A stretch of 64,000 nt of DNA. Source: an uncultured Bacteroidia bacterium. GTDB lineage: Bacteria; Bacteroidota; Bacteroidia; Bacteroidales; UBA932. Both the position numbers and the translations under genes were made by a program. This document shows positions 1 to 64,000 of the stretch, piece after piece. The stretch is taken from NCBI GenBank assembly GCA_902785785.1, contig CADAAA010000001.1:310001-374000 (forward strand), read 5' to 3'. The notes below the pieces were generated by a model, which was not told the origin of the DNA, did not search any database, and saw only the letters and a list, made by a program, of their open reading frames with translations. The first letter of the stretch is position 1; each line of letters begins with the position of its first letter.

Positions 1-1869
1 TACGGTCATCCGGTTGCCGGAGTGGTACACCCACCCTCCGTAGATCTCGAAACGTTCGCTGAACTTGTGCGTTGCCGTGATGTTGAACTTGTGGCGGTTG
101 TCGTTACGGTCGCGATACCATCGGTCGCTGAACTCCGGGAAGAATCGTTCGGACCAGGACAGTGTATACGCCACATCCACCTGAGTCTTTTCGTTCTCCC
201 ATCCGTAAGCCACTTCCGCACCGTAGGCACGGCCCCGGCCTTCGGTGAAAGCGCTTTCCCAGCGGTCCACCGGCGGATAGATCGCCGCCGGACCCGAATA
301 CTCGTAGATATGCTCCATCGTCTTCCAGAATCCTTCGATGTCCAGATGCATGCCGTGCGGCAGGCGCGTGTATACGCCTGCTGCCGCCTGCTGCGAGTGC
401 ATCGGACGAATGCTGGCAGTTGTAGGCAGCCAGAGATAGGTCGGCAGGTCCACGTAGGTGGTCTGGAGCCTGTGCTCGAACTGGTTCATCAGGGTGTATG
501 ACGCCTTCAGAGCGACCACGTCCGAGGCATCATAGCGCAGCGCGACGCGCGGCTCAGGCAGCGCATAGGCTTTTCCCTTTACAAGGAAAAGCGCCGCGCG
601 CACGCCGACATTCGCCGTCAGGCCGCGCAGCAGCGTCATCTCGTCCTCGACATATATCGAGGGCTCCTCTCCGCTGTAGCGGCTTCCGATAGCCCAGTTG
701 GAGATCTCCTCCGAAGTCTTGCCGGTCTCTGACCATTGACGGAGCGACCGGTCAGGCATGTAGAGATGATGCTCGATTGAAGCTCCGAAGCGTATGTGGT
801 GCGTCCTGGACGGCTCCCAGTCGAAGTCGGCTCCCAGCCTGATGCCGTGAATGCCCGAAAGATCTGACTCTTCCATGCAGGAATATACGTCATTGCTCCC
901 GTTCCAGCTCCAGAAACGCGATCCGTACTTCACCTTGGACAGGTTGAACGAATAGTACAGGCCCAGTCGGGAAGCCAGCTTGTCCGAAAAAGTATGGTTC
1001 AGTGTGAGTCCGGCTGTGGTCGATCCCCAGGCCAACACCCCGTCGAGGCTGTCATCGCCGATATGGACCACGCCGCCATCGTCATCACTGCTCTGCTGAT
1101 CGTTTCCGCCTCTGAGACGATCCATCCCGTTGAACAGGCGGAAGCGCAGCACGTCATGGTTGGACAGATGGTGCGTAATGCCCAGGTTCAGGTCCCAGAA
1201 GGCATAGTGCCCGCGGGTCTTTTCCCCATGTTTGGCATCTTTATGGTTCACGTATGCGAGGGCAGGAATGGTGACAGTGTCCATCCACGTCCGCCGGAGA
1301 CCGAACTGGAACGAAGTCTTGCCGCGCACAAGCGGGCCCTCGTACTGCAGCCGGCCGTCTATCAGTCCGATCGAGAACGATCCGTGATAGTCATACAGGT
1401 CGCCGTCTCTGGTGGTGACATCCACTACCGAAGACAGTCGGCCGCCGTAACGCGCAGGGAAACCGCTCTTGTAGAAGTCCACTCCGTCGACCACATCCGA
1501 GTTGAACGCGGAGAACAGTCCTATGAGATGGCCTGTATTGTATATCGACGAACCGTCCAGAAGGAACAGGTTGTCCCCACCTGTGCCGCCGTGGACGAAC
1601 AGGCCGGACATGAGCTCCGTCCCGGAGGCGACGCCCGGCAGTAGCTGCAGGGTCTTGATGAGGTCGGGGGTGCTGAACACGGCGAAGCCCTTGTTCAGCT
1701 CCTCCCCGCTGAGCCGCGTGAGGCCTGTCTGTGTCCGCATCACCGTCCTGAGACGGTCCGCGGACACCCTTGAAGCCGTCAGCGTGTCCTGCAGCTCCTG
1801 GGCCTGAACAGTCGCAGCGGCAAGAACTGCCGCCGCGACTGCCAAAAGCCACTTTTTAGAAATATTCAT
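1..1869 (-). CDS. TonB-dependent receptor, 3' end cut by window edge
   Basis: Outer-membrane, TonB-energised uptake channel; substrate unknown. Reading leftwards from ATG at 1869, 623 codons stay open to the window edge. A signal peptide (MNISKKWLLAVAAAVLAAAT, then VQAQ) is followed almost directly by a plug domain (roughly residues 35-155, with a DGSSIYNTGHL stretch and ARYGGRLSSVVDV, typical of the plug's C-terminal part), then beta-barrel strands. There is no carboxypeptidase-like or STN domain before the plug. The barrel C-terminus lies outside the window. The small lipoprotein gene at 1879 ends 9 nt before this start on the same strand, so the two are probably co-transcribed. Family assignment is firm; the ligand cannot be deduced. 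Confidence 0.9.
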   Translation of the reverse strand, partial: MNISKKWLLAVAAAVLAAATVQAQELQDTLTASRVSADRLRTVMRTQTGLTRLSGEELNKGFAVFSTPDLIKTLQLLPGVASGTELMSGLFVHGGTGGDNLFLLDGSSIYNTGHLIGLFSAFNSDVVDGVDFYKSGFPARYGGRLSSVVDVTTRDGDLYDYHGSFSIGLIDGRLQYEGPLVRGKTSFQFGLRRTWMDTVTIPALAYVNHKDAKHGEKTRGHYAFWDLNLGITHHLSNHDVLRFRLFNGMDRLRGGNDQQSSDDDGGVVHIGDDSLDGVLAWGSTTAGLTLNHTFSDKLASRLGLYYSFNLSKVKYGSRFWSWNGSNDVYSCMEESDLSGIHGIRLGADFDWEPSRTHHIRFGASIEHHLYMPDRSLRQWSETGKTSEEISNWAIGSRYSGEEPSIYVEDEMTLLRGLTANVGVRAALFLVKGKAYALPEPRVALRYDASDVVALKASYTLMNQFEHRLQTTYVDLPTYLWLPTTASIRPMHSQQAAAGVYTRLPHGMHLDIEGFWKTMEHIYEYSGPAAIYPPVDRWESAFTEGRGRAYGAEVAYGWENEKTQVDVAYTLSWSERFFPEFSDRWYRDRNDNRHKFNITATHKFSERFEIYGGWVYHSGNRMTV

Positions 1870-1878
1870 ACGAAACGT

Positions 1879-2322
1879 CTATTCTGCCAGCCGATAGTGC
1901 TCGTCGGTGATTGAAATGGAAAAAACCTTGGTTCCTGAGAGCCATTCTATTGAATAGGCAATCATTGAAAGTGGACTTAACGGATCGGTGCTTTTTTCTC
2001 CATCCTTTACATGGTATTTCAATTCTTTTCCATCATCAAATATTATGGAGCACGAGGAGAAAGTCCCGACTCCATGATCCACTCGATGAGTGAAGTAGGT
2101 TACACCTCCTGCAGGGATGTCCGCGGAGAGGAACTCCTTCTCTTCCCATTGATTGCCATGCAATTTACTCGCAGACATTTTCAGATGTAGGGAATGCTGA
2201 GTATCATTATAATACCTATACTCAACAGGAAAGTTAAAGTCCTCTCCGATATCTTCATGTACTGTGCACCCATCAATTAAAGGAGCCAGTGCAATCATCA
2301 TCAATAAAACCAGACGTTTCAT
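1879..2322 (-). CDS. small lipoprotein, unknown function
   Basis: Predicted lipoprotein of 147 residues: MKRLVLLMMIALAPLIDGC gives a signal peptide with lipobox cysteine, so the mature protein is lipid-anchored in the envelope. The rest is rich in beta-strand-like sequence; I recognise no family. A TTG codon at 2331 would add three residues (MKN) and matches in position the ATG used by the barrel gene at 4984; I chose the ATG at 2322. It sits between the metallopeptidase lipoprotein upstream and the TonB receptor downstream on the same strand, so it may be an accessory of either. The gene is AT-rich compared with the receptor. Confidence 0.75.
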   Translation of the reverse strand: MKRLVLLMMIALAPLIDGCTVHEDIGEDFNFPVEYRYYNDTQHSLHLKMSASKLHGNQWEEKEFLSADIPAGGVTYFTHRVDHGVGTFSSCSIIFDDGKELKYHVKDGEKSTDPLSPLSMIAYSIEWLSGTKVFSISITDEHYRLAE

Positions 2323-2386
2323 ATTCTTCAAGTTTTACGGATTAGCGTTATACTAATAGATGTATAATAATAGTAATGATGCATTG

Positions 2387-4027
2387 CTAATTAGGGTTTA
2401 TAAAGTCATCAACACTATTAGTCACATATAATTCAAACAAAGTGTCTATATCTGAGTCTGTAACACCCACTGGTTCTGACCATTTAACTTTGGTTTTTAA
2501 GTTTGAGAGGGTGTATGTGTTATTGCTCAGAATACCGCTTAACTGCAATCCAGTATAACCACTAACACTATCGTCTGGTAATGATGAACAATTAGGAATA
2601 GTATTATCTAAATGCTGATTATAGTCATCGTATAAATCGAGGAAAATAGGGGTATATTCGATGCTGTTTCCACTGCTTGTGCCAGGCCATTCTTTTTCGT
2701 ATACATTATAATAAATAAAACCATCAGTATTCTGGCTCCCATATTCTTTATTGTATGCAATAAGTCCCGAGAATAACGCCCAGCTTTCTTTTACCGCTGT
2801 GCTGTAACTACCATAATCGTTATCGTTATGTGAATAATGAGCCGAGTGCCCTAGTTCATGCGCTATAACATAATACATTTTATCTATACTATGTAAACTA
2901 CCAAATATATCGTAAATCCAGGATTCAATATGATACCCCATTGCATTGGCATTGGTAAACACACTTGGATATGAATTACTCGTATCATGCTGACATATCT
3001 TCAGTTTGTTATTGAAAGCTGGCCGGAGTATTCCTTCGATATCCTTGAAATAAAACGTATATGCCGCTCTCTGGGTTGCCGCATAACGAACATTCTTTTC
3101 ATGGGTTGTTCCAATCTCAGGGAACCATGAGGTGCTTAACGTTGGACCGTCAAAGGTTGCTTGCCCTGTAAGGCCGTCCCTGATGTCCCAGTCATTGGAT
3201 TCCCAAATGATTTTATACGTTACAGAGCTGTTGAATGACGCTAGTGTGAATCGGCCTTCATTGTCTGTCAGGCCTTCCTTTACTTTCAGCAAGTGAGTGG
3301 CACGGACTCTCACCCCAGGGACAGGAGTCATGGCGTTGTGTACATTGTCGTATGCACGGATCCTTCCACTGGGCGTCCAGGAGGCCTTTGTTTCCGGGAA
3401 GTATTCGTTTCCGGTGATACGATAGGCTTCTTTCAGGAGAGCGTCATAGGCATGAGCCGGAATTCCATACTGTTCTTCCGACTTGGTAGTGTATGCCTCG
3501 TCATAGTCCGGGATATATGCCTTTATGAGGATTTCTGCTTCAACCGGAACAGTTTTTTCAAGCTCTCTCCAACGCTCTACAGGCACAACGGTATATTGGA
3601 ATGTCGGAAGATCCTCCGGAATGGAAGGGTCGTGATAGCTTGAGCCACCGACAACTACCTTGCGGTCTAACGGGGTTTCACTCAGGAAAACGTAGGGCTT
3701 GATGTTACGGAGAATATCCTGCTCTTCGATAGACTTTGGATAGAATCGGACATAATAATGAGTCGGCTGGATATCTTTCGGATCAATCTCTGATTTCGTC
3801 TGGGCCGGAAGATTCTCGTAAGCCTTTAAAAGGTTCTCTATCGAGTATGGAATGTCGATGGCATCTCCAAGGACAGTCTGTCCTTCAGTGGTGATAAACT
3901 CGTTGTCTGATTCAATTACTGTTCCGATCTGATTAGGATCAAGTATAGGGTCATCTATGGTCTGACAGGCAACCATACTGACTGCGATGGCAAAGTACAT
4001 AACCTTGCGGAAATTTGAGTGTTTCAT
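2387..4027 (-). CDS. lipoprotein zinc metallopeptidase (metzincin-like)
   Basis: 546-residue predicted secreted lipoprotein; lipobox at VSMVAC near residue 21. A carboxypeptidase-regulatory-like fold is suggested around residues 215-275 (PVPGVRVRATHL followed by TDNEGRFTLASF). The catalytic candidate is HELGHSAHYSH at residues 390-400: HExxH plus a third His at the metzincin spacing, but the usual Gly at the eighth position is His. The motif is preceded by hydrophobic YYVIA, as expected for an active-site helix. What it cuts is unknown. It is AT-rich compared with flanking genes, a possible sign of transfer. It lies upstream of the small lipoprotein and TonB receptor on the same strand, separated by 64 nt. 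Confidence 0.75.
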   Translation of the reverse strand: MKHSNFRKVMYFAIAVSMVACQTIDDPILDPNQIGTVIESDNEFITTEGQTVLGDAIDIPYSIENLLKAYENLPAQTKSEIDPKDIQPTHYYVRFYPKSIEEQDILRNIKPYVFLSETPLDRKVVVGGSSYHDPSIPEDLPTFQYTVVPVERWRELEKTVPVEAEILIKAYIPDYDEAYTTKSEEQYGIPAHAYDALLKEAYRITGNEYFPETKASWTPSGRIRAYDNVHNAMTPVPGVRVRATHLLKVKEGLTDNEGRFTLASFNSSVTYKIIWESNDWDIRDGLTGQATFDGPTLSTSWFPEIGTTHEKNVRYAATQRAAYTFYFKDIEGILRPAFNNKLKICQHDTSNSYPSVFTNANAMGYHIESWIYDIFGSLHSIDKMYYVIAHELGHSAHYSHNDNDYGSYSTAVKESWALFSGLIAYNKEYGSQNTDGFIYYNVYEKEWPGTSSGNSIEYTPIFLDLYDDYNQHLDNTIPNCSSLPDDSVSGYTGLQLSGILSNNTYTLSNLKTKVKWSEPVGVTDSDIDTLFELYVTNSVDDFINPN

Positions 4028-4095
4028 TGTTTATAACTGTTTTAAGGTGATTAATAACTGAATCATCTGGTGTATTCAGTCCCGGGCTCTGATAA

Positions 4096-4325
4096 TATGT
4101 CGGACTAGCTTACGTCTAGGCCATCAAGAAGCCGACCGAAGACTATGAGATAAACTGGGACTACAACTTCTAAGGAGACATTGGATACCGCTTTCAGAAG
4201 CAATAAGGGTTCACCTTCGGCTCGGGGATAAAGCCCAATTGCATATTCAGCAACGGAAAGCCCGATGTGAGATTTTTCCCCTATCTCAGTCTCGGATTGT
4301 CATTTGATGGCATCAGAAAAGCACC
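4096..4325 (+). pseudogene. decayed outer-membrane beta-barrel fragment (C-terminal end)
   Basis: One plus-strand frame reads like the last strands of a Bacteroidales barrel protein, ...DYEINWDYNF*GDIGYRFQ and then GFTFGSGIKP...FFPYLSLGLSF, but is interrupted by TAG at 4117, TAA at 4171 and TAA at 4204. All three stops sit in one frame with no shift needed, and two replace positions where Tyr (TAC/TAT) or Lys (AAG) would fit. The terminal aromatic after GLS is a usual barrel C-terminus, but here the frame continues. No start codon, signal peptide or N-terminal barrel is left. It occupies most of the 357-nt gap between 4027 and 4385; I see no other gene there. Confidence 0.6.
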
Positions 4326-4384
4326 AGATCATTCCGTCGGTATCTCGATCAAGTCGGATTCTGTCCCAACTTGGCCACACAATA

Positions 4385-4984
4385 CTAGAACACCCAGCCG
4401 AGGCGGATACCCTTGCTGGAAAATTCGTGATCGAAGAAGCCGCCTCTCTGGGATCTTTCCTCGAAACCTTTTATACCGAAATTGTGGATATAACGCAGAT
4501 CCACTCCGACCCTCAAATGACGGCCGATCTGTAATCCAGCCTGAGGCGAGAGAATGACTCCGGTTGCACTTTTGAAGTCATCTGCAAATAACTCTCTCTC
4601 GAACAACATCGATGTCCCGGCACCGATGCCGGCATAGATCTTCGATTTTGTTCCAAGAGGTATATTGCGGTATGCGGACATGATAAGCGATGGATTGATG
4701 AAATCAAGGTTGTACGCACTATGGTGCCTGCGCCGTCCTCCCTGCAGGGAGAAGGAGAGAGCCAGATCGTATGTGGACTCCAGGCCCCAGTGGTATGCTG
4801 CGTCGACAGCCCAGCCAAGGTCGCGATACGAAGTTTCATTTGTAGCCAGCAGCCACTTATATACATCTGTCCCTGCCCTAATCTCATACTTATCAAAACT
4901 TTTTGACTGCGCGGTGCTTACAGTACTCACCATTGGTAGCAAAGCAATTAGAATCAAAATGAAAGGACGTTTCATATTCTTCAT
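4385..4984 (-). CDS. outer-membrane beta-barrel protein (OmpX/PF13568-like)
   Basis: 199-residue small beta-barrel. The ATG at 4984 is chosen because MKNMKRPFILILIALLPM begins a clear signal peptide ending near STAQS; the open frame continues upstream but would place charged sequence before it. The mature part alternates hydrophobic and polar residues in short strands (YAGIGAGTSMLF, VGVDLRYIHNFG) and ends GIRLGWVF, with the terminal Phe typical of BAM substrates. It is transcribed divergently from the ECF sigma gene at 5109, and its upstream region carries the same bipartite element as the sigma gene, so it is a good candidate for a direct member of that regulon. Function beyond barrel is unknown. 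Confidence 0.8.
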   Translation of the reverse strand: MKNMKRPFILILIALLPMVSTVSTAQSKSFDKYEIRAGTDVYKWLLATNETSYRDLGWAVDAAYHWGLESTYDLALSFSLQGGRRRHHSAYNLDFINPSLIMSAYRNIPLGTKSKIYAGIGAGTSMLFERELFADDFKSATGVILSPQAGLQIGRHLRVGVDLRYIHNFGIKGFEERSQRGGFFDHEFSSKGIRLGWVF

Positions 4985-5001
4985 TGGTTTCGTTTTACCA
5001 T

Positions 5002-5032
5002 ATAAACACACGCCAAGGGCAAATCTTTCCGA
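5002..5032 (-). promoter_or_regulatory. candidate ECF-type promoter for the beta-barrel gene
   Basis: On the minus strand TCGGAAA (5032-5026), 17 nt, TGTTTAT (5008-5002), ending 17 nt before the ATG at 4984. The identical two boxes with identical spacing occur in the opposite direction before the sigma gene. A longer match, TACCATATAAACACAC (4996-5011, plus strand), differs by one base from 59993-60008 before the second sigma gene. The box shape resembles an ECF promoter, but I cannot assign the recognising sigma. Confidence 0.5.
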
Positions 5033-5054
5033 CAATGATGAAAAATGCTATTAT

Positions 5055-5074
5055 TTTCCGATATTAGTCGGAAA
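5055..5074. repeat. perfect 7-bp inverted repeat between divergent genes
   Basis: TTTCCGA (5055-5061) and TCGGAAA (5068-5074) form a perfect inverted repeat with a 6-nt spacer. A further TTTCCGA lies at 5026-5032. The right arm is also the upstream box of the proposed sigma promoter. It could be an operator or just two oppositely oriented promoter boxes. Confidence 0.5.
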
Positions 5075-5098
5075 GGTTTTGCCATCTTCAGTGTTTAT
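5068..5098 (+). promoter_or_regulatory. candidate autoregulated ECF promoter of the sigma gene
   Basis: TCGGAAA (5068-5074), 17 nt, TGTTTAT (5092-5098). It matches exactly the element reading the other way towards 4984. The downstream box is only 10 nt from the chosen GTG start, implying a very short leader, which is a point against it or against the start. Confidence 0.45.
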
Positions 5099-5108
5099 TT
5101 ACCAGAGT

Positions 5109-5660
5109 GTGAGTACAGAGGTTCAAACACACGAGAGAGAGTTGGCGGCTTTGTGCTCAAGAGGAGACGAGGCTGCCAGGAGAACTGTGTACGAACTGTA
5201 CTCGGGGTGGATATTGTGTATATGTCGAAGGTATATGCCTGACACTCAGGATGCCGAGGACTTGACACATGACGCGTTCATGAAGATTTTCGACAAGATC
5301 GGGAAGTTCCGTTATAGCGGCAAAGGGTCGCTGAAGGCATGGATGTCGAGGCTGACGGTGAATATGGCATTGAACAGGTTGAGAGATGAGAAGAAGATGG
5401 AGTCGCTGGATATCGCCGACGTCCCGGAGCCTACCGAAGAAGAGGCCAAGGATATCCCGCTCGACGTTCTTGTCTCGCTGATATCCTCTCTGCCGCCTCA
5501 GAGAAGGGCGGTGTTCAACATGTTCTGCATTGATGATTGGTCTCATGCAGAGATTGCGAAAGAGCTTGGAATCTCTGAGAACGCCTCTACCATCACTCTT
5601 CTCAAGGCCAGGAGGGAACTTGCCGCGAAAATCAAAGAATGGATAAAGGACAACGCATGA
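5109..5660 (+). CDS. ECF RNA polymerase sigma factor (module A)
   Basis: 183-residue sigma-70 family ECF factor that would direct RNA polymerase to envelope-response promoters. Region 2 is visible at roughly residues 22-90 (YELYSGW, DAEDLTHDAFMKIF, KGSLKAWMSRLTVNMALN), region 4 at about 125-180 (LPPQRRAVFNMF, SHAEIAKELGISENAS). The frame is open far upstream into the divergent gene but has no good ATG; GTG at 5109 gives MSTEVQTHERE, a normal ECF length. Its stop overlaps the next ATG as ATGA (5657-5660), implying translational coupling with the membrane-spanning partner. It is paralogous to the sigma at 59408-59968, with the same partner arrangement. Confidence 0.88.
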   Translation: MSTEVQTHERELAALCSRGDEAARRTVYELYSGWILCICRRYMPDTQDAEDLTHDAFMKIFDKIGKFRYSGKGSLKAWMSRLTVNMALNRLRDEKKMESLDIADVPEPTEEEAKDIPLDVLVSLISSLPPQRRAVFNMFCIDDWSHAEIAKELGISENASTITLLKARRELAAKIKEWIKDNA

Positions 5661-6829
5661 AAGACTGGACTGACATAGTATCTTCGAGGTTGAAGGATGC
5701 TTCCGGTGAGATGCCCAACGGAAGTTGGGAGACCCTTGCCTCAGACATTGCCGCCAGAAGCAGACGCAGGCGCATCTTCGGCTGGTCCGGAGCCTCTGCC
5801 GCGGCTGCCGCACTCGCTTTGTTGCTCCTTATTCCAGACAATGCCCCTACAACACCGGAACCGGTGCAGATAATTGCCGAGCAGAAGAACAGCACAGAGG
5901 AGATTCGGGAGGATGAACGCATTGAAAGTCAGATAGAATCGGCTAAGCCATTGATTGCAGAGGCAAACGCCACCAAAAGGAGCCCTGTCACGACGGAGCC
6001 ACCTGTCAATACGGAATCAGAAGAAGTCCCGGCGATAGTAGAACCTGCCAAAGCGAATACGGTAATTGAGCAGCCTGGCAAAGATACTCCTGCCCAAAAT
6101 GATTCCGACGAAGTCAACGAGCCTGTCACGCAGGAGGAGAAAGAGGTTTCAGACATACCGGATGAAGAGAACGATGTATGGGCGGTGCTCACCCGGGAAG
6201 ACGTACCTGAAAGGACAAGAAAACCGCTTTTGATAGGTGCATCAGGTAGTTATGGAGTGGTTGATGATGGCCCGAATGCTCTGACCCGACTGCTGGGTAT
6301 CTCATATTCATTTGAAGAAGATATAAATCATATATATGAAGTCATCTATAACCATCTTCCACCCTTGAAATTCGGGTTTTCAATAGGATACCCGCTCGGT
6401 GGGAAGTTGACTCTGAGTTCAGGTCTTGACCTGCTGATCTTCAAAAGTACCGTAACGAGAAAAGAAGAGCGGGCAATGCAAACTGCCTCCTATCTCAGCG
6501 TTCCGTTGCGATTCGACTATCAGCTCGTCTCCGTAGAACACTTCTCCGCATACGCCGGAGTCGGAGTTCAGGCGGACAGGTGCATTGCTGCCAATCTTGA
6601 TGGACAGCCCCTCAAGGATGACAGGATTAATCTCTCCGCCGGAGGGCAATTCAGGATTCAATATGACTTCGCGCCATGGGCCGGCCTATATCTGCAACCG
6701 GAGTTGTATCATTATTTCTTGCCGGATCATCCGGCAATCAAGACCTTCAGAACTTCAAATCCGACCATGCTCTCGGTCTCTGCCGGCCTGAGGTTTAAGC
6801 TGGGGGAATCATCGGGCTTCAGAAACTGA
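5657..6829 (+). CDS. dual-membrane-spanning anti-sigma-like protein with C-terminal beta-barrel (module A)
   Basis: 390 residues. Residues 1-39 form a short cytoplasmic head (MKDWTDIVSSRL...) ending in RSRRRR; 40-60 are one hydrophobic helix (ASAAAAALALLLLIP); about 61-190 are a disordered Glu/Pro/Thr/Val-rich linker; about 195-390 are beta-barrel strands of the PF13568-like type. The head, inner-membrane helix, periplasm-length linker and outer-membrane barrel in one chain match the Dma family reported from Bacteroides thetaiotaomicron, where such proteins hold the cognate ECF sigma and sense the outer membrane. It overlaps the sigma gene by 4 nt. The head begins like that of the second copy (MK-W--I---L). 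An ATG at 5639 would add six residues but breaks the ATGA coupling. The function is inferred from architecture. Confidence 0.8.
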   Translation: MKDWTDIVSSRLKDASGEMPNGSWETLASDIAARSRRRRIFGWSGASAAAAALALLLLIPDNAPTTPEPVQIIAEQKNSTEEIREDERIESQIESAKPLIAEANATKRSPVTTEPPVNTESEEVPAIVEPAKANTVIEQPGKDTPAQNDSDEVNEPVTQEEKEVSDIPDEENDVWAVLTREDVPERTRKPLLIGASGSYGVVDDGPNALTRLLGISYSFEEDINHIYEVIYNHLPPLKFGFSIGYPLGGKLTLSSGLDLLIFKSTVTRKEERAMQTASYLSVPLRFDYQLVSVEHFSAYAGVGVQADRCIAANLDGQPLKDDRINLSAGGQFRIQYDFAPWAGLYLQPELYHYFLPDHPAIKTFRTSNPTMLSVSAGLRFKLGESSGFRN

Positions 6830-6840
6830 TGCGGTAGCTT

Positions 6841-6869
6841 TTAACCTTCGGCAAAAAGCCGAAGGTTAA
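6841..6869. terminator. hairpin terminator, first of a tandem pair
   Basis: Perfect 12-bp arms TTAACCTTCGGC / GCCGAAGGTTAA around AAAAA, followed by TTTTTT at 6874-6879. It lies 11 nt after the stop of the anti-sigma-like gene, between convergent genes. Confidence 0.75.
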
Positions 6870-6892
6870 CGCGTTTTTTGCCGTTTTCCTTG

Positions 6893-6921
6893 TTAACCTT
6901 CGGCATTTTGCCGAAGGTTAA
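6893..6921. terminator. hairpin terminator, second of a tandem pair
   Basis: The same 12-bp arms as the hairpin at 6841, with loop ATTTT. It is probably bidirectional, serving the LysM gene on the minus strand. Confidence 0.65.
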
Positions 6922-6927
6922 ACGAGT

Positions 6928-6939
6928 GGGGGGGGGGGG
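6928..6939. repeat. poly-G tract of 12
   Basis: An uninterrupted run of twelve G, intergenic, 12 nt beyond the stop codon of the LysM gene. It is slippage-prone, but no promoter or start depends on it here. Confidence 0.9.
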
Positions 6940-6951
6940 ATATAGGAAGCG

Positions 6952-8658
6952 CTAGTTTACGAGCCTGATGCTGAAGTCCTGGCCGTAGACGATGCGTCGG
7001 ACGGCTTTGTTGACGTGTCCGCCACGGCGGTCGAAGTTGAAGTTGGACTGAAGTCCGTGCATGCTCTCACCGTCGAGCTTGTCCGGCCAGCGGCGTCCGT
7101 ACTTCGAACCCATCTTGATGAAGTTGTATGCGGTGTCGTAGCCCTGGAAGGCGAAGGGACCCGGCTCGGCATTGAAGAGCGCCCTGTACTTCAGGAGGAA
7201 GCGCTGCACGGCAGGTGAGTCGTAATCCACGAAATACGAAATCGATACGTGCAGGTTGACGTTGTGGAGGTACTCGACCTCGATAGTGTCGAAGGAGCGG
7301 ATCTTGGAAAGACTGTAGAGGACCACGTTGTCCCTGCGGTTGTTCCTGAGTGCCAGGCGGTTGGCATTGCGCACGACATCATTGACGAACGCCTCGCTCT
7401 CGGATGCGACGATGAGACGGATGGAGTTGCCGGAAGACGGGCTCTCGATGCTGTTGGAAAGGTTGCGGCCTTCGAGCGGTCCGTAGGTGATGGTGCTGTA
7501 CTGGAGTCCTGACTGCTGCATCTTCTCCACGATGACGTTGGCTGCAGCCGTCCTGGTGGCATTCTTTTCGACAAGCAGGACTATGCGGTCGCCGGGACGG
7601 CATTCTTCGGCCAGCCAGTCGACGAGGTCTTCGCTCTGGTTCTCGGCCGAGCTCGGAGCCTGGATGAGATTGTTGTAGACCCTGGCGAGTTCGACGGCCT
7701 TGGGCTCAAGAGGGGAAACTATCGGGGTGCCCGAAGGACTGATCTTGAGAGTCCCGGAGAGGTCGGCGGTGGAGATGGGGCCGATGACCACATCGCAGGA
7801 GCCGAGCTTGTCCGCAGTGACGGGGATGTTGCCACCGACGGCGTCATAGACGCTGAGGTCGACGTTGATACCCTCCGATTTGAGGTCCCTGGCGGCCATC
7901 AGGACGCCGCTGTAGAACTCGAGGTTGTTCTCGTTGGGAGATTTGGCGGCATTGAAAGGCAGGATCAGCGCTGCCGTGATGTCTTTCTTGCCTGCGTAGA
8001 GGAATTCATCGGCCTTCTCGGAGATGGCTTCTCCGATGGTTTCGAAGATATTCTTGGGCTTGTCCTCTTCCTGCTCCTCAGCCTCGGCTATGTCCTCTAC
8101 GGGAGCAACGGGAACTTCTTCCGCTATATCCACGCCTGCGGGCGGGATGCGGAGCTTCTGCTTGCGGGTCACCTGGGGTGAAGTCATGCCGTTGGCCCGC
8201 ATGATGGCCTCCTTGGTGACGCCGTATTTCTTGGCGATGGCACCGAGGTCCTCGTACCACTTGACAGTGTGGATGGTATAGTCGCCGGGCTGGGCGGCAG
8301 GGACGGAAACGGTCTTGTCGGCAGGGGCGGCCTGGGCCGGAGCCTGGCTCTCGGCACCGGGGGCGTTCTCCACATACGGGATGTGCAGGATCTGGTAGGT
8401 CTTCAGGCCTTCGGTCTCAAGCTTGAGGGTGGGATTGGCGTCATAGATGTCCTGGATGGATACGCCGTACGCCTTGGCTATCGAGAACAGCGTCTGGCGC
8501 TCAAGAACCACGTGCGAATAGTACAGCTTGCCGTTTTCCCGGACCTTGTCCCGGGAAATGGTCACGGGAGTGGCCTTGTATTCGGTGTCCTGCGCATGGA
8601 GCCGGCCCGCTCCGAGGAGCAGCACCGCAGCAAGGCAGACCATGAAAAGCTTTTTCAT
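6952..8658 (-). CDS. LysM protein with periplasmic-binding-protein-like domain
   Basis: 568 residues, exported: signal peptide MKKLFMVCLAAVLLLGAG...HAQ. Two LysM modules at about residues 45-95 (LYYSHVVLERQTLFSIAKAY...) and 130-175 (YTIHTVKWYEDLGAIAKKYG...), expected to bind peptidoglycan. After an acidic linker, residues of about 220-560 resemble a type I periplasmic binding fold (ITAALILPFN, FYSGVLMAARDL, CDVVIGPISTADL). Proteins of this kind are common in Bacteroidetes; the ligand is unknown and no ABC permease is nearby. It is last in the operon OmpH-like lipoprotein, GT4, LysM; its start overlaps the glycosyltransferase stop by 4 nt. Confidence 0.85.
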   Translation of the reverse strand: MKKLFMVCLAAVLLLGAGRLHAQDTEYKATPVTISRDKVRENGKLYYSHVVLERQTLFSIAKAYGVSIQDIYDANPTLKLETEGLKTYQILHIPYVENAPGAESQAPAQAAPADKTVSVPAAQPGDYTIHTVKWYEDLGAIAKKYGVTKEAIMRANGMTSPQVTRKQKLRIPPAGVDIAEEVPVAPVEDIAEAEEQEEDKPKNIFETIGEAISEKADEFLYAGKKDITAALILPFNAAKSPNENNLEFYSGVLMAARDLKSEGINVDLSVYDAVGGNIPVTADKLGSCDVVIGPISTADLSGTLKISPSGTPIVSPLEPKAVELARVYNNLIQAPSSAENQSEDLVDWLAEECRPGDRIVLLVEKNATRTAAANVIVEKMQQSGLQYSTITYGPLEGRNLSNSIESPSSGNSIRLIVASESEAFVNDVVRNANRLALRNNRRDNVVLYSLSKIRSFDTIEVEYLHNVNLHVSISYFVDYDSPAVQRFLLKYRALFNAEPGPFAFQGYDTAYNFIKMGSKYGRRWPDKLDGESMHGLQSNFNFDRRGGHVNKAVRRIVYGQDFSIRLVN

Positions 8659-9791
8659 AACTTCGTCCTGTTTAACGATCCTGCAAAGTCCGTAAGGTCT
8701 TCGGCGAACTTTGCCCAGCTAAGGCGTTTCTTCTCCTCCCGGATATGCTCGACGCAGTATTTCCGGATGGCGCCGTTGCTGAAATAACTCTCTATCTCCC
8801 TGCGAATGGCCTCGGGAGTGACTTCCTCAGCTACAATCCCCGTGCCTCTCTCGCCGATGGTCTCGGTGAGACCGCCTACAGCAGTGACGATCATCGGCAC
8901 TTCGAAATGGTATGATACCGAACTGATGCCGCTCTGGGTGGCACTCCGGTAGGGGAGTACCGTGACGTCTGCGGCGGAGAAATACTTCTTGACTTCGGAG
9001 TCCTTGATGTATTGGGGGAAGATCTTGATCCTGTCCTTGCCCGGGCTCGCATCGATCAGCTCGCGGTAGGGGGCAAACGAGCCGTAAGGCTCTCCGGCGA
9101 TGATGAGCTGGTAGTCCTCTCCGAGCCCGTTGAAAGCCTTGAGAAGGATGTCCAGGCCCTTGTACTTGCGTATCAGGCCGAAGAAAAGGATGTTCTTTTT
9201 GCCGTGCTCCAGCCCGAGGGCGTCCTCCGCCTCTTCGCGCGGGATGCGCTCCCCGAAATGCGAATAGAGGGGATGGGGCATGATGGTGTGCGGCTTGCCG
9301 GTGCCGAAGGACTGGAGATCCCTGTCAACCTCGGAGCACATGCTCACGAAACCGTCGCAGCCGGACAGGAAGTATTTGGTGAACGGCTTGTCGAAGAAAC
9401 GGGGCTCATGGGGGATGACATTGTCCAGGATGGCGATGACCTTGCACTTGTCCTTCATGTGCCTGGCCACGTATCCCAGCGACGGGCCGAACCACGACAT
9501 CCAGTACCGCATGACCAGGATGTCGGGGTCCCAGGCGCGGATGGCGCGGGCGGTACGGCCGTAGGATAACGGACCGGCCGTATCCAGGAGTGCTTGCGAC
9601 TCTATGGATACGGCCTCGTCGTCAGGTGTCACATACTGTGTCTTTCCCGGGAAGAGAAGGTCGGGATACTGTCTCTTGAAGTTGAAGGCTTTGACATCGT
9701 GATGCCTGCCCAGTTCTTCAAACAGGTTGGCGTTAAACTGGGCGATCCCTCCTCTGTACGGGTAAAAGCAAGACAGTATGGCTATTTTCAA
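8655..9791 (-). CDS. glycosyltransferase family 4 (GT-B)
   Basis: 378 residues, no signal peptide or membrane helix. The N-terminal Rossmann half starts IAILSCFYPYRGGIAQFN, with the Gly-rich acceptor loop of GT4 enzymes; the C-terminal half has ILFFGLIRKYKGLDILLKAF and VLPYRSATQSGI, where the nucleotide-sugar-binding signature lies, but the canonical E-x7-E pair is not clear. Expected cytoplasmic transfer of a nucleotide-activated sugar to an envelope glycan or lipid; donor and acceptor cannot be read. Two nt after the upstream OmpH-like gene and 4-nt overlap with the LysM gene suggest one operon for envelope building. Confidence 0.85.
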   Translation of the reverse strand: MKIAILSCFYPYRGGIAQFNANLFEELGRHHDVKAFNFKRQYPDLLFPGKTQYVTPDDEAVSIESQALLDTAGPLSYGRTARAIRAWDPDILVMRYWMSWFGPSLGYVARHMKDKCKVIAILDNVIPHEPRFFDKPFTKYFLSGCDGFVSMCSEVDRDLQSFGTGKPHTIMPHPLYSHFGERIPREEAEDALGLEHGKKNILFFGLIRKYKGLDILLKAFNGLGEDYQLIIAGEPYGSFAPYRELIDASPGKDRIKIFPQYIKDSEVKKYFSAADVTVLPYRSATQSGISSVSYHFEVPMIVTAVGGLTETIGERGTGIVAEEVTPEAIRREIESYFSNGAIRKYCVEHIREEKKRLSWAKFAEDLTDFAGSLNRTKL

Positions 9792-9793
9792 GG

Positions 9794-10411
9794 CTAGTTG
9801 TTTTCGTTCCTGGTCTTTACGTATTCGGCGTTGAGGCCTTCGATCAGGATGTCGGTGATGTCGAGGCTGGGATCACCCGCGACGATCGGCTGGGGAAGGA
9901 TGTCACCCTGGGTAGCGATGATGAGGGCGTACTGCTTCTCCTCGTTGAACTTGTCGATATACTCCTTGATGGCGTTGGCGATCTGGTTCATCGTGACAGC
10001 CTGCTCCTCCTGCATTTCCTGCTGCTTCTGGTTGTAGTAGGTCTGGAAGTCGTTCTGCTGCTTCACGAGTTTCTCGTTCTGGGCCTCGGCGGTCGAGCGG
10101 GTCAGGAGGCCCTTGTCGATCTTCTCCTGGAAGGCGTTGACATCGCTCTGGAGCTTGTTGCCCCTGCGGGTGACTTCCTGGTCGATGCTCTGGAGCTTGC
10201 TCTGGAGGACGCTGCCGAGATCGTTGGCCATGTCGTATTCGTTGATGACCCTGTCAAGGTTGAAGTATACGATGGAGCCCTTGGGGGCGGAATTGTCGGT
10301 CTTCTCTTCGTTGTTGGCTTCCGTTGTGGGAGCGGTCGTCTGACAGGAGTTGAGGGTAGCGATGCCGGCCACCACGGCCAGAACGCTGAGGAACAAAGTA
10401 GTCTTCTTCAT
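9794..10411 (-). CDS. OmpH/Skp-family lipoprotein chaperone
   Basis: 205 residues. Lipobox ATLNSC at about residue 23, then a Skp-like core: VYFNLDRVINEYDMA starts the family domain, followed by a long Gln/Glu/Lys-rich coiled coil (about 65-150) and a C-terminal strand segment (YALIIATQGDI). Skp homologues hold unfolded outer-membrane proteins in the periplasm; here a lipid anchor is predicted, unlike the soluble paralogue at 15503-16063. It leads the GT4/LysM operon. Family is firm; the anchored version may have a specialised role. Confidence 0.82.
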   Translation of the reverse strand: MKKTTLFLSVLAVVAGIATLNSCQTTAPTTEANNEEKTDNSAPKGSIVYFNLDRVINEYDMANDLGSVLQSKLQSIDQEVTRRGNKLQSDVNAFQEKIDKGLLTRSTAEAQNEKLVKQQNDFQTYYNQKQQEMQEEQAVTMNQIANAIKEYIDKFNEEKQYALIIATQGDILPQPIVAGDPSLDITDILIEGLNAEYVKTRNENN

Positions 10412-10453
10412 TTTATGTTGTTGAATTTATAGATTCGCAAAGTGCAAAAGTAA

Positions 10454-11173
10454 TCAAAAAATCTTGATCTTCGAAAGATATGCCCCAATAGTTTTCTCCA
10501 GGCCCATGTACAGGGCGTCTGAAATGAGGGCGTGGCCGATGGAGACCTCGTCGGTCCAGGGAATCGTGCGGATGAAATACTCGAGGTTGTCGAGATTGAG
10601 GTCGTGGCCGGCGTTGAGGCCCAGGCCGAGCTCCCGTACCCTCTCCGCAGTGCGGAGATAGTCCGCGACAGCGGCTTCCGGTCCCTGCGGGAAGCGCTCG
10701 GCGTACCCCGCCGTATACAGCTCGACCCTGTCTGCGCCGCACTCGGCGGCCCCTTCGGCCATGCGCGGGTCGGGATCGATGAATATCGAGGTCCGTATAC
10801 CCTTCGACTTGAACAGGGCGCAGACGTCAGTCAGGAACTTCCGGTTGGCGACGGTGTCCCAGCCGGCGTTGGAGGTGATGGCGTCGTGCGCATCCGGAAC
10901 CAGCGTGACCTGGTCCGGTACGACCTCGCATACCAGGTCGATGAACGACCCGATGGGATTGCCTTCGATGTTGAACTCCGTGGTGATGCCGGGACGTATG
11001 AGACGGACGTCCGAATAACGGATGTGACGCTCGTCCGGACGGGGGTGCACGGTGATGCCTTCGGCGCCGAACCTTTCGCAGTCCCTCGCGGCCTTTTCGA
11101 CATCCGGAAGATTGCCTCCGCGGGCATTGCGGAGGGTGGCTATCTTGTTTATGTTGACACTAAGTCTTGTCAT
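10454..11173 (-). CDS. pdxJ: pyridoxine 5'-phosphate synthase
   Basis: 239 residues, normal PdxJ length. Joins 1-deoxy-D-xylulose 5-phosphate and 3-amino-2-oxopropyl phosphate to make PNP, in the DXP-dependent vitamin B6 pathway. Visible family features: [17 protein letters not shown] at the start, [13 protein letters not shown] around residues 40-52, FNIEGNP near 70, VTLVPDA near 93, and [12 protein letters not shown] near 195. The gene is divergent from nadK, an order common in Bacteroidales. DXP supply links it to the same precursor pool used by dxr at 62021. Confidence 0.96.
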
Positions 11174-11259
11174 GTTCCAATCATTTAAGTTTCAGCCGGC
11201 AAAGCCGCCGGCGGCGCAACAAAAATAGTCAATAATTTCAAAGTTATTAAATAAAGTTT

Positions 11260-11267
11260 TATTTTTG
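11260..11267 (+). promoter_or_regulatory. -7 box of nadK promoter
   Basis: TATTTTTG fits the Bacteroidetes TAnnTTTG consensus, 16 nt before the nadK ATG. No exact TTTG at the -33 spacing; the region upstream is AT-rich (TTTCAAAG). Confidence 0.5.
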
Positions 11268-11283
11268 ACGTCCCGATCTGATT

Positions 11284-12087
11284 ATGAGACTTGCGCTATA
11301 CATCAAAAAACGTTCCCTAGCGGGAGACGCCCGCATCGATGCGCTCCGCGAGGCGCTCAAGGCCGGCGGCTGCGTGCTATACGACGTCAGGACCGCAGAG
11401 GACATCCTTCCGGACACCGACGCCCTCCTGAGCCTCGGCGGCGACGGCACTTTCCTGTCCGCGGCACGCATCGTCGGAGACTCCGGCGTGCCGGTCCTCG
11501 GTGTCAATTTCGGCCGCCTCGGCTTCCTCTCGGAGTATAAGCCCGATGATGTCGTCGCCCCGCTGCTGTCCGGCGCCTACACTGTCGAGAACCGTTCCCT
11601 CCTCCGTACGGAGGTGAAAGACAGCGGGTTGACCGATATTTCGCTGAATGAGATGACTGTCCACCGCAAGGGTGCAGCCATGCTCGGCGTGGATGTCACC
11701 ATCGACGGCGAGTCGCTGCCCACATGCTGGGCGGACGGCTTTCTGGTGGCTACGAGCTCGGGATCGACGGCCTATTCCCTCAGTGTCGGCGGCCCCATCT
11801 GCCTGCCCGAGACCCGCGTGCTCATCCTCGCCCCCATCGCACCTCACAATCTCAACATACGGCCTATCGTGGTGCCGGAGACATCCGTAGTGGACCTTTC
11901 CTTCCGCTCCAGGGAGCAGGAGATCATGGCCACCATGGACAACCGCAACCTCATCCTCCCCGTTTCCTCCGTGATTTCCGTGTCAGTGGCACAGTTTTCG
12001 CTCAAGACGATTCGCCTCGACAGGTCAAACTTCATCCATGCCCTCAAGAGCAAGCTTTTCTGGGGGGAGGATGTCAGAAACTTATAG
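11284..12087 (+). CDS. nadK: NAD kinase
   Basis: 267 residues. Phosphorylates NAD to NADP in the cytoplasm. The diphosphate-binding motif LGGDGTFLSAAR lies at residues of about 51-62, NFGRLGFLSEY near 79-89, and the second domain has NEMTVHRKG and ATSSGSTAYSLSVGGP, all hallmarks of the family. It opens the nadK-uppS-bamA-ompH run; uppS starts 1-2 nt after the stop, so the two are co-transcribed. Confidence 0.95.
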   Translation: MRLALYIKKRSLAGDARIDALREALKAGGCVLYDVRTAEDILPDTDALLSLGGDGTFLSAARIVGDSGVPVLGVNFGRLGFLSEYKPDDVVAPLLSGAYTVENRSLLRTEVKDSGLTDISLNEMTVHRKGAAMLGVDVTIDGESLPTCWADGFLVATSSGSTAYSLSVGGPICLPETRVLILAPIAPHNLNIRPIVVPETSVVDLSFRSREQEIMATMDNRNLILPVSSVISVSVAQFSLKTIRLDRSNFIHALKSKLFWGEDVRNL

Positions 12088-12088
12088 A

Positions 12089-12802
12089 ATGGAAGAGGAA
12101 AAGAGAATCCCCACTCACGTGTCCATCATAATGGACGGCAACGGCAGATGGGCCCGGGAAAGGGGCCGCGAACGTGTCTTCGGTCATTTCGAAGGCGTCG
12201 AGAGCGTGCGCGCATGCACCGAGGCCGCTGTCGAGGCAGGAGTGCGCTACCTGTCGCTGTTCGCCTTTTCGGAGGAGAACTGGGGCAGGCCCGACAGCGA
12301 AGTGGACGCCCTCATGAAGCTGATGTTCAAGTCCATGGTGGAGGAGTTCGAAACCTTCATGAAGAACCGCGTGCGCTTCGTCGTGCTCGGCAACCGCTCG
12401 AGGCTTTCCGACACCCTGAACGGCGCCATCGACGACATGATGGAAAGGACTGCGTCCAACGACCGCCTCACACTCATTCTCTTCCTCAGCTACAGCGGCA
12501 AATGGGATATCCTCCAGGCCGCAAAGTCCATGGCCAAGGATTATGCTTCCTGCCCGGAAAAGATTGACGGTTTGGATTTTGCGGATATAGACTCGCGTCT
12601 GGTGACGGCCGGGATCCCGGACCCCGACCTTATCATAAGGACCTCCGGTGAGCAGCGCCTGAGCAACTACCTTCTGTGGCAGAGCGCATATTCCGAGTTC
12701 CTGTTCAGCCCGCTGCTGTGGCCGGATTTCCGCAAGGAAGCGTTCTTCGCTGCGCTCGAAGAGTTCGCAAAGCGGGACAGACGGTATGGAAAAGTCAAAT
12801 AA
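12089..12802 (+). CDS. uppS: isoprenyl (undecaprenyl) diphosphate synthase
   Basis: 237 residues. Cis-prenyltransferase that extends FPP with IPP to C55-PP, the carrier for peptidoglycan and surface polysaccharide. Motifs: VSIIMDGNGRWARERG with the catalytic Asp, GVRYLSLFAFSEENW, and DLIIRTSGEQRLSNYLLWQ near the C-terminus. The ATG at 12089 follows the nadK stop by 1 nt; another in-frame ATG at 12071 overlaps nadK and would add MSETYR. Followed by bamA after 25 nt. Confidence 0.95.
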   Translation: MEEEKRIPTHVSIIMDGNGRWARERGRERVFGHFEGVESVRACTEAAVEAGVRYLSLFAFSEENWGRPDSEVDALMKLMFKSMVEEFETFMKNRVRFVVLGNRSRLSDTLNGAIDDMMERTASNDRLTLILFLSYSGKWDILQAAKSMAKDYASCPEKIDGLDFADIDSRLVTAGIPDPDLIIRTSGEQRLSNYLLWQSAYSEFLFSPLLWPDFRKEAFFAALEEFAKRDRRYGKVK

Positions 12803-12808
12803 TTGGCG

Positions 12809-12816
12809 TATATTTG
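12809..12816 (+). promoter_or_regulatory. -7 box ahead of bamA
   Basis: TATATTTG fits TAnnTTTG, between the uppS stop (12802) and bamA ATG (12828). The leader would be short. It may give bamA its own promoter inside the operon. Confidence 0.4.
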
Positions 12817-12827
12817 CGGATTGTTAA

Positions 12828-15476
12828 ATGAATACTCGATTGATGAGACATATAAGGATAGCCAGCCTGCTTCTGATGATGCTCGTGCCTTTCACGGTCC
12901 GGGCACAGGAGCCGGAAGGTATCGTGATAGATTACAACAATCCCCAGAAGTATGTCATCGCGGGCGTCACCGTCGATGGCAATACCACCTACAGTGACCA
13001 GCAGGTCATATCCGCTTCCGGCATGCAGACGGGCGTGACCGTCACCGTGCCTGGCGAGGATATCTCCGCCATTGTCAACCGCCTCTGGCTCCAGCGCTAC
13101 TTCGAGGACGTGGCGGTCAGCATCGACAGCCTCAACGCCTCGCGTGATTCCGCATGGTTCAAGATCACCATCCTCGAGCGTCCCAGGATGTCGAGGTGGA
13201 CTTTCACCGGAGTCAAGAGCGGTGAGAAGAAGGATATCGAGGAGCGCCTCAATTTCCGCCGTGGCGGCGAGTTCTCGGACTATGTGTCCAAGACCTCATC
13301 GGACATCATCAAGAGGTTCTATGCAGAGAAAGGCTTCATCAATACCGTGGTCACACCCCAGGTGACGCGTGACACGCTGGTCCGCGGCGCCGTCCGCGTC
13401 AACTTCGATGTCGACAGGGGAGAGCGCATCCGTATCAAGACCATCAACTTCATAGGCAACGACGATGTCAAGGAGTACAAGATCGCCAAGCAGATGAAGA
13501 AGACCAAGTCGAACAAGCTATACAACTTCTTCCACAGCAAGAAGTTCAACAGCAAGGAGTACGAGAACGACAAGGTCGCTGCGATCAGCGCCTTCAACGA
13601 AGCCGGCTACCGCGATGCACGACTGGTGAAGGATTCCGTGTACTACGTAGACCACAACCGCCTCGGCATCGACCTCGTGTTCGACCAGGGTGACAAGTAT
13701 TATTTCCGCGACATCACCTGGACTGGCAACTCCGTATATTCCACGGACAACCTCAACGAACTCCTCGCTATCAGCAAGGGCGACGTTTATGACGTCGTGA
13801 CCATGAAGAAGCGCCTGGAGGGCGGTGAGAAGGAGTCCGACTACGGTGTCGGCAAGCTCTACCGCGACAACGGATACCTTTTCGTCCACGTCTCTCCGGT
13901 CGAGCTCAATATCCAGAACGACTCCGTTGACGTGGAGATCCGCATCTCCGAGGGCAAGCCGGCCACCCTCAACAACATCGTCATCAACGGCAATGACCTG
14001 ACCAACGAAAAGGTCGTACGCCGCCAGATATACACCCGTCCGGGTTACCTCTTCAGCCAGACAGACTTCGAGCGTTCCGTCCGTGAGATCGCTTCGCTCG
14101 GACAGTTCGACCCTGAGGCCATCATGAGCGAGGGCGGCTACTCCGTCCTTCCCAACCCTATGAACAACACCGTCGACCTTGTCTACAACGTCACGGAGAA
14201 GCCTTCTTCCCAGCTTGAACTTTCCGGAGGATGGGGCGGACGCACTTTCGTAGCTACTGCCGGTGTGAGCTTCAACAACTTCTCCACCAAGCGCATGTTC
14301 GAGAAGGGCGCCTGGCGGCCCGTGCCGCTCGGCGACGCCCAGAACCTCTCGTTCCGCTTCCAGACCAACGGACGCTATTACACAGCCCTGTCCACCAGCT
14401 TCACCGAGCCCTGGCTGTTCGGCAAGAAACCCACTTCGCTCAATCTATCGCTCTACTACACCAAGCAGACGAACTACAATCCCTATTACGCACAGTATTA
14501 CGGCGGTATCTATGATGCTTCCGGTTCTTACTGGGACAGCATGTTCAACGCCGACAGGAGCTTCGAGGTGTTCGGTTTCTCCGCATCCCTCGGTAACCGC
14601 CTGAAGTGGCCTGACAACTACTTCGTGCTGTACAACGGACTCAGCTGGCAGACATACCGCCTGACCGACTGGTATTCCGGATACTTCATCTTCGACGACG
14701 GCCTTACCCACAACATCAGCTACTCGGTGACGCTCAACAGGACGTCGACGGACCAGCAGATCTATCCCCGCCAGGGTTCCGAGTTCACCGTTTCGTTGCA
14801 GCTGACCCCTCCTTTCTCGCTGCTGCGCAAGAAGGACATCAGCCGCCTCGACGCCAACGGCAACCCCATGAGGGTCAATTCCTGGCGTGACATCGATTAT
14901 GACAATTACACTGCCCAGCAGCGTTACAAGTGGACGGAGTACCACAAGTGGAAGTTCTCCGGCGCCACTTACACCAAGCTCATTGACAACCTCGTGCTCA
15001 TGACCCGCGCACAGTTCGGATACCTCGGATACTACAACCGCAACTGGGGATATTCCCCGTTCGAGGGCTTCATGGTCGGCGGCGACGGCATGTCGGGCTA
15101 TTCCACTTACGGTACCGAGGTCGTTTCGCTCCGCGGCTACCAGAACTATTCGCTCACTCCGCAGACGATTTCCAAGTACAATACTTCCAACGTCACGTAC
15201 TCCGGCAACGTCTATGACAAGTTCACTGTCGAGTTGAGGTATCCTGTGATCCTCCAGCCGACTTCCACCATCTTCGCCCTGCTCTTCCTCGAAGGAGGAA
15301 ACTGCTGGGCTGACATCCACGACTTCAACCCGTTCCAAATCAAGCGTTCCGCCGGTGCCGGCGTGCGCGTTTTCCTCCCTATGGTCGGACTTCTCGGTGT
15401 CGACTGGGGCTGGGGCTTCGACGACGCCCAGAACGGAAGGAGCCAGTTCCACTTCGTAATCGGACAGCAGTTCTAA
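12828..15476 (+). CDS. bamA: outer-membrane assembly factor BamA
   Basis: 882 residues. Central BAM component inserting beta-barrels into the outer membrane. Signal peptide (LLLMMLVPFTVRAQ), then POTRA repeats from about residue 35 to 430 (starts such as YVIAGVTVDGNTTY, RIRIKTINFIGND, ATLNNIVINGND), then the surface-antigen barrel from about 460 (QLELSGGWGG) ending in FHFVIGQQF with terminal Phe. Length and layout fit Bacteroidales BamA. Preceded by uppS and followed by an OmpH/Skp chaperone, the usual order. The first POTRA is preceded by only a short tail; I see nothing missing. Confidence 0.96.
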   Translation: MNTRLMRHIRIASLLLMMLVPFTVRAQEPEGIVIDYNNPQKYVIAGVTVDGNTTYSDQQVISASGMQTGVTVTVPGEDISAIVNRLWLQRYFEDVAVSIDSLNASRDSAWFKITILERPRMSRWTFTGVKSGEKKDIEERLNFRRGGEFSDYVSKTSSDIIKRFYAEKGFINTVVTPQVTRDTLVRGAVRVNFDVDRGERIRIKTINFIGNDDVKEYKIAKQMKKTKSNKLYNFFHSKKFNSKEYENDKVAAISAFNEAGYRDARLVKDSVYYVDHNRLGIDLVFDQGDKYYFRDITWTGNSVYSTDNLNELLAISKGDVYDVVTMKKRLEGGEKESDYGVGKLYRDNGYLFVHVSPVELNIQNDSVDVEIRISEGKPATLNNIVINGNDLTNEKVVRRQIYTRPGYLFSQTDFERSVREIASLGQFDPEAIMSEGGYSVLPNPMNNTVDLVYNVTEKPSSQLELSGGWGGRTFVATAGVSFNNFSTKRMFEKGAWRPVPLGDAQNLSFRFQTNGRYYTALSTSFTEPWLFGKKPTSLNLSLYYTKQTNYNPYYAQYYGGIYDASGSYWDSMFNADRSFEVFGFSASLGNRLKWPDNYFVLYNGLSWQTYRLTDWYSGYFIFDDGLTHNISYSVTLNRTSTDQQIYPRQGSEFTVSLQLTPPFSLLRKKDISRLDANGNPMRVNSWRDIDYDNYTAQQRYKWTEYHKWKFSGATYTKLIDNLVLMTRAQFGYLGYYNRNWGYSPFEGFMVGGDGMSGYSTYGTEVVSLRGYQNYSLTPQTISKYNTSNVTYSGNVYDKFTVELRYPVILQPTSTIFALLFLEGGNCWADIHDFNPFQIKRSAGAGVRVFLPMVGLLGVDWGWGFDDAQNGRSQFHFVIGQQF

Positions 15477-15502
15477 AGAATAATCTAAAATTTGTTTGTG
15501 AT

Positions 15503-16063
15503 ATGAAAAGAATCCTTTTGTTCGCCGCAATGGCATTGATTTCCGCTGCGGCTTTCGCACAGCCGAAGTTCGCCCATGTGAACTTCACCGAGCTCTATCA
15601 GCTCATGCCTGAGGCCGACCAAGCCAGGGCTACCCTCAACGCCGCCACCGCGGAGGCGCAGGAGACCTACCAGACTATGATCGACGAGTATCAGAACAAG
15701 GCCAACCAGTATCAGCAGAAGGCCTCCACCTGGACCCAGACCATCCGTGAGAGCAAGGAGAAGGAACTCTCCGATATCCAGCAGCGCCTCATGGAGTTCG
15801 AGCAGAGCATCCAGCAGGAGCTTGCCGCCAAGCAGAACGAGCTGATGGCACCCCTCGTGCAGAAGGCCCAGGAGACTGTCAATTCCCTTGCCAAGGCAGG
15901 TGGTTACATCTATGTGTTCGACGCACAGCAGATGCTTTATATCGACCCCGCGCAGAGCACTGACCTGACTCCTTCCGCACGCAAGGCACTTAATATCCCC
16001 GAGGGCAGGACCCTCGAGACCCTGCAGGCTGAGCTTCAGGCTGCAGCCCAGTTGCAGCAGTAG
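15503..16063 (+). CDS. OmpH/Skp periplasmic chaperone
   Basis: 186 residues. Signal peptide MKRILLFAAMALISAAAFAQ, then the Skp domain: FAHVNFTELYQLMPE, a Gln/Glu/Lys-rich coiled coil (about 40-115) and a C-terminal YIYVFDAQQMLYIDP segment. Soluble periplasmic, expected to bring unfolded barrels to BamA, encoded 26 nt upstream. It is a paralogue of the lipid-anchored OmpH-like protein at 9794-10411. A strong terminator follows at once, ending the nadK-uppS-bamA-ompH unit. Many Bacteroidales carry a second ompH and murI here; neither is present. Confidence 0.93.
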   Translation: MKRILLFAAMALISAAAFAQPKFAHVNFTELYQLMPEADQARATLNAATAEAQETYQTMIDEYQNKANQYQQKASTWTQTIRESKEKELSDIQQRLMEFEQSIQQELAAKQNELMAPLVQKAQETVNSLAKAGGYIYVFDAQQMLYIDPAQSTDLTPSARKALNIPEGRTLETLQAELQAAAQLQQ

Positions 16064-16078
16064 ATAACTGAACCATAA

Positions 16079-16108
16079 GGGGCGGAACGGGATGTTCCGC
16101 CCCTTTTT
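16079..16108 (+). terminator. rho-independent terminator after ompH
   Basis: GGGGCGGAAC (16079-16088), loop GGGAT, GTTCCGCCCC (16094-16103), then TTTTT. Confidence 0.9.
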
Positions 16109-16139
16109 ACCACATAATTACATAACCAACTAACCCATA

Positions 16140-17984
16140 ATGCAACACAAGGTAATTGATACTAAAGATGTTGTAATTCGTTTCGCGGGGGATTCTGGTG
16201 ACGGCATGCAGCTCACCGGGTCTCTCTTTGCCGATATGTCGGCCATCTACGGAAACGAATTGTCCACTTTCCCGGACTATCCTGCGGAGATTCGCGCGCC
16301 GCACGGCACCGTCTCCGGAGTCTCCGGCTTCCAGGTGCATATCGGAAGCGCGGATGTCAATACGCCGGGAGACTTCTGCGACCTTCTGGTCGCCATGAAC
16401 CCTGCCGCACTCAAGGCAAACGCCAAATGGTGCAAGCCCACGGCCATGATCCTCGTTGACGGCGACGCTTTCGACGAGGCCGGAATGAAGAAGGCCGGAT
16501 TCAAGACCGAGGATCCCTTCACCGAGCTCCACGTCGAGGATAGGACGCTCCTCGTAGCGTCCATCACCTCCCTTACGGAGGAGAGCCTCAAGGATTTCGG
16601 CATGGACTCCAAGGCCGTCCACAAGTGCAAGAACATGTTCACGCTCGGCATGGCCTGCTACATCTACAGCCGGCCCCTCGAGTACATCTACCAGTACCTC
16701 GAGCGCAAGTTCTCCAAGAAGCACCCGGAGATGATCGAGCCCAACAAGAAGGTCCTGAACGACGGCTTCAACTACGCCGCCAACGTGCAGGCCATCCCCA
16801 ATACCTATACGGTGGCCCCCGCCAAACTCAAGAAGGGCACCTACCGCAATATGACCGGCAACCAGGCCACCGCCTGGGGATTGCTCGCCGCTTCCGAGAA
16901 GTCCAGCCTCCCGCTGTTCTGCGGTTCCTATCCCATTACGCCTGCTACGGCTATCCTTGAGGAACTCGCCATCCATAAGAGCCTCGGCGCCAAGACGCTG
17001 CAGGCCGAGGACGAGATAGCGGGCATCTGCACCGCTATCGGCGCCGCTTTCGCCGGCAATCTCGCTGTCACCACCACTTCCGGCCCCGGCCTTTCGCTTA
17101 AGAGCGAGGCCCTCGGACTTGCCGTCATGGCCGAGCTTCCGCTCGTCGTCGTAGACGTGCAGCGCGGCGGCCCTTCCACCGGTCTTCCGACCAAGACCGA
17201 GCAGACCGACCTGGGCCAGGCCCTTTATGGCCGCAACGGTGAATGCCCGATCCCCATCGTGGCCGCCCATTCGCCCGCGAACTGTTTCGATGCCGCCTTC
17301 AATGCCGCCAAGATCGCCCTTGAGCACATGACTCCGGTCATCCTTCTCTCCGAAGGCTTCCTCGGCAACGGTTCGGAGCCCTGGCGCATCCCTTCGATGG
17401 CCGATTATCCCGAGATCAAGCCGCCGTTCGTTGACGGTGTCCTTTCCGAAGGAGAGAGGTATTATCCTTTCCAGCGCGATCCCGAGACGTTCGTGCGCCG
17501 CTGGGCCCTCCCGGGCCAGAAAGGCTTCGAGCACCGCGTCGGCGGTCTCGAGAAGACGCACGAAGGCGTCCTATCCACCGATCCCGCCAACCATGCCATG
17601 ATGGTGGCCGAGCGTGCCGCCAAGGTGCAGAAGATCGCGGATTTCATCCCCGCCCTCGATGTCGACGGCCCCGCTTCCGGAAAACTGCTTGTAGTGGGCT
17701 GGGGCGGCACTTACGGCCACATCCTCTCCGCCGTGCACGAGCTGCGCGAGGCCGGCAAGGACGTGTCCTTCGCCCATTTCGACTACATACTCCCGCTGCC
17801 TAAGAACACCGCCGAAGTCTTCTCGCATTTCGAGAAGGTCATCGTGTGCGAGCTCAACAGCGGCCAGTTCGTGAATTATCTGCGCGGCGTTTACCCGCAG
17901 TTCGATTATCTCCAGTTCAACAAGGTGCAGGGCCAGCCGTTCCTCGTGAGCGAGCTCGTCTCCGCCATCAACGAGGCATTGTAA
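16140..17984 (+). CDS. korA: 2-oxoacid:ferredoxin oxidoreductase, fused gamma/alpha subunit
   Basis: 614 residues. Oxidises a 2-oxoacid (probably 2-oxoglutarate) with CoA and ferredoxin to acyl-CoA, or runs in reverse. N-terminal gamma domain, residues of about 5-190, opens with VIRFAGDSGDGMQLTGSLFA; the alpha pyrimidine-binding domain begins with YPITPAT at 264-270, and the EDEIAGICTAIGAAFAG motif follows. The fusion length fits KorA-type enzymes. korB follows after 4 nt. No separate ferredoxin subunit gene is adjacent. gdhA is next downstream, which favours 2-oxoglutarate as the substrate. Confidence 0.93.
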   Translation: MQHKVIDTKDVVIRFAGDSGDGMQLTGSLFADMSAIYGNELSTFPDYPAEIRAPHGTVSGVSGFQVHIGSADVNTPGDFCDLLVAMNPAALKANAKWCKPTAMILVDGDAFDEAGMKKAGFKTEDPFTELHVEDRTLLVASITSLTEESLKDFGMDSKAVHKCKNMFTLGMACYIYSRPLEYIYQYLERKFSKKHPEMIEPNKKVLNDGFNYAANVQAIPNTYTVAPAKLKKGTYRNMTGNQATAWGLLAASEKSSLPLFCGSYPITPATAILEELAIHKSLGAKTLQAEDEIAGICTAIGAAFAGNLAVTTTSGPGLSLKSEALGLAVMAELPLVVVDVQRGGPSTGLPTKTEQTDLGQALYGRNGECPIPIVAAHSPANCFDAAFNAAKIALEHMTPVILLSEGFLGNGSEPWRIPSMADYPEIKPPFVDGVLSEGERYYPFQRDPETFVRRWALPGQKGFEHRVGGLEKTHEGVLSTDPANHAMMVAERAAKVQKIADFIPALDVDGPASGKLLVVGWGGTYGHILSAVHELREAGKDVSFAHFDYILPLPKNTAEVFSHFEKVIVCELNSGQFVNYLRGVYPQFDYLQFNKVQGQPFLVSELVSAINEAL

Positions 17985-17988
17985 GACT

Positions 17989-19008
17989 ATGGCATATTTG
18001 ACATTCAAGGATTTCAAGAGTGACCAGGAAGTCCGCTGGTGCCCCGGATGCGGAGACCATGCGGTGCTTGCCGCCCTCCAGAGGGCTCTCCCGAAAGTGA
18101 GCCAGGCCCTCAACTACGAGAAGGAACGCTATGTGGTAGTATCCGGCATCGGATGCTCGTCACGCCTTCCATATTACATGGACACCTACGGGTTCCACAG
18201 CATCCACGGCCGTGCAACGGCCATCTCCACAGGTATCAAGGTGGCCAATCCTACCCTGACCGTGTGGCAGGCCTGCGGCGACGGCGACGCCCTCGCCATC
18301 GGCGGAAACCATTTCATCCACGCCATCCGTCGCAACATCGACATCAATATCATGCTCTTCAACAATCAGATCTACGGTCTGACGAAGGGCCAGTATTCTC
18401 CGACCTCCAAGTTCGGCGCCATCACCAAGACCTCTCCTTACGGCACCGTCGAACATCCGTTCAATCCCGGTTCGCTCGTATTGGGTGCCAAGGGCACGTT
18501 CTTCGCCCGTTCCCTTGACGTCGAGCTCAAGCTCAACGAGGAGATCATGACGGCCGCAGCGCTGCATGACGGCTGTTCGGTGATGGAGTTCCTGACCAAC
18601 TGCGTCATCTTCAACGACGGCGCGCACAAGTCGCTGTCCGACCCCGCCCTGCGCGCCGACAACACCATCGTGCTCCGCCAGGGCGAGAAGATGATATTCG
18701 GCAAGAACAAGGACAAGGGCCTTGTCTACGACGGCAAGAAGCTTCGCGTCGTGCGTATCGGCGAGGGCGGCTTCACCGAGGAGGACATTCTCGTCCACGA
18801 CGCCCACAAGGACAATATCAGCATCCACATGGCCCTCGCGGACATGAAGGGACCGGACTATCCCGTTGCCCTCGGCGTGATCCGCGACGTCAAGGACATC
18901 ACCTACGACGACGGTGTCCGCGACCAGGTCAAGGACGTGATGGTCAAGTCCAAGATACACTCCATGGACGAGCTGCTCCACAGCGGTTCCACCTGGGAGG
19001 TCGAATGA
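17989..19008 (+). CDS. korB: 2-oxoacid:ferredoxin oxidoreductase, beta subunit
   Basis: 339 residues. TPP-binding subunit partner of korA. VRWCPGCGDHAVL with conserved Cys near the start, GIGCSSRLPYYMDTYGFH near 50-67, and the TPP/Mg motif GDGDALAIGGNHF followed by NIMLFNNQIYGLTKGQ near 125. Residues fit the 2-oxoglutarate/pyruvate family; the korA fusion and gdhA neighbour favour 2-oxoglutarate. Cytoplasmic. Co-transcribed with korA. Confidence 0.94.
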   Translation: MAYLTFKDFKSDQEVRWCPGCGDHAVLAALQRALPKVSQALNYEKERYVVVSGIGCSSRLPYYMDTYGFHSIHGRATAISTGIKVANPTLTVWQACGDGDALAIGGNHFIHAIRRNIDINIMLFNNQIYGLTKGQYSPTSKFGAITKTSPYGTVEHPFNPGSLVLGAKGTFFARSLDVELKLNEEIMTAAALHDGCSVMEFLTNCVIFNDGAHKSLSDPALRADNTIVLRQGEKMIFGKNKDKGLVYDGKKLRVVRIGEGGFTEEDILVHDAHKDNISIHMALADMKGPDYPVALGVIRDVKDITYDDGVRDQVKDVMVKSKIHSMDELLHSGSTWEVE

Positions 19009-19057
19009 TACCTGATAACAAATCATAACAACCACAATTACACTTTATAACCAAGTA

Positions 19058-20401
19058 ATGAAAACATCTGTAATCATGGCCAGGCTCCAGGCCAAGTACC
19101 CGGGAGAGAGCGAATATCTCCAGGCGGTGCAGGAGGTTTTGGAATCCGTCGAGGACGTTTACAACCAGCATCCCGAATTCGAAGAGGCTAAGATAGTCGA
19201 ACGCATGGTCGAACCCGACCGCATCTTCACCTTCCGCGTGACGTGGGTGGATGACAAGGGAGAGGTCCAGACCAATACCGGATACCGTGTGCAGTTCAAC
19301 AGCGCCATCGGTCCCTACAAGGGCGGTCTCCGTTTCCATAGGGCTGTCACCCCTTCCATGCTCAAGTTCCTCGGTTTCGAGCAGACCTTCAAGAATGCCC
19401 TCACCACCCTTCCTATGGGCGGCGCCAAGGGCGGTTCGGACTTCGATCCCAAGGGCAAGTCCAATGACGAGATCATGCGTTTCTGCCAGGCCTTCATGCT
19501 TGAGCTCTGGAACTGCATAGGTCCCGACCAGGACATCCCCGCCGGCGACGTAGGTGTAGGCGGACGCGAGATCGGTTTCCTCTATGGCATGTACAAGAAA
19601 CTCGCCCGCCAGTACAATACCGGTGTCCTGACCGGAAAGGGCAGCACCTGGGGCGGTTCCATCCTCCGTCCCGAGGCTACCGGCTTCGGCGCCCTCTATT
19701 TCACCCATCACCTTCTGGAGAAGGCCGGCATCGGCATCAAGGGCAAGACCGTTGCCCTCTCAGGCTTCGGTAACGTCGCCTGGGGTGCTGCCACCAAGGC
19801 CACAGAGCTCGGTGCCAAGGTCGTGGCCATCTCCGGACCGGACGGTGTCTGCCACATCCCTGACGGCATCACAAAGGAGATGATCGACTACATGCTCGTC
19901 ATGCGCGCCTCCAACCGTGACAAGGTCCAGGACATGGCCGACAAGTTCCCCGAGAAGGTCAAGTTCACCGCAGGCAAGAAGAGCTGGAGCATCCCTGTGG
20001 ACATCGCCCTCCCTTGCGCTTTCCAGAACGAGCTTTCCGAGGATGACGCCAAGGAGCTGAAGGCCAACGGCTGTTTCTGCTGCTGCGAGGTCTCCAACAT
20101 GGGCTGCCAGCCGGGAGCCATCCATTTCTTCCAGAACAACGGCATCCTCTTCGCCCCCGGCAAGGCCGTCAACGCTGGCGGTGTCGCCACCTCCGGCCTT
20201 GAGATGACGCAGAACGCCGAGCATATCTCCTGGAGCGGCAAGGAAGTGGATGAGAAACTCCATTTCATCATGAAGTCCATCCACGAGCAGTGCGTCAAGT
20301 ACGGCACCCAGCCTGACGGCAGCGTCGATTACGTGAAGGGCGCCAACATCGCCGGCTTCATGAAGGTCGCCACCGCCATGCTCGAGCAGGGTACGATCTA
20401 G
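19058..20401 (+). CDS. gdhA: NADP-type glutamate dehydrogenase
   Basis: 447 residues, typical of hexameric GDH. Interconverts glutamate with 2-oxoglutarate plus ammonia. GPYKGGLRFH near residue 90, the active-site lysine motif PMGGAKGGSDFDPKGKS near 125, DIPAGDVGVGGREIGF near 167, and the Rossmann ALSGFGNVAWGAA near 235 are visible. NADP use is suggested by family rather than read. It follows korAB after 49 nt, so 2-oxoglutarate can pass between the two enzymes. A strong terminator follows. Confidence 0.96.
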   Translation: MKTSVIMARLQAKYPGESEYLQAVQEVLESVEDVYNQHPEFEEAKIVERMVEPDRIFTFRVTWVDDKGEVQTNTGYRVQFNSAIGPYKGGLRFHRAVTPSMLKFLGFEQTFKNALTTLPMGGAKGGSDFDPKGKSNDEIMRFCQAFMLELWNCIGPDQDIPAGDVGVGGREIGFLYGMYKKLARQYNTGVLTGKGSTWGGSILRPEATGFGALYFTHHLLEKAGIGIKGKTVALSGFGNVAWGAATKATELGAKVVAISGPDGVCHIPDGITKEMIDYMLVMRASNRDKVQDMADKFPEKVKFTAGKKSWSIPVDIALPCAFQNELSEDDAKELKANGCFCCCEVSNMGCQPGAIHFFQNNGILFAPGKAVNAGGVATSGLEMTQNAEHISWSGKEVDEKLHFIMKSIHEQCVKYGTQPDGSVDYVKGANIAGFMKVATAMLEQGTI

Positions 20402-20455
20402 CTTCCGTATCCGGCTGGTGCCGGATTTCCATATCTACCCAATTATTGGGATTCT

Positions 20456-20491
20456 TCTGCGCTGAGTGTCCAACTTAGCGCAGATTTTTTT
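20456..20491 (+). terminator. rho-independent terminator after gdhA
   Basis: TCTGCGCTGAGT (20456-20467), loop GTCCA, ACTTAGCGCAGA (20473-20484), one G-T pair, then seven T. The T-run touches the next promoter box. Confidence 0.88.
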
Positions 20492-20498
20492 AACTTTG
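20491..20498 (+). promoter_or_regulatory. -7 box of the ridA promoter
   Basis: TAACTTTG fits TAnnTTTG, 23 nt before the ridA ATG, directly after the gdhA terminator T-run. No clear TTTG at -33 because that stretch is the terminator stem. Confidence 0.5.
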
Positions 20499-20521
20499 TT
20501 ACTTAACAAAAGATTATCGGA

Positions 20522-20896
20522 ATGAAAAACACCGTTGCATCGCCCAAGGCCCCCAAGGCGGTCGGGCCATATTCGCAGGCCGTCGAACTGAACGGCACCC
20601 TCTTCCTTTCCGGGCAGTTGCCCATCGATCCGCAGGCCGGCAAGATGCCGGAGGGCATAGCCGCCCAGACGAGGCAGTCCCTGACCAATATCGGCGCCGT
20701 CCTCGAGGAGGCGGGACTCGGATTCGGGGATGTCGTTAAGACCACCGTCCTGCTGAAAGATATCGCTGATTTCGCAGCCATGAACGCCGTCTATGCGGAG
20801 TTCTTCCCGGAGATGAAGCCGGCGCGCGTCTGCTACCAGGTGGCGGCGCTGCCCATGGGCGCACTGGTGGAGATCGACGCCGTAGCCGGCAAATAA
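20522..20896 (+). CDS. ridA: RidA family imine/enamine deaminase
   Basis: 124 residues, full length. Hydrolyses reactive 2-aminoacrylate and related enamines that PLP enzymes release. Signature features: AVGPYSQAVELNGTLFLSGQLP near the N-terminus, the substrate-carboxylate Arg within the C-terminal ARVCYQVAALPMGALVEID, which closely fits RidA. Cytoplasmic. The S46 peptidase starts 8 nt after its stop, suggesting shared transcription with amino-acid catabolism genes. Confidence 0.93.
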   Translation: MKNTVASPKAPKAVGPYSQAVELNGTLFLSGQLPIDPQAGKMPEGIAAQTRQSLTNIGAVLEEAGLGFGDVVKTTVLLKDIADFAAMNAVYAEFFPEMKPARVCYQVAALPMGALVEIDAVAGK

Positions 20897-20904
20897 TCCC
20901 GGCC

Positions 20905-23052
20905 ATGCGACCCCGCGCCCTTCTCCGTATCGCGCCGCTGCTCGCGGCCTTGCTGCTCAGCTCCTTCTCCGCGTACGCGGACGAGGGCATGTGGATGATA
21001 AATGCCATCTCCAAAGCCTTGGAAGCTGACATGAAGGCCAAGGGCCTGAAACTCGATGCGAACGAGATATACAATGCAGATGCCGAAGGAGCTTCCCTGA
21101 AGGATGCCGTCCTGTCCCTGGATTTCGGTTGCTCCGGCAGTATCATCTCCGACAACGGCCTCGTCATTACCAACCATCATTGTGCTTACAGCGACGTCCA
21201 TGCCCTCAGCACTCCGGAGCACAATTACCTGGAGGACGGTTTCTGGGCCATGACCTCCCGGGATGAAAAGCCTATCCGCGGCAAGGGTATCTATTTCCTC
21301 AAGCGCGTACTTGACGTGACGGATGAGGTAGGGGAGATGTACGCCGAGGCGGAACGCAGCGGACAGACGCTGGGCTCTCGCAGGATGTCTTCCCAGATTG
21401 AGAAGAAGTATTCGGAGCAGACCGGACTGGAAGCATCCCTTTCTTCCATGTGGAGCGGTTCCAAGTACTATCTTGCCTTGTATGAGGTGTATACGGATAT
21501 CCGTCTCGTCGCCGCTCCTCCGGTGAGTATCTCTGCCTATGGCGGCGACATAGACAACTGGGAGTGGCCGCAGCACAAGTGCGATTTCGCCCTTTACAGG
21601 ATCTATACCGGTCCTGACGGCAGGCCTGCGGACTATTCGCCGGACAACGTCCCGTTGAAGCCTGCGCGCAAGCTGGAGATATCTCTTGACGGATACAAGG
21701 AAGGCGATTTCGCCATGGTCATAGGCTATCCCGGCCGCACGGACCGTTACGCCTCCTCAGCCAAGATAAGCTATCTGGAGAATGTCAGCTATCCGGTCAG
21801 CAACATCATCCGCGCTGACCAGATGGCCATCGTCAACGCTTGGATGAACGCCGATCCTGAAGTCCGTCTCAAGTATTCAGACTACTATTTCAGCCTGTCC
21901 AATGTCCAGGAGAACAACGAGGGCATGGTGCAATGCCTCACCCGTTTCGGAGTAGCGGACGAGCGCCGCGGGCAGGAGAAGGAACTCCAGGCATGGATCG
22001 ACGCAGACCCGGCCCGCAAGGCGAAATGGGGAGGCCTGCTGCAGGAGCTTGACTCCAAGTACGCCGCCATTTCGGAGGCGGAGGCCAACCTTGTGTGCTA
22101 CCGGGAGACGATGGTTCGCGGCACCCGCCTGGGAGTCATCGCCACGCGTCTCAAGTCCATCAGGAATGCTCTCGGCGACAGCAGGCGTGTCAAACAGATG
22201 CAGTTGACCGACGCTGCCCAGTACGCTGAAATGGACCTCAGGGTGGAGCGTGACCTGTTCCGTTATGCCGCGAGGACATACTACACCAATGTAGACAGTT
22301 GTTACTGGGGACCTTTCCAGAAGGAGCTCTTCGAGTTGTACAAGGATGACATGGAAGCGTTCTGCGCCAATACCTGGGACAAGAGCTGGATGACTGACGA
22401 GAGAGGCATCGTCCGCTTCCTGACCATGGAAGGATCCGAGATGGATCCCCTTTACGACGATCCGTTGTACAGGTTACTAACCGAGGTCGCGGTGACGGTG
22501 TTCAACGACGCCATAGCTGCCACTCCCGGAGACAGGACGGTCAGCCAGCTCGGAAGCGAGTATACCCGCGCCCTATACAACATGCGTCTCGACAAGGGTA
22601 TTTCCCAGTATCCTGACGCCAACAGCACCATGCGCATTAGCTACGGTACGGTCTCGGGTTATGAGCCGCGCGACGGCGTCTGGTGCTCCTGGCACTCGAC
22701 GCCCGCGGGCATCCTGGAGAAATACGACCCCGATTCGTACGACTTCAATCTCAAGCCCGACTGGAGGGCCCTGCTCGAAGAGTATTGCGGACATCCTGGG
22801 ACCGACATGTATTTCGACGTCAATTTCCTGACGGACAATGATATAACCGGAGGCAATTCCGGCTCGCCCGTGCTGGATGCCCGCGGCAGACTCATCGGCC
22901 TCGCGTTCGACGGCAACAAGGAGTCGCTCGCAAGCGATGTCAGGAGCGTACCTGGGTACAACATGTGTGTCAACGTCGACATCCGTTTCGTGATATGGAC
23001 GCTCCGCAATTATGCGCACATGGACAGGATACTCGAAGAAATAGGACTTTAA
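20905..23052 (+). CDS. S46 dipeptidyl-peptidase, DPP7-type
   Basis: 715 residues, exported (RIAPLLAALLLSSFSAYA signal). Periplasmic exopeptidase that releases dipeptides from peptide N-termini. The family His lies in TNHHCAY (residues 91-92), the catalytic Ser is S652 in GGNSGSP. Eighteen residues after the Ser is Gly (FDG); in Porphyromonas DPP11 that position is the Arg that selects acidic P1, whereas DPP7 has Gly, so this enzyme should favour hydrophobic residues. GSIISDNGLVITNH is the chymotrypsin-like core. Neighbours (gdhA, korAB, ridA) fit amino-acid use. Confidence 0.93.
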   Translation: MRPRALLRIAPLLAALLLSSFSAYADEGMWMINAISKALEADMKAKGLKLDANEIYNADAEGASLKDAVLSLDFGCSGSIISDNGLVITNHHCAYSDVHALSTPEHNYLEDGFWAMTSRDEKPIRGKGIYFLKRVLDVTDEVGEMYAEAERSGQTLGSRRMSSQIEKKYSEQTGLEASLSSMWSGSKYYLALYEVYTDIRLVAAPPVSISAYGGDIDNWEWPQHKCDFALYRIYTGPDGRPADYSPDNVPLKPARKLEISLDGYKEGDFAMVIGYPGRTDRYASSAKISYLENVSYPVSNIIRADQMAIVNAWMNADPEVRLKYSDYYFSLSNVQENNEGMVQCLTRFGVADERRGQEKELQAWIDADPARKAKWGGLLQELDSKYAAISEAEANLVCYRETMVRGTRLGVIATRLKSIRNALGDSRRVKQMQLTDAAQYAEMDLRVERDLFRYAARTYYTNVDSCYWGPFQKELFELYKDDMEAFCANTWDKSWMTDERGIVRFLTMEGSEMDPLYDDPLYRLLTEVAVTVFNDAIAATPGDRTVSQLGSEYTRALYNMRLDKGISQYPDANSTMRISYGTVSGYEPRDGVWCSWHSTPAGILEKYDPDSYDFNLKPDWRALLEEYCGHPGTDMYFDVNFLTDNDITGGNSGSPVLDARGRLIGLAFDGNKESLASDVRSVPGYNMCVNVDIRFVIWTLRNYAHMDRILEEIGL

Positions 23053-23064
23053 ACATCTGATAAT

Positions 23065-23550
23065 ATGGAATTCATAGAAGTCATACAGAAACGCCATTCG
23101 GTGAGGAAGTTCACCGGTGAACCCATCGAAAGGGAGCTGCTCGACGCGATCCTCGACATCGCCGCGACCGCACCTTCGTCAAAGAATTCGCACAGTTCGG
23201 CCTTCATGGTGGTCGATGACAAGGACACGCTCTCGGCCATCTCCGAGATGCGCGACCGCGGCTCCGCCTTCGTCAAGGACGCTGCTGCTGCCATCGTCGT
23301 CATGGGCGACCACACCAAGACCGATATCTGGGTGGAGAATGCCTCCATCTCCGCCACCTTCATACAGCTGGCGGCCACGGCCATGGACCTCGGCAGCTGC
23401 TGGGTGCATGTACGCGACCGGCTGCGCTCCAAGGCCGACCCTTCCAAGGGTACGGCTGAGGAGTACCTGCGCAGCCTGCTTGGCATACGCGACGAGTACA
23501 GCGTGCTGTGCGTCGTCGCCCTGGGCCATGAGGCCCTTCCTGAAGAATAA
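23065..23550 (+). CDS. nitroreductase family flavoprotein
   Basis: 161 residues. FMN-dependent oxidoreductase fold: IQKRHSVRKFTGEPIE at the N-terminus is the FMN phosphate-binding RxSxRxF motif, ATAPSSKNSHSSAF near 40 and LGSCWVHVR near 113 are typical. It is short for the family, so probably a minimal member; substrate unknown. It starts 12 nt after the S46 peptidase stop and precedes the FISUMP lipoprotein by 20 nt, so may be the last gene of the ridA unit. Confidence 0.88.
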   Translation: MEFIEVIQKRHSVRKFTGEPIERELLDAILDIAATAPSSKNSHSSAFMVVDDKDTLSAISEMRDRGSAFVKDAAAAIVVMGDHTKTDIWVENASISATFIQLAATAMDLGSCWVHVRDRLRSKADPSKGTAEEYLRSLLGIRDEYSVLCVVALGHEALPEE

Positions 23551-23570
23551 TCATTAACAAATCAAGCATC

Positions 23571-25040
23571 ATGAAAAGAATTATTGTTGGATTGGCATTT
23601 GCTGCCGCCCTTCTCTGCGGCTGCCAGAAGATCAATGACCTCGAGTCCCGCATGAAAGTGGCCGAGACGGACATTTCCGCCCTCAAGTCCGATGTCGCGA
23701 AACTCATGGCCGCGGTAGACAAGAAATATACTATAACAGATTTCAACGAGACCGCTACCGGTTATACCATCACCCTCTCCGACGGCAGCACCATCAGCCT
23801 CAAGAACGGTGCTGACGGCAAGGATGGTGACGCTATCCTCAAGAGCATCTCTTCCGAGAACGGTTTCGTCGTGATCACCCTCGTGGACGGTTCCGTATAT
23901 AGGATTCCGCTTGCGGATGATTATCCCCTGAAGGCTGTCAAGTCGCTCACCTATATTCCCGATTTCTTTGACGGAAGCGCGACCGTCAGCTACAAGAAAG
24001 CCGAGGACGCCACTGCAACGATGAAGTTCATGGTCCGTCCTGCATCCGCTACCACAGCGCTTATGAAGGCTGTCGAGGCCGGTTCCGTCAAGATCCTCCC
24101 GTTCGCCACTTCCATAGCTACGCGTTCTTTGGCAAATGAGGTTACGGAGCTTTCCTGCAGGTCCTTCAGCATCGATCCCGACGGCCTTCTGACTGTCAAG
24201 GTTAATGCCTCCGGGCTCGGCGAAGACTTCTTCGCCGGCAAGGCCGGAGCTGCCATTGCCATCGTGATCTCCGACGGAGTGTCCGAGATATCTTCCGCCT
24301 TCGTGCCGCTCGTGCCTGAGTGCACCGGCCTTGAGTACGGCGGTGAGATCTACGGCATCGCCAAGATGGCGGACGGCAAGACCTGGATGACCGAGAACCT
24401 CCGCTATGTCCCCGAGGGCTATGTCCCCGGTTCCGACCTGAACAAGGTTGACAGCGGCGTGTATCTCCCCGTGGTGGTCGCTGACGGCAAAGCCGCTTTC
24501 AGCTCCGACAAGGCTGACATCGAGAGGCAGGGCTATCTCTATCAGTCCGAAGTCGCCCTCGGCCTCAATGTAGGTGACCTCAAGTCCGTGCAGGATGCCA
24601 TGGCCCTGGAGGGCGCACAGGGCATCTGCCCCGATGGATGGCATATCCCGACCCTCAGCGATTATCTCGGCTTGGTAGGCAAGTCCGTCGGTGCCGATAC
24701 TGTTGCCGATGCTCCGTACTATGACGGAAAGAACGGATCCATCCAGATGCTCAACGCCGACGGCTTCAACCTCTTTGCCTGCGGCGCCGTCTCCATCCAG
24801 GACAATACCAAGACTTCCGCCACCCTCATGGGTAAGGCGGCCAACTACGACTATATATCATCCGGATTCATCTGCGGTTCGACCTATGCCGGGTGCACTG
24901 TCAAGGATGATGTCCTGACAAACATCCAGTTCTTCGGCCTCATGCCCATGACCAACAAGGCCACGGAGGCCGAATTCACCGCCAACGGCTCCAAGCTCAG
25001 TTACCGCATCGCCGCTGCAGTGCGTTGCGTAAAGGATTAA
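23571..25040 (+). CDS. DUF4988/FISUMP lipoprotein
   Basis: 489 residues. Lipoprotein: MKRIIVGLAFAAALLCGC. A short coiled coil (about 22-50, LESRMKVAETDISALKSDV) then a DUF4988-like repeat (YTITLSDGSTISLKNGADG) at about 65-105. The C-terminal half has the FISUMP pattern: GKTWMTENLRYVPEG near 270, GICPDGWHIPTLSDYLGL near 350. Such proteins are surface-exposed in Bacteroidetes; role and ligand are unknown. A TonB receptor starts 3 nt after its stop, so it heads a four-gene surface operon with the DUF4876 and DUF6850 genes. Confidence 0.82.
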   Translation: MKRIIVGLAFAAALLCGCQKINDLESRMKVAETDISALKSDVAKLMAAVDKKYTITDFNETATGYTITLSDGSTISLKNGADGKDGDAILKSISSENGFVVITLVDGSVYRIPLADDYPLKAVKSLTYIPDFFDGSATVSYKKAEDATATMKFMVRPASATTALMKAVEAGSVKILPFATSIATRSLANEVTELSCRSFSIDPDGLLTVKVNASGLGEDFFAGKAGAAIAIVISDGVSEISSAFVPLVPECTGLEYGGEIYGIAKMADGKTWMTENLRYVPEGYVPGSDLNKVDSGVYLPVVVADGKAAFSSDKADIERQGYLYQSEVALGLNVGDLKSVQDAMALEGAQGICPDGWHIPTLSDYLGLVGKSVGADTVADAPYYDGKNGSIQMLNADGFNLFACGAVSIQDNTKTSATLMGKAANYDYISSGFICGSTYAGCTVKDDVLTNIQFFGLMPMTNKATEAEFTANGSKLSYRIAAAVRCVKD

Positions 25041-25043
25041 TCC

Positions 25044-27866
25044 TTGCTGCGAAGGATTGCCATAGCCTTCTTGCTGGCACTGTCGGCGACCGTGTGGTCG
25101 TCGGCGGCGCCGGCGTCGTACACCGTTTCCGGCCGTGTCCTTGACGCGGCCGGAGACATTCCTCTGCCCGGCGCCGCCGTCAGCCTCGACGGAGGCCTCT
25201 GGGCTGTCACTGATGATCAAGGGCGTTTCTCCATCAAGGGAGTTCAGCCCGGGACCTATACCTTGACGGCTTCCTGCCTCGGCTATGTCGACACTCCGTC
25301 GGAAGTGGAGGTCAAGGCTGACGTGACCGGCCTTGTCATCAGGATGCAGGAGCATTCACTGGCGTTGAAAGAGGTTGTGGTGACGGCGCAGAATCCCAAG
25401 GAGGGGGTAGGCACGTCGCATACGCTCGGCCGTGACGCATTGAACCATCTGCAGCTTTCGAGCATGACTGACATGGCCGCCCTTCTGCCCGGAGGGAAAA
25501 CCTCCAATCCCGACTTGACCAGCGGGAGCGCTTTCGCGCTGCGCTCCGGCGGGTCCGGAGCGGCCAACGCCGCCTTCGGAACCGCACTGGAGGTGGACGG
25601 CGTCAGGCTCGGCAACAACGCCGGCTTCGGCGCCATGGCGGGAGTAGACACCCGCAGTATCTCCGTGGACAACGTCGAGTCGGTGGAAGTCATCACCGGT
25701 GTCCCTTCCGCCGAATACGGCGACCTGAACAGCGGAATGGTCCGCATCCATACGCGCAAGGGCCGTACTCCGCTGAACGTGTCCTTCACTGTCAATCCGC
25801 GCACCTGGCAGACCTCCCTTTCCAAGGGATTGGACCTTCAGAAAGGGCGCGGAGTCCTGAACATCGGGGCGGAATGGGCCAGGGCCACGAAAAAGCTTGT
25901 CTCGCCTTATGAGTCCTACACCCGTCGGGGCATAACGCTGACGTATTCCAACACTTTCGCCGATGCGTTCCGTTTCGAGGCCGGGGCGTCCGGCAACCTC
26001 GGAGGCATGAACTCCGAGGACGATCCCGACGCTTTCTCCGGGGAGTTTACCAAGGTGAGGGACAACGCCTTCAGGGCCAATTCGTCCCTGACCTGGCTCC
26101 TCAACCGCCCCTGGGCGACCAATCTGGCGTTGGATGCGTCCGTCAACTACGCTGACAACCTCTCGCACGCCAGGAGGTTCAACACCTTCGGGTCGAACCA
26201 GCCGGCGGTGCACGCCGTATCCGAAGGATACTGGCTTGCCGACCGCCTGCCCCTGACTTATTATTCCGACCAGATAACCGACTCCAAGGAACTTGACTTC
26301 GCAGCGTCTTTCAAGTATACGCTGAACAGGCGCTGGGACGAATGGAAGAGCAACCTCAAGGCAGGCGTGCAGTGGAAGGCCAACGGCAACGTCGGTGCCG
26401 GAGAATACTATGAGGATCCGGCTTTGGCCGCAAACGGGTATCGACCAAGGCCATACACGGACTATCCATTCATGCACAACGTCTCACTGTATGCCGAGGA
26501 GGACCTCACAATCCCGCTCGGCGGCACCAGGCTCCAGCTTGTCGCCGGCCTGCGTTTCGAGAACGTCTATGTCGCGGGGTCCCGCTACGACGACATGCAG
26601 ACACTATCGCCGCGCGTCAATGCCAAGTGGAAACTCTCCGAGCATTTTTCCGTGAGGGGAGGCTGGGGTGTCACCGAGAAACTCCCTTCGTTCTACATCC
26701 TTTATCCTAGGCAGGAGTACCGCGATATCCAGACATTCGGATTCTCCCATGGGGCTTCTTCCTCCTATGTGTATTACACCCAGCCGTATACCACGGTGTT
26801 CAATCCCTCGCTCAAGTGGCAGCGCGGACGGAATGCCGAAGTCGGTATAGATGCGGAGTTCCTCCGCACGAAGGTCTCGCTGGTGGGATTCTACAACCGC
26901 ACTTCGTTCCCTTACAAGTACTCCAACCTGTACGAGCCGTTCTCGTATAACATCATGCAACGCCCGGGCGGCTTCGTCGCCTCCGAGGATCCCATGATAC
27001 GGGTGGACAGCCAGACAGGTGCAGTGTATGTCCAGGAAAGGGATGGTGAATGGCTGCCCATGGACCTCAAGGTCACCGACCGGAGTTTCGCGCGTTCCAC
27101 ACGGCAGGACAATGGCGCTGACATGGACAGGGCAGGAGTGGAGCTGACAGTGGATTTCCCTCAGATAGAGCCGATATTCACTCAGTTCCGCCTTGACGCT
27201 TCGTATGTCTGGACTTACACCGTGGACGAGTCGCTTTCGTACTACTATGCGAACGGATGGTCGCATCCCTCGCTGCCGGACCGTTCCTATCCGTATGTAG
27301 GCATTTACGCCAACGGCGGTAACGGAACGTCCGTGGCTAACGGACGCGAGACCTCCAACCTTGACGCCAACCTCACGGTCATCACCCACATCCCGCAGGC
27401 CAGGCTCATCGTCACCTGCCGTCTGGAGGCGTCACTCCTGACGCGCTCCCGCAATCTCTCCGTCCGCAACGGGACCGACTATGCATTCACCGTCTCGAAC
27501 GACGGCAAGGCGCCGACCGGAGGCAATATCCATGACGGCGACTCATATACTGCGATATGGCCCGTTGCCTACATGGACCTGGACGGGACCGTCCGGGATT
27601 TCACGGCAGCCGAGGCTTCTGAGCCGGCATTCTCGAACCTTATCCTTAAGTCCGGGAATACAAGGACTTTCGCTCAGGACGGCTATGGTGCGTACATGTC
27701 TGCCAACCTCAGCATTACGAAGGAGATTGGCGACCATGCCAGCCTGTCGTTCTTTGCCAACAACTTTACCAATTCCCGGCCTTACGTGGTCTCAAAGGCC
27801 ACGGGAGTCGGGGCGATATTCACCCCCGCATTCTATTACGGCCTCACGTGCCGGCTGAAATTCTAG
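25044..27866 (+). CDS. TonB-dependent receptor with carboxypeptidase-like N-terminal domain
   Basis: 940 residues. Starts at a TTG 3 nt after the upstream stop; no nearby in-frame ATG gives the signal peptide (LRRIAIAFLLALSATVW...). A CarboxypepD_reg-like domain at about 29-105 (YTVSGRVLDAAGDIPLPGA) is followed by plug (about 120-240, ending VESVEVITGVPSAEYGD) and barrel, ending FYYGLTCRLKF. Substrate unknown; it is not a classic SusC because no SusD-like gene follows. It is flanked by the FISUMP lipoprotein and the DUF4876 lipoprotein, the likely surface partners. Confidence 0.93.
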   Translation: MLRRIAIAFLLALSATVWSSAAPASYTVSGRVLDAAGDIPLPGAAVSLDGGLWAVTDDQGRFSIKGVQPGTYTLTASCLGYVDTPSEVEVKADVTGLVIRMQEHSLALKEVVVTAQNPKEGVGTSHTLGRDALNHLQLSSMTDMAALLPGGKTSNPDLTSGSAFALRSGGSGAANAAFGTALEVDGVRLGNNAGFGAMAGVDTRSISVDNVESVEVITGVPSAEYGDLNSGMVRIHTRKGRTPLNVSFTVNPRTWQTSLSKGLDLQKGRGVLNIGAEWARATKKLVSPYESYTRRGITLTYSNTFADAFRFEAGASGNLGGMNSEDDPDAFSGEFTKVRDNAFRANSSLTWLLNRPWATNLALDASVNYADNLSHARRFNTFGSNQPAVHAVSEGYWLADRLPLTYYSDQITDSKELDFAASFKYTLNRRWDEWKSNLKAGVQWKANGNVGAGEYYEDPALAANGYRPRPYTDYPFMHNVSLYAEEDLTIPLGGTRLQLVAGLRFENVYVAGSRYDDMQTLSPRVNAKWKLSEHFSVRGGWGVTEKLPSFYILYPRQEYRDIQTFGFSHGASSSYVYYTQPYTTVFNPSLKWQRGRNAEVGIDAEFLRTKVSLVGFYNRTSFPYKYSNLYEPFSYNIMQRPGGFVASEDPMIRVDSQTGAVYVQERDGEWLPMDLKVTDRSFARSTRQDNGADMDRAGVELTVDFPQIEPIFTQFRLDASYVWTYTVDESLSYYYANGWSHPSLPDRSYPYVGIYANGGNGTSVANGRETSNLDANLTVITHIPQARLIVTCRLEASLLTRSRNLSVRNGTDYAFTVSNDGKAPTGGNIHDGDSYTAIWPVAYMDLDGTVRDFTAAEASEPAFSNLILKSGNTRTFAQDGYGAYMSANLSITKEIGDHASLSFFANNFTNSRPYVVSKATGVGAIFTPAFYYGLTCRLKF

Positions 27867-27878
27867 GAGGACAGATAC

Positions 27879-29105
27879 ATGAAGAACAGATTCCTGGCAT
27901 ATCTTTTCCTGCTGCTGGCAACGTCCTGTGTCCTGCCTTCGGACGGGGATCCTTATGAGGATACGCTCTGTATGCTGACCGTCAGGGCGCTGTACCCTTC
28001 GGGGTATTCCAACAGGATACGCGAAGGGGTACCGGTCAAGGTCGAGGAGATCAACTTAGGTACCGGATACCAGAAGGAGACCGATGCTTCGGGAGTGGCG
28101 GTGTTCAACGTCCCTGCCGGGCTTTACAGGGTGAGCGTGAGCGATATGGATGGGGAAGACATTTTCAACGGCTCGGCCGACAAGGTGCGTGCCGGACGAA
28201 CGGGTACTGTCCTGTCCCTCAATCTGTTGCACTCCAAGGCGGGCACGATCGTCATCAAGGAGATATACTGCGGCGGCTGCAAGCGCCTGCCGCAGGAGGG
28301 CAACTACCAGTACGACCAGTACCTGATACTGCACAACAACGATTTCAGGGTGCAGTATCTGGACGGGCTGTGCATTGGTTCGCTCCATCCGTACAATGCC
28401 ATGGCCACCAATCCCTTCGTGTCTAAGGACGCCGCATCCGGCGAGTCGGTGTTCCCGGCTTTCGTGCCGGTATCGGAGGCCGTATGGCAGTTCGGCGGGG
28501 ACGGGACTTCGTTCCCGCTCCAGCCGGGTGAGGACGCCGTGGTGTGCCTGAAAGGCGCCATCGACCATTCCGCTCAGTTCCCGCTTTCGGTCAACCTCGA
28601 CCGACCAGGGTACTTCGTATGCTACAATAGCACTTATTTCACCAATACCGCTTATCATCCCACTCCGGGAGTGAACATTTCCAGTGACCGCTACCTTGAA
28701 GTCGTGGTCAAGACCGGAGTGGCCAACGCTTACACCTTCTCAATCAATTCCCCGGCCGTGGTGCTGTACAGGGCACAGGGAATGACCATGAGGGAATGGG
28801 TGCAGACCGAAGGGGCGGTGATTCCCATTCCCGGCGGTTCCACATCGCAAGTGGCGGCCGTACCGTTGGAATGGGTCGTGGATGCCGTGGAGGTTTTCAG
28901 CGGCACTTCATCTTCGAACTCCAAGCGTCTGGCTCCGTCTCTCGATGCCGGATACGTCACATTATCAGACACTTATTTGGGACATACCCTGTTCCGCCAT
29001 ACGGATGAGGAACTCAGCGTGGCGGCGGGGTACGAGGTCCTGAAGGATACCAACAATTCATCCGTGGATTTCTATGAACGCGAGACACAGTCACTGCATG
29101 ATTAG
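27879..29105 (+). CDS. DUF4876 lipoprotein
   Basis: 408 residues. Lipobox LLLATSC at about residue 17. An N-terminal carboxypeptidase-like fold (VPVKVEEINLGTGYQKETDA) precedes the DUF4876-like core (about 125-300), with VIKEIYCGGCKRLPQEGNY and DQYLILHNND visible. Surface-anchored partner of the TonB receptor; the function of this family is not established. It overlaps the next gene by 8 nt. Confidence 0.82.
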   Translation: MKNRFLAYLFLLLATSCVLPSDGDPYEDTLCMLTVRALYPSGYSNRIREGVPVKVEEINLGTGYQKETDASGVAVFNVPAGLYRVSVSDMDGEDIFNGSADKVRAGRTGTVLSLNLLHSKAGTIVIKEIYCGGCKRLPQEGNYQYDQYLILHNNDFRVQYLDGLCIGSLHPYNAMATNPFVSKDAASGESVFPAFVPVSEAVWQFGGDGTSFPLQPGEDAVVCLKGAIDHSAQFPLSVNLDRPGYFVCYNSTYFTNTAYHPTPGVNISSDRYLEVVVKTGVANAYTFSINSPAVVLYRAQGMTMREWVQTEGAVIPIPGGSTSQVAAVPLEWVVDAVEVFSGTSSSNSKRLAPSLDAGYVTLSDTYLGHTLFRHTDEELSVAAGYEVLKDTNNSSVDFYERETQSLHD

Positions 29106-30621
29106 GCGGGCGCTGCCCGTCGCGGCGGCGCTGTTCTTCGCGCTCGCCGCCGCGGCGCAGACGCGCCTGTACGACCGTTCCCTCAGGGACTATCCCTGGC
29201 TGGACGGTACCAACGCCGCTGCGTTGCGCTCCACTGTCACGCCTGACATATCGTATGTCGAGCTGTACACGGGGGCTTCACGGGGCGGTTTCGACCGGAG
29301 CTGGGAGTCAGATTCTCCCTGGGAGGCAGGAGCCGAGGCCAGGACCGTCAAGCATCTGGAACGCTTTTCCATGAAGGGCGGATTCTCTTTCAGTCAGATG
29401 TCGGGTCCTGGGATGTGCGGTTCGATGTCCCTCCGCCCGGGATATTTTCCTCTGGACGTGCTTGAGTTCACCCCGGGGAAGAAGACCGGGCAGACTTATG
29501 CATTCGACGGCGCAGTGTCCGTAGACCTGACGGAAGGCCTGCGCATCGGCGCGTCGATGGATTTCACCTCCGCCAACTATGCCAAGCGCAAGGATCTCCG
29601 CCACACCAACTACCTGCTGGATATGACAGCGACGGCCGGCTTGACATATACCAATCCCGTCGGAGACCTCACGCTCGGAGCAAGCTATATCTATCGGAAG
29701 ACCAGCGAGAGCCTCGTTGCCGAGCAGGTCGGTACGGGCGCATCGTCCTATTACGCATTCCTAGACAAAGGCCTGATGTATGGCAAATACGAAGTATGGA
29801 GCGGCAGCGGCGTACATCTCGACGAGGCCGGAGTGCAGGGCTTCCCGCAGAGGGAGCATTTCCACGGGGCTGGCCTGCAGATGAGTTCCGGCAATTCCTT
29901 CTATGCGGACATCGAATACCTGTACGGATTCGGAGAGGCAGGGGAGAAGCAGACCGTCTGGTATCGTTTCCCCAGCCACAATGTCAATGTCCGCGCTGCT
30001 TCCCTCTTCGGTATCGGAATGAGGAGGGTATACCTGCGCGGGACCTACGGGTGGCGTTATCAGACGAACGCCGAGACCGTGCTGGAAAAAGTCGTTTCCG
30101 GAGGCGTTACCGTCACTGAGGAACTTGGCTCCAACCGGATATTCGCCAGGGAGGTCAGCCGCGGCCGTCTGGAGGTGGAGGTCGTCCGGCCTGGCTTCGA
30201 GTATATCGTCGCCGTAGGGACGGAATCTGTCGCGGCGACGGCCTCGCATATGTATCCCTTTGTAGCAGAGTCTGACTGGTTTACGTATGAGGTGTCCTTT
30301 GCTCCTGCGTGGTACAGGGGTGACTGGGATTTCGGAGGGAACCTGGGCTTCATGTGCGGTTCGGTCTCCAAGGATCAGCTGAGTCTGTCGGCAGAGGACA
30401 GCGGCGTACTGACAGCACCGTTCCGCCTTCAGGACTGGTACGACATGGAAAGGGATTACCTCACGGCACCAAAGGCGGAGGTCTCCGCCTTCCTGCGCCG
30501 CAATTTCTCCCACGGCATATACATCCAGCTGGACGGCAGTTTCCTGCAGGCGCTTGGCGGTACCTTCCCCGACGGTACCAGCCGCGCATCCGCTCTCCTG
30601 AAACTCGGCTGGACTTTCTGA
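29098..30621 (+). CDS. DUF6850-type outer-membrane beta-barrel
   Basis: 507 residues. ATG at 29098 is preferred because MIRRALPVAAALFFALA begins a clean signal peptide; another ATG at 29074 lies further inside the upstream gene. The mature protein has regularly alternating barrel strands (LRIGASMDFTSANYAK, LTLGASYIYRKTSE) and terminates ALLKLGWTF, a BAM signal. Probably a non-TonB barrel of the surface operon; the DUF6850 assignment is from general resemblance and gene order. Function unknown. Confidence 0.75.
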   Translation: MIRRALPVAAALFFALAAAAQTRLYDRSLRDYPWLDGTNAAALRSTVTPDISYVELYTGASRGGFDRSWESDSPWEAGAEARTVKHLERFSMKGGFSFSQMSGPGMCGSMSLRPGYFPLDVLEFTPGKKTGQTYAFDGAVSVDLTEGLRIGASMDFTSANYAKRKDLRHTNYLLDMTATAGLTYTNPVGDLTLGASYIYRKTSESLVAEQVGTGASSYYAFLDKGLMYGKYEVWSGSGVHLDEAGVQGFPQREHFHGAGLQMSSGNSFYADIEYLYGFGEAGEKQTVWYRFPSHNVNVRAASLFGIGMRRVYLRGTYGWRYQTNAETVLEKVVSGGVTVTEELGSNRIFAREVSRGRLEVEVVRPGFEYIVAVGTESVAATASHMYPFVAESDWFTYEVSFAPAWYRGDWDFGGNLGFMCGSVSKDQLSLSAEDSGVLTAPFRLQDWYDMERDYLTAPKAEVSAFLRRNFSHGIYIQLDGSFLQALGGTFPDGTSRASALLKLGWTF

Positions 30622-30668
30622 CCGACCGGTGCGCCTGTCTGAGTATCAGGTGTGTGTAGTGCGAGTGA

Positions 30669-30699
30669 TTTGTTTATTCGTAAATAATGGCTAAATTTG
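30669..30699 (+). promoter_or_regulatory. sigma-ABfr promoter of SLC13 carrier operon
   Basis: TTTG (30669-30672), 19 nt, TAAATTTG (30692-30699). Both boxes and spacing fit the Bacteroidetes housekeeping consensus; the ATG is 40 nt downstream. Confidence 0.8.
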
Positions 30700-30739
30700 C
30701 GGACTTTTAATACAAAGTATTACCGGTTAAAGTCATAAG

Positions 30740-32188
30740 ATGGTAAACAGCAAGTTCAATGTGAAGTATTGTGTATTCCTGCCTATCGTGCTGGTCATCA
30801 CAATCTTCTTGTGGGCCGTTCCGACATCGTTCTTCGGCATCGATGCCCTTACTCCGGTCCAGCAGCGTGTTATCGCGCTCTTTGTTTTCGCCGCCCTCAT
30901 GTGGATGTTCGAAATCGTCCCCAACTGGACGACTTCCCTCCTCGTCATCGTCCTTTCGCTCCTGACAGTATCAGACAAAGGCCTGAGCTTCCTTTGCAAG
31001 CCCGAGTATGGCACCCTTGTCAACTACAAGAGCCTGATGTCAGCATTCGCCGATCCAGTCATCATGCTGTTCCTCGGCGGTTTCGTGCTCGCCATCATGG
31101 CATCCAAGTACGGTCTGGACGTGACCTTGGCACGTGTCCTCCTGAAGCCTTTCGGCAAGAAGCCCAAGATGGTCCTCCTCGGATTCCTCATCGTCATCGC
31201 CGTTTTCTCGATGTTCATGAGCAATACCGCTACCGCGGCCATGATGCTGGCTTTGCTCGCCCCCGTCCTGGCATCCCTTCCGAAGGATGACAAGGGCCGT
31301 GTCGGTCTTGCCCTCTCTATCCCCGTGTCCGCCAACCTTGGCGGTATCGGCACCACCATCGGTACCCCTCCGAACGCCACCGCCGTCAGGTTCCTGACCG
31401 AGGCCGGCCACGAGGTGTCTTTCGATACATGGGCCATCCACATGATCCCCTTCGTGATCATCATGGTCCTCATCGCATGGGTGCTCCTTCAGATGTTCTT
31501 CCCCTTCAAGTCCGAGGAGATCGTCCTGAACATCCCCGAGAACACGCGCAAGAAGGATTGGAAGACCACCGTCGTCTGGATCACTTTCGCCGGCACCATA
31601 CTCCTGTGGGCGACCGAGCAGCTGACCGGTATCAATTCAAACATCGTCGCGCTTATCCCGCTGGGAGTCCTGACCTGCACGGGCATATTCACCAAGGAAG
31701 ACATCAAGGAGATCAACTGGACCGTCCTCTGGCTCGTCGCCGGAGGCTTCGCCCTGGGTACCGCCCTTCAGGGGACGGGACTGGCCGAGGTCCTCATCGA
31801 GGCTATTCCTTTCGGCTCCATGTCGGTCGTCGTCGTGCTTATCATAGCGGGCCTCGTCTGCTACTTCCTGTCCAACTTCATCTCCAACTCCGCTACGGCT
31901 TCGTTGCTGATCCCGATATTGATCGTCGTCGCTGAGGGCATGGCAGACCCCTCCGCCGCCAACAACGCTTCGTTCATGGCATTGGGCGGTTCCCAGGCTA
32001 TGATTATCTTCATCGCCACATGCGCCTCCATCGCAATGCTCTTCCCGATCTCCACCCCTCCGAATGCCATCGCTTCCTCTACCGGCCTCGTAGAGACCAA
32101 GGACATGATCAAGGTCGGCGGTATCATCGGTGTCATCGGTCTGGTTTTCGGATTCTTCTGGCTCACCAAGATATTCCCATTCGCTTAA
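30740..32188 (+). CDS. SLC13/DASS family anion:sodium symporter
   Basis: 482 residues, about a dozen membrane helices. Members carry di- or tricarboxylates or sulfate with Na+. The paired SNT/TPP motifs are visible: SNTATAAMMLALLAPVL near 158 and SISTPPNA-type FPISTPPNAIASSTG near 445, plus GGIGTTIGTPPNATAV near 203. The porin gene follows after 18 nt, so the two probably form an outer-plus-inner membrane uptake route. The second SLC13 (33336-34901) lies convergently beyond the porin. Confidence 0.92.
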   Translation: MVNSKFNVKYCVFLPIVLVITIFLWAVPTSFFGIDALTPVQQRVIALFVFAALMWMFEIVPNWTTSLLVIVLSLLTVSDKGLSFLCKPEYGTLVNYKSLMSAFADPVIMLFLGGFVLAIMASKYGLDVTLARVLLKPFGKKPKMVLLGFLIVIAVFSMFMSNTATAAMMLALLAPVLASLPKDDKGRVGLALSIPVSANLGGIGTTIGTPPNATAVRFLTEAGHEVSFDTWAIHMIPFVIIMVLIAWVLLQMFFPFKSEEIVLNIPENTRKKDWKTTVVWITFAGTILLWATEQLTGINSNIVALIPLGVLTCTGIFTKEDIKEINWTVLWLVAGGFALGTALQGTGLAEVLIEAIPFGSMSVVVVLIIAGLVCYFLSNFISNSATASLLIPILIVVAEGMADPSAANNASFMALGGSQAMIIFIATCASIAMLFPISTPPNAIASSTGLVETKDMIKVGGIIGVIGLVFGFFWLTKIFPFA

Positions 32189-32206
32189 TCAATACACTTT
32201 AAGTAT

Positions 32207-33250
32207 ATGAAAAAAACTATCGTTTTATTGGCGACGCTTTTGTCCGCCGTTGCTTTCTCTGCCTCCGCACAGGAGAGCCAGAAACAGTATGGCTATCAAG
32301 TGTCAGATTTCATGAGCACGCCCAAGGTTGGCGGCTACATCATCGGCAGCTACAAATACACGGACCAGGAGGGTGCACACGGCGGTCCGGGATTCAACTG
32401 CAGGCTTATCCGCCTGTATGTGGACGGAAGTATTTTCAACGACTTCAAATACCGCATCCAGTTCCAGGCGAATGGTACGAGCCCCCATGTGAAGGATTTC
32501 TTCATCGAGTGGGCGAAGTATAAGGAGTTTTCCGTGAAGTTCGGCCAGTTCAAGCGTGCTTTCACATTTGAGAATCCGATGAACCCCTGGGATGTGGGCG
32601 TGGGTGATTTCTCCTTCCTCGTCCAGAAGATGGCCGGAATGGGAGACCGTCTCGGAGAAGCCAATATGGGCGGCCGTGACCAGGGTATTCAAGTTCAGGG
32701 AGACCTGTTCCCCATGGCGAATGACCAGTATCGCCTGCTCCATTATCAGTTGGGTCTGTATAACGGTCAGGGCATCAATCTGGCCGATGCCAACAGGGCG
32801 AAGGACATCATCGGTACCATCCAGATCCAGCCTATCAAGGGCCTGTATATAGGTGCTTTCGGTTGGAAGGGAGACTGGGTGAACGCTTCCGGGGCTACCC
32901 TCAAGCGTGAGCGCTTCAGCGCCGGCTTTAAATACGATGTCAATAACTGGACGCTTCGTGCCGAGTATGCAACCACCATCGGCGGCGAAAAGGAACAGAC
33001 CGGTGCGGCCGATGCGCTGTATTTCACTGCTGGCATACCCGTTACGGACTGGCTTAAGGTTTATGCCAAGTGGGATGAGTTCCGTGCCCATGGAACTTCG
33101 GAGAGCAGCCATGACATGTATTCAGCCTGTATGAACTTTCGTCTTCACAAGAACCTGAACTTCCAGATGGAGTTCCGTCATCATGACAACAAGTTGCTGG
33201 CGATGCCTCAGTACAATGATCTTTGGCTCATGACTTATATCCGTTTCTAA
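32207..33250 (+). CDS. porin (phosphate-selective O/P-type)
   Basis: 347 residues. Signal peptide TIVLLATLLSAVAFSASAQ, then 16-strand-porin-like sequence: FNCRLIRLYVDGSIFNDF and RIQFQ, VKFGQFKRAFTFENPMNP, and a C-terminal YNDLWLMTYIRF. The family name implies phosphate, but the carrier gene beside it points to an organic or inorganic anion. Co-transcribed with the SLC13 gene 18 nt upstream; terminator follows. Confidence 0.85.
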   Translation: MKKTIVLLATLLSAVAFSASAQESQKQYGYQVSDFMSTPKVGGYIIGSYKYTDQEGAHGGPGFNCRLIRLYVDGSIFNDFKYRIQFQANGTSPHVKDFFIEWAKYKEFSVKFGQFKRAFTFENPMNPWDVGVGDFSFLVQKMAGMGDRLGEANMGGRDQGIQVQGDLFPMANDQYRLLHYQLGLYNGQGINLADANRAKDIIGTIQIQPIKGLYIGAFGWKGDWVNASGATLKRERFSAGFKYDVNNWTLRAEYATTIGGEKEQTGAADALYFTAGIPVTDWLKVYAKWDEFRAHGTSESSHDMYSACMNFRLHKNLNFQMEFRHHDNKLLAMPQYNDLWLMTYIRF

Positions 33251-33284
33251 AGCAGCAACTTCTAGCCTGAAGTTTTGATGCAAT

Positions 33285-33316
33285 AAAAAACCCTGCGGGA
33301 TTCCGCAGGGTTTTTT
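33285..33316. terminator. bidirectional terminator between convergent genes
   Basis: AAAAAACCCTGCGG, loop GATT, CCGCAGGGTTTTTT: a 14-bp perfect stem with U-tract both ways, between the porin and the second SLC13 gene. Confidence 0.9.
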
Positions 33317-33335
33317 GTTTCGTTGAATGTATCGT

Positions 33336-34901
33336 TTATACGCCCATGATGGTCTTGACAAGGAAGTACACGAGCGGAACGGTGATGACGAACACTCCGA
33401 TGATGTCGAGGATAACGCCGGCCTTGATCATCTTCGTGATCGGGATGTAACCGGAAGAATAGGTGATGGCGTTCGGCGGCGTCGAGACCGGCAGCATGAA
33501 TGCCAGCGACGTACAGAGGGCCATGACAACGCAGACAGGGACGGGGCTGAAGCCCAGGGAAACTGCCGTAGCGATGGCGATAGGGCCCATGAGGTTGGCA
33601 ACTGCGGTGTTGGAGGTGAGCTCCGACAGCAGGAGGGAAGTCACTGCGAACAGAGTGAGGAACATGTACTCGGAAGGATGACCGCCCAGGGCGTTGGTCA
33701 GGGACTCTCCGATCCACTGCGACAGACCGGTGGAGAACACCATGCCACCGATGGCCAGACCGCCGCCGAAGAGCAGCAGCGTACCCCAGTCGATACCCTT
33801 GACACCGTCTTTCCAACTCAGAGTCATCTCACCCTTCTTGATGTCCGTAGGCATGAGGAACATCAGCAGACCGCCGACCATTGCGGCGATAGCTTCAGGG
33901 AAGTGAGCGTTATATGACTTGAGGAAGTCGGGATCGATGGCGTTGGGCGAGATGTTCTGGATTGCACTGAAAATACCCGGAAGCACCCAGAGCACAACCG
34001 CTATGATGAAGGCGATGAGGGTATTCTTCTGAGCGCGGGTCCATTTGCCCAGAGCGTTCTTGTGCTCCTGGATGAACTCCTGTGCGCCGTCGATATGCTT
34101 GACGTCGGCGGGGAACATCTTCTGGAGTACGAAGTAAGTGACGAGGAAGTAGAGCACCATGGCGATGAAGCCCCAGATCATCCAGTTGAAGAACGTGATC
34201 TGAGGAGCATCGGGTGCGAGCTCCCTGATGAAACCGATCATGATGATGTTCGGGGGAGTTCCGATCGGAGTCAGCACACCTCCGATGGAGCAGGCGTACG
34301 CGGTCATGAGCATCAGACCGGTGGCATATTTGTAGTTCCTGAGGTCAATCTCCTTGCCGTTGGCGGCCATCATCTCACGGATAGCTTCAAGCAGACCGAG
34401 GGCGATGGGGAACATCATGGCGGCGGTAGCGGTGTTGCTGATCCAGCCGGAGCAGAGCATACACGCGAGACCGATGGCCAGGAAGATGCGGCGCGGCGAG
34501 TCGCCCACCCATTTCATCGACATGATGCCGTAGGCGATACGCTTGTCGAGACCGTTAACCATCATGCCCTTGGCAATGAGGAAGCCGCCCATGAACAGGA
34601 AGATCATCGGGTTGGCAAAGGCTTTGAAAGCATCCGTCGCCGATACAACGCCGAAGATGACGCAGAGAGTAGGACCGATAAGGGAGGTTACAGGAATGGG
34701 AACCGGTTCGCAGATCCACCAGAAGGCCACGAATGTGACGATTGCGAGAAGCTTGTGGGCTTCCGGAGACAGTCCGGCAATTGGAATGAGGTAAACCAGA
34801 ATAGCACAGATCGGCCCGAAGATGGCACCGAATATGTGTCGCTTCTGGTCAAAGGAAGACTCTTGTGCAGAGAGTGCACCTTGTTGTTCAAGTTTGCTCA
34901 T
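33336..34901 (-). CDS. SLC13/DASS family anion:sodium symporter, second copy
   Basis: 521 residues, about twelve helices. The ATG at 34901 gives MSKLEQQGALSAQ; an upstream ATG adds 15 residues with no support. Motifs: SNTATAAMMFPIALGLLEA near 165, GGVLTPIGTPPNIIMIGF near 228, LPVSTPPNAITYSSG near 490. It is a distant paralogue of the carrier at 30740, so substrate probably differs. Separated by convergent orientation and the 33285 terminator from the porin. Cells may exchange one dicarboxylate for another; this cannot be read from sequence. Confidence 0.92.
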   Translation of the reverse strand: MSKLEQQGALSAQESSFDQKRHIFGAIFGPICAILVYLIPIAGLSPEAHKLLAIVTFVAFWWICEPVPIPVTSLIGPTLCVIFGVVSATDAFKAFANPMIFLFMGGFLIAKGMMVNGLDKRIAYGIMSMKWVGDSPRRIFLAIGLACMLCSGWISNTATAAMMFPIALGLLEAIREMMAANGKEIDLRNYKYATGLMLMTAYACSIGGVLTPIGTPPNIIMIGFIRELAPDAPQITFFNWMIWGFIAMVLYFLVTYFVLQKMFPADVKHIDGAQEFIQEHKNALGKWTRAQKNTLIAFIIAVVLWVLPGIFSAIQNISPNAIDPDFLKSYNAHFPEAIAAMVGGLLMFLMPTDIKKGEMTLSWKDGVKGIDWGTLLLFGGGLAIGGMVFSTGLSQWIGESLTNALGGHPSEYMFLTLFAVTSLLLSELTSNTAVANLMGPIAIATAVSLGFSPVPVCVVMALCTSLAFMLPVSTPPNAITYSSGYIPITKMIKAGVILDIIGVFVITVPLVYFLVKTIMGV

Positions 34902-35014
34902 AATAATATTTAAGTGAGAATTTGTCCTAAGCAAATCTGAGCACAAAATAGCAATTTTATACGAAGAATATGTAAATTATTTTAAAAAACTTCCTTATTG
35001 TCGGACAATTAACA

Positions 35015-35048
35015 CAATACCCTGCGGGTGAAATCCCGCAGGGTATTG
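35015..35048. terminator. hairpin downstream of M23/LysM gene
   Basis: CAATACCCTGCGGG, loop TGAAAT, CCCGCAGGGTATTG: a 14-bp perfect stem, 23 nt beyond the M23 stop; weak T-tract. The stem core CCCTGCGG is the same as in the terminator at 33285. Confidence 0.6.
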
Positions 35049-35070
35049 TTCAGCTATATTGAGCATGGGA

Positions 35071-36129
35071 TCAGTGGACCCGGAGGCGCTGCCCGATGCG
35101 CAGGGTAGTGGTCTGCTTGATACCGTTCCAGGCGCAAAGCTGGCGCACCGTAGTGTGATAACGGACCGCCAGGGCGCCGAGCGTATCGCCAGACTTGATA
35201 GTGTGGAACTGGCGGGCGGCCTGCTCGGCGGCTTTCTTGGCCTCTGCTTCGCGGTCCTCGACCTCGGCCAGCAGGATGTCCTCCTCTTCCTGCTCGGACT
35301 CGGGGACGTAGTTGCTGTTCTCGTTGAGGTAGCGCTTGTTTAGGGTGAAGACGCCGCTGCGCAGCGTGCCGGTCTCGAAGTCTATCAGCCATTCGGGGTC
35401 GAAGGCATAGCCCATGTACCGTGTCTCGAAATGCAGGTGCGGGCCGCTGGAGCGGCCTGTGGAGCCGCCCAGGCCGATGATGTCACCGGCACTGACCCAG
35501 TCGCCTTCCTTGACGTTGCGGGCGGAGAGATGGCCGTAGGCCGTCTCGAGGCCGTTCTCGTGGCGGATGACGATGAGGTTGCCGTAGCCGCGGGACCAGT
35601 CGGAGACGCGTACCTTGCCGGCGAAGGCGGCGCGGATCGGATCACCGGTCTTGAGCGGCAGGTCGCAGCCTTGATGACGGCGTTTGTGACGGAAGCCGAA
35701 CTTGGAGAAGACCTTGACCTGGTTGGGGCAGCAGAAGTCGGTAGGATTGTCGATCAGCCAGAGCGTGACCTTGTCCGGTAGCGACTTGAAGTCGACTCCG
35801 TAGGGGTCCATGGACTGGTTGTCCCAGTTCTTGGTGAAATAGTCTTCCTGCTTGAGGAGATTGCCGTCCTTGACGTATTTCCATGTATTGTCGCTGTAAA
35901 GGACGAGCTTTACGAGAGGGTTGGCGGTATCGAGGGTATCGATGGCTCCGGCATTGCTGGGAATCATCGACCTTACGGGCTGGAGGAGCGGCCTGGGGAT
36001 GAGGAGCTCCGCCTGGGATTTGGTGAACTTAGGACGCTGCGGGACGTTCTCCTCCATGGGAGCCATCTGCGCGTATACTGCCGTTCCGGCCAGCAAGAGC
36101 ATCACTGCCAGTGCTTTTCTTAATGACAT
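35071..36129 (-). CDS. M23 metallopeptidase with C-terminal LysM
   Basis: 352 residues, exported (MSLRKALAVMLLLAGTAVYAQ). LytM-type endopeptidase that cuts peptidoglycan cross-links: zinc ligands in HQGCD (about 153-157), and the HLHFE motif at about 232-236 are both intact. A Glu/Ala-rich linker (EQEEEDILLAEVEDREA) leads to a LysM domain at about 305-350 (HTIKSGDTLGALAVRYH). The module order (peptidase then LysM) suits a wall-bound hydrolase. It is 16 nt downstream of the phosphohexomutase gene on the same strand. Confidence 0.93.
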   Translation of the reverse strand: MSLRKALAVMLLLAGTAVYAQMAPMEENVPQRPKFTKSQAELLIPRPLLQPVRSMIPSNAGAIDTLDTANPLVKLVLYSDNTWKYVKDGNLLKQEDYFTKNWDNQSMDPYGVDFKSLPDKVTLWLIDNPTDFCCPNQVKVFSKFGFRHKRRHQGCDLPLKTGDPIRAAFAGKVRVSDWSRGYGNLIVIRHENGLETAYGHLSARNVKEGDWVSAGDIIGLGGSTGRSSGPHLHFETRYMGYAFDPEWLIDFETGTLRSGVFTLNKRYLNENSNYVPESEQEEEDILLAEVEDREAEAKKAAEQAARQFHTIKSGDTLGALAVRYHTTVRQLCAWNGIKQTTTLRIGQRLRVH

Positions 36130-36145
36130 AAAGAGTTGGTTTTAG

Positions 36146-37507
36146 TTACACGATGGCGTCGAAACGCCTTATCAGGAGATCCTTGGCCTCCGCAACCTTC
36201 TTCTGGAGAAGCTCTTCGGAGGAAGCCTCGCAGATGAAACGGAGGTAGGGCTCGGTGTTGGAAGGACGGATGTTGAACCACCAGTCGGGGAACTCGACGC
36301 GGTAGCCGTCGAAGTCCATGAAGGCAGTGGCTTTCTCCTGGGCCATGAAGTGCTCCTTGACTGCGTCCATGGCGCCCTTCTTGTCCTCGAGCTTGAAGTT
36401 GATCTCTCCTGAATTCTGGTATTTGGCAATGGAGGCGATGGCCTCGCTCAGAGTAATGCCTTCCTTCTTGAGTGCAGCGACGATGCGGAGCACGATCATC
36501 GATGCGAGCAGGCCGCTGTCGGAGTAGAAGAAATCCTTGAAATAGTAATGGCCGGCGAGCTCGCCGCCCCACAGGCCGTCGATCTCGCGGAGCTTGGGGG
36601 CCGCGAAGGCGCGGCCGACGCGCCAGGTATAGAGCTCCACGCCGAACTGGGCGAGGAACTCGCCCACGGCCTTGGAGCTGCGGATCTCCTGGAGGACGCG
36701 CGGAGCCTTCTCGCCGCGCTCCTTGATGAAGTACTCGGACATCAGGGCGATAACGAGGTCGGGAGCCACGAACTGGGACTTCTCGTCCACGAACATCACG
36801 CGGTCGGCGTCGCCGTCATAGATGACGCCGACATCGGCCTTCTCGCGGGCGACGAGTTCCTTGAGCGGCTCGACGTTCTTGGCCACGAGCGGGTTGGGCT
36901 CGTGGTTCGGGAAACGGCCGTCGATCTCGTCGAAGATGTAGGCGGGGCCGTCGCCGAAGACCTTCCTGGCGAACAGGCATGACATGCCGTTCGACAGGTC
37001 GAAGGCGACCTTCAAGCCGCTGTAGTCGCCCTTGAACTTCATCATGAAGTCGAGGTAGTCGTTGAGGATCTCCATCTCGTGGACCTCGCCCTTCCGGACG
37101 GCGGGAGGTGTCGGGCGTCCCTCGTCAATCCACTGCTTGATCAGCCCGAGGCCGGTGTCGAATCCGACCGGAAGGGCGTTCTCGCGCGAGACCTTCATGC
37201 CGTTGTACTCGGCGGGGTTGTGCGATGCCGTGATCTGTACCGAGGCCTTGAAGCCGTAATTGGCCGTGCCGAAATACACCAGCGGCGTGCTGCTCAGGCC
37301 GATGTCGTAAACATCGGCTCCGGCATCCGTGATACCCTCAAGCAGGGCGTCGTGGATCTCCTTCGAGGAGACGCGGCAGTCGCGTCCCACAAGTACCTTT
37401 TCGGCTCCGAGGAGTCCGGGGATGAAATAACCTACCTTGTAGGCTGTCTCCTTGTCGAAATCCACACCGTAGATTCCGCGTATGTCGTATGCGTGAAATG
37501 CTCCCAT
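36146..37507 (-). CDS. phosphomannomutase/phosphoglucomutase
   Basis: 453 residues. Cytoplasmic hexose phosphate mutase for exopolysaccharide/LPS sugar supply. The phosphoserine loop TASHNPAEYNG near 97, metal loop DGDADR near 230 and the phosphate-binding RPSNTEPYLRF near 415 are all present, and the start is AYDIRGIYGVDF. Phosphomannomutase or phosphoglucomutase specificity cannot be separated here. The minus-strand TATCTTTG at 37575-37568 could be its -7 box, divergent from ilvE. Confidence 0.94.
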   Translation of the reverse strand: MGAFHAYDIRGIYGVDFDKETAYKVGYFIPGLLGAEKVLVGRDCRVSSKEIHDALLEGITDAGADVYDIGLSSTPLVYFGTANYGFKASVQITASHNPAEYNGMKVSRENALPVGFDTGLGLIKQWIDEGRPTPPAVRKGEVHEMEILNDYLDFMMKFKGDYSGLKVAFDLSNGMSCLFARKVFGDGPAYIFDEIDGRFPNHEPNPLVAKNVEPLKELVAREKADVGVIYDGDADRVMFVDEKSQFVAPDLVIALMSEYFIKERGEKAPRVLQEIRSSKAVGEFLAQFGVELYTWRVGRAFAAPKLREIDGLWGGELAGHYYFKDFFYSDSGLLASMIVLRIVAALKKEGITLSEAIASIAKYQNSGEINFKLEDKKGAMDAVKEHFMAQEKATAFMDFDGYRVEFPDWWFNIRPSNTEPYLRFICEASSEELLQKKVAEAKDLLIRRFDAIV

Positions 37508-37592
37508 AAGTAAAATGGCTGATAAGAGTGTTCCGATATGCCGCCGTATATTTTCCGGCGCGTCCTACAAAGATACAAAAATTATTCCTTGC

Positions 37593-37624
37593 TTTGCTTT
37601 TATTCCTCCGGTTTGTTATATTTG
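37593..37624 (+). promoter_or_regulatory. sigma-ABfr promoter of ilvE
   Basis: TTTG (37593-37596), 20 nt, TATATTTG (37617-37624), 30 nt before the ATG. It is among the best housekeeping matches in the window. Confidence 0.8.
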
Positions 37625-37654
37625 TAGATACTTAACAACTAAATTCACGATATT

Positions 37655-38695
37655 ATGTCCAAGATTGACTGGGATTCCCTGGGATTTGACGCATACCGCA
37701 CCAGGACGGTGGTCAAGTCGCACTTCAAGGACGGCGCGTGGTCGCCTGTCGAATCAACCGAAACGTTCTCCTTCACCCTCGACCCGTTCGCACAGGTCAA
37801 CCATTACGCGATCTCCTGCTTCGAAGGCCTCAAGGCCTTCACGCAGAAAGACGGCAAGGTCGTTATCTTCCGTCCGGAAGAGAACGCCCGCCGCATGAAG
37901 CGTACCGCCGACTATCTCGGCATGCCGTGCCCCTCGGAGGAGATGTTCATCAAGATGTGCGAGGACTGTATCAAGGGCAATCTCGAGTTCCTTCCCCCTT
38001 ACGGCCACAAGGCGTCGCTGTACCTGCGCCCGCTGCTCTTCGGAGTGCACCCTCAGATGCAGCTTGTACCGTATCCTGAGGCCGTTTTCGCCGTGATGTG
38101 CGCCCCTGCGGGCTCTTACTACGGCGAGCATCTACGCACCTTCACCGCCGTGATCCCCGGTGACTTCGACCGTGCCGCTCCCCACGGCTCCGGCAGCTAC
38201 AAGGTTGGCGCCAACTACGCAGCTACCTTCCGCCCGTACAAGATGGCCCATGACCAGGGCTATACCGAGCTCCTGTTCCTCAACTCCGGTACCCGTGAGT
38301 TCGTGGACGAGTTCGGCTCATCCAACTTCTTCGGCATCAAGGACAACAAATACATCACCCCGCTCTCGGACAGCGTGCTGCCGTCCATCACCAACAAGAG
38401 CCTGCAGACGGTCGCCGAGGACCTCGGCATGACCGTCGAGAAGCGCCCCATACCTCTTGACGAGCTCGATACCTTCGAGGAGGCCGGCGCCTGCGGTACG
38501 GCTGTCGTCATCACGCCTATGGCGCGCATCGACATCAAGCCCGTGCTCGGCGCGGAGGAGGTTACCAGGAGCTTCATCTTCCGTCCTGACAATACTGTCG
38601 GACCTGCCTGCAACGCCCTCTACAAGCGTCTCACCGGCATCCAGTTCGGCGAGATCGAGGACACCCACGGCTGGTGCCATAAGGTCGATCTCTAA
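37655..38695 (+). CDS. ilvE: branched-chain amino acid aminotransferase
   Basis: 346 residues, fold-type IV PLP enzyme. Interconverts Leu, Ile, Val with their 2-oxoacids, using glutamate/2-oxoglutarate. The PLP lysine is in GSYKVGANYA (about residue 184), the Arg-rich ENARRMKRTADYL lies near 78-90, and SSNFFGI near 223. This length is the type II subgroup. It is followed 24 nt later by lpdA. The glutamate cycle links it to gdhA at 19058. Cytoplasmic. Confidence 0.95.
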   Translation: MSKIDWDSLGFDAYRTRTVVKSHFKDGAWSPVESTETFSFTLDPFAQVNHYAISCFEGLKAFTQKDGKVVIFRPEENARRMKRTADYLGMPCPSEEMFIKMCEDCIKGNLEFLPPYGHKASLYLRPLLFGVHPQMQLVPYPEAVFAVMCAPAGSYYGEHLRTFTAVIPGDFDRAAPHGSGSYKVGANYAATFRPYKMAHDQGYTELLFLNSGTREFVDEFGSSNFFGIKDNKYITPLSDSVLPSITNKSLQTVAEDLGMTVEKRPIPLDELDTFEEAGACGTAVVITPMARIDIKPVLGAEEVTRSFIFRPDNTVGPACNALYKRLTGIQFGEIEDTHGWCHKVDL

Positions 38696-38719
38696 GCCTT
38701 ATCATACTGGACTCTTTTT

Positions 38720-40096
38720 ATGTACGATCTAGCGATTATCGGAGGCGGGCCGGGCGGATATACCGCGGCGGAGCGCGCTGGCGCGGCCGGACTGTCCGTC
38801 GTGCTGTTTGAGAAGAATGAACTCGGCGGAGTTTGCCTCAACGAGGGGTGTATCCCCACCAAGACTCTTCTCTATAGTGCCAAGGTATTTGACTATGCCA
38901 GGCATGCTGACCTTTATGGTGTTAGCGTGGAAGGTGCTTCCTTCGATTATTCCAAGATACTCAAACGCAAGACCAAGGTCGTGCGGAAACTTGTCGGAGG
39001 CGTCAAGCTGAAGATGAAGAACTCCGGAGTGACCGTTGTCGGCGGGGAGGCAGTCATCGCGGGGTCTGTGGCCGGAGGTTTCGTCGTTTCGTGTGGCGGG
39101 ACTGAGTACGTTGCAAGCAGGCTCTTGATCTGCACTGGTTCCGAGGCGGTCGTGCCGCCCATACCCGGTATCAAGGAGGCAGGCGATGTCATCGTTACCA
39201 ACCGCGAGATACTGGCTCTGGAAGAGCCTCCGGCAGAGCTCGTCGTCATAGGCGGCGGCGTCATCGGGATGGAGTTCGCCAGTTTCTTCAATAGCATCGG
39301 TTCAAAGGTCACGGTAATCGAAATGATGCCGAAGATACTCGGTCCGATGGATTCCGAGATAAGCGAACTCCTTCAGAAGCAGTATGCCAAGAAAGGAGTC
39401 GAGTTCCGCCTTGGCTGCAAGGTCACAGGAATAGAAGGGGACACCGTGGTGTACGAGGATCCCGAAGGGAATGTCTGCCGGGTTCACGGGGACAAGATAC
39501 TCGTCTCCGTGGGCCGGCGGGCCCGCCTGGAGGGCTACGGGCTGGAGACGCTGGGCGTCTCCCTCGCCCTTACGCCCGCCGGCCGCCCTTACGGTATCAA
39601 GGTGGACGACCGCATGCGGACCGACGTGCCGGGTGTCTACGCCGCCGGTGATGCGACGGGATTCTCCCTGCTTGCGCATACCGCAGTCCGCGAGGCCGAG
39701 GTGGCCGTCAACGATATCCTCGGACGTGACGACAAGATGAGCTATAAAGCCATTCCTGGAGTTGTCTATACCAATCCAGAAGTGGCCGGAGTCGGACTCA
39801 CGCAGGACGAGGCTGCCAGGAAAGGCATCGATGTCACGGTCCTCAAGCTCCCAATGGCTTATTCCGGTCGCTTCGTGGCGGAGAATGAAAGGGGAGAGGG
39901 TCTTTGCAAGATACTTGTTTGCCCCTCGAGCCATGAAGTCCTTGGAGTTCACATGCTCGGGAATCCTTCCTCGGAGATGATCCACAGCGCCTGCATCGCC
40001 ATCGAGCAGGGTATGACGGTGGAGCAGTTGAAAGAGGTTGTATTCCCTCACCCCACAGTATCGGAAATCATAAAAGAGACGGTGTTCACATTGTAA
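38720..40096 (+). CDS. lpdA: dihydrolipoyl dehydrogenase
   Basis: 458 residues. FAD enzyme that reoxidises dihydrolipoyl groups of oxoacid dehydrogenases or glycine cleavage. GGGPGGYTAAERAG at the N-terminus binds FAD; redox cysteines are in GGVCLNEGCIPTK (about 37-49); the second Rossmann motif VIGGGVIGMEF is near 175; the catalytic His-Glu pair lies in FPHPTVSEIIKE at the end. No E1/E2 genes are next to it; ilvE upstream might feed a branched-chain oxoacid pathway. Confidence 0.95.
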   Translation: MYDLAIIGGGPGGYTAAERAGAAGLSVVLFEKNELGGVCLNEGCIPTKTLLYSAKVFDYARHADLYGVSVEGASFDYSKILKRKTKVVRKLVGGVKLKMKNSGVTVVGGEAVIAGSVAGGFVVSCGGTEYVASRLLICTGSEAVVPPIPGIKEAGDVIVTNREILALEEPPAELVVIGGGVIGMEFASFFNSIGSKVTVIEMMPKILGPMDSEISELLQKQYAKKGVEFRLGCKVTGIEGDTVVYEDPEGNVCRVHGDKILVSVGRRARLEGYGLETLGVSLALTPAGRPYGIKVDDRMRTDVPGVYAAGDATGFSLLAHTAVREAEVAVNDILGRDDKMSYKAIPGVVYTNPEVAGVGLTQDEAARKGIDVTVLKLPMAYSGRFVAENERGEGLCKILVCPSSHEVLGVHMLGNPSSEMIHSACIAIEQGMTVEQLKEVVFPHPTVSEIIKETVFTL

Positions 40097-40102
40097 TACG
40101 GA

Positions 40103-40133
40103 AAAGGCGGTACGGAGCGTACCGCCTTTCTTT
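40103..40133. terminator. rho-independent terminator between lpdA and convergent thioredoxin gene
   Basis: AAAGGCGGTACG, loop GAG, CGTACCGCCTTT, then CTTT. It lies 7 nt after the lpdA stop, probably acting in both directions. Confidence 0.85.
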
Positions 40134-40746
40134 ATAGCAATTCCTGAAGGGTCGAGTATATCTGCTCGCCACGCAGTCCGCGTTTCAGTATCGTGCCGTC
40201 CGGCGCGAAAAGGATCAGGTGCGGGATGGTCGCGACTCCGTACAGTTCGACGGGGATCTTCTGCGCGTCAAGTATCTGGTTCCAAGGCATGTCCAGCTCG
40301 GACAGAGCCTTGACCGTATCCTCCCTCTTGTCGCTGCAGGCGATGCTGACAACGTCGAACCTGTCGCCCTTGAATGCGTCGTAGGCTTTGCGTATGGCAG
40401 GGATCTCGGCCTTGCAGGGACCGCACCATGATGCCCAGTGGTCGAGCAGGATGTATTTACCCTTGACGGTATAGTCGAGGAACATCTTGCCTGGCGCAGT
40501 GTTGCTCAGGATAGAGATAGTCTTGTAGTCATTTGCGACATAGCGGAAGCTCTTGACCATGTCTGAGGTTTCGTTGTACAGTCTCATGAAACGTGCCGTA
40601 TCCTTGTAGGCCATGTCGTCGAGCGCCAGGGCGCCCACGAGGTTGTCAGGCCATGCCCGTACGACGGAGTCGGCCAGCGCCACCTGGAGTGCGGCGTACT
40701 TCTCGTTCAGGCGGTCCCATTCGTCGCTGAAATCCTTCGGACTCAT
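40132..40746 (-). CDS. TlpA/ResA-type thioredoxin domain, C-terminal part of a split gene
   Basis: 204 residues as called. The first 80 residues are the helical middle region usual in DUF4369-TlpA proteins (FSDEWDRLNEKYAALQ), then an AhpC/TlpA thioredoxin fold with active-site cysteines 108 and 111 in WASWCGPCKAE. No signal peptide, though the enzyme family works in the periplasm. The missing export signal and DUF4369 domain are in the gene just upstream (40743-41042), overlapping by 4 nt in another frame. Joined, they make a normal protein of about 300 residues, so a frameshift near 40745 is the simplest reading. Confidence 0.75.
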   Translation of the reverse strand: MSPKDFSDEWDRLNEKYAALQVALADSVVRAWPDNLVGALALDDMAYKDTARFMRLYNETSDMVKSFRYVANDYKTISILSNTAPGKMFLDYTVKGKYILLDHWASWCGPCKAEIPAIRKAYDAFKGDRFDVVSIACSDKREDTVKALSELDMPWNQILDAQKIPVELYGVATIPHLILFAPDGTILKRGLRGEQIYSTLQELL

Positions 40747-41042
40747 CTCCGACTGGCGGTCCTCTCGTCGAGGTCCGCCTTGATGGTTCCGGGCTCGAGG
40801 ATGACGTGGACGCGGTCGTTTCCGTGTCCGACATAGGCAAAAACGCCCTCGTCAGCCTGTCCGGTGAAAGAGAATGCGTTGTCCTTCACCGTGGTGACGG
40901 CGAGGGTATCGTTGCCCGCGACGTCGATAAGGTAGATGTCCGTCCCGTCGGGGGCGGTATACACGGCTTCTATGTTGTACTTGTTGTTGCCGCACGAGAT
41001 GCATGCTGCGATGCAAAGGAAACTGAGAAATACTTTTTTCAT
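40743..41042 (-). CDS. DUF4369 lipoprotein N-terminal part, split from thioredoxin gene
   Basis: 99 residues. MKKVFLSFLCIAACISC is a lipoprotein signal; the rest (GTDIYLIDVAGNDTLAV, ILEPGTIKADLDERT) is the DUF4369 domain that normally precedes the TlpA thioredoxin domain. The frame stops at SRR just where the partner would begin its loop. The stop overlaps the ATG of the thioredoxin ORF (ATGA), so true coupling of two genes cannot be excluded, but then the thioredoxin half would stay in the cytoplasm. Its own ATG overlaps the upstream DUF1460 stop, also ATGA. Confidence 0.72.
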   Translation of the reverse strand: MKKVFLSFLCIAACISCGNNKYNIEAVYTAPDGTDIYLIDVAGNDTLAVTTVKDNAFSFTGQADEGVFAYVGHGNDRVHVILEPGTIKADLDERTASRR

Positions 41043-41911
41043 CGTTGGAATGCTTGTGGTCTGAGGACCTGGATGCCGGTGACGGAGGACCGGGCTGCCA
41101 GGTACTCGGGCAGTGTACGGGAGTCGATGACCACTTTCATGGGTCCGGTGGAGGCGTGTAGAAGACGGACTGCGCCGTTCTCCACGACTGCCATCATCAC
41201 GTGTGAGATGTCAAGGCCTTTGACTGAAGTCACGAGACAGATTATATCTCCGGAGCGGATGCCGTCCAGGGCATCTCCGAGCCGGATTTTGGGAATGTAG
41301 TAGCGGGGAACCGAATTGATCCTGTCCTCCGCTTCGCGGATAGCGGCGACATCGTCCATCAGCGGGTAGGAATCGGGATGGGAGGACATGTAGTTTATCG
41401 GGTGGTCGAGCTTTATCCCACCGAGTTCCTGCGTGACATTTCTCAGTGCGCCCCGGACCTCTCCCTGCATGCCCCATTCGGTGGTATAATGCAGTCGGTC
41501 TGCATAAGACTCCACGCATCCGTCGCGGTACCGGCTTTGTCTGACCTCGTTTGCAAATGTCCGGAAATCACCGCCTTGTGCAGCCGTCCGAGCCAATGCC
41601 AGGCAGGCCTCCACGAAAAGGATGCAGTCGGTGCGTGTCAGGTAAATGCGCAGCTGTTCGCCGGGAGTCTCATCTAACGTCCCCGCCACGTAAGGCTGCC
41701 CTTCCAGGGCTTTTCCGGCGCGGACCATCAACGCGGGGACCGGCTCAGCGGAGTGCGGAGCCAGCTCCGCCAGGATCCGCTCCGCCAGGAGCGAGTCCGC
41801 CGGGCCGGTCACCCAGAAGGGGACCTCCGGCCCGGCCTGCCCAGCCTGCCGGTTTTGCCCGCAGGCCAGCAGCGGCAACAGCACCAGAACTACCGTCATC
41901 CATCGTCTCAT
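41039..41911 (-). CDS. DUF1460 N-acetylmuramoyl-L-alanine amidase-like protein
   Basis: 290 residues from ATG 41911 (MRRWMTVVLVLLPLLACGQ, signal with a lipobox-like LLAC). NlpC/P60-like cysteine fold: catalytic-type DCILFVEACLAL near 105, and SHVMMAVVENGAVRLLHAS near 245-263. The family is a cell-wall amidase found in Bacteroidetes. An in-frame start at 42007 would add 32 residues that do not look like a signal. TATATTTG on the minus strand (41923-41916) is too close to the ATG to be a confident promoter. It overlaps the DUF4369 gene by 4 nt. Confidence 0.85.
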   Translation of the reverse strand: MRRWMTVVLVLLPLLACGQNRQAGQAGPEVPFWVTGPADSLLAERILAELAPHSAEPVPALMVRAGKALEGQPYVAGTLDETPGEQLRIYLTRTDCILFVEACLALARTAAQGGDFRTFANEVRQSRYRDGCVESYADRLHYTTEWGMQGEVRGALRNVTQELGGIKLDHPINYMSSHPDSYPLMDDVAAIREAEDRINSVPRYYIPKIRLGDALDGIRSGDIICLVTSVKGLDISHVMMAVVENGAVRLLHASTGPMKVVIDSRTLPEYLAARSSVTGIQVLRPQAFQR

Positions 41912-41983
41912 ACTACAAATATACGCATTTTGCCCATAACCTTCGAACAGCGGGAAGCTATATGTGATTCTATGGAAAATCGT

Positions 41984-41991
41984 TATATTTG
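41984..41991 (+). promoter_or_regulatory. -7 box before FMN-split-barrel lipoprotein
   Basis: TATATTTG, 24 nt before the ATG at 42016; no exact TTTG at -33. Confidence 0.5.
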
Positions 41992-42015
41992 TACAAAAGA
42001 AAAACAAACCTGATT

Positions 42016-42546
42016 ATGAAGCATTTTATCTTTCTGGCGGCTGCGGCGATGATGCTTGCCGTTGCATGCAATACCAACACTTCCGCCCCGGCTGCGGACC
42101 AAACCACTCCGGCTACCACCATGCTTACACCTACTACTCCCAATCCTGAAAACGCTGCCATCGCGCAGGAGTTCCTGAAGAAATGCGGTACCTACTATCT
42201 CGCCACAGTAGAAGGCGACCAACCGCGCGTACGTCCTTTCGGCACTGCCGAGATCATCGACGGAAAGCTTTACATCCAGACAGGAAAGGTCAAGAACGTT
42301 TACAAGCAGCTTCTCGCCAACCCCAAGGCCGAGATCTGCGGATACTCCGGTATGGAGTGGATACGTATCTCCTGCGAACTTATTCCCGACGACACAGTCG
42401 AGGCCAAGAAAGCGATGCTTGACAAGAATCCTTCCCTGCGTGGTATGTACAGTGAGACCGATGACAACACCATCGTCCTCTATTGCCGCAACGCCCACGC
42501 AACGATCAGCTCTTTCACCGGCGAGCCGAGGTCGTTCGAATTCTAG
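42016..42546 (+). CDS. FMN split-barrel (pyridoxamine-phosphate-oxidase-like) lipoprotein
   Basis: 176 residues from ATG 42016 (the longer ATG 41989 start has no signal advantage). A signal with lipobox AVAC (Cys 18) precedes a Thr/Pro/Ala-rich spacer (about 20-47) and a PNPOx-like domain (about 50-176): YYLATVEGDQPRVRPFGTAE and LYIQTGKVKNVYKQL are typical FMN-contact segments, as in general stress flavoproteins. Lipid-anchored members are unusual, as most of the family is cytoplasmic; whether FMN is loaded is unknown. Next to GH43 on the same strand, but with its own promoter box, so probably independent. Confidence 0.82.
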   Translation: MKHFIFLAAAAMMLAVACNTNTSAPAADQTTPATTMLTPTTPNPENAAIAQEFLKKCGTYYLATVEGDQPRVRPFGTAEIIDGKLYIQTGKVKNVYKQLLANPKAEICGYSGMEWIRISCELIPDDTVEAKKAMLDKNPSLRGMYSETDDNTIVLYCRNAHATISSFTGEPRSFEF

Positions 42547-42555
42547 TAATAATGC

Positions 42556-42563
42556 TATATTTG
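42556..42563 (+). promoter_or_regulatory. -7 box of GH43 gene
   Basis: TATATTTG, 23 nt before the ATG; no exact TTTG at -33 (TTCG at 42535). Confidence 0.5.
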
Positions 42564-42586
42564 TGTAAAACCAATAAACTGCAGTC

Positions 42587-44635
42587 ATGAAAAAACTCCT
42601 TCTCTCCTGCCTGACGCTCCTCGCCGCCACCGCGCTCTGGGGCCAGAACCCCTATCTCCCTCTCTGGGAGCATATTCCTGACGGAGAACCCCGCGTCTTC
42701 GAAGATCCCGACAATCCCGGGAAGTACCGCGCCTATATCATCGGATCGCACGACCTGACATATACCGCCTATTGCGGCAGCGATATCCGCATGTGGTCCG
42801 CTCCGGTAGAGGACCTGAGCCAGTGGAGGGACGAAGGTCCCCTCTTCACCTGGTTCGTCGACGGCCAGTGGGACACCATGTACGCCCCGGACCTCGTGGA
42901 GGTCAAGGACAAGGCTACAGGCAAGAAAACCTATTACCTGTATCCGCACTCCCGCGGCCGCGGCCGTATAGCCACGGTCTGTAAGTCCGACCGCCCCGAC
43001 GGGCCGTTCGTCCCCATCAATGTCACCGAAGACGGTCGCGGCTGCCTGCCCGGCTCGCTCATCGACTTCGACCCTTCAGTATTCATCGAGAACATCACGG
43101 ACAAGAAGGACCCCGACTATGACAAGGGTTTCAGGGCTTATGTCTATTACGGCTTCCAGCACTCCACGGCCGTGGAACTTGACCAGAATACGATGTATTC
43201 CATGCGTCCCGGCACGGAGATCCACGACTTCTTCCTCCCTGCCAGCTCGCGCTACGGCGTGGTACGCGACCCGGAAGGAACCGAGTACAAGTATCTCTAC
43301 AAGGATCAGGATCCAGGCAGCTTCAATTTCTTCGAGGCTTCCAGCATCCGCCAGGTCGGCAACAAGTATGTGATGGTATTCTCCGGCTACAGCGGTCCGG
43401 ACTATGGCCTCAGCTCCACCAATTCCGCCCTGCGTTACGCCTACGGTGACTCGCCGCTGGGCCCGTGGCGCTCCGGCGGAGTCCTCGTGGACTCGCGCGG
43501 CGTCGTTCCTGACGAGAACGGCGAGCACCTGATCACCACCAATGCCGCCCACAACACCCACGGCTCCCTCCAGGAGATCAACGGCCAGTGGTACGTGTTC
43601 TATCACCGTCCGCCCCGCGGATTCGGCAATGCCCGCCAGTCGATGGTCGCTCCCGTCAAGATCGAATGGGACCAGAAGAAAGTCGCAGACGGAGGCCAGG
43701 TCCGCATCACCGGATATGATCCCTTCCTCCCCGGAAATGAGTGGGTAGCCGCCGCATCCGACGGTGAGACCTATACCGGCGCCGAGGTCACTAGCGAGGG
43801 CTTCCAGATCTTCGGACTCCCGCCGTACAACTATTACTCAGCCGGTTACGCCTGCTACATGTCCGACCAGAACTGGATCCAGGACAACCATGATGTCTGG
43901 AACAACAATATGGATCTCGCCGGCCTCACCAACGGCGGCATCGTCGGCTTCAAGTACTTCGGCTTCGGCGGCCTGGCCCAGGACACCAAGGGTGTCAAGG
44001 CCTTCGCCGGCGCCAACAGGGGCGACGGCACCCGCCTCGACCTCTTCCTGACCCCGAGCGGCCGCGGCGCCTTCAAGATCCACGTGATGCTTGACGGCCC
44101 TTATGCCAACTCCACCTGGAAGGGCCGTGAGATCGCCGTGATCAATGTTCCCGAGGATGCTCCGCGCACCATCACCAACTATCGCGTGGCTGTCCCTGCG
44201 GTCGAGGGCCTCAGCGGCAAACACGCCATCTACCTGGTAGTCGAGGGTCCTGAGGTTCAGGTTCCGCAGTTCCCCGGACGTCCTGGCGGAGCCCGTCCCC
44301 AGCAGCCCCAGCGCCCGATCGGCCTGTTCGATCTCCACGGCATCGGATTCTCCAAGGGCACCGTTCCTTGTGAGAAGCCCGTCGTCCCGCAGGTCACCAT
44401 CACCTGTGACGGCAAGCAGCTCAACATCCCCACGACTCCTATCCGCTGCTCCAACGCCAACGGCCTCACCGACCAGATCCGCTATCAGGTCTATGGCCCG
44501 CTCACTGACAATTCTACGCTCAAGGTCACGGCTTCCGAGCCTGACGTCAAGTTCGAAGTCAGCAGGATAGTCGAGGGCCGCGCCACCGTCAAATGCACTT
44601 GGCACGGTCTCGAGAAGATTTATCTGATCAATTAG
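42587..44635 (+). CDS. glycoside hydrolase family 43
   Basis: 682 residues, exported (KLLLSCLTLLAATALWGQ). Five-bladed beta-propeller at about 22-380, with PRVFEDPDNPGKYRAYI at the start holding the usual catalytic-base Asp, MYAPDLVEV near 103, and the EASSIR/GKYVM-type acid segment near 255. Residues of about 400-560 look like a carbohydrate-binding jelly roll (MDLAGLTNGGIVGFKYFGFG), and 600-680 form a further beta-domain. Likely acts on arabinan, xylan or related decorated glycans at the cell surface; subfamily not determined. Ends with a terminator. Confidence 0.88.
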   Translation: MKKLLLSCLTLLAATALWGQNPYLPLWEHIPDGEPRVFEDPDNPGKYRAYIIGSHDLTYTAYCGSDIRMWSAPVEDLSQWRDEGPLFTWFVDGQWDTMYAPDLVEVKDKATGKKTYYLYPHSRGRGRIATVCKSDRPDGPFVPINVTEDGRGCLPGSLIDFDPSVFIENITDKKDPDYDKGFRAYVYYGFQHSTAVELDQNTMYSMRPGTEIHDFFLPASSRYGVVRDPEGTEYKYLYKDQDPGSFNFFEASSIRQVGNKYVMVFSGYSGPDYGLSSTNSALRYAYGDSPLGPWRSGGVLVDSRGVVPDENGEHLITTNAAHNTHGSLQEINGQWYVFYHRPPRGFGNARQSMVAPVKIEWDQKKVADGGQVRITGYDPFLPGNEWVAAASDGETYTGAEVTSEGFQIFGLPPYNYYSAGYACYMSDQNWIQDNHDVWNNNMDLAGLTNGGIVGFKYFGFGGLAQDTKGVKAFAGANRGDGTRLDLFLTPSGRGAFKIHVMLDGPYANSTWKGREIAVINVPEDAPRTITNYRVAVPAVEGLSGKHAIYLVVEGPEVQVPQFPGRPGGARPQQPQRPIGLFDLHGIGFSKGTVPCEKPVVPQVTITCDGKQLNIPTTPIRCSNANGLTDQIRYQVYGPLTDNSTLKVTASEPDVKFEVSRIVEGRATVKCTWHGLEKIYLIN

Positions 44636-44659
44636 TCGCGGTTGCGACAAGTGGAGAAT

Positions 44660-44693
44660 ACGGGAGTGGAAATGCGTTTTCCGCTCCCGTTTT
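44660..44693 (+). terminator. rho-independent terminator after GH43
   Basis: ACGGGAGTGGAAA pairs with TTTCCGCTCCCGT (one T-G pair) around TGCGT, then TTT. Confidence 0.75.
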
Positions 44694-44741
44694 GTGTGTT
44701 TGCGGGATAATCAGTATCTTTATGACTGTTCCACGCAAAGT

Positions 44742-46436
44742 ATGAGCAAGATTACTGTTCTCCCGGCCTGTCTGCTTCTCCTGCTGGTGTCCTGCACACC
44801 GGTACGGGATCGCCGGACGCTGAATGATATGGAAGCGCTGATGCCGGAGAGGCCGGACAGTGCCCTGGCAGTCCTGCGGGGCTTGCAGCCCCGGGACTTG
44901 CCGGGCCTCCATGTCCGCCCGCTCCACGCCCTCCTCCTCAGCGAAGCCCTCGACAAGAATTACATCGACCTGACGGATGACTCCCTCGCCCTGGCCGCCA
45001 ACAAGTATTACGGTGAGCATGGCTCCAAACTCCACCGTCTCAAGTCCTGGTACTACCTTGGCCGCATCCGCTTCAACGCTGGCAATTACGCCGAGGCCGT
45101 CATATGTTACAACAAGGCCCTAGAGTACGCGGAAGCCTTGACGAACTACCACTATATGGGTCTGATAAATAGGGAGATAGCGAATGCTTATAATTCTGTT
45201 TGGGATGACTTGCATGCAATAGATTACATACAACAGTCTATCAGTTCTTTTCAAACTGCTGGCGAAAAGAAATATACCGAGTATAGTCAATTGGCATTGG
45301 CTAGAACTCTTCGGAGACAAAACTGTTTTGCAGAGTGCGACTCTTTGCTGAATTCGATGCTAAGAGATGTGGATGATGTTTACATTACGGCTTGCATATA
45401 TGAGCTCAAAGGGCTTAATAGCCTGTCAATAGAGGAATCACCGATAGACAGCATTTTGTTTTATTTCAGATCTGCAAGGATTGGGAGCATTTTAACAGAG
45501 AACGCAACCAGATTGTCAAATCTGGCATATGTCCAGCAATTATCAGGATGTCAGGATTCTTCAGATTATTACATTAAGAAGGCGATAGAAAAAGCCCGCT
45601 CTGATAGTGATTTAACGTATGTTGTTTATAATCAATCCCGTATTGCGGCTGAGCGAAAAGATTATGTAGATGCATACAAACTCTATTCGGATTATAACTC
45701 TTTGCAAACTCCAGTATCTTATCAGATGCTTGAGCAATCTATCTCTTTTTATCAAGGGAGCTATTACCAGAACGAATCAAGTATAAACGCGATGAAAGCG
45801 AGGATTCGAGCCATTTCTTATGGAACAGTCATCTTGCTTTTGCTAATCCTTACTTTTTACCTGTTATCAAGAAATAGGAGGCAACGAGCAATAATAGTTG
45901 AGGAGATGACCAGAACTTCTGAAGTGGAGCAGGAGCTTCTGTCTCTGCGTAATGATAATCAAGAGATTGGTCGTGCAGTAGCGACTCTTTTTGAGAATCG
46001 CCTCAATATCCTGCATACGCTTTCTGATAAGTATGACATGATTGACGAGGCTTATTTGCAAACGGGAAATGGAGAGGTGCACAAGCATTTGAGAGATGAA
46101 ATCGTGGAATCGTTCCGTAACATGATGCGCAGTCTTAGAAAGGACAAAGATATCTGTATATCAATGGAAGAAATACTTGACTCGTGGAAAGATGGTATCA
46201 TGCGCAGATTCAGGAGCGTTTTCGGAGCAGATTCTTCCAGTGGTATCCGAATGACAGAGGAAGACTTTAAATTGGCGCCCTATTACTTCTCCGGGATGAA
46301 GCAGAAAACGATAAGCTATCTGACCAATCATACGGAGCATTCTATCAAAGAACGCAAGCGTCGTATCAAGCAGAAGATAGAGGCTCTCGACTCCTCATTT
46401 TCCAAAGAGAAACGTTTGTTTCTGGACAATCTTTGA
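44742..46436 (+). CDS. transmembrane TPR regulator with LuxR-like C-terminal HTH
   Basis: 564 residues. N-terminal signal MSKITVLPACLLLLLVSC (lipobox-like), then about nine helical TPR-type repeats to about 345 (YYLGRIRFNAGNYAEAVICYNKALEY). A membrane helix lies at about 356-380 (TVILLLLILTFYLL), next a coiled coil (about 385-420), and the end MTEEDFKLAPYYFSGMKQKT...SIKERKRRIKQKI resembles a degenerate LuxR-type HTH. So it looks like a one-protein sensor: periplasmic TPR, cytoplasmic DNA-binding end. The first about 400 nt are GC-rich and the rest AT-rich, with a switch near 45150; see findings. Target genes are unknown, perhaps the DUF4249/TonB pair downstream. Confidence 0.8.
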   Translation: MSKITVLPACLLLLLVSCTPVRDRRTLNDMEALMPERPDSALAVLRGLQPRDLPGLHVRPLHALLLSEALDKNYIDLTDDSLALAANKYYGEHGSKLHRLKSWYYLGRIRFNAGNYAEAVICYNKALEYAEALTNYHYMGLINREIANAYNSVWDDLHAIDYIQQSISSFQTAGEKKYTEYSQLALARTLRRQNCFAECDSLLNSMLRDVDDVYITACIYELKGLNSLSIEESPIDSILFYFRSARIGSILTENATRLSNLAYVQQLSGCQDSSDYYIKKAIEKARSDSDLTYVVYNQSRIAAERKDYVDAYKLYSDYNSLQTPVSYQMLEQSISFYQGSYYQNESSINAMKARIRAISYGTVILLLLILTFYLLSRNRRQRAIIVEEMTRTSEVEQELLSLRNDNQEIGRAVATLFENRLNILHTLSDKYDMIDEAYLQTGNGEVHKHLRDEIVESFRNMMRSLRKDKDICISMEEILDSWKDGIMRRFRSVFGADSSSGIRMTEEDFKLAPYYFSGMKQKTISYLTNHTEHSIKERKRRIKQKIEALDSSFSKEKRLFLDNL

Positions 46437-46760
46437 ACGAAAGAACAATAGCTATTTCTGTAAGGAAGCAGTTTAAGCAAGCTTTATACTTCATTGGCAT
46501 ACTCCCGTCGTCGTAAGAGAATCCTGGCGAATACTTTACAACAGATGGAGGCATGTTCCATGCCCTTTGGTAGTTGATGACGGACTCTTTACCATGCCTC
46601 CTTAATATCATGTGACCTATGGTTTCGTCTATAGCATTGATTATTAGTTAATTGACCTCAAGAATTGTGACCTTATTCGTTTCTTTATCGGAAAAAAAAG
46701 GTTTATTTTTGTGTGAACTAATAAATGAATGAGTTGATCAGGTATATTAATGAACCGAAA
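46437..46760. other. AT-rich spacer, no gene recognised
   Basis: 324 nt between the TPR regulator and DUF4249 gene. One minus-strand ORF (46366-46611) resembles nothing and overlaps the regulator's end. The only signal is the -7-like box at 46704. Confidence 0.6.
46704..46711 (+). promoter_or_regulatory. -7 box before DUF4249/TonB pair
   Basis: TATTTTTG fits TAnnTTTG, about 50 nt before the chosen DUF4249 start (46761) and 14 nt before the earlier ATG (46725). Confidence 0.5.
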
Positions 46761-47750
46761 ATGAAAGCACGGACATATTTCCTTTTTTTCATGATGATGG
46801 TCTCAACCGGATGCGTCGAGACCATCGTCATGGATCCCGATGAGGAAAACCTCCCGGTAGTTGTCAGTTGTATACTTGAACAAGGGCAGAGTAAACTGAC
46901 TCTCAATTTGCAGTACGTGAAGGGGAAATCGATGGATGAATACATTCCGGTCGAAGATGCAAAGGTCTACATAAAAGAATTGAAAGGCTTTGAAAGGACC
47001 GTTGACTTCAAGCATTCCGAAGGCTCTGTCTGGGTGACTCGGCCTGATCCCTTCTTTTCCATTCTACCACAAATGTCCTATGCTTTGTATATAGAGATTC
47101 CCGGAAGGGAAATGATTATGGCTGAGACGACAGTCCCTTCAAACCGCGTTATTCCTGAGGTTGTCAAGAAATGGAGTGATACAGTGGCAGAAATAGAGGA
47201 TTTCTATTTTCAGACGGGTCTGGAAGATGGTTCTCAAACGGCACCTGTCTGGATTTTCGCCACCAAGGGCAAGCACACTGACGGAGAGTCTAAAAAGAAC
47301 AGGTACTCATTACTGGTTACGGACCATCCTTATGCTGATCCCGTCAACGCTACAGGGCTGAGATTCTCAGACCTTCCGATAGAAGGAGACCCGGTGCCTC
47401 CGGACACGCATCTGATGTATACCTGGCCTGCATTCAGGGAAATGCGCCGGAGAATGCCGGATCTTCCGTTGTATGAAGGTTTTATCCGCCTAGACCATCT
47501 TGACAACAACCCTTTCCATCTCCTTGCTGGTCCGTTGAGATACAAGGAATCATATCAGGACCACTTGGATTTCTTTTTCGTGTCTGAAGAGTACGACAGA
47601 TATTTGCGCAGCGTCTATATAAAGGACAGGCAACTGGAGACAGACCTGACAAGTATCTTTTCGACCGATATGGTATATACGAACATTAAGGGGGGGATCG
47701 GTATCTTCGCGGGCATCAGCAGGAATAACCTCATGTTTTTGGTAAATTAG
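46761..47750 (+). CDS. DUF4249 lipoprotein
   Basis: 329 residues from ATG 46761, selected since MKARTYFLFFMMMVSTGC then gives a signal peptide plus lipobox; ATG 46725 (MNELIRYINEPK) is an alternative. DUF4249 family: PDEENLPVVVSCILEQGQS, ILPQMSYALYIEIPGREM and DHLDFFFVSEEYDRYLRSVY late in the protein match its pattern. These lipoproteins are generally encoded beside TonB receptors and are thought to help at the outer membrane; function unknown. The receptor starts 3 nt after its stop. Confidence 0.85.
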   Translation: MKARTYFLFFMMMVSTGCVETIVMDPDEENLPVVVSCILEQGQSKLTLNLQYVKGKSMDEYIPVEDAKVYIKELKGFERTVDFKHSEGSVWVTRPDPFFSILPQMSYALYIEIPGREMIMAETTVPSNRVIPEVVKKWSDTVAEIEDFYFQTGLEDGSQTAPVWIFATKGKHTDGESKKNRYSLLVTDHPYADPVNATGLRFSDLPIEGDPVPPDTHLMYTWPAFREMRRRMPDLPLYEGFIRLDHLDNNPFHLLAGPLRYKESYQDHLDFFFVSEEYDRYLRSVYIKDRQLETDLTSIFSTDMVYTNIKGGIGIFAGISRNNLMFLVN

Positions 47751-47753
47751 ATT

Positions 47754-50168
47754 ATGGGAAATCCTGCATTCAACGTTAAAGACCTCTTGACGGTCCTCGT
47801 TTCTTTCGTGGTGCTTCTGCCTGGGCAGCCGCTTCATTCTCAGACGCGTTCGACATATATATCGGAGATGTCGTTTCTGAAAGAGAAATACAATGTCACC
47901 TTTATCTACGACACTTCACTTCCGATGAACGCTGCGTGCTGGAGCGCCCGCGACCGGATATCGTTGAAGCTGAGCCTTCGGGACTTGTTCTACGGGAGCG
48001 GGATCGACTATGAAGTAATCGGCCGTACCATAATTCTGTGTTGGGCTGATAAGGCGGTTGATTACGAAGAACCGCCCGTGGTATTTGACACGCTGCGCCC
48101 GTCGAATTACGACGGGGCATTGAAGGATACACTGCGCGCTGCCCGGGTGGAAGCGGACAGGGTTGTGAACCGGGACGCCGGAACCCGTATCGTAGAACTA
48201 CCGGCTATCCGGACGATGGTGTCCGCTACCGGGGAATCTGACGCCGTCAAGTACATTCAGACGCTGCCGGGAGTATCCACCGGAGGCGAAGGATCTTCCG
48301 CGATATATGTACGTGGAGGGAACATCGGGAGCAACCTGACGACTCTGGACGGAGTGCCGATATATGGGGGTAGCCACTTGCTGGGACTGACCAGCGCATA
48401 TCCGACTGATATAGTGTCATCTTTGAGTTTCCGGGTGGGAGGCTTCCACGGAGATGAAAGCAACATAACAGCATCGCACATAGATGTAAGGACGGAGTCC
48501 GGGAGTTTCACGAAGAGTTCTTACTCCGTTTCTGCGAGTACGTTCATATTGGGCGGAACAATATCGATGCCTCTGGTAAAGAACAAGGTTTCATTGCTTG
48601 GTTCGGTACGGGTGTCGCCGCTGGGGCCGGCGTTCCGTGTCGTTCAGGCCGCCGCAGGCGGGGCCCTGGACAGTCTCAGCCGGCCCCGTGCCGTCGTCTA
48701 TGACGCATTCGCGAAGGTGAAATGGCTGATAGACGATGACAACAACCTGTCGCTCTCTGTGTTCAGCAGCAAGGATGCATATAGCTACCGTTACAGCAGC
48801 TCTTATGAAAGCATGGGTTGGGACAACCTCATAGTGAATGCCCACCATGACGGTAGAATAGGCAGGAGGTGGAGCATAGAGGACGGTGTAGCTTACAACC
48901 ACTTCTCCGGCCGTCAGGGTATAATCCGTATCATGGGCGGGACAGTAAACAACCTGGCTGTTATCAGTACGTTGGATGAAGTCACCGCAGACGTGGTGTT
49001 CTCACGGACACTCGGCCGAGGCGGCGACCTGCGCCTCGGTGTCCGCGAGCGCTTCGCAATCTTCAATCCGGGTACTTCCGCTACATTCAAGGGCGTAGGG
49101 CCGTTGCAGCCGCTGGATTCACCCAGGACAGACCATATCAGCCATAGCAACATTACGACACTCCATGCCCAATGGGACCTGTCAAGGGAACGTTTCGAGT
49201 TGATGGCTTCGGGGAAGATGAACGCTTATGGCGCTGATGATCCCGGTATAAGGAAATGGAACAGGTCTTTTGACAGTGAGGGAAGTTTGCTTGTCCGCTT
49301 GAATCTGTTCAGGTGGCTCTCGCTTGAGGCTACGACAGACCGTACGGTGCAGTACTACCATACGCTGGAAGGTCTGCCGCTCGGTTGGAACGTGGATTTG
49401 TTGGTCCCGACCAATCCGAGCCGCCCGCCTGAGCAGGCGAGACAGAACTACGCTGGCCTGTTCCTGTCGTTCGGCCAGCATCGCGTCACAGCGGGAGCAT
49501 ATGAAAAGAAGATGTCCAACCTGGTGTATTTCCTCGATGCGAGCCGGATGTTCAGTTCGGCAATCGTAGGCTGGAGCCACAACATAATGGTCGGCTCCGG
49601 CACTTCGCGCGGTGTGGAATTACTCTACGAAAAGGACGGTGACCGCCTCGACTGGCGTGTAGCATACACGCTGTCGAAGACAGACAGGACTTTCGAGGGA
49701 GTAAACGAGGGGGTTGTTTTTCCGGCGAAGTTTGACAGGCGGCATATACTGAATGCAACGGCTTCGTTCACATTGGTTGACAATCAGCGGTGTGCTTTTG
49801 CCCTGACAGGCCTTTACACATGGCAGTCTGGTCACTGGGAGACCGTGGCTGCAGGCGAATACCCCGCTGTGGATGCCTTTAAAATGACCGTCTTTCCTAC
49901 ACTGGACTATCACTCGGGCGTGAATAACTATGAGATGCCGCCATACGTCCGCCTTGATCTGGGTTGCAGCCTCAATCTCAAGACGAAGCATCCGCAAGAG
50001 TTGACTTTCGGTTTGTACAACGTCCTGAACCGCCACAACCCGTTCACGGTTTTCTACGATGACCGTTCCCGCGAGTGGCGACAGGTTTCCCTGATACCAA
50101 TTATGCCGAGCTTCAGTTACAGCTATCAAAGCGGCGTGGTTGGTAAAACATTGATTATCAGAAGATAA
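47754..50168 (+). CDS. TonB-dependent receptor with STN domain
   Basis: 804 residues. Signal (LLTVLVSFVVLLPGQ), then an STN-like secretin/TonB short N-terminal domain at about 32-95 (FLKEKYNVTFIYDTSLP, YEVIGRTIIL). STN domains often contact an anti-sigma factor, but none is nearby. Plug at about 140-260 (LPGVSTGGEGSSAIYVRGG) and barrel, ending SGVVGKTLIIRR. Substrate unknown. Operon with the DUF4249 lipoprotein. Confidence 0.92.
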   Translation: MGNPAFNVKDLLTVLVSFVVLLPGQPLHSQTRSTYISEMSFLKEKYNVTFIYDTSLPMNAACWSARDRISLKLSLRDLFYGSGIDYEVIGRTIILCWADKAVDYEEPPVVFDTLRPSNYDGALKDTLRAARVEADRVVNRDAGTRIVELPAIRTMVSATGESDAVKYIQTLPGVSTGGEGSSAIYVRGGNIGSNLTTLDGVPIYGGSHLLGLTSAYPTDIVSSLSFRVGGFHGDESNITASHIDVRTESGSFTKSSYSVSASTFILGGTISMPLVKNKVSLLGSVRVSPLGPAFRVVQAAAGGALDSLSRPRAVVYDAFAKVKWLIDDDNNLSLSVFSSKDAYSYRYSSSYESMGWDNLIVNAHHDGRIGRRWSIEDGVAYNHFSGRQGIIRIMGGTVNNLAVISTLDEVTADVVFSRTLGRGGDLRLGVRERFAIFNPGTSATFKGVGPLQPLDSPRTDHISHSNITTLHAQWDLSRERFELMASGKMNAYGADDPGIRKWNRSFDSEGSLLVRLNLFRWLSLEATTDRTVQYYHTLEGLPLGWNVDLLVPTNPSRPPEQARQNYAGLFLSFGQHRVTAGAYEKKMSNLVYFLDASRMFSSAIVGWSHNIMVGSGTSRGVELLYEKDGDRLDWRVAYTLSKTDRTFEGVNEGVVFPAKFDRRHILNATASFTLVDNQRCAFALTGLYTWQSGHWETVAAGEYPAVDAFKMTVFPTLDYHSGVNNYEMPPYVRLDLGCSLNLKTKHPQELTFGLYNVLNRHNPFTVFYDDRSREWRQVSLIPIMPSFSYSYQSGVVGKTLIIRR

Positions 50169-50174
50169 CTATAC

Positions 50175-50207
50175 TTGACTACCCTATGCGCGGAGGGGTA
50201 GTCAAGG
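50175..50207 (+). terminator. rho-independent hairpin after TonB receptor
   Basis: CTTGACTACCC / GGGTAGTCAAG with an 11-nt loop, directly after the stop codon at 50168. No T-tract of note. Confidence 0.6.
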
Positions 50208-50254
50208 GGGATATTTCCTTGGTAATCAGATGGTTGCTGACCACGCAAAATGAA

Positions 50255-50293
50255 ATGGAGAAGGTCTGCGACATTTGGGTAGACCTTCTCCAT
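50255..50293 (-). terminator. hairpin downstream of GH3 gene
   Basis: ATGGAGAAGGTCT (50255-50267) / AGACCTTCTCCAT (50281-50293), perfect 13-bp stem, 8 nt beyond the GH3 stop. It may also block read-through from the opposite side. Confidence 0.65.
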
Positions 50294-50301
50294 CCTGGGA
50301 A

Positions 50302-52554
50302 TCATTTGTATTTCTTGACGCGGGGGTCGTCGATGACGCCGGACCAGTTGAGGCCGAAGGCGAAGTCGTATTTATGGCCGTCGGTGTCGGTGTGGCATAC
50401 CATGTCGCGGGGGACGTCCTCGAACTGCTCCTCTACGGTTTGCATATTAGCGGGAAGCTGCATGGGCAGAAGGCCGGAGGGCTCGTTAGCTCCGCTGACT
50501 GTCTCGAGGATGGCCTGGTTCTGGATGCCGAAGGAGAGCAGTATGGCATCGGTGTAAGGCTCTATCTCGCTCATTATCATGGGCCTTGAGATGCTGATGA
50601 CGGTCACGACGGGCTTGGCGCCCATGGCTTTGCGGGTGTCACGCACGAGCTGCATGTGGGATTTGTTGGAAGTCGTGACGGTCTTGCCCTTGTAACTTCT
50701 GTTGGTGAAATCCTCATAAGGGTCGCCGCCGGCAATGCTCGTTCCACGGGCGTAGGCCGCGGTGTAGTCCTCGTACTGGAGGCTGATGGGGACGTAGCCG
50801 TTGCCGCCCTTGTCGCGGTCGGAGCGGTCGTAGCCGCTGCCCGCCGCGGGCTCGCTGATGAATACCAGCGCGAAGTCGGCATCCTTGGGATTGTCAACCC
50901 TGTCGTAATACTTGTCAACCATCGAAGCCGGGACCGGGTCGACCCAGCGGCCTTCGGCCGCCTGGCCGCCGAACATGCCCTGGCGGGCAGGCTGGTAGAC
51001 CTTGGGAACGTAGACTTTGAGGCGGCCTTTCTCCGGCAGGACGCCGCCGTGATTCTTCAGCATCACGACGGACTTGAGCTGGGCCTCGTAGCCTGCTGCC
51101 ATGAAATCGGGGTTGCCGACCTTAGCCGTAGCCTCGTCAGGATCGCAATAAGGGTTCTCGAAGAGACCGGTGCGGAAGCTGTTCATCAGCAGGCGCACGG
51201 CAGAGGTCTCGAAGCGCTCGCGGGCGCTCTTCTCGCCGTATTTTTCCACCCACAGGTCATAGGCCTCCAGGACGGGACCCTTCTCATTGTTGCCTCCGAA
51301 CTGGTCCACTCCCGCTTCTATGATCTTGAAATGACGTTGGCCTTCGGTTAGGGTTTCGTTGCCCCAGGGCTTTCCTTCGAAAGCGTAGACGCTGGAGTAG
51401 TCCTTGGTGATGTTCCAGTCCGTACATACTACGCCGTCAAATCCGTAGGTATTGCGGAGCAGGTCGGTTATGAGGTATTTGCTGTAGCTGTTGCCGTTCT
51501 GTTCTCCGGAGGGATCCTGGTTGTAGGATATGGTGTAGTAAGGCATCACGGCCGAGGCCATCTTGGTCTTACCGGTGAGTTTGAGGGCTCCTTCGGTGAA
51601 GGGGCGAATCTGGGTGGAAAGGTTGTTGCCGGGATAGACGGCGTACTTGCCGTAGGAGTAATGCGCGTCGCGGCCGGCTTCCTCCGGACCTCCGGAAGGC
51701 CAGTGCTTGATCATGGCGTTGACGGATTCGTAGCCCCAGCCGTCCTTGATCTCGGCACTGCCCTCCGAGGTCTGGAAGCCGTCCACATAGGCGCGGGCCA
51801 TGTCGACGTCAAGCTGAGGATCCTCGCCGAAAGTGCCGTTGAAACGGCTCCAGCGAGGCTCGGTGGCCAGGTCGATCTGCGGGGAAAGCGCCGTGGCAAT
51901 GCCCAGGGCGCGATACTCGCGCGAGGCGATGCGGCCGAACCCTTCGACCAGCGAAGGGTCGAAGGTCGCCGCCATGCCGAGGCTGGACGGCCACTGCGAG
52001 ATGTCACCGCCGTTGCCGGCGTCGAACTCCGCCGTGGCCTGCGCCCCGTGGCGCGGGTCGGAGGAGTTGTTGGCCGGAACACCGTGTCCGAGGCCTTCGA
52101 CGAAGGCCTGGACGTTGTTGTTCCACCGCGCTGCATCGGCGGGGGAGGAGACGCGCGTCATCAGGACGGCGCGGAGGTTGTCCTCTTCGAGGAATTTCTT
52201 CTGGGCATCGGTGATGCCCGGTCCGTTGATGGCCTGGTGGCCGCTATAGAGCATCATTCCGGCTATCTCGTCAATGGAGAGCTGCGACGCGAGGTCCTTG
52301 GCACGGACGAGCGGGTCCTTGCGCCAGTCCTCGTAGGTGTCGAGCTTACCGTTCCTGTTCAGATCCTTGAAGGCGCGACCGCCCCTGGTCAGGATCTGTA
52401 CCCCGGATGTGGGGCTGTAGCCAAGCGATGGGCCGTTTTTCTGTGAGATGAGACTGTATCCGTCCTTGGACTCTTCCTGCCATTTCTGCCCGCAGGAGGC
52501 GGCAGTCAGGATTGCGGCGAGGAGTATGGCCGCCGTGGTGATTCTTGCTTTCAT
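50302..52554 (-). CDS. glycoside hydrolase family 3, two-domain lipoprotein
   Basis: 750 residues. Lipobox AASC near residue 20. Catalytic TIM barrel (about 80-440): the nucleophile Asp is in GVVCTDWNITKD (about 388); second alpha/beta domain follows (about 480-740). The fibronectin-III-like tail of the other GH3 is absent. Probably an exo-beta-glucosidase or related enzyme on the cell surface. It is divergent from the esterase gene at 52629 with overlapping promoters, so the two could be co-regulated. Confidence 0.9.
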   Translation of the reverse strand: MKARITTAAILLAAILTAASCGQKWQEESKDGYSLISQKNGPSLGYSPTSGVQILTRGGRAFKDLNRNGKLDTYEDWRKDPLVRAKDLASQLSIDEIAGMMLYSGHQAINGPGITDAQKKFLEEDNLRAVLMTRVSSPADAARWNNNVQAFVEGLGHGVPANNSSDPRHGAQATAEFDAGNGGDISQWPSSLGMAATFDPSLVEGFGRIASREYRALGIATALSPQIDLATEPRWSRFNGTFGEDPQLDVDMARAYVDGFQTSEGSAEIKDGWGYESVNAMIKHWPSGGPEEAGRDAHYSYGKYAVYPGNNLSTQIRPFTEGALKLTGKTKMASAVMPYYTISYNQDPSGEQNGNSYSKYLITDLLRNTYGFDGVVCTDWNITKDYSSVYAFEGKPWGNETLTEGQRHFKIIEAGVDQFGGNNEKGPVLEAYDLWVEKYGEKSARERFETSAVRLLMNSFRTGLFENPYCDPDEATAKVGNPDFMAAGYEAQLKSVVMLKNHGGVLPEKGRLKVYVPKVYQPARQGMFGGQAAEGRWVDPVPASMVDKYYDRVDNPKDADFALVFISEPAAGSGYDRSDRDKGGNGYVPISLQYEDYTAAYARGTSIAGGDPYEDFTNRSYKGKTVTTSNKSHMQLVRDTRKAMGAKPVVTVISISRPMIMSEIEPYTDAILLSFGIQNQAILETVSGANEPSGLLPMQLPANMQTVEEQFEDVPRDMVCHTDTDGHKYDFAFGLNWSGVIDDPRVKKYK

Positions 52555-52578
52555 CGGTCGATGGGTTTAGTCTAGTCC

Positions 52579-52606
52579 CAAATATAACAAATGTTTGCTA
52601 TATTTG
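52579..52606. promoter_or_regulatory. back-to-back -7 boxes of divergent GH3 and esterase genes
   Basis: CAAATATA (52579-52586; TATATTTG on the minus strand) and TATATTTG (52599-52606) face apart in a near-palindrome, so each promoter's upstream region is inside the other's transcript. Confidence 0.55.
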
Positions 52607-52628
52607 CGTATTATAACCGACATACGGA

Positions 52629-54272
52629 ATGAGATATCGTATTATTTCCCTAGCACTTGCGCTTCTGGCGGTATTTACCGTTTCCGCGCAGAATCTTAAG
52701 ACCGAAACCGTAGACGGAGTCGGCGCCAAGGTCTGGCGTATCACCGCCGACCGCGCCGCCACCATCGCCGACCGCACCGTCAATCCCACTTATTTCATCT
52801 ACTACAACGGAGCCGTCTCCGACCCCATGTCCGTGGTGAGGAACCTCGGGATGGAACGCCATATAGATGCATATCTCGCTGCAGTATATGTCATCAATCC
52901 CGCCAACGGCAGGTCATATTCCACTACCGCTGACCTCGAAGTGTATTACAAGCTCCTGGAGCGTCTCCGCATCGTCAACAACCTCAAGCTTATAGGCAAG
53001 GGCACCGGTGCGACCTTCATCAACAACGTTTTGTCGCTCCACGCCGAGGCTGTCGCCGGCATACTGACGATCGGCGGCTCGGTCAACGCCAAGCTCAATC
53101 CCGTGGTCGTCCCGACATATGCCGCCGGCCGCAACAAGGCCGTAGTCGACCATTATATCAGGGCCAACCACGCCCTGGAGGCCGGCGGCGGTGTATGGAA
53201 GAACCCCCTGCACCAGGTCGAGCGCGTCTATGTGAACGGCTCTCCGATGTCCGATGCCGAGTACTTCATGGATGCCTGGGACAAGATCCTGTCGCAGAAC
53301 TACCGTTTCAACAACTATACTACCTGGTACGAGGGTACCGACCTGCGCCGCACCAAGCCTTTCGAGCTGGTGAGCTACGTCATGTTCGACCGTCTCCACA
53401 TCGAGCGCAGCATCGTTGAGGAGAACCTCTGCGGCTGGGGAGACTTCCTCTGGTACGAGTATGTCCCCAGAGACCTCCAGAACGCTTCCAGGTCCTCCGT
53501 GCCGCTGGTCATCCTGTTGCACGGCAACACAAACGATCCGCGCACGCAGGCCGAGACATCCGGCTTTGTCGAGCTCGCTTCCGAGAAGCATTTCATTACA
53601 GCCGAACTCGAGTGGCAGGGCAGCGGCAAGTATGCCTCGATGGGTACGGACGGCATCGAGGCCACCGTACGCCGTATCTTGGAGAAATATCCTCAGATCG
53701 ATCCGGGCCGCGTGTATGTCCAGGGCCTTTCCGCCGGCGGCATGAACACCACCAACCTCTGCATCTTCAAGACCAACCTCTTCGCCGCCGGCGCTTCGAT
53801 GGCCGGAGGCCTCATCTATGACGCCCGCTTCAACATGGACAGCAAGGATGAGATCGAGGAGCAGATCAAGCGTTACAACGGCAACATGGAGATTGCCTAC
53901 ATGATAGTCTCCGGCACCAATGACAGCAAGTTCACCGACGTCCCCGACGATGATTCCTCCTCCAAGGGCTGGCTCGTCAGGGCGGTGAAGACCATCGCCG
54001 ACCTGAACGGGATGGAGATAGGCCAGACCTGCAATCCTTCCCTCGACCCGATGTTCGGCATGACAGTGCGCGACCGCAGGCATGTCTCTACCATGGATGA
54101 CCTGACCATGCACGAAGGCACCTTGTACAAGGATGAAAAGCCCTTGATCAGGATGATCGCCCTCGAGCCTTACGGCCATTGGAACTACAAGGGTGCCGCA
54201 CGTGAGATGTGGGAGTTCTTCCGCCATTTTTCCCGCGATCCAAAGACCAAAAAACTGATATACCATGAATGA
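52629..54272 (+). CDS. secreted alpha/beta-hydrolase esterase (PHB-depolymerase-like)
   Basis: 547 residues, exported (IISLALALLAVFTVSAQ). The hydrolase domain starts at about residue 290: the LVILLHGNTNDPR oxyanion segment, then VYVQGLSAGGMNTTN with the GxSxG nucleophile Ser (about 366). The His is probably in EPYGHWNYKG near the end. The first 280 residues are an extra domain. Esterase substrate is probably acetylated or feruloylated glycan. The AKR gene overlaps its end by 8 nt, so operon. Confidence 0.85.
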   Translation: MRYRIISLALALLAVFTVSAQNLKTETVDGVGAKVWRITADRAATIADRTVNPTYFIYYNGAVSDPMSVVRNLGMERHIDAYLAAVYVINPANGRSYSTTADLEVYYKLLERLRIVNNLKLIGKGTGATFINNVLSLHAEAVAGILTIGGSVNAKLNPVVVPTYAAGRNKAVVDHYIRANHALEAGGGVWKNPLHQVERVYVNGSPMSDAEYFMDAWDKILSQNYRFNNYTTWYEGTDLRRTKPFELVSYVMFDRLHIERSIVEENLCGWGDFLWYEYVPRDLQNASRSSVPLVILLHGNTNDPRTQAETSGFVELASEKHFITAELEWQGSGKYASMGTDGIEATVRRILEKYPQIDPGRVYVQGLSAGGMNTTNLCIFKTNLFAAGASMAGGLIYDARFNMDSKDEIEEQIKRYNGNMEIAYMIVSGTNDSKFTDVPDDDSSSKGWLVRAVKTIADLNGMEIGQTCNPSLDPMFGMTVRDRRHVSTMDDLTMHEGTLYKDEKPLIRMIALEPYGHWNYKGAAREMWEFFRHFSRDPKTKKLIYHE

Positions 54273-55644
54273 CAAGATGACTCGCCGTGAGGCCCTCAAG
54301 GGTCTCATCTATGCCGGAATGGGGCTCGCCGTCGGCGGCCAGCTCCTGCATGGTGCCAGCCCTGAGGCACGTGCCGCCGGACTTCCGGAGCCCGCTCCAT
54401 GGAAGGAGGCTCCGGAAGGTTCTAAGATAGATTCCCGCACCTGGGACAAGATGGGGGAGACTCTCGGAATGCTCGGTCTAGGCTGCATGCGTCTGCCGAC
54501 GCTCTCCGGCGGCGGAGGCGGCTACGGCCGCCGCCAGCCCCTTGACCAGAACGCCGTCAACGCGATGGTCGATTACGCCATCGCCCACGGCGTGAACTAC
54601 TTCGACACCGCTCCAGCCTATGGCGAATCGGAAGTCGTGACGGGCAAGGCCCTGAGCCGCCATCCCCGTTCATCCTACAAGATTGCGACCAAGATTTCCA
54701 ACATAAACGGCCGCGCCACCCTCGAGGCCGGTAAGCAGATGTTCGAGACTTCGCTCAAGAACCTTCAGGTGGACTATGTGGACTTCCTCCTGCTGCACAA
54801 CCTGCAGAACATAGGCGGTTTCAACTCCCGTTTCAGGGACAACGGCCTGTTCGACTGGCTGCTGGAGCAGAAAAAGAAGGGCCGTATCAAGCATCTCGGC
54901 TTCTCTTTCCACGGAAGCAATGACGAGCTGCCGAAACTCACGGAACTCTACGACTGGGACTTCGTCCAGATACAGCTTAACTATGTCGACTGGAAGGAGA
55001 TGTCGGCCGGATGGGGCGGATCATCCGGTACGACCAGTTCGGAATTCCTCTACAACCATCTCGTCAGCAAGGGCATTCCCGTGCTGGTAATGGAGCCAGT
55101 CAAGGGCGGTGCGCTGGCAAGCGTCAGCGACGCCATCGCCGGCGTGATGAAGGAGCGTCATCCTGACCTGACGCCGGCCGCTAACGCCCTGACCTTTGTA
55201 GGCTCCCTGCCGGGCGTTATGGTGACCCTGAGTGGAATGTCCAACATGGAGCAGCTCAAGGAGAATGTCTCCCTGTTCACCGGCTTCAAGCCCTTCGATG
55301 AGAAGGAAAGGGCGTTCATGCTGACCGTCGCGGATCTCTACAAGTCCAAGGGACAGATCCCCTGCACCGCCTGCGCATACTGCATGCCTTGCCCCGCCGG
55401 CGTCAACATTCCCGGCAACTTCAAGGTGTTCAACAGTGCCAGCGATGCGCTTCTGTCCACAGACACGAGCAAGAAGGATGTCATCGCCAAGCGCAAGGCT
55501 TTCCTCAAACTCTACAAGGAGCAGGAGGAAGGCACGAGGGCGGACGCCTGCGTCTCCTGCAACGCCTGCCTGCCGAAGTGCCCCCAGCACATCAGTATCC
55601 CCCAGCACATGCAGCGCATCAAGGAGTTGGCCGCCAAGATATAG
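54265..55644 (+). CDS. exported aldo/keto reductase with 2[4Fe-4S] ferredoxin domain
   Basis: 459 residues. A Tat-like signal (KMTRREALKGLIYAG) predicts transport in folded form. AKR barrel at about 65-345 (GLGCMRLPTL, NYFDTAPAYGESE with the catalytic Asp/Tyr), then a ferredoxin-like region with CTACAYCMPCP near 371 and CVSCNACLPKCP near 430, four Cys each. Oxidises or reduces a sugar or aldehyde with Fe-S electron transfer; substrate unknown. Overlaps the esterase gene and is followed by GH3 after 32 nt. Confidence 0.88.
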   Translation: MNDKMTRREALKGLIYAGMGLAVGGQLLHGASPEARAAGLPEPAPWKEAPEGSKIDSRTWDKMGETLGMLGLGCMRLPTLSGGGGGYGRRQPLDQNAVNAMVDYAIAHGVNYFDTAPAYGESEVVTGKALSRHPRSSYKIATKISNINGRATLEAGKQMFETSLKNLQVDYVDFLLLHNLQNIGGFNSRFRDNGLFDWLLEQKKKGRIKHLGFSFHGSNDELPKLTELYDWDFVQIQLNYVDWKEMSAGWGGSSGTTSSEFLYNHLVSKGIPVLVMEPVKGGALASVSDAIAGVMKERHPDLTPAANALTFVGSLPGVMVTLSGMSNMEQLKENVSLFTGFKPFDEKERAFMLTVADLYKSKGQIPCTACAYCMPCPAGVNIPGNFKVFNSASDALLSTDTSKKDVIAKRKAFLKLYKEQEEGTRADACVSCNACLPKCPQHISIPQHMQRIKELAAKI

Positions 55645-55676
55645 CATTTAACTGATAACCAATAACAACCATCCGA

Positions 55677-58001
55677 ATGAAAAAGTTTTTCCTGATCGCT
55701 GCCACCGGACTGTTGGCATTGTCCGCGTTGGCACAGCCTCAGCTTCGCAGTGACAACATTGACGAAGTCCTCAAAGCCATGACCCTCGAGGAAAAGGCGA
55801 CGCTCCTTGTGGGCGGCGCGCGCGCAGTCATCGTGGACGGCGTGCCTACAGGCACTGCCGCCAAGGTGCCCGGCGCCGCCGGCAACACCCGCCCGATCGA
55901 CCGTCTCGGCATCCCCGGTACCGTCCTTGCCGACGGTCCTGCCGGCCTCCGTATCAGCCCTACACGCGACGGCGCTTCGCAGACCTTCTATTGCACCGGC
56001 TTCCCGGTGGGAACGCTGCTCGCCAGTTCCTGGGACCTCGACCTTGTCGAGGCCGTGACGACAGCCATGGGCCAGGAGGTGCATGAGTACGGCGTCGACG
56101 TCCTTCTCGCCCCCGGTATGAACATCCACCGCAACCCTCTCTGCGGACGCAACTTCGAGTATTTCTCGGAGGATCCGCTCCTTTCGGGCAAGATGGCTTC
56201 CGCCTATGTGAAGGGTATCCAGAAGAATGACGTGGGTGTCTCCGTCAAGCACTATGCCGTCAACAACCAGGAGACCAACCGCAACGAGGACAACGCCCGC
56301 GTAAGCGAGAGGGCCCTACGCGAGATCTACCTCAAGAACTTCGAGATCGCCATCAAGGAGTCGGCTCCCTGGACCGTCATGTCCTCCTACAACCAGCTCA
56401 ACGGCGAGTACACCCAGCAGAAGAAAGACCTCCTCACCACCATCCTGCGTGACGAGTGGGGCTACAATGGCATCGTTATGACCGACTGGGGCAGCAAGGC
56501 CGGTACCGTCAAGTCCGCATGGTCGGGCAACGACCTCATGGAGCCCGGCAACCAGACTGAGATCGACCGCATCGTCGCCGGTGTCAAGGACGGCAGCCTC
56601 GCCATCGAGGATGTCGACCGCAACGTCCGCAACATGCTGAACTACATCGTCAAGACCCCTGCATTCAAGAACTACAAGTATTCGAACAAGCCTGACCTCG
56701 CCGGTCACGCCCAGGTCGCCCGCAAGGCTGCAGCCGAGGCTATGGTTCTCCTCCGCAACGAGGACAATACCCTCCCTGTCGCATCTGGCAAGAAGGTCGC
56801 GCTGTTCGGTATCTCCTCCCTTGACTTCGTCGCCGGCGGCACCGGCTCCGGAAACGTCAACAAGGCTTATGTCGTGAACATGAAGGAAGGCCTCGAGAAT
56901 GCCGGTTTCACCGTGGACCAGGCCCTGATGAACTTCTACCAGGCACAGCTTGACTACAACAGGGCTCTTGCAGCCCTTACGTCCGCCGGAGGACGCGGAT
57001 TCGGTTTCGGCAGCGCCAAGGCCGCCGAGGTCGCTATCCCTGAGGCTGCCGTGAACAACGAGGCACGCAACAATGACCTCGCCATCGTCGTCATCGGCCG
57101 TAACGCCGGTGAGGGCGCCGACCGCCGCATGGTCGACGATTTCGACCTCACCAACATCGAGCGCGAGCTTCTCCGCAACGTCAGTACCGCTTTCCATGCC
57201 GCTGGCAAGAAAGTCATCGTCGTTCTCAACATCGGCGGTGTCATCGAGACCAACTCCTGGAAGAACATGGTAGACGCCATCCTCCTTCCCTGGTCGCCCG
57301 GCCAGGAGGGCGCCAATGCCGTCGCCGATGTCCTGACCGGCAAGGCCAATCCCTCCGGCAGGCTTCCCATGACCTTCCCGATCAACTTCATGGACCATCC
57401 GTCATCAGCCAACTTCCCGTACAACTACGACCGCAATGCCGGTAACCAGGGCCGCGGTCCACAGCAGCCCCGCAAGGATGTCGACTATACCAACTACGAG
57501 GAGGGCATCTATGTCGGATACCGCTATTTCGCCACCGCAGGCAAGGAGGTTTCCTACCCGTTCGGCTATGGCCTTAGCTACACCACGTTCAGCTACACTA
57601 AGCCCGTCGTAAAGGCAGTCGCTGACGGTTTCGAGGCCACCGTCACCGTGACCAATACCGGTGCAGTCGCCGGCAAGGAGGTCGTCGAACTCTATGTCTC
57701 CGCACCTGCAGGAGGCCTCGAGAAGCCGGCCTGCGAGCTCAAGGGCTTTGCCAAGACCCGTGAGCTGAAGCCCGGCGAGAGCCAGACCGTCACCATCAAG
57801 GTCACCAACTACGAGCTTGCCTCCTTCAACGAGGCCAACTCCGCCTGGGAGGCCCCGGCAGGTGCGTACAAGGTCTGCTTCGGCGCCAGCGTCGCCGACA
57901 TCCGCTCCACCGCCACCTACCAGCTCAAGAAGGCCGCCAGCTGGAAGACCAACAAGCTCTTCGCCCTGGACGCCCCGCTCAACGAGCTCTCCCTCAAGTA
58001 G
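55677..58001 (+). CDS. glycoside hydrolase family 3 with FnIII-like tail
   Basis: 774 residues, exported (KFFLIAATGLLALSALAQ). Barrel at about 30-330 with nucleophile Asp in GIVMTDWGSKAG (about 268), alpha/beta sandwich (about 370-590, NVNKAYVVNMKEGLENAGF), and a C-terminal fibronectin-III-like domain (about 650-750; FEATVTVTNTGAVAGKEVVEL). Three-domain layout is the usual beta-glucosidase/xylosidase type. Third gene of the esterase-AKR-GH3 unit; a terminator follows. Confidence 0.93.
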   Translation: MKKFFLIAATGLLALSALAQPQLRSDNIDEVLKAMTLEEKATLLVGGARAVIVDGVPTGTAAKVPGAAGNTRPIDRLGIPGTVLADGPAGLRISPTRDGASQTFYCTGFPVGTLLASSWDLDLVEAVTTAMGQEVHEYGVDVLLAPGMNIHRNPLCGRNFEYFSEDPLLSGKMASAYVKGIQKNDVGVSVKHYAVNNQETNRNEDNARVSERALREIYLKNFEIAIKESAPWTVMSSYNQLNGEYTQQKKDLLTTILRDEWGYNGIVMTDWGSKAGTVKSAWSGNDLMEPGNQTEIDRIVAGVKDGSLAIEDVDRNVRNMLNYIVKTPAFKNYKYSNKPDLAGHAQVARKAAAEAMVLLRNEDNTLPVASGKKVALFGISSLDFVAGGTGSGNVNKAYVVNMKEGLENAGFTVDQALMNFYQAQLDYNRALAALTSAGGRGFGFGSAKAAEVAIPEAAVNNEARNNDLAIVVIGRNAGEGADRRMVDDFDLTNIERELLRNVSTAFHAAGKKVIVVLNIGGVIETNSWKNMVDAILLPWSPGQEGANAVADVLTGKANPSGRLPMTFPINFMDHPSSANFPYNYDRNAGNQGRGPQQPRKDVDYTNYEEGIYVGYRYFATAGKEVSYPFGYGLSYTTFSYTKPVVKAVADGFEATVTVTNTGAVAGKEVVELYVSAPAGGLEKPACELKGFAKTRELKPGESQTVTIKVTNYELASFNEANSAWEAPAGAYKVCFGASVADIRSTATYQLKKAASWKTNKLFALDAPLNELSLK

Positions 58002-58039
58002 GCAGCGTGTTTCATAAACGCCTCGTTATGAGGTGATTA

Positions 58040-58079
58040 AACAAATGTCCCCCTCCGATTTTGGAGGGGGATGTTTGTT
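58040..58079. terminator. bidirectional terminator after GH3
   Basis: AACAAA-TG-TCCCCCTCC / GGAGGGGGA-TG-TTTGTT, 9 bp plus 6 bp with a 2-nt internal mismatch, loop GATTTT. Between convergent GH3 and the second anti-sigma-like gene. Confidence 0.8.
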
Positions 58080-58118
58080 TATATTATTGATTTACTGGAG
58101 GTTACAAAACACGGAGTT

Positions 58119-59411
58119 TCAGTATCTTTTACCGAGATTGATGCGGAGGCCCGTGGCGACGGTGAACATAAACGGATGTGCGGTGCGGTAGGTCTCCAGC
58201 CTGTAGTCACCTTCTTCCATGATCACTATATCGCCATAAAAATCTAAATGCGCTTTCTTCGGAGGTTTGCTCCAGGTCAGTTCCGGTTCCAGGTACAGGC
58301 CTATCCGCTTGTTGAAGTTGAGTTGGATGCCGCCGGCACCGATCAGGGAGAAAACGAATCCGTCACGCCTGAGTTCCTGGATGCTATCCTTCAATGCAGG
58401 ATCAGTGTATTTGATGATTATCTTGGCCCCTATGCAGTAATCGGCGGCTGCGCCGCCTCCGACATAGACGTCAAGCAGTCTGTTTTTCGCCAGGGACCAG
58501 TCCAGGCGAACAGGGATTCCCAGATACTGCGCCACCTGCTTCCTCTCAACCTGGAATCCATGAACACCAAAAGAATCCATCATGTGAGAAGAAGTTGAGA
58601 TATAACGGCTGTACTCAAGGCCGGTGGTTATCTTCAATCTGGGCGCGACAGGGATTCCGACCGACAGGCCTTCCTTGAACAAGGGGAAATGATGGGAGTC
58701 TTCGTCCGTGAACGTAGCGAACGAACCGGAATAAGAAGTTTCCAGATTGTTTACCATGCTGGCAGAGTTGGTACCAGCTTGTGTGCCTGACCCGATGAAT
58801 TGTGTCAGGGCGGCTGCGAGCAGTCCGCCTCCGGTAACGATGCCTGCAGCAGGTGCGACCTTCAATTCAACGGGCTTGGCTGCAGTGCTTTTGGGGATGA
58901 CCGGTGAGGGAGCGGAAACGGAAGGCTCAGGGTCGGATACCACATCGGTTTCAGAGATTGAACCCTCTTCGGCAGGGATGACTTCTGCCGTATCTTCCGA
59001 AGGCTGGGTATTATCGGTTGTTTCGGGCTCTGTTACGTGTACTGGGTAATGGTTTGCCACCTTAGGCGTAATAGCCTGGGAGACAAGGTTATCGGATTGC
59101 AAAGGCTCTTCGGATTTGACAGTGTCCGCGACTGCGGCGACGGGTGCCGGCGGCTGCTGAGCGACCTGTATGCCGTCGCCTGGTACGGACGGCTTGTGGA
59201 GGAACAGGAATGCGGCCAGTCCGGCGGCAGCGGCGGGGACGAGGGCCCGGAGCAATGGACGGCGCCATGCTGCAGGCCGGACGGCCGGGACGGCCACGGC
59301 GGGGCTGCCGGAGGCGTCCAGACGGGTGAGGAATTCGGTAAAGAGATTCTCCGGAAGGGTGGCGTCAATCCTTTCCAGCTTATCCTTGATTATGCTTTCC
59401 CACGTTTTCAT
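58119..59411 (-). CDS. dual-membrane-spanning anti-sigma-like protein with C-terminal beta-barrel (module B)
   Basis: 430 residues. Cytoplasmic head (about 1-51, MKTWESIIKDKLERID) ending AAWRRPLLR; membrane helix at about 52-71 (ALVPAAAAGLAAFLFL); a Pro/Glu/Thr-rich linker to about 190; barrel strands to the C-terminal LRINLGKRY (IGAGGIQLNFNKRIGLYLEPEL). Same order of parts and same start pattern (MK-W--I---L) as the module A protein at 5657-6829. It overlaps its sigma gene by 4 nt (ATGA at 59408-59411). Linker length seems enough to cross the periplasm. Dma assignment is by architecture, not alignment. Confidence 0.8.
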   Translation of the reverse strand: MKTWESIIKDKLERIDATLPENLFTEFLTRLDASGSPAVAVPAVRPAAWRRPLLRALVPAAAAGLAAFLFLHKPSVPGDGIQVAQQPPAPVAAVADTVKSEEPLQSDNLVSQAITPKVANHYPVHVTEPETTDNTQPSEDTAEVIPAEEGSISETDVVSDPEPSVSAPSPVIPKSTAAKPVELKVAPAAGIVTGGGLLAAALTQFIGSGTQAGTNSASMVNNLETSYSGSFATFTDEDSHHFPLFKEGLSVGIPVAPRLKITTGLEYSRYISTSSHMMDSFGVHGFQVERKQVAQYLGIPVRLDWSLAKNRLLDVYVGGGAAADYCIGAKIIIKYTDPALKDSIQELRRDGFVFSLIGAGGIQLNFNKRIGLYLEPELTWSKPPKKAHLDFYGDIVIMEEGDYRLETYRTAHPFMFTVATGLRINLGKRY

Positions 59412-59968
59412 GTTTCTTGTTCCTTTAGATATTGTCTTATCCTTTCTTTCAGTTGCTTCCTTGCCTTTTCCAGTGCGCTGATCGATGCACGCTCGCTGAT
59501 ACCCAGCATCCTGCCTATCTCCTTATGGGAGTATCCGTCCAGGCTGTGGAGGTTGAAGACCGTCCTTCTCAGATCCGACAGCTCAGCTATCCATCCTATC
59601 AGTTTCTCCTCCGGAATAGATTCCATCGCATCGTCGGCAGGGTCCGGGATGTCGTCTTTCGCCGGGAAGTTCAGCGGGACCACGTGAAGGCGGCGTCGCT
59701 TTATGTGGTTGATAGCCTTGTTGACGGCGATCCTGCTGATCCATCCGTACAGGGAGCCCTTCCCCGTAAACTTGTAAGTGTCAATCTTCTTGAGTGCCTG
59801 GACAAGAGTTTCGAGCATGAGGTCGTCGGCCTCGTCTCCGTCTCCGAGATAGCGTCTGCAGAGCATGTTGACCCTGGCTGCATATCTTCTATACAACTCT
59901 TCCTCCGCCATTCTGTCCCTCTGCGAGCAGTACCTGGCCAGTGCCTGCTCGTCCAAATCTTTATACAC
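59408..59968 (-). CDS. ECF RNA polymerase sigma factor (module B)
   Basis: 186 residues. Region 2 at about 22-90 (LYRRYAARVNMLCRRYLGD, KGSLYGWISRIAVNKAINHI), region 4 at about 125-185 (LSDLRRTVFNLHSLDGYSHKE, GISERAS). Paralogous to 5109-5660. Partner gene starts within its stop codon. The upstream region carries TCGGGGA-N19-TGTTTAA, a looser version of the module A promoter, 30 nt before the ATG, so autoregulation is plausible. Confidence 0.93.
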   Translation of the reverse strand: MYKDLDEQALARYCSQRDRMAEEELYRRYAARVNMLCRRYLGDGDEADDLMLETLVQALKKIDTYKFTGKGSLYGWISRIAVNKAINHIKRRRLHVVPLNFPAKDDIPDPADDAMESIPEEKLIGWIAELSDLRRTVFNLHSLDGYSHKEIGRMLGISERASISALEKARKQLKERIRQYLKEQET

Positions 59969-59998
59969 TCATCCGCTTCAAAACGTCGTTCCTACCAT

Positions 59999-60031
59999 TT
60001 AAACACACAAATGTCGGAAATGTATCCCCGA
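59999..60031 (-). promoter_or_regulatory. candidate ECF-type promoter of module B sigma
   Basis: Minus-strand TCGGGGA (60031-60025), 19 nt, TGTTTAA (60005-59999); the downstream box lies 30 nt before the ATG. The 16-mer TACCATTTAAACACAC at 59993-60008 differs by one base from 4996-5011 before the module A barrel gene. Confidence 0.45.
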
Positions 60032-60051
60032 TCTGACAAAAAAAAAGGAAG

Positions 60052-60133
60052 CCGTACCGGAAAACGCTTGAAAATGGTACGGATTTGCGGAAATGAAGGA
60101 ACCGGTACCGGTTTTGGCTAGATTCCGGTACGG
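60052..60133. repeat. cluster of CCGGTACGG-like words
   Basis: CCGTACCGG (60052), GGTACGG (60076), the perfect 14-bp palindrome AACCGGTACCGGTT (60100-60113) and CCGGTACGG (60125) lie in 82 nt between def and the module B sigma gene. The first two can pair as a 7-bp stem. Purpose unknown; could be a terminator/regulatory hairpin cluster. Confidence 0.55.
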
Positions 60134-60176
60134 GAGAGTGGGGCAGGGAGGTGATAGAGGGGGTGATGGATGAGGG

Positions 60177-60731
60177 CTAGCGGATCTTGGCCTTGTAGCG
60201 GGTTGAGACTTTGCCGCGGGAGATGTTCTGGAGCTTCTTGGCGAGCATCTTCTTGCGGATGGGGGCGACGAGGTCGGTGAAGACGACGCCGTCCAGGTGG
60301 GACATCTCATGCTGAATCATCCTGCAGGCGAACTTGTCGAATCTCTCCGTGACTTCCTCGAAGTTTTCGTTATAGTAGCGGACGGTCATGCTCTCGGGAC
60401 GTACTACATCGGCGTAGACGCCGGGGATGCTGAGGCAGCCTTCGTTGTATTCGCACTTGCTCTCGCTTTCCTCGATCACTTCAGGATTGATCATTACGCG
60501 CTTGAAGTCGGCGAGGTAGTCGTAGACATCGGCCATGACCGTGCCGTCGACGATGAGCACGCGCTGGCTGACGCCGATCTGGGGGGCGGCGAGGCCGCAG
60601 CCGTCGGCCACCGCCAGCGTGTCCTTCAGGTCGTTGACCAACTGGGTAAGCTCTTCCTTGCGGGTGAGGTCGGCTTCCTTCGCCCTGACCTTGAGCACTT
60701 CCGAGCCGTAGAGATAGATAGGCTGTATCAT
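60177..60731 (-). CDS. def: peptide deformylase
   Basis: 184 residues. Removes N-formyl from new proteins. Motif 1 GCGLAAPQIG (about 46-55), motif 2 EGCLSIPG (about 95) with metal-ligand Cys, motif 3 QHEMSHLDG (about 143) with HExxH, all intact. Overlaps ruvX by 4 nt. Cytoplasmic, ribosome-associated. Confidence 0.96.
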   Translation of the reverse strand: MIQPIYLYGSEVLKVRAKEADLTRKEELTQLVNDLKDTLAVADGCGLAAPQIGVSQRVLIVDGTVMADVYDYLADFKRVMINPEVIEESESKCEYNEGCLSIPGVYADVVRPESMTVRYYNENFEEVTERFDKFACRMIQHEMSHLDGVVFTDLVAPIRKKMLAKKLQNISRGKVSTRYKAKIR

Positions 60732-61150
60732 AGTCCTTTCGATTTTCTGTCCATGTATCCTTGCAGGATGATGGCTGCGCTGATGCGGTCCACCGAAGCC
60801 TTGTTCCTGCGGTCCTTGTATTTCATGCCTCCGTCAATCATGGCCCTGTGTGCCAGGACGGACGTGAAACGCTCGTCCTCAAGCTCCACCGGTATGCCCG
60901 GGAAGGCCTTCTTCAAGACGGGGAGGAAAGCGTCGACGTCCGCCGCAGCCTCCGAGGGCCTGCCGTCGAGGTTCATGGGATAACCCACGACAAATCGGGT
61001 TATGGTCTCTTTTTCGGAGTATTTTTGAAGATAATCTATTATCTTTGCAGACGGTACCGTTTCGAGTGCGGATGCGAAGATACCGAGGGGGTCGCTTGCC
61101 GCGAGCCCCGTGCGTTTCCTTCCGTAGTCGATACCGATCAGTCTTTCCAT
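60728..61150 (-). CDS. ruvX: Holliday junction resolvase-like RuvX/YqgF
   Basis: 140 residues, RNase H-fold. GIDYGRKRTGLA at the N-terminus carries the first catalytic Asp; FVVGYPMNLDGRPSE near 54 and DERFTSVLAHRAM near 98 follow. Probably pre-16S rRNA processing. First of the ruvX-def pair, 4-nt overlap. Divergent from the M23-like gene. Confidence 0.95.
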   Translation of the reverse strand: MERLIGIDYGRKRTGLAASDPLGIFASALETVPSAKIIDYLQKYSEKETITRFVVGYPMNLDGRPSEAAADVDAFLPVLKKAFPGIPVELEDERFTSVLAHRAMIDGGMKYKDRRNKASVDRISAAIILQGYMDRKSKGL

Positions 61151-61175
61151 GAGACTGCAAATTTAGTTAAAAAGT

Positions 61176-62021
61176 ATGTCAGAGCAAAATAATCAGCCGA
61201 AGTCCAGGAGTTTCCGCCTGTCCCTCGTGGACGACCTGACCCACCGCAAACTGTGGGTGCTTCACTTCACGAAGCCCGGTTTCCTGGTGACGGTCATTTC
61301 GGCTGTGGTGGTGCTTTTCGCCATCGTCTATGCGCTGCTGGCGTATACGCCTCTGCGCACTTCCATTCCCGGATATCCGGACGCCCATACCCGCCGTGCG
61401 GCCATCCAGAACGCCATTAGGATCGACTCCCTGGAGAATGTTATCAGCCGCTGGGAGCTTTATTCCGAGAATCTCGTGCGGGTGATCGGCGGCGAGGCGC
61501 CGCTGCCGGTCGACAGCGTGATCCGCCTTGCGGACGCAGCTGTCGCCGAGGGGCGCGACGCCGCCTATCTGGCCAGCCGCGACTCGCTGATGCGCGACCT
61601 CGTGAACCGCGAGGAGCAGTTCGGCGTCAGTGGCCGCGAGGAGCGCGAGCTCCCCATCGAGGGGCTGCATTTCTTCACCCCGCTCAAGGGAGTGGTCTCA
61701 CAGGGCTTTGACGGAGTAATGCATCCTTATGTCGACATCTCCGCTCCGGCCAATACCGTGGTGATGTCCATACTTGACGGTGTCGTCATTTTCGACGGCT
61801 GGACCGACGGGTCCGACTATTCCATCATCTTGCAGCACGAAGGCGGCATCGTGAGTGTGTACAAGCACAATGGCAAGCTCCTTCACAAGACCGGAGACCG
61901 TGTATCTTCCGGCACCCCTATCGCCCTTGTCGGCGGTTCCGTGGAGGGGGACGAGCATCTCCGTTTTGAGTTGTGGTATCGCGGCGAGGTAGTGGATCCT
62001 GCTAAATACATCGTTTTCTGA
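61176..62021 (+). CDS. membrane-anchored M23-like protein with substituted zinc ligand
   Basis: 281 residues. Short cytoplasmic head with KPKSRSFRL-like basic residues, one membrane helix at about 35-58 (VTVISAVVVLFAIVYALLAY), then a periplasmic M23 LytM domain at about 165-280. HPYVDI (about 183-188) keeps the HxxxD metal pair, but the usual HLHF has become HLRF, replacing the second His, a zinc ligand. It may be an inactive regulator or binding partner like EnvC. The dxr gene overlaps its stop by 1 nt (TGATG). Confidence 0.87.
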   Translation: MSEQNNQPKSRSFRLSLVDDLTHRKLWVLHFTKPGFLVTVISAVVVLFAIVYALLAYTPLRTSIPGYPDAHTRRAAIQNAIRIDSLENVISRWELYSENLVRVIGGEAPLPVDSVIRLADAAVAEGRDAAYLASRDSLMRDLVNREEQFGVSGREERELPIEGLHFFTPLKGVVSQGFDGVMHPYVDISAPANTVVMSILDGVVIFDGWTDGSDYSIILQHEGGIVSVYKHNGKLLHKTGDRVSSGTPIALVGGSVEGDEHLRFELWYRGEVVDPAKYIVF

Positions 62022-63184
62022 TGAAGAGGAGGATAGCTATACTCGGATCGACCGGATCTATAGGGAGACAGACACTCGACGTGGTGCGCCAGCACCCGGA
62101 TCTCTTTCAGATAGAGCTTCTTACAGCCAACAATAGTACCGAATTGCTCATCGCCCAGGCGAGGGAGTTCGACGCCAACAGCGTCGTCATCTGCAACGAG
62201 TCACATTACCATGAGGTGGCCGACGCCCTGCAGCCCGACGGCATCAAGGTATTCGCCGGCATACAGTCGGCCTGTGACCTTGTGGCGGGGGACAATATCG
62301 ACATAGTCGTGGCCTCCATGGTCGGCTTCAGCGGCCTGGCGCCGACCGTGGCTGCCGTCAAGGCGGGCAAGGTCATCGCCCTGGCCAACAAGGAGACCCT
62401 CGTCGCTGCCGGTTCCGTGGTCATGGGCCTTGCGGAGAAGCATCACGCGCCCATCCTTCCCGTGGATTCGGAGCACTCCGCCATTTTCCAGTGCCTGCTG
62501 GCGGCGCAGGGCAACGCCCTCAGCCGCATCCATCTCACCGCCTCCGGCGGCCCTTTCCGTACCTGGGACAAGACCAGGATCGCCAAGGCTACCAAGGATA
62601 TGGCACTCAGGCATCCCAACTGGAACATGGGTGCCAAGATCACCATAGACTCGGCAACGATGATGAACAAGGGCTTCGAGGTCATAGAGGCCAAATGGTT
62701 GTTCGACGTCGAGCCCGACCGCATCCACGTCGTGGTGCATCCGGAGTCCATCATCCATTCCATGGTGGAGTTCGAGGACGGCGCTGTGATAGCCCAACTC
62801 GGACATCCGGACATGCGCGAGCCCATCCAGTTCGCCATAGGTTTCCCCGAGCGTCTGCCGCTGAACAACCGAAAGCTCGATTTCGCGGAGCTGGGCACCA
62901 TCAGCTTTGCCGAGCCAGACATGGACCGATTCCCTGCCCTTGCCCTCGCTTTCGGGGCCATTCGCCGGGGCGGCAATATCCCTTGCGTCCTTAATGCGGC
63001 CAACGAGGCCGCAGTCGCGGCCTATCTGAAAGACCGCATAGGATTCTACGATATCGCGCGCATTGCCGAAGAATGCATGGCAGGTGCGGATTTTGTAGCA
63101 AATCCTTCGCTCGACGACATCTTTGCCTCCAACGATTGGGCTTTCCGTCGGGCCAATGAATTGATAGATAAATGGTTGTATTGA
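62021..63184 (+). CDS. dxr: 1-deoxy-D-xylulose 5-phosphate reductoisomerase
   Basis: 387 residues. Converts DXP to MEP in isoprenoid synthesis. NADPH-binding LGSTGSIGRQTLDV at the start, ALANKETLVAAG near 122, PVDSEHSAIFQCL near 146 with catalytic metal ligands, and MMNKGFEVIEA near 210. Feeds FPP for uppS. Co-transcribed with the M23-like gene and rseP. Confidence 0.96.
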   Translation: MKRRIAILGSTGSIGRQTLDVVRQHPDLFQIELLTANNSTELLIAQAREFDANSVVICNESHYHEVADALQPDGIKVFAGIQSACDLVAGDNIDIVVASMVGFSGLAPTVAAVKAGKVIALANKETLVAAGSVVMGLAEKHHAPILPVDSEHSAIFQCLLAAQGNALSRIHLTASGGPFRTWDKTRIAKATKDMALRHPNWNMGAKITIDSATMMNKGFEVIEAKWLFDVEPDRIHVVVHPESIIHSMVEFEDGAVIAQLGHPDMREPIQFAIGFPERLPLNNRKLDFAELGTISFAEPDMDRFPALALAFGAIRRGGNIPCVLNAANEAAVAAYLKDRIGFYDIARIAEECMAGADFVANPSLDDIFASNDWAFRRANELIDKWLY

Positions 63185-64000
63185 TAAAGACGCTGCAGGT
63201 GATCCTGGCCCTCTCGATCCTGATCGTGATCCATGAGTTCGGCCACTTCACTTTTGCCAAGCTTTTCGGCATACGTGTGGACAAATTCTTCCTCTTCTTC
63301 GACGTGGGAGGTGTCAAGCTTTTCTCGTCCAAGAAGACCAAGTGGTTCACCAAGCTCTTCCCCAAAGCGGCTGAGGCCGAGACCGAGTACGGCATAGGCT
63401 GGCTGCCGCTGGGTGGATACTGCAAGATATGCGGCATGATAGACGAGTCCATGGACCTGGAGAGCCTGAAGAAGGATCCCCAGCCGTGGGAGTTCCGCAC
63501 CAAGAAGGCGTGGCAGCGGCTGCTGGTGATGGCTGGAGGAGTGCTTTACAATTTCATCTTCGCCATCATAGCGTACAGCTGCATACTCGGCATTTGGGGG
63601 CAGGCGTACTTCTCGAACAAGGACAATGCCATCTATGTCAATGAGTTGGCATACGAGATGGGCTTCCGCAGCGGTGACCGCATCCTTGCTTTCGACGACT
63701 ATGTGCCGGAGAATTTCAGCATGCTGCAGGCTGACCTGGCCCGCCGCAATGTCCGCAAGGCTACGGTGCTGCGCGGTACTGATACGCTTGACATATACAT
63801 CGACCACTCGATGATAGGGGAGGTGCTGAACACCCCCGGAATGTTCGACCTGGCCGTCCCGTTTGTGGTGGAGTCGTTCATGGAAGGGTCCCCTAACGTG
63901 GATTCAGGCTTGGTGAAGGGTGACCGGATCGTATCCATCGAGGGCAGGGAAGTGCCCTATGTACAGGATTCGCGTCCGGTGCTCGAGACCTTTGCTGGAC
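63172..64000 (+). CDS. rseP: RseP-type site-2 membrane protease, 3' end cut by window edge
   Basis: 276 codons visible. ATG 63172 overlaps dxr by 13 nt and gives MVVLIKTLQVILALSILIVI as the first helix, with zinc motif HEFGHF at about 21-26, and the third-helix region WQRLLVMAGGVLYNFIFAI at about 118-136. PDZ domain(s) start near 155 (VNELAYEMGFRSGDRI) and near 240. Cleaves membrane-bound anti-sigma factors in other bacteria; here it could process the two membrane-spanning modules, but nothing in the sequence proves it. A usual dxr neighbour. Confidence 0.95.
   Translation, partial: MVVLIKTLQVILALSILIVIHEFGHFTFAKLFGIRVDKFFLFFDVGGVKLFSSKKTKWFTKLFPKAAEAETEYGIGWLPLGGYCKICGMIDESMDLESLKKDPQPWEFRTKKAWQRLLVMAGGVLYNFIFAIIAYSCILGIWGQAYFSNKDNAIYVNELAYEMGFRSGDRILAFDDYVPENFSMLQADLARRNVRKATVLRGTDTLDIYIDHSMIGEVLNTPGMFDLAVPFVVESFMEGSPNVDSGLVKGDRIVSIEGREVPYVQDSRPVLETFAG

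What the first reader, a model, noticed from the sequence alone, without database searches (positions are those of the whole stretch)
5109..6829. ECF sigma factor coupled to a one-chain inner-to-outer-membrane anti-sigma candidate (module A)
Seen: sigma stop and partner start overlap as ATGA; partner has basic cytoplasmic head, one helix, about 130-residue disordered linker, then barrel strands. Established: this order matches the dual membrane-spanning anti-sigma (Dma) proteins reported in Bacteroides thetaiotaomicron. Inference: this is a direct outer-membrane-state-to-transcription sensor.
Basis: partly seen in the sequence, partly recalled or inferred. Interest (0 to 1): 0.75.

Follow-up and report, generated by a model that had tools for sequence, protein, structure and literature searches.

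The report
Sigma switch wired to the outer membrane
This pair of genes looks like a known kind of bacterial alarm, in which one protein stretches from inside the cell to the outer membrane and holds a gene-activating factor in check; here it appears to switch on itself and the outer-membrane protein gene beside it.

Summary
Window 5109-5660 encodes an ECF sigma (Das-A). It overlaps by ATGA (5657-5660) a 390-residue partner (Dma-A): helical basic head, one helix, about 133 residues without predicted structure, and an 8-stranded OmpA-like barrel (AlphaFold2). Both proteins are homologous to EcfO-Reo/Das-Dma-type proteins of Phocaeicola and Bacteroides. In the best 80 named loci found through the sigma, 80 of 80 have a Dma partner. 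So this is a new member of the published Dma (Reo) family. Added here: (1) twin divergent promoters, one before Das-A and one before an adjacent, nearly orphan OMP gene, with no third site in the 2.36-Mb assembly: the predicted circuit is autoregulation plus one local OMP, in the slot where 32 of 66 parsed named loci carry a divergent nigD; (2) five Das-Dma pairs in one genome, three with different promoter elements; (3) tethers of at least about 103 residues in 95 placed homologs, one of them a minisatellite; (4) a natural sigma-Dma fusion in a genus-mate, suggesting proteolytic release. Outer-membrane sensing, sigma binding and proteolysis are inferred, not shown.

The parts
5109..5660 (+). 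Das-A, ECF sigma factor (183 aa, GTG start)
   Evidence: 38% identical to the P. vulgatus EcfO-type sigma, E 1e-47; on the das side of the tree, 93/90
5657..6829 (+). Dma-A, one-chain anti-sigma candidate (390 aa), overlaps Das-A by ATGA
5657..5782 (+). Dma-A head (about residues 1-42): two helices, W4/P20/W24 motif, basic end
5783..5836 (+). Dma-A Ala-rich membrane helix (about residues 43-60); Ala50 kept in 73 of 73
   Evidence: low model confidence, pLDDT 55-65
5837..6226 (+). Dma-A disordered tether (about residues 61-190)
   Evidence: No predicted helix or strand, pLDDT about 50-65; lowest identity of the four regions
6227..6802 (+). Dma-A eight-stranded OmpA-like barrel (residues 191-382)
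5067..5100 (+). Predicted Das-A promoter of the das-dma operon
   Evidence: GTCGGAAAG..GTGTTTAT element; with its twin the only match in window and assembly at up to 3 mismatches
5000..5033 (-). Twin predicted Das-A promoter facing the divergent OMP gene
4385..4984 (-). Predicted target: small outer-membrane barrel-like protein (199 aa from ATG at 4984), nearly orphan
   Evidence: PF13505 E 4e-06, 27.6 bits against a cut-off of 28.7; matches in 2 of 199 family genomes, own included; fold uninformative
6841..6869 (+). Terminator-like stem-loop after dma-A (12-bp stem, T run)
   Evidence: the scan finds no more such sites than its shuffles, so weak
59408..59968 (-). Das-B, second sigma of the same family in the window (module B)
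58119..59411 (-). Dma-B, partner of Das-B
59992..60026 (-). Predicted Das-B promoter, the only match in the assembly
   Evidence: G000:C1:369992-370026

Best explanation
Module A is a member of the Dma (Reo) family: an autoregulated ECF sigma with a one-chain anti-sigma running from cytoplasm to outer membrane. At rest the barrel is folded into the outer membrane, the tether crosses the periplasm, and the head holds Das-A. When outer-membrane assembly or integrity fails, the tether or barrel is disturbed. Dma-A is then probably cut in the periplasm and next in its membrane helix by an M50 site-2 protease (one was found in the genome), and Das-A is freed. Das-A then transcribes from two twin promoters: its own operon (positive feedback, plus fresh Dma-A to reset the switch) and the divergent OMP gene. 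Shown by computation: homology, architecture, twin promoter-like elements. Inferred: sigma binding, outer-membrane location, the signal, proteolysis, and that the elements are promoters. My step estimates: family membership 0.95; autoregulation and control of the OMP gene 0.8; outer-membrane-state sensing 0.6; release by proteolysis 0.5.
For: Homology of both proteins to P. vulgatus and B. finegoldii pairs. Das-A groups with them and apart from 10 of the 11 other own ECF sigmas, those tested. Barrel, tether and head predicted. Twin elements: two sites in the whole assembly, none for the reversed control; inverted similarity 24 of 34 against a maximum of 21 in 60 single-base shuffles. Relatives of module B carry a related element before das in 16 of 26 loci, 0.0 in shuffles, 1 of 24 in other loci (pattern read off the same loci). 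A divergent nigD lies within 400 bases of das in 32 of 66 parsed named loci, and in P. vulgatus the nigD with the neighbouring locus tag is reported in the EcfO regulon (PMC13114119, passages). ecfO-reo is among the most induced genes under the toxin BcpT and under bacteroidetocin A. Natural sigma-Dma fusion L052 and an M50 protease fit proteolytic release.
Against: No expression, localisation or binding data. The closest full-length Dma in the genus, L026, has no adjacent sigma. In P. vulgatus the twin pattern does not find the other two reported nigD targets, its inverted match is barely above shuffles (23 against 22), and two other loci tested show none; so the method is weakly validated and two sites is a lower bound for the regulon. 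L106 and L113 have head and helix but no detectable barrel, so a barrel is not obligatory for this head. The target OMP has almost no relatives and no usable fold model. M50 proteases ring in 14 of 14 control genomes, so their presence is weak support. The Das-A GTG lies only 8 nt after the predicted -10 end.
Confidence: 0.72

Rival explanations
1. Assembly check: the nascent barrel competes for BAM, and failure to insert leaves Dma-A to be degraded, so Das-A reports BAM capacity rather than membrane damage.
For: Dma is itself a BAM client by prediction (last strand with Gly377 kept in all 73 rows). P. vulgatus ecfO-reo is among the most induced genes under bacteroidetocin A, which inhibits BamA. 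The predicted target is an OMP.
Against: Not separable from the main reading by sequence; bacteroidetocin also damages the membrane.
Confidence: 0.3
2. Ligand receptor: the barrel loops bind a surface glycan or other molecule, and binding is passed along the tether to the head, as the Dma2 authors suggest for a glycan. The OMP gene would then serve uptake of, or response to, that ligand.
For: The PMC13088901 discussion proposes glycan sensing by Dma2. Sequence differences between barrels could give different specificities.
Against: An unstructured tether of over 100 residues is a poor conductor of conformational change (inference). By eye no polysaccharide-uptake genes lie beside module A (not searched with models). 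P. vulgatus Reo responds to an envelope-damaging toxin.
Confidence: 0.2
3. Mechanical gauge: the stretched tether is an entropic spring between the membranes, and its tension at head or helix sets sigma release without cutting.
For: Tethers of 95 placed homologs are all at least about 103 residues, at low sequence identity; a worm-like-chain estimate with assumed constants gives about 10 pN for 130 residues across 20 nm.
Against: The upper end is loose (median 149, maximum 343), so length is not tightly set. The fusion L052 cannot free its sigma by dissociation alone. A length floor is also expected from mere need to reach.
Confidence: 0.1
4. The C-terminal domain is a periplasmic beta domain or a decayed barrel, and the pair is an ordinary inner-membrane sigma/anti-sigma system.
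For: Dma-A's own Pfam barrel match is below the cut-off; barrel-less relatives exist.
Against: 64 of 73 homologs match PF13505; pLDDT over 90 in seven of eight strands; Foldseek OmpA TMt 0.70-0.73.
Confidence: 0.04

Closest known systems
Reo/EcfO of Phocaeicola vulgatus and Bacteroides fragilis (Dma1/Das1 type)
   Same: Sigma then Dma in one operon; head, helix, tether, barrel; divergent envelope-protein gene beside das; both proteins homologous
   Different: The divergent gene is a nearly orphan OMP instead of a NigD lipoprotein; promoter letters differ; barrel only 22% identical
Dma2/Das2-type operon (seen here in B. finegoldii and B. fragilis, assigned by gene order)
   Same: Compared with B. 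finegoldii: barrel 29% identical, E 1e-14; head 38% over 52 residues, E 7e-07; sigma 37%
   Different: That operon runs on into DUF4943 and further genes; after dma-A comes a terminator-like stem
Dma3 (sigma domain fused to Dma; described in PMC13088901)
   Same: L052 in a genus-mate of the window is such a fusion
   Different: Module A is two genes
TonB-dependent cell-surface signalling (FecA-FecR-FecI, FoxA-FoxR-FoxI)
   Same: An outer-membrane event controls an ECF sigma through a membrane anti-sigma
   Different: There a separate receptor acts on the anti-sigma (PMC11637429, abstract); here one chain would do both
RseA/sigma-E (recalled, no call)
   Same: Single-helix anti-sigma, outer-membrane signal, proteolytic release
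   Different: RseA has no tether or barrel; the signal comes from free OMP ends

Membership tests
Dma (Reo) anti-sigma family | Encoded beside a sigma of the ECF21/Das group | tested here: met
   ATGA overlap; Das-A on the das side of the tree with P. vulgatus and Bacteroides sigmas, 93/90. The ECF21 label itself was not tested: no ECF21 model was run
Dma (Reo) anti-sigma family | N-terminal sigma-binding domain, then a transmembrane helix | tested here: met
   Helices 3-13 and 23-41, then 44-57 at low confidence; hydrophobic stretch; head similar to a Dma2-type head, E 7e-07. Binding not testable here
Dma (Reo) anti-sigma family | Long intrinsically disordered tether | tested here: met
   Residues 58-190 without helix or strand, pLDDT about 50-65; about 133 residues
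Dma (Reo) anti-sigma family | C-terminal outer-membrane beta barrel | tested here: met
   fold only, location not tested
Dma (Reo) anti-sigma family | Sequence homology to B. thetaiotaomicron Dma1/Das1 themselves | not tested
   Their sequences were not retrieved; relatives in P. vulgatus and B. finegoldii were compared
Dma (Reo) anti-sigma family | Found only in Bacteroidota | not tested
   Whole-genome searches were kept inside the window's own phylum; no search for Dma outside it was run
Dma (Reo) anti-sigma family | Represses its sigma; loss raises vesicle output | not testable with these tools
   Needs mutants
TonB-dependent cell-surface signalling (FecR type) | FecR-type anti-sigma with a separate outer-membrane transducer | tested here: not met
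   No FecR match among Pfam families at E 1 or better in Dma-A; the barrel is part of the same chain

The most novel reading that the evidence does not exclude
Dma tethers are length-set mechanical rulers: a genome keeps several Das-Dma channels with separate promoter codes and different tether lengths (one extended by a 51-bp minisatellite to about 261 residues), so that each fires at a different inter-membrane distance or degree of outer-membrane detachment.
Probability: 0.07. Interest if true: 0.85.

Novelty: new member of a known kind. Interest (0 to 1): 0.42.

Why it matters
How a cell reports the state of its outer membrane through one chain is open: the parts of papers seen here call such sensing likely or hypothesise it, but show no signal or release step. 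Module A offers a compact test case: one sigma, one sensor, two twin promoter-like elements and one neighbouring target. The five parallel pairs, the minisatellite tether and the natural fusion are ready-made variants for separating proteolysis, assembly check and mechanical models.

Tried and rejected
(1) Shared ancestry of the target OMP and the Dma-A barrel: no similarity, best E 3.3. (2) Fold of the target OMP from one sequence: pLDDT 36, unusable. (3) Folding the L052 fusion with sigma and Dma rows mixed: MAFFT laid Dma rows over the sigma part, so it was not folded. (4) Solved relatives: no convincing hit for the Dma profile, best E 0.1; sigma hits are ordinary ECF sigmas. (5) Sigma-70-type promoters in 4950-6960: none. 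(6) TTTCCGA as a general element before das: 6 of 99 against 3.1 expected, rejected. (7) P. vulgatus regulon by twin pattern: only the two source sites at 0 mismatches, two more at 3 mismatches that are not beside nigD, control 4. The P. vulgatus inverted match is 23 against a shuffle maximum of 22; P. massiliensis (20 against 23) and G482 (21 against 24) show none. (8) The founding Dma1 and EcfO papers are not held. (9) Organism of the window: not determined.

Rows dropped or chosen before counts: one search skipped repeats of the same partner. One search parsed 66 of 80 named loci (14 gave no sigma gene under its rules): 37 had a divergent upstream gene, 36 of them within 400 bases, and those 36 were scanned. 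One search used hand-picked das rows (33) and 10 of the 11 other own ECFs. Alignment A5 (73 rows) was hand-picked, mostly from partners of 340-520 residues; longer ones were left out, so tethers were recounted without a length filter (95 placed; 9 barrel-bearing partners could not be placed). Most pairs counted came from Dma searches and so favour Dma partners; the 80 named loci do not.

Full report
What is there. At 5109-5660 (+) lies an ECF sigma gene, here Das-A; its stop overlaps the start of a 390-residue partner, Dma-A, as ATGA at 5657-5660. Das-A has sigma regions 2 and 4. Dma-A alone has only a sub-threshold barrel match (PF13505 E 0.0012). With 72 relatives added, AlphaFold2 gives two head helices (3-13, 23-41), a helix at 44-57 (pLDDT 55-65), no secondary structure over 58-190, and eight long strands between 191 and 382; pLDDT is over 90 from about residue 231 and about 61 in the first strand. 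Foldseek's best solved match is OmpA (9fzc, E 2.9e-06, TMt 0.70; the transmembrane domain 1bxw, TMt 0.73). 64 of the 73 aligned proteins match PF13505 at E 0.01 or better. Eight strands put both barrel ends in the periplasm, as a tether from the inner membrane needs (inference from known barrels).

Family. Named anchors came from one scan with a sigma alignment of unnamed same-order genomes; the best 80 of 578 relatives were returned. L176 is P. vulgatus ATCC 8482: nigD, sigma and Dma side by side, as the tags M0N98_03762, 03761 and 03760 suggest for strain CL10 (that it is the same locus is inferred). L195 is B. finegoldii: sigma, Dma, DUF4943 and further genes, the order reported for the Dma2 operon. 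Das-A is 38% and 37% identical to their sigmas (E 1e-47 and 2e-38). Dma-A matches the P. vulgatus barrel at 22% (E 5e-12) and the B. finegoldii barrel at 29% (E 1e-14), with a head match of 38% over 52 residues (E 7e-07). By tblastn Dma-A finds 64 and Das-A 80 of the 80 named loci at E 1e-3. In a tree of 43 sigmas, 33 das rows lie on one side of a branch (93/90) and 10 other own ECF sigmas on the other; Das-A joins the Das-B group (98/92). B. thetaiotaomicron Dma1/Das1 were not themselves compared.

Is the pairing constant? In the own genome 16 stretches match Sigma70_r4_2. Five belong to Das-Dma pairs: A, B and three on contig C10. None of the 10 partners parsed for the other sigmas has the barrel, while 4 of 10 match the short head profile at E 0.01, so that profile is not specific. 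Of the 80 named loci found through the sigma only, 80 have a Dma-profile partner. Of 110 das-partner pairs from the whole-genome searches, 103 match both head and barrel profiles; of the seven others one is the fusion L052 (counted with the wrong downstream gene), two are cut by the locus end, two (L106, L113) have head and helix but no barrel, and L107 and L128 fail in other ways. Of 88 loci found mostly through Dma searches, 80 have a das beside it, 1 is fused, 2 lie at edges, and 5 are unpaired; four of those five are short frames, but L026, the best full-length match to Dma-A in the genus, is a complete Dma without a sigma. Matches are common in this family: 126 of 149 genomes, 80 of 84 of high quality, and 80 of 101 in the genus; some of these matches cover the barrel only. 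With the same profile 46 of 296 genomes across the phylum match, so the profile is narrow or the family thins out.

Promoters and targets. Upstream of das-A, and facing the other way toward the gene at 4385-4984, lie two copies of one element, GTCGGAAAGRTTT..GTGTTTAT with the same spacing (5067-5100 + and 5000-5033 -). They are the only matches in the window and in the 2.36-Mb assembly (96% complete) at up to 3 mismatches; the reversed control has none. The pattern was written from these two sites, so their perfect match is by construction. The other points are that their inverted similarity exceeds 60 single-base shuffles (24 of 34 against 21 at most), that no third site was found, and that relatives of module B carry an element with the same GTGTTTA end before das (16 of 26 loci; 1 of 24 other loci; 0.0 in shuffles). 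Another branch carries GCAAC..GCATCTT (9 of 24), and so does own pair C2 (L008:15316-15343 -). These patterns too were read off the same sequences. Das-B's own element occurs once in the assembly. They look like separate autoregulatory codes. The divergent gene encodes a small outer-membrane barrel-like protein (PF13505 E 4e-06, just under the cut-off), with matches in only 2 of 199 family genomes, the own included, and unlike the Dma-A barrel. Among the named loci, 66 of 80 could be parsed; 36 have a divergent gene within 400 bases of das, and 32 of those 36 match NigD_C. P. vulgatus nigD genes, the one with the neighbouring tag among them, are reported in the EcfO regulon (passages of PMC13114119). 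So module A seems to keep the wiring and change the cargo. Caution: in P. vulgatus the same approach recovers only its two source sites and not the other two reported nigD targets, so the Das-A regulon may be larger. I saw no Das promoter described in the passages read or the listings; the two founding papers are not held, so this is no claim of priority.

How it may work. Ground state and release by outer-membrane stress follow the published proposals. I favour proteolytic release. A genus-mate has a natural single-chain sigma-Dma (L052:1507-3201, 564 residues, head helix 1 missing by eye), as reported for Dma3; such a sigma cannot leave by dissociation. The membrane helix is Ala-rich with Ala50 in 73 of 73 and Pro64 in 64 of 73. 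One M50 site-2 protease was found, starting at window 63199, though such proteases ring in all 14 control genomes. Tethers: mean distance from helix to the second strand 188, SD 24 in the 73 chosen rows. Without a length filter, 95 placed homologs have tethers of about 103 to 343 residues, median 149. Own Dma-C3 holds 11.3 copies of a 51-bp repeat. A worm-like-chain estimate with assumed constants puts a 130-residue tether at about 10 pN across 20 nm. That makes a mechanical model possible, not likely; I lowered its odds slightly after one search showed the loose upper end.

Verdict. The family was already published, as Dma in 2024 (reference list only) and 2026 (sections and passages), and as Reo, so the module is a new member of a known kind. 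Its added value is the compact twin-element circuit and the variants that make the open question of signal and release testable.

Noticed in passing
L008:5289-6494 (-) and 6504-7742 (-), own genome contig C10: Two serpin genes (PF00079, E 1.4e-100 and 1.8e-102) directly upstream of the sigma gene of another own Das-Dma pair, the nearer one overlapping it by 4 bases: protease inhibitors beside an anti-sigma.
   Followed up: partly
L009:3624-4197, own genome contig C10: A 51-bp minisatellite of 11.3 copies makes up most of the tether of own Dma-C3.
   Followed up: partly
L052:1507-3201 (-): Natural in-frame fusion of sigma and Dma (564 residues) in a genus-mate, followed by a lipoprotein-like gene.
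   Followed up: partly
L106 and L113: Partners of das-like sigmas with head and helix but no detectable barrel, 244 and 263 residues.
   Followed up: no
L026:1501-2580 (+): Full-length Dma, the closest to Dma-A in the genus search, without an adjacent sigma.
   Followed up: partly
window 6841-6869 and 6893-6921: Two nearly identical palindromes TTAACCTTCGGC..GCCGAAGGTTAA after dma-A, the only two exact matches in the window.
   Followed up: partly
window 2387-4027 (-): 546-residue lipoprotein-like protein with an HEXXH-type stretch (by eye) and only chance-level Pfam matches, downstream of the target OMP gene.
   Followed up: no
window 63199-64000 (+): Start of an M50 site-2 protease gene, the only match in the genome.
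   Followed up: no
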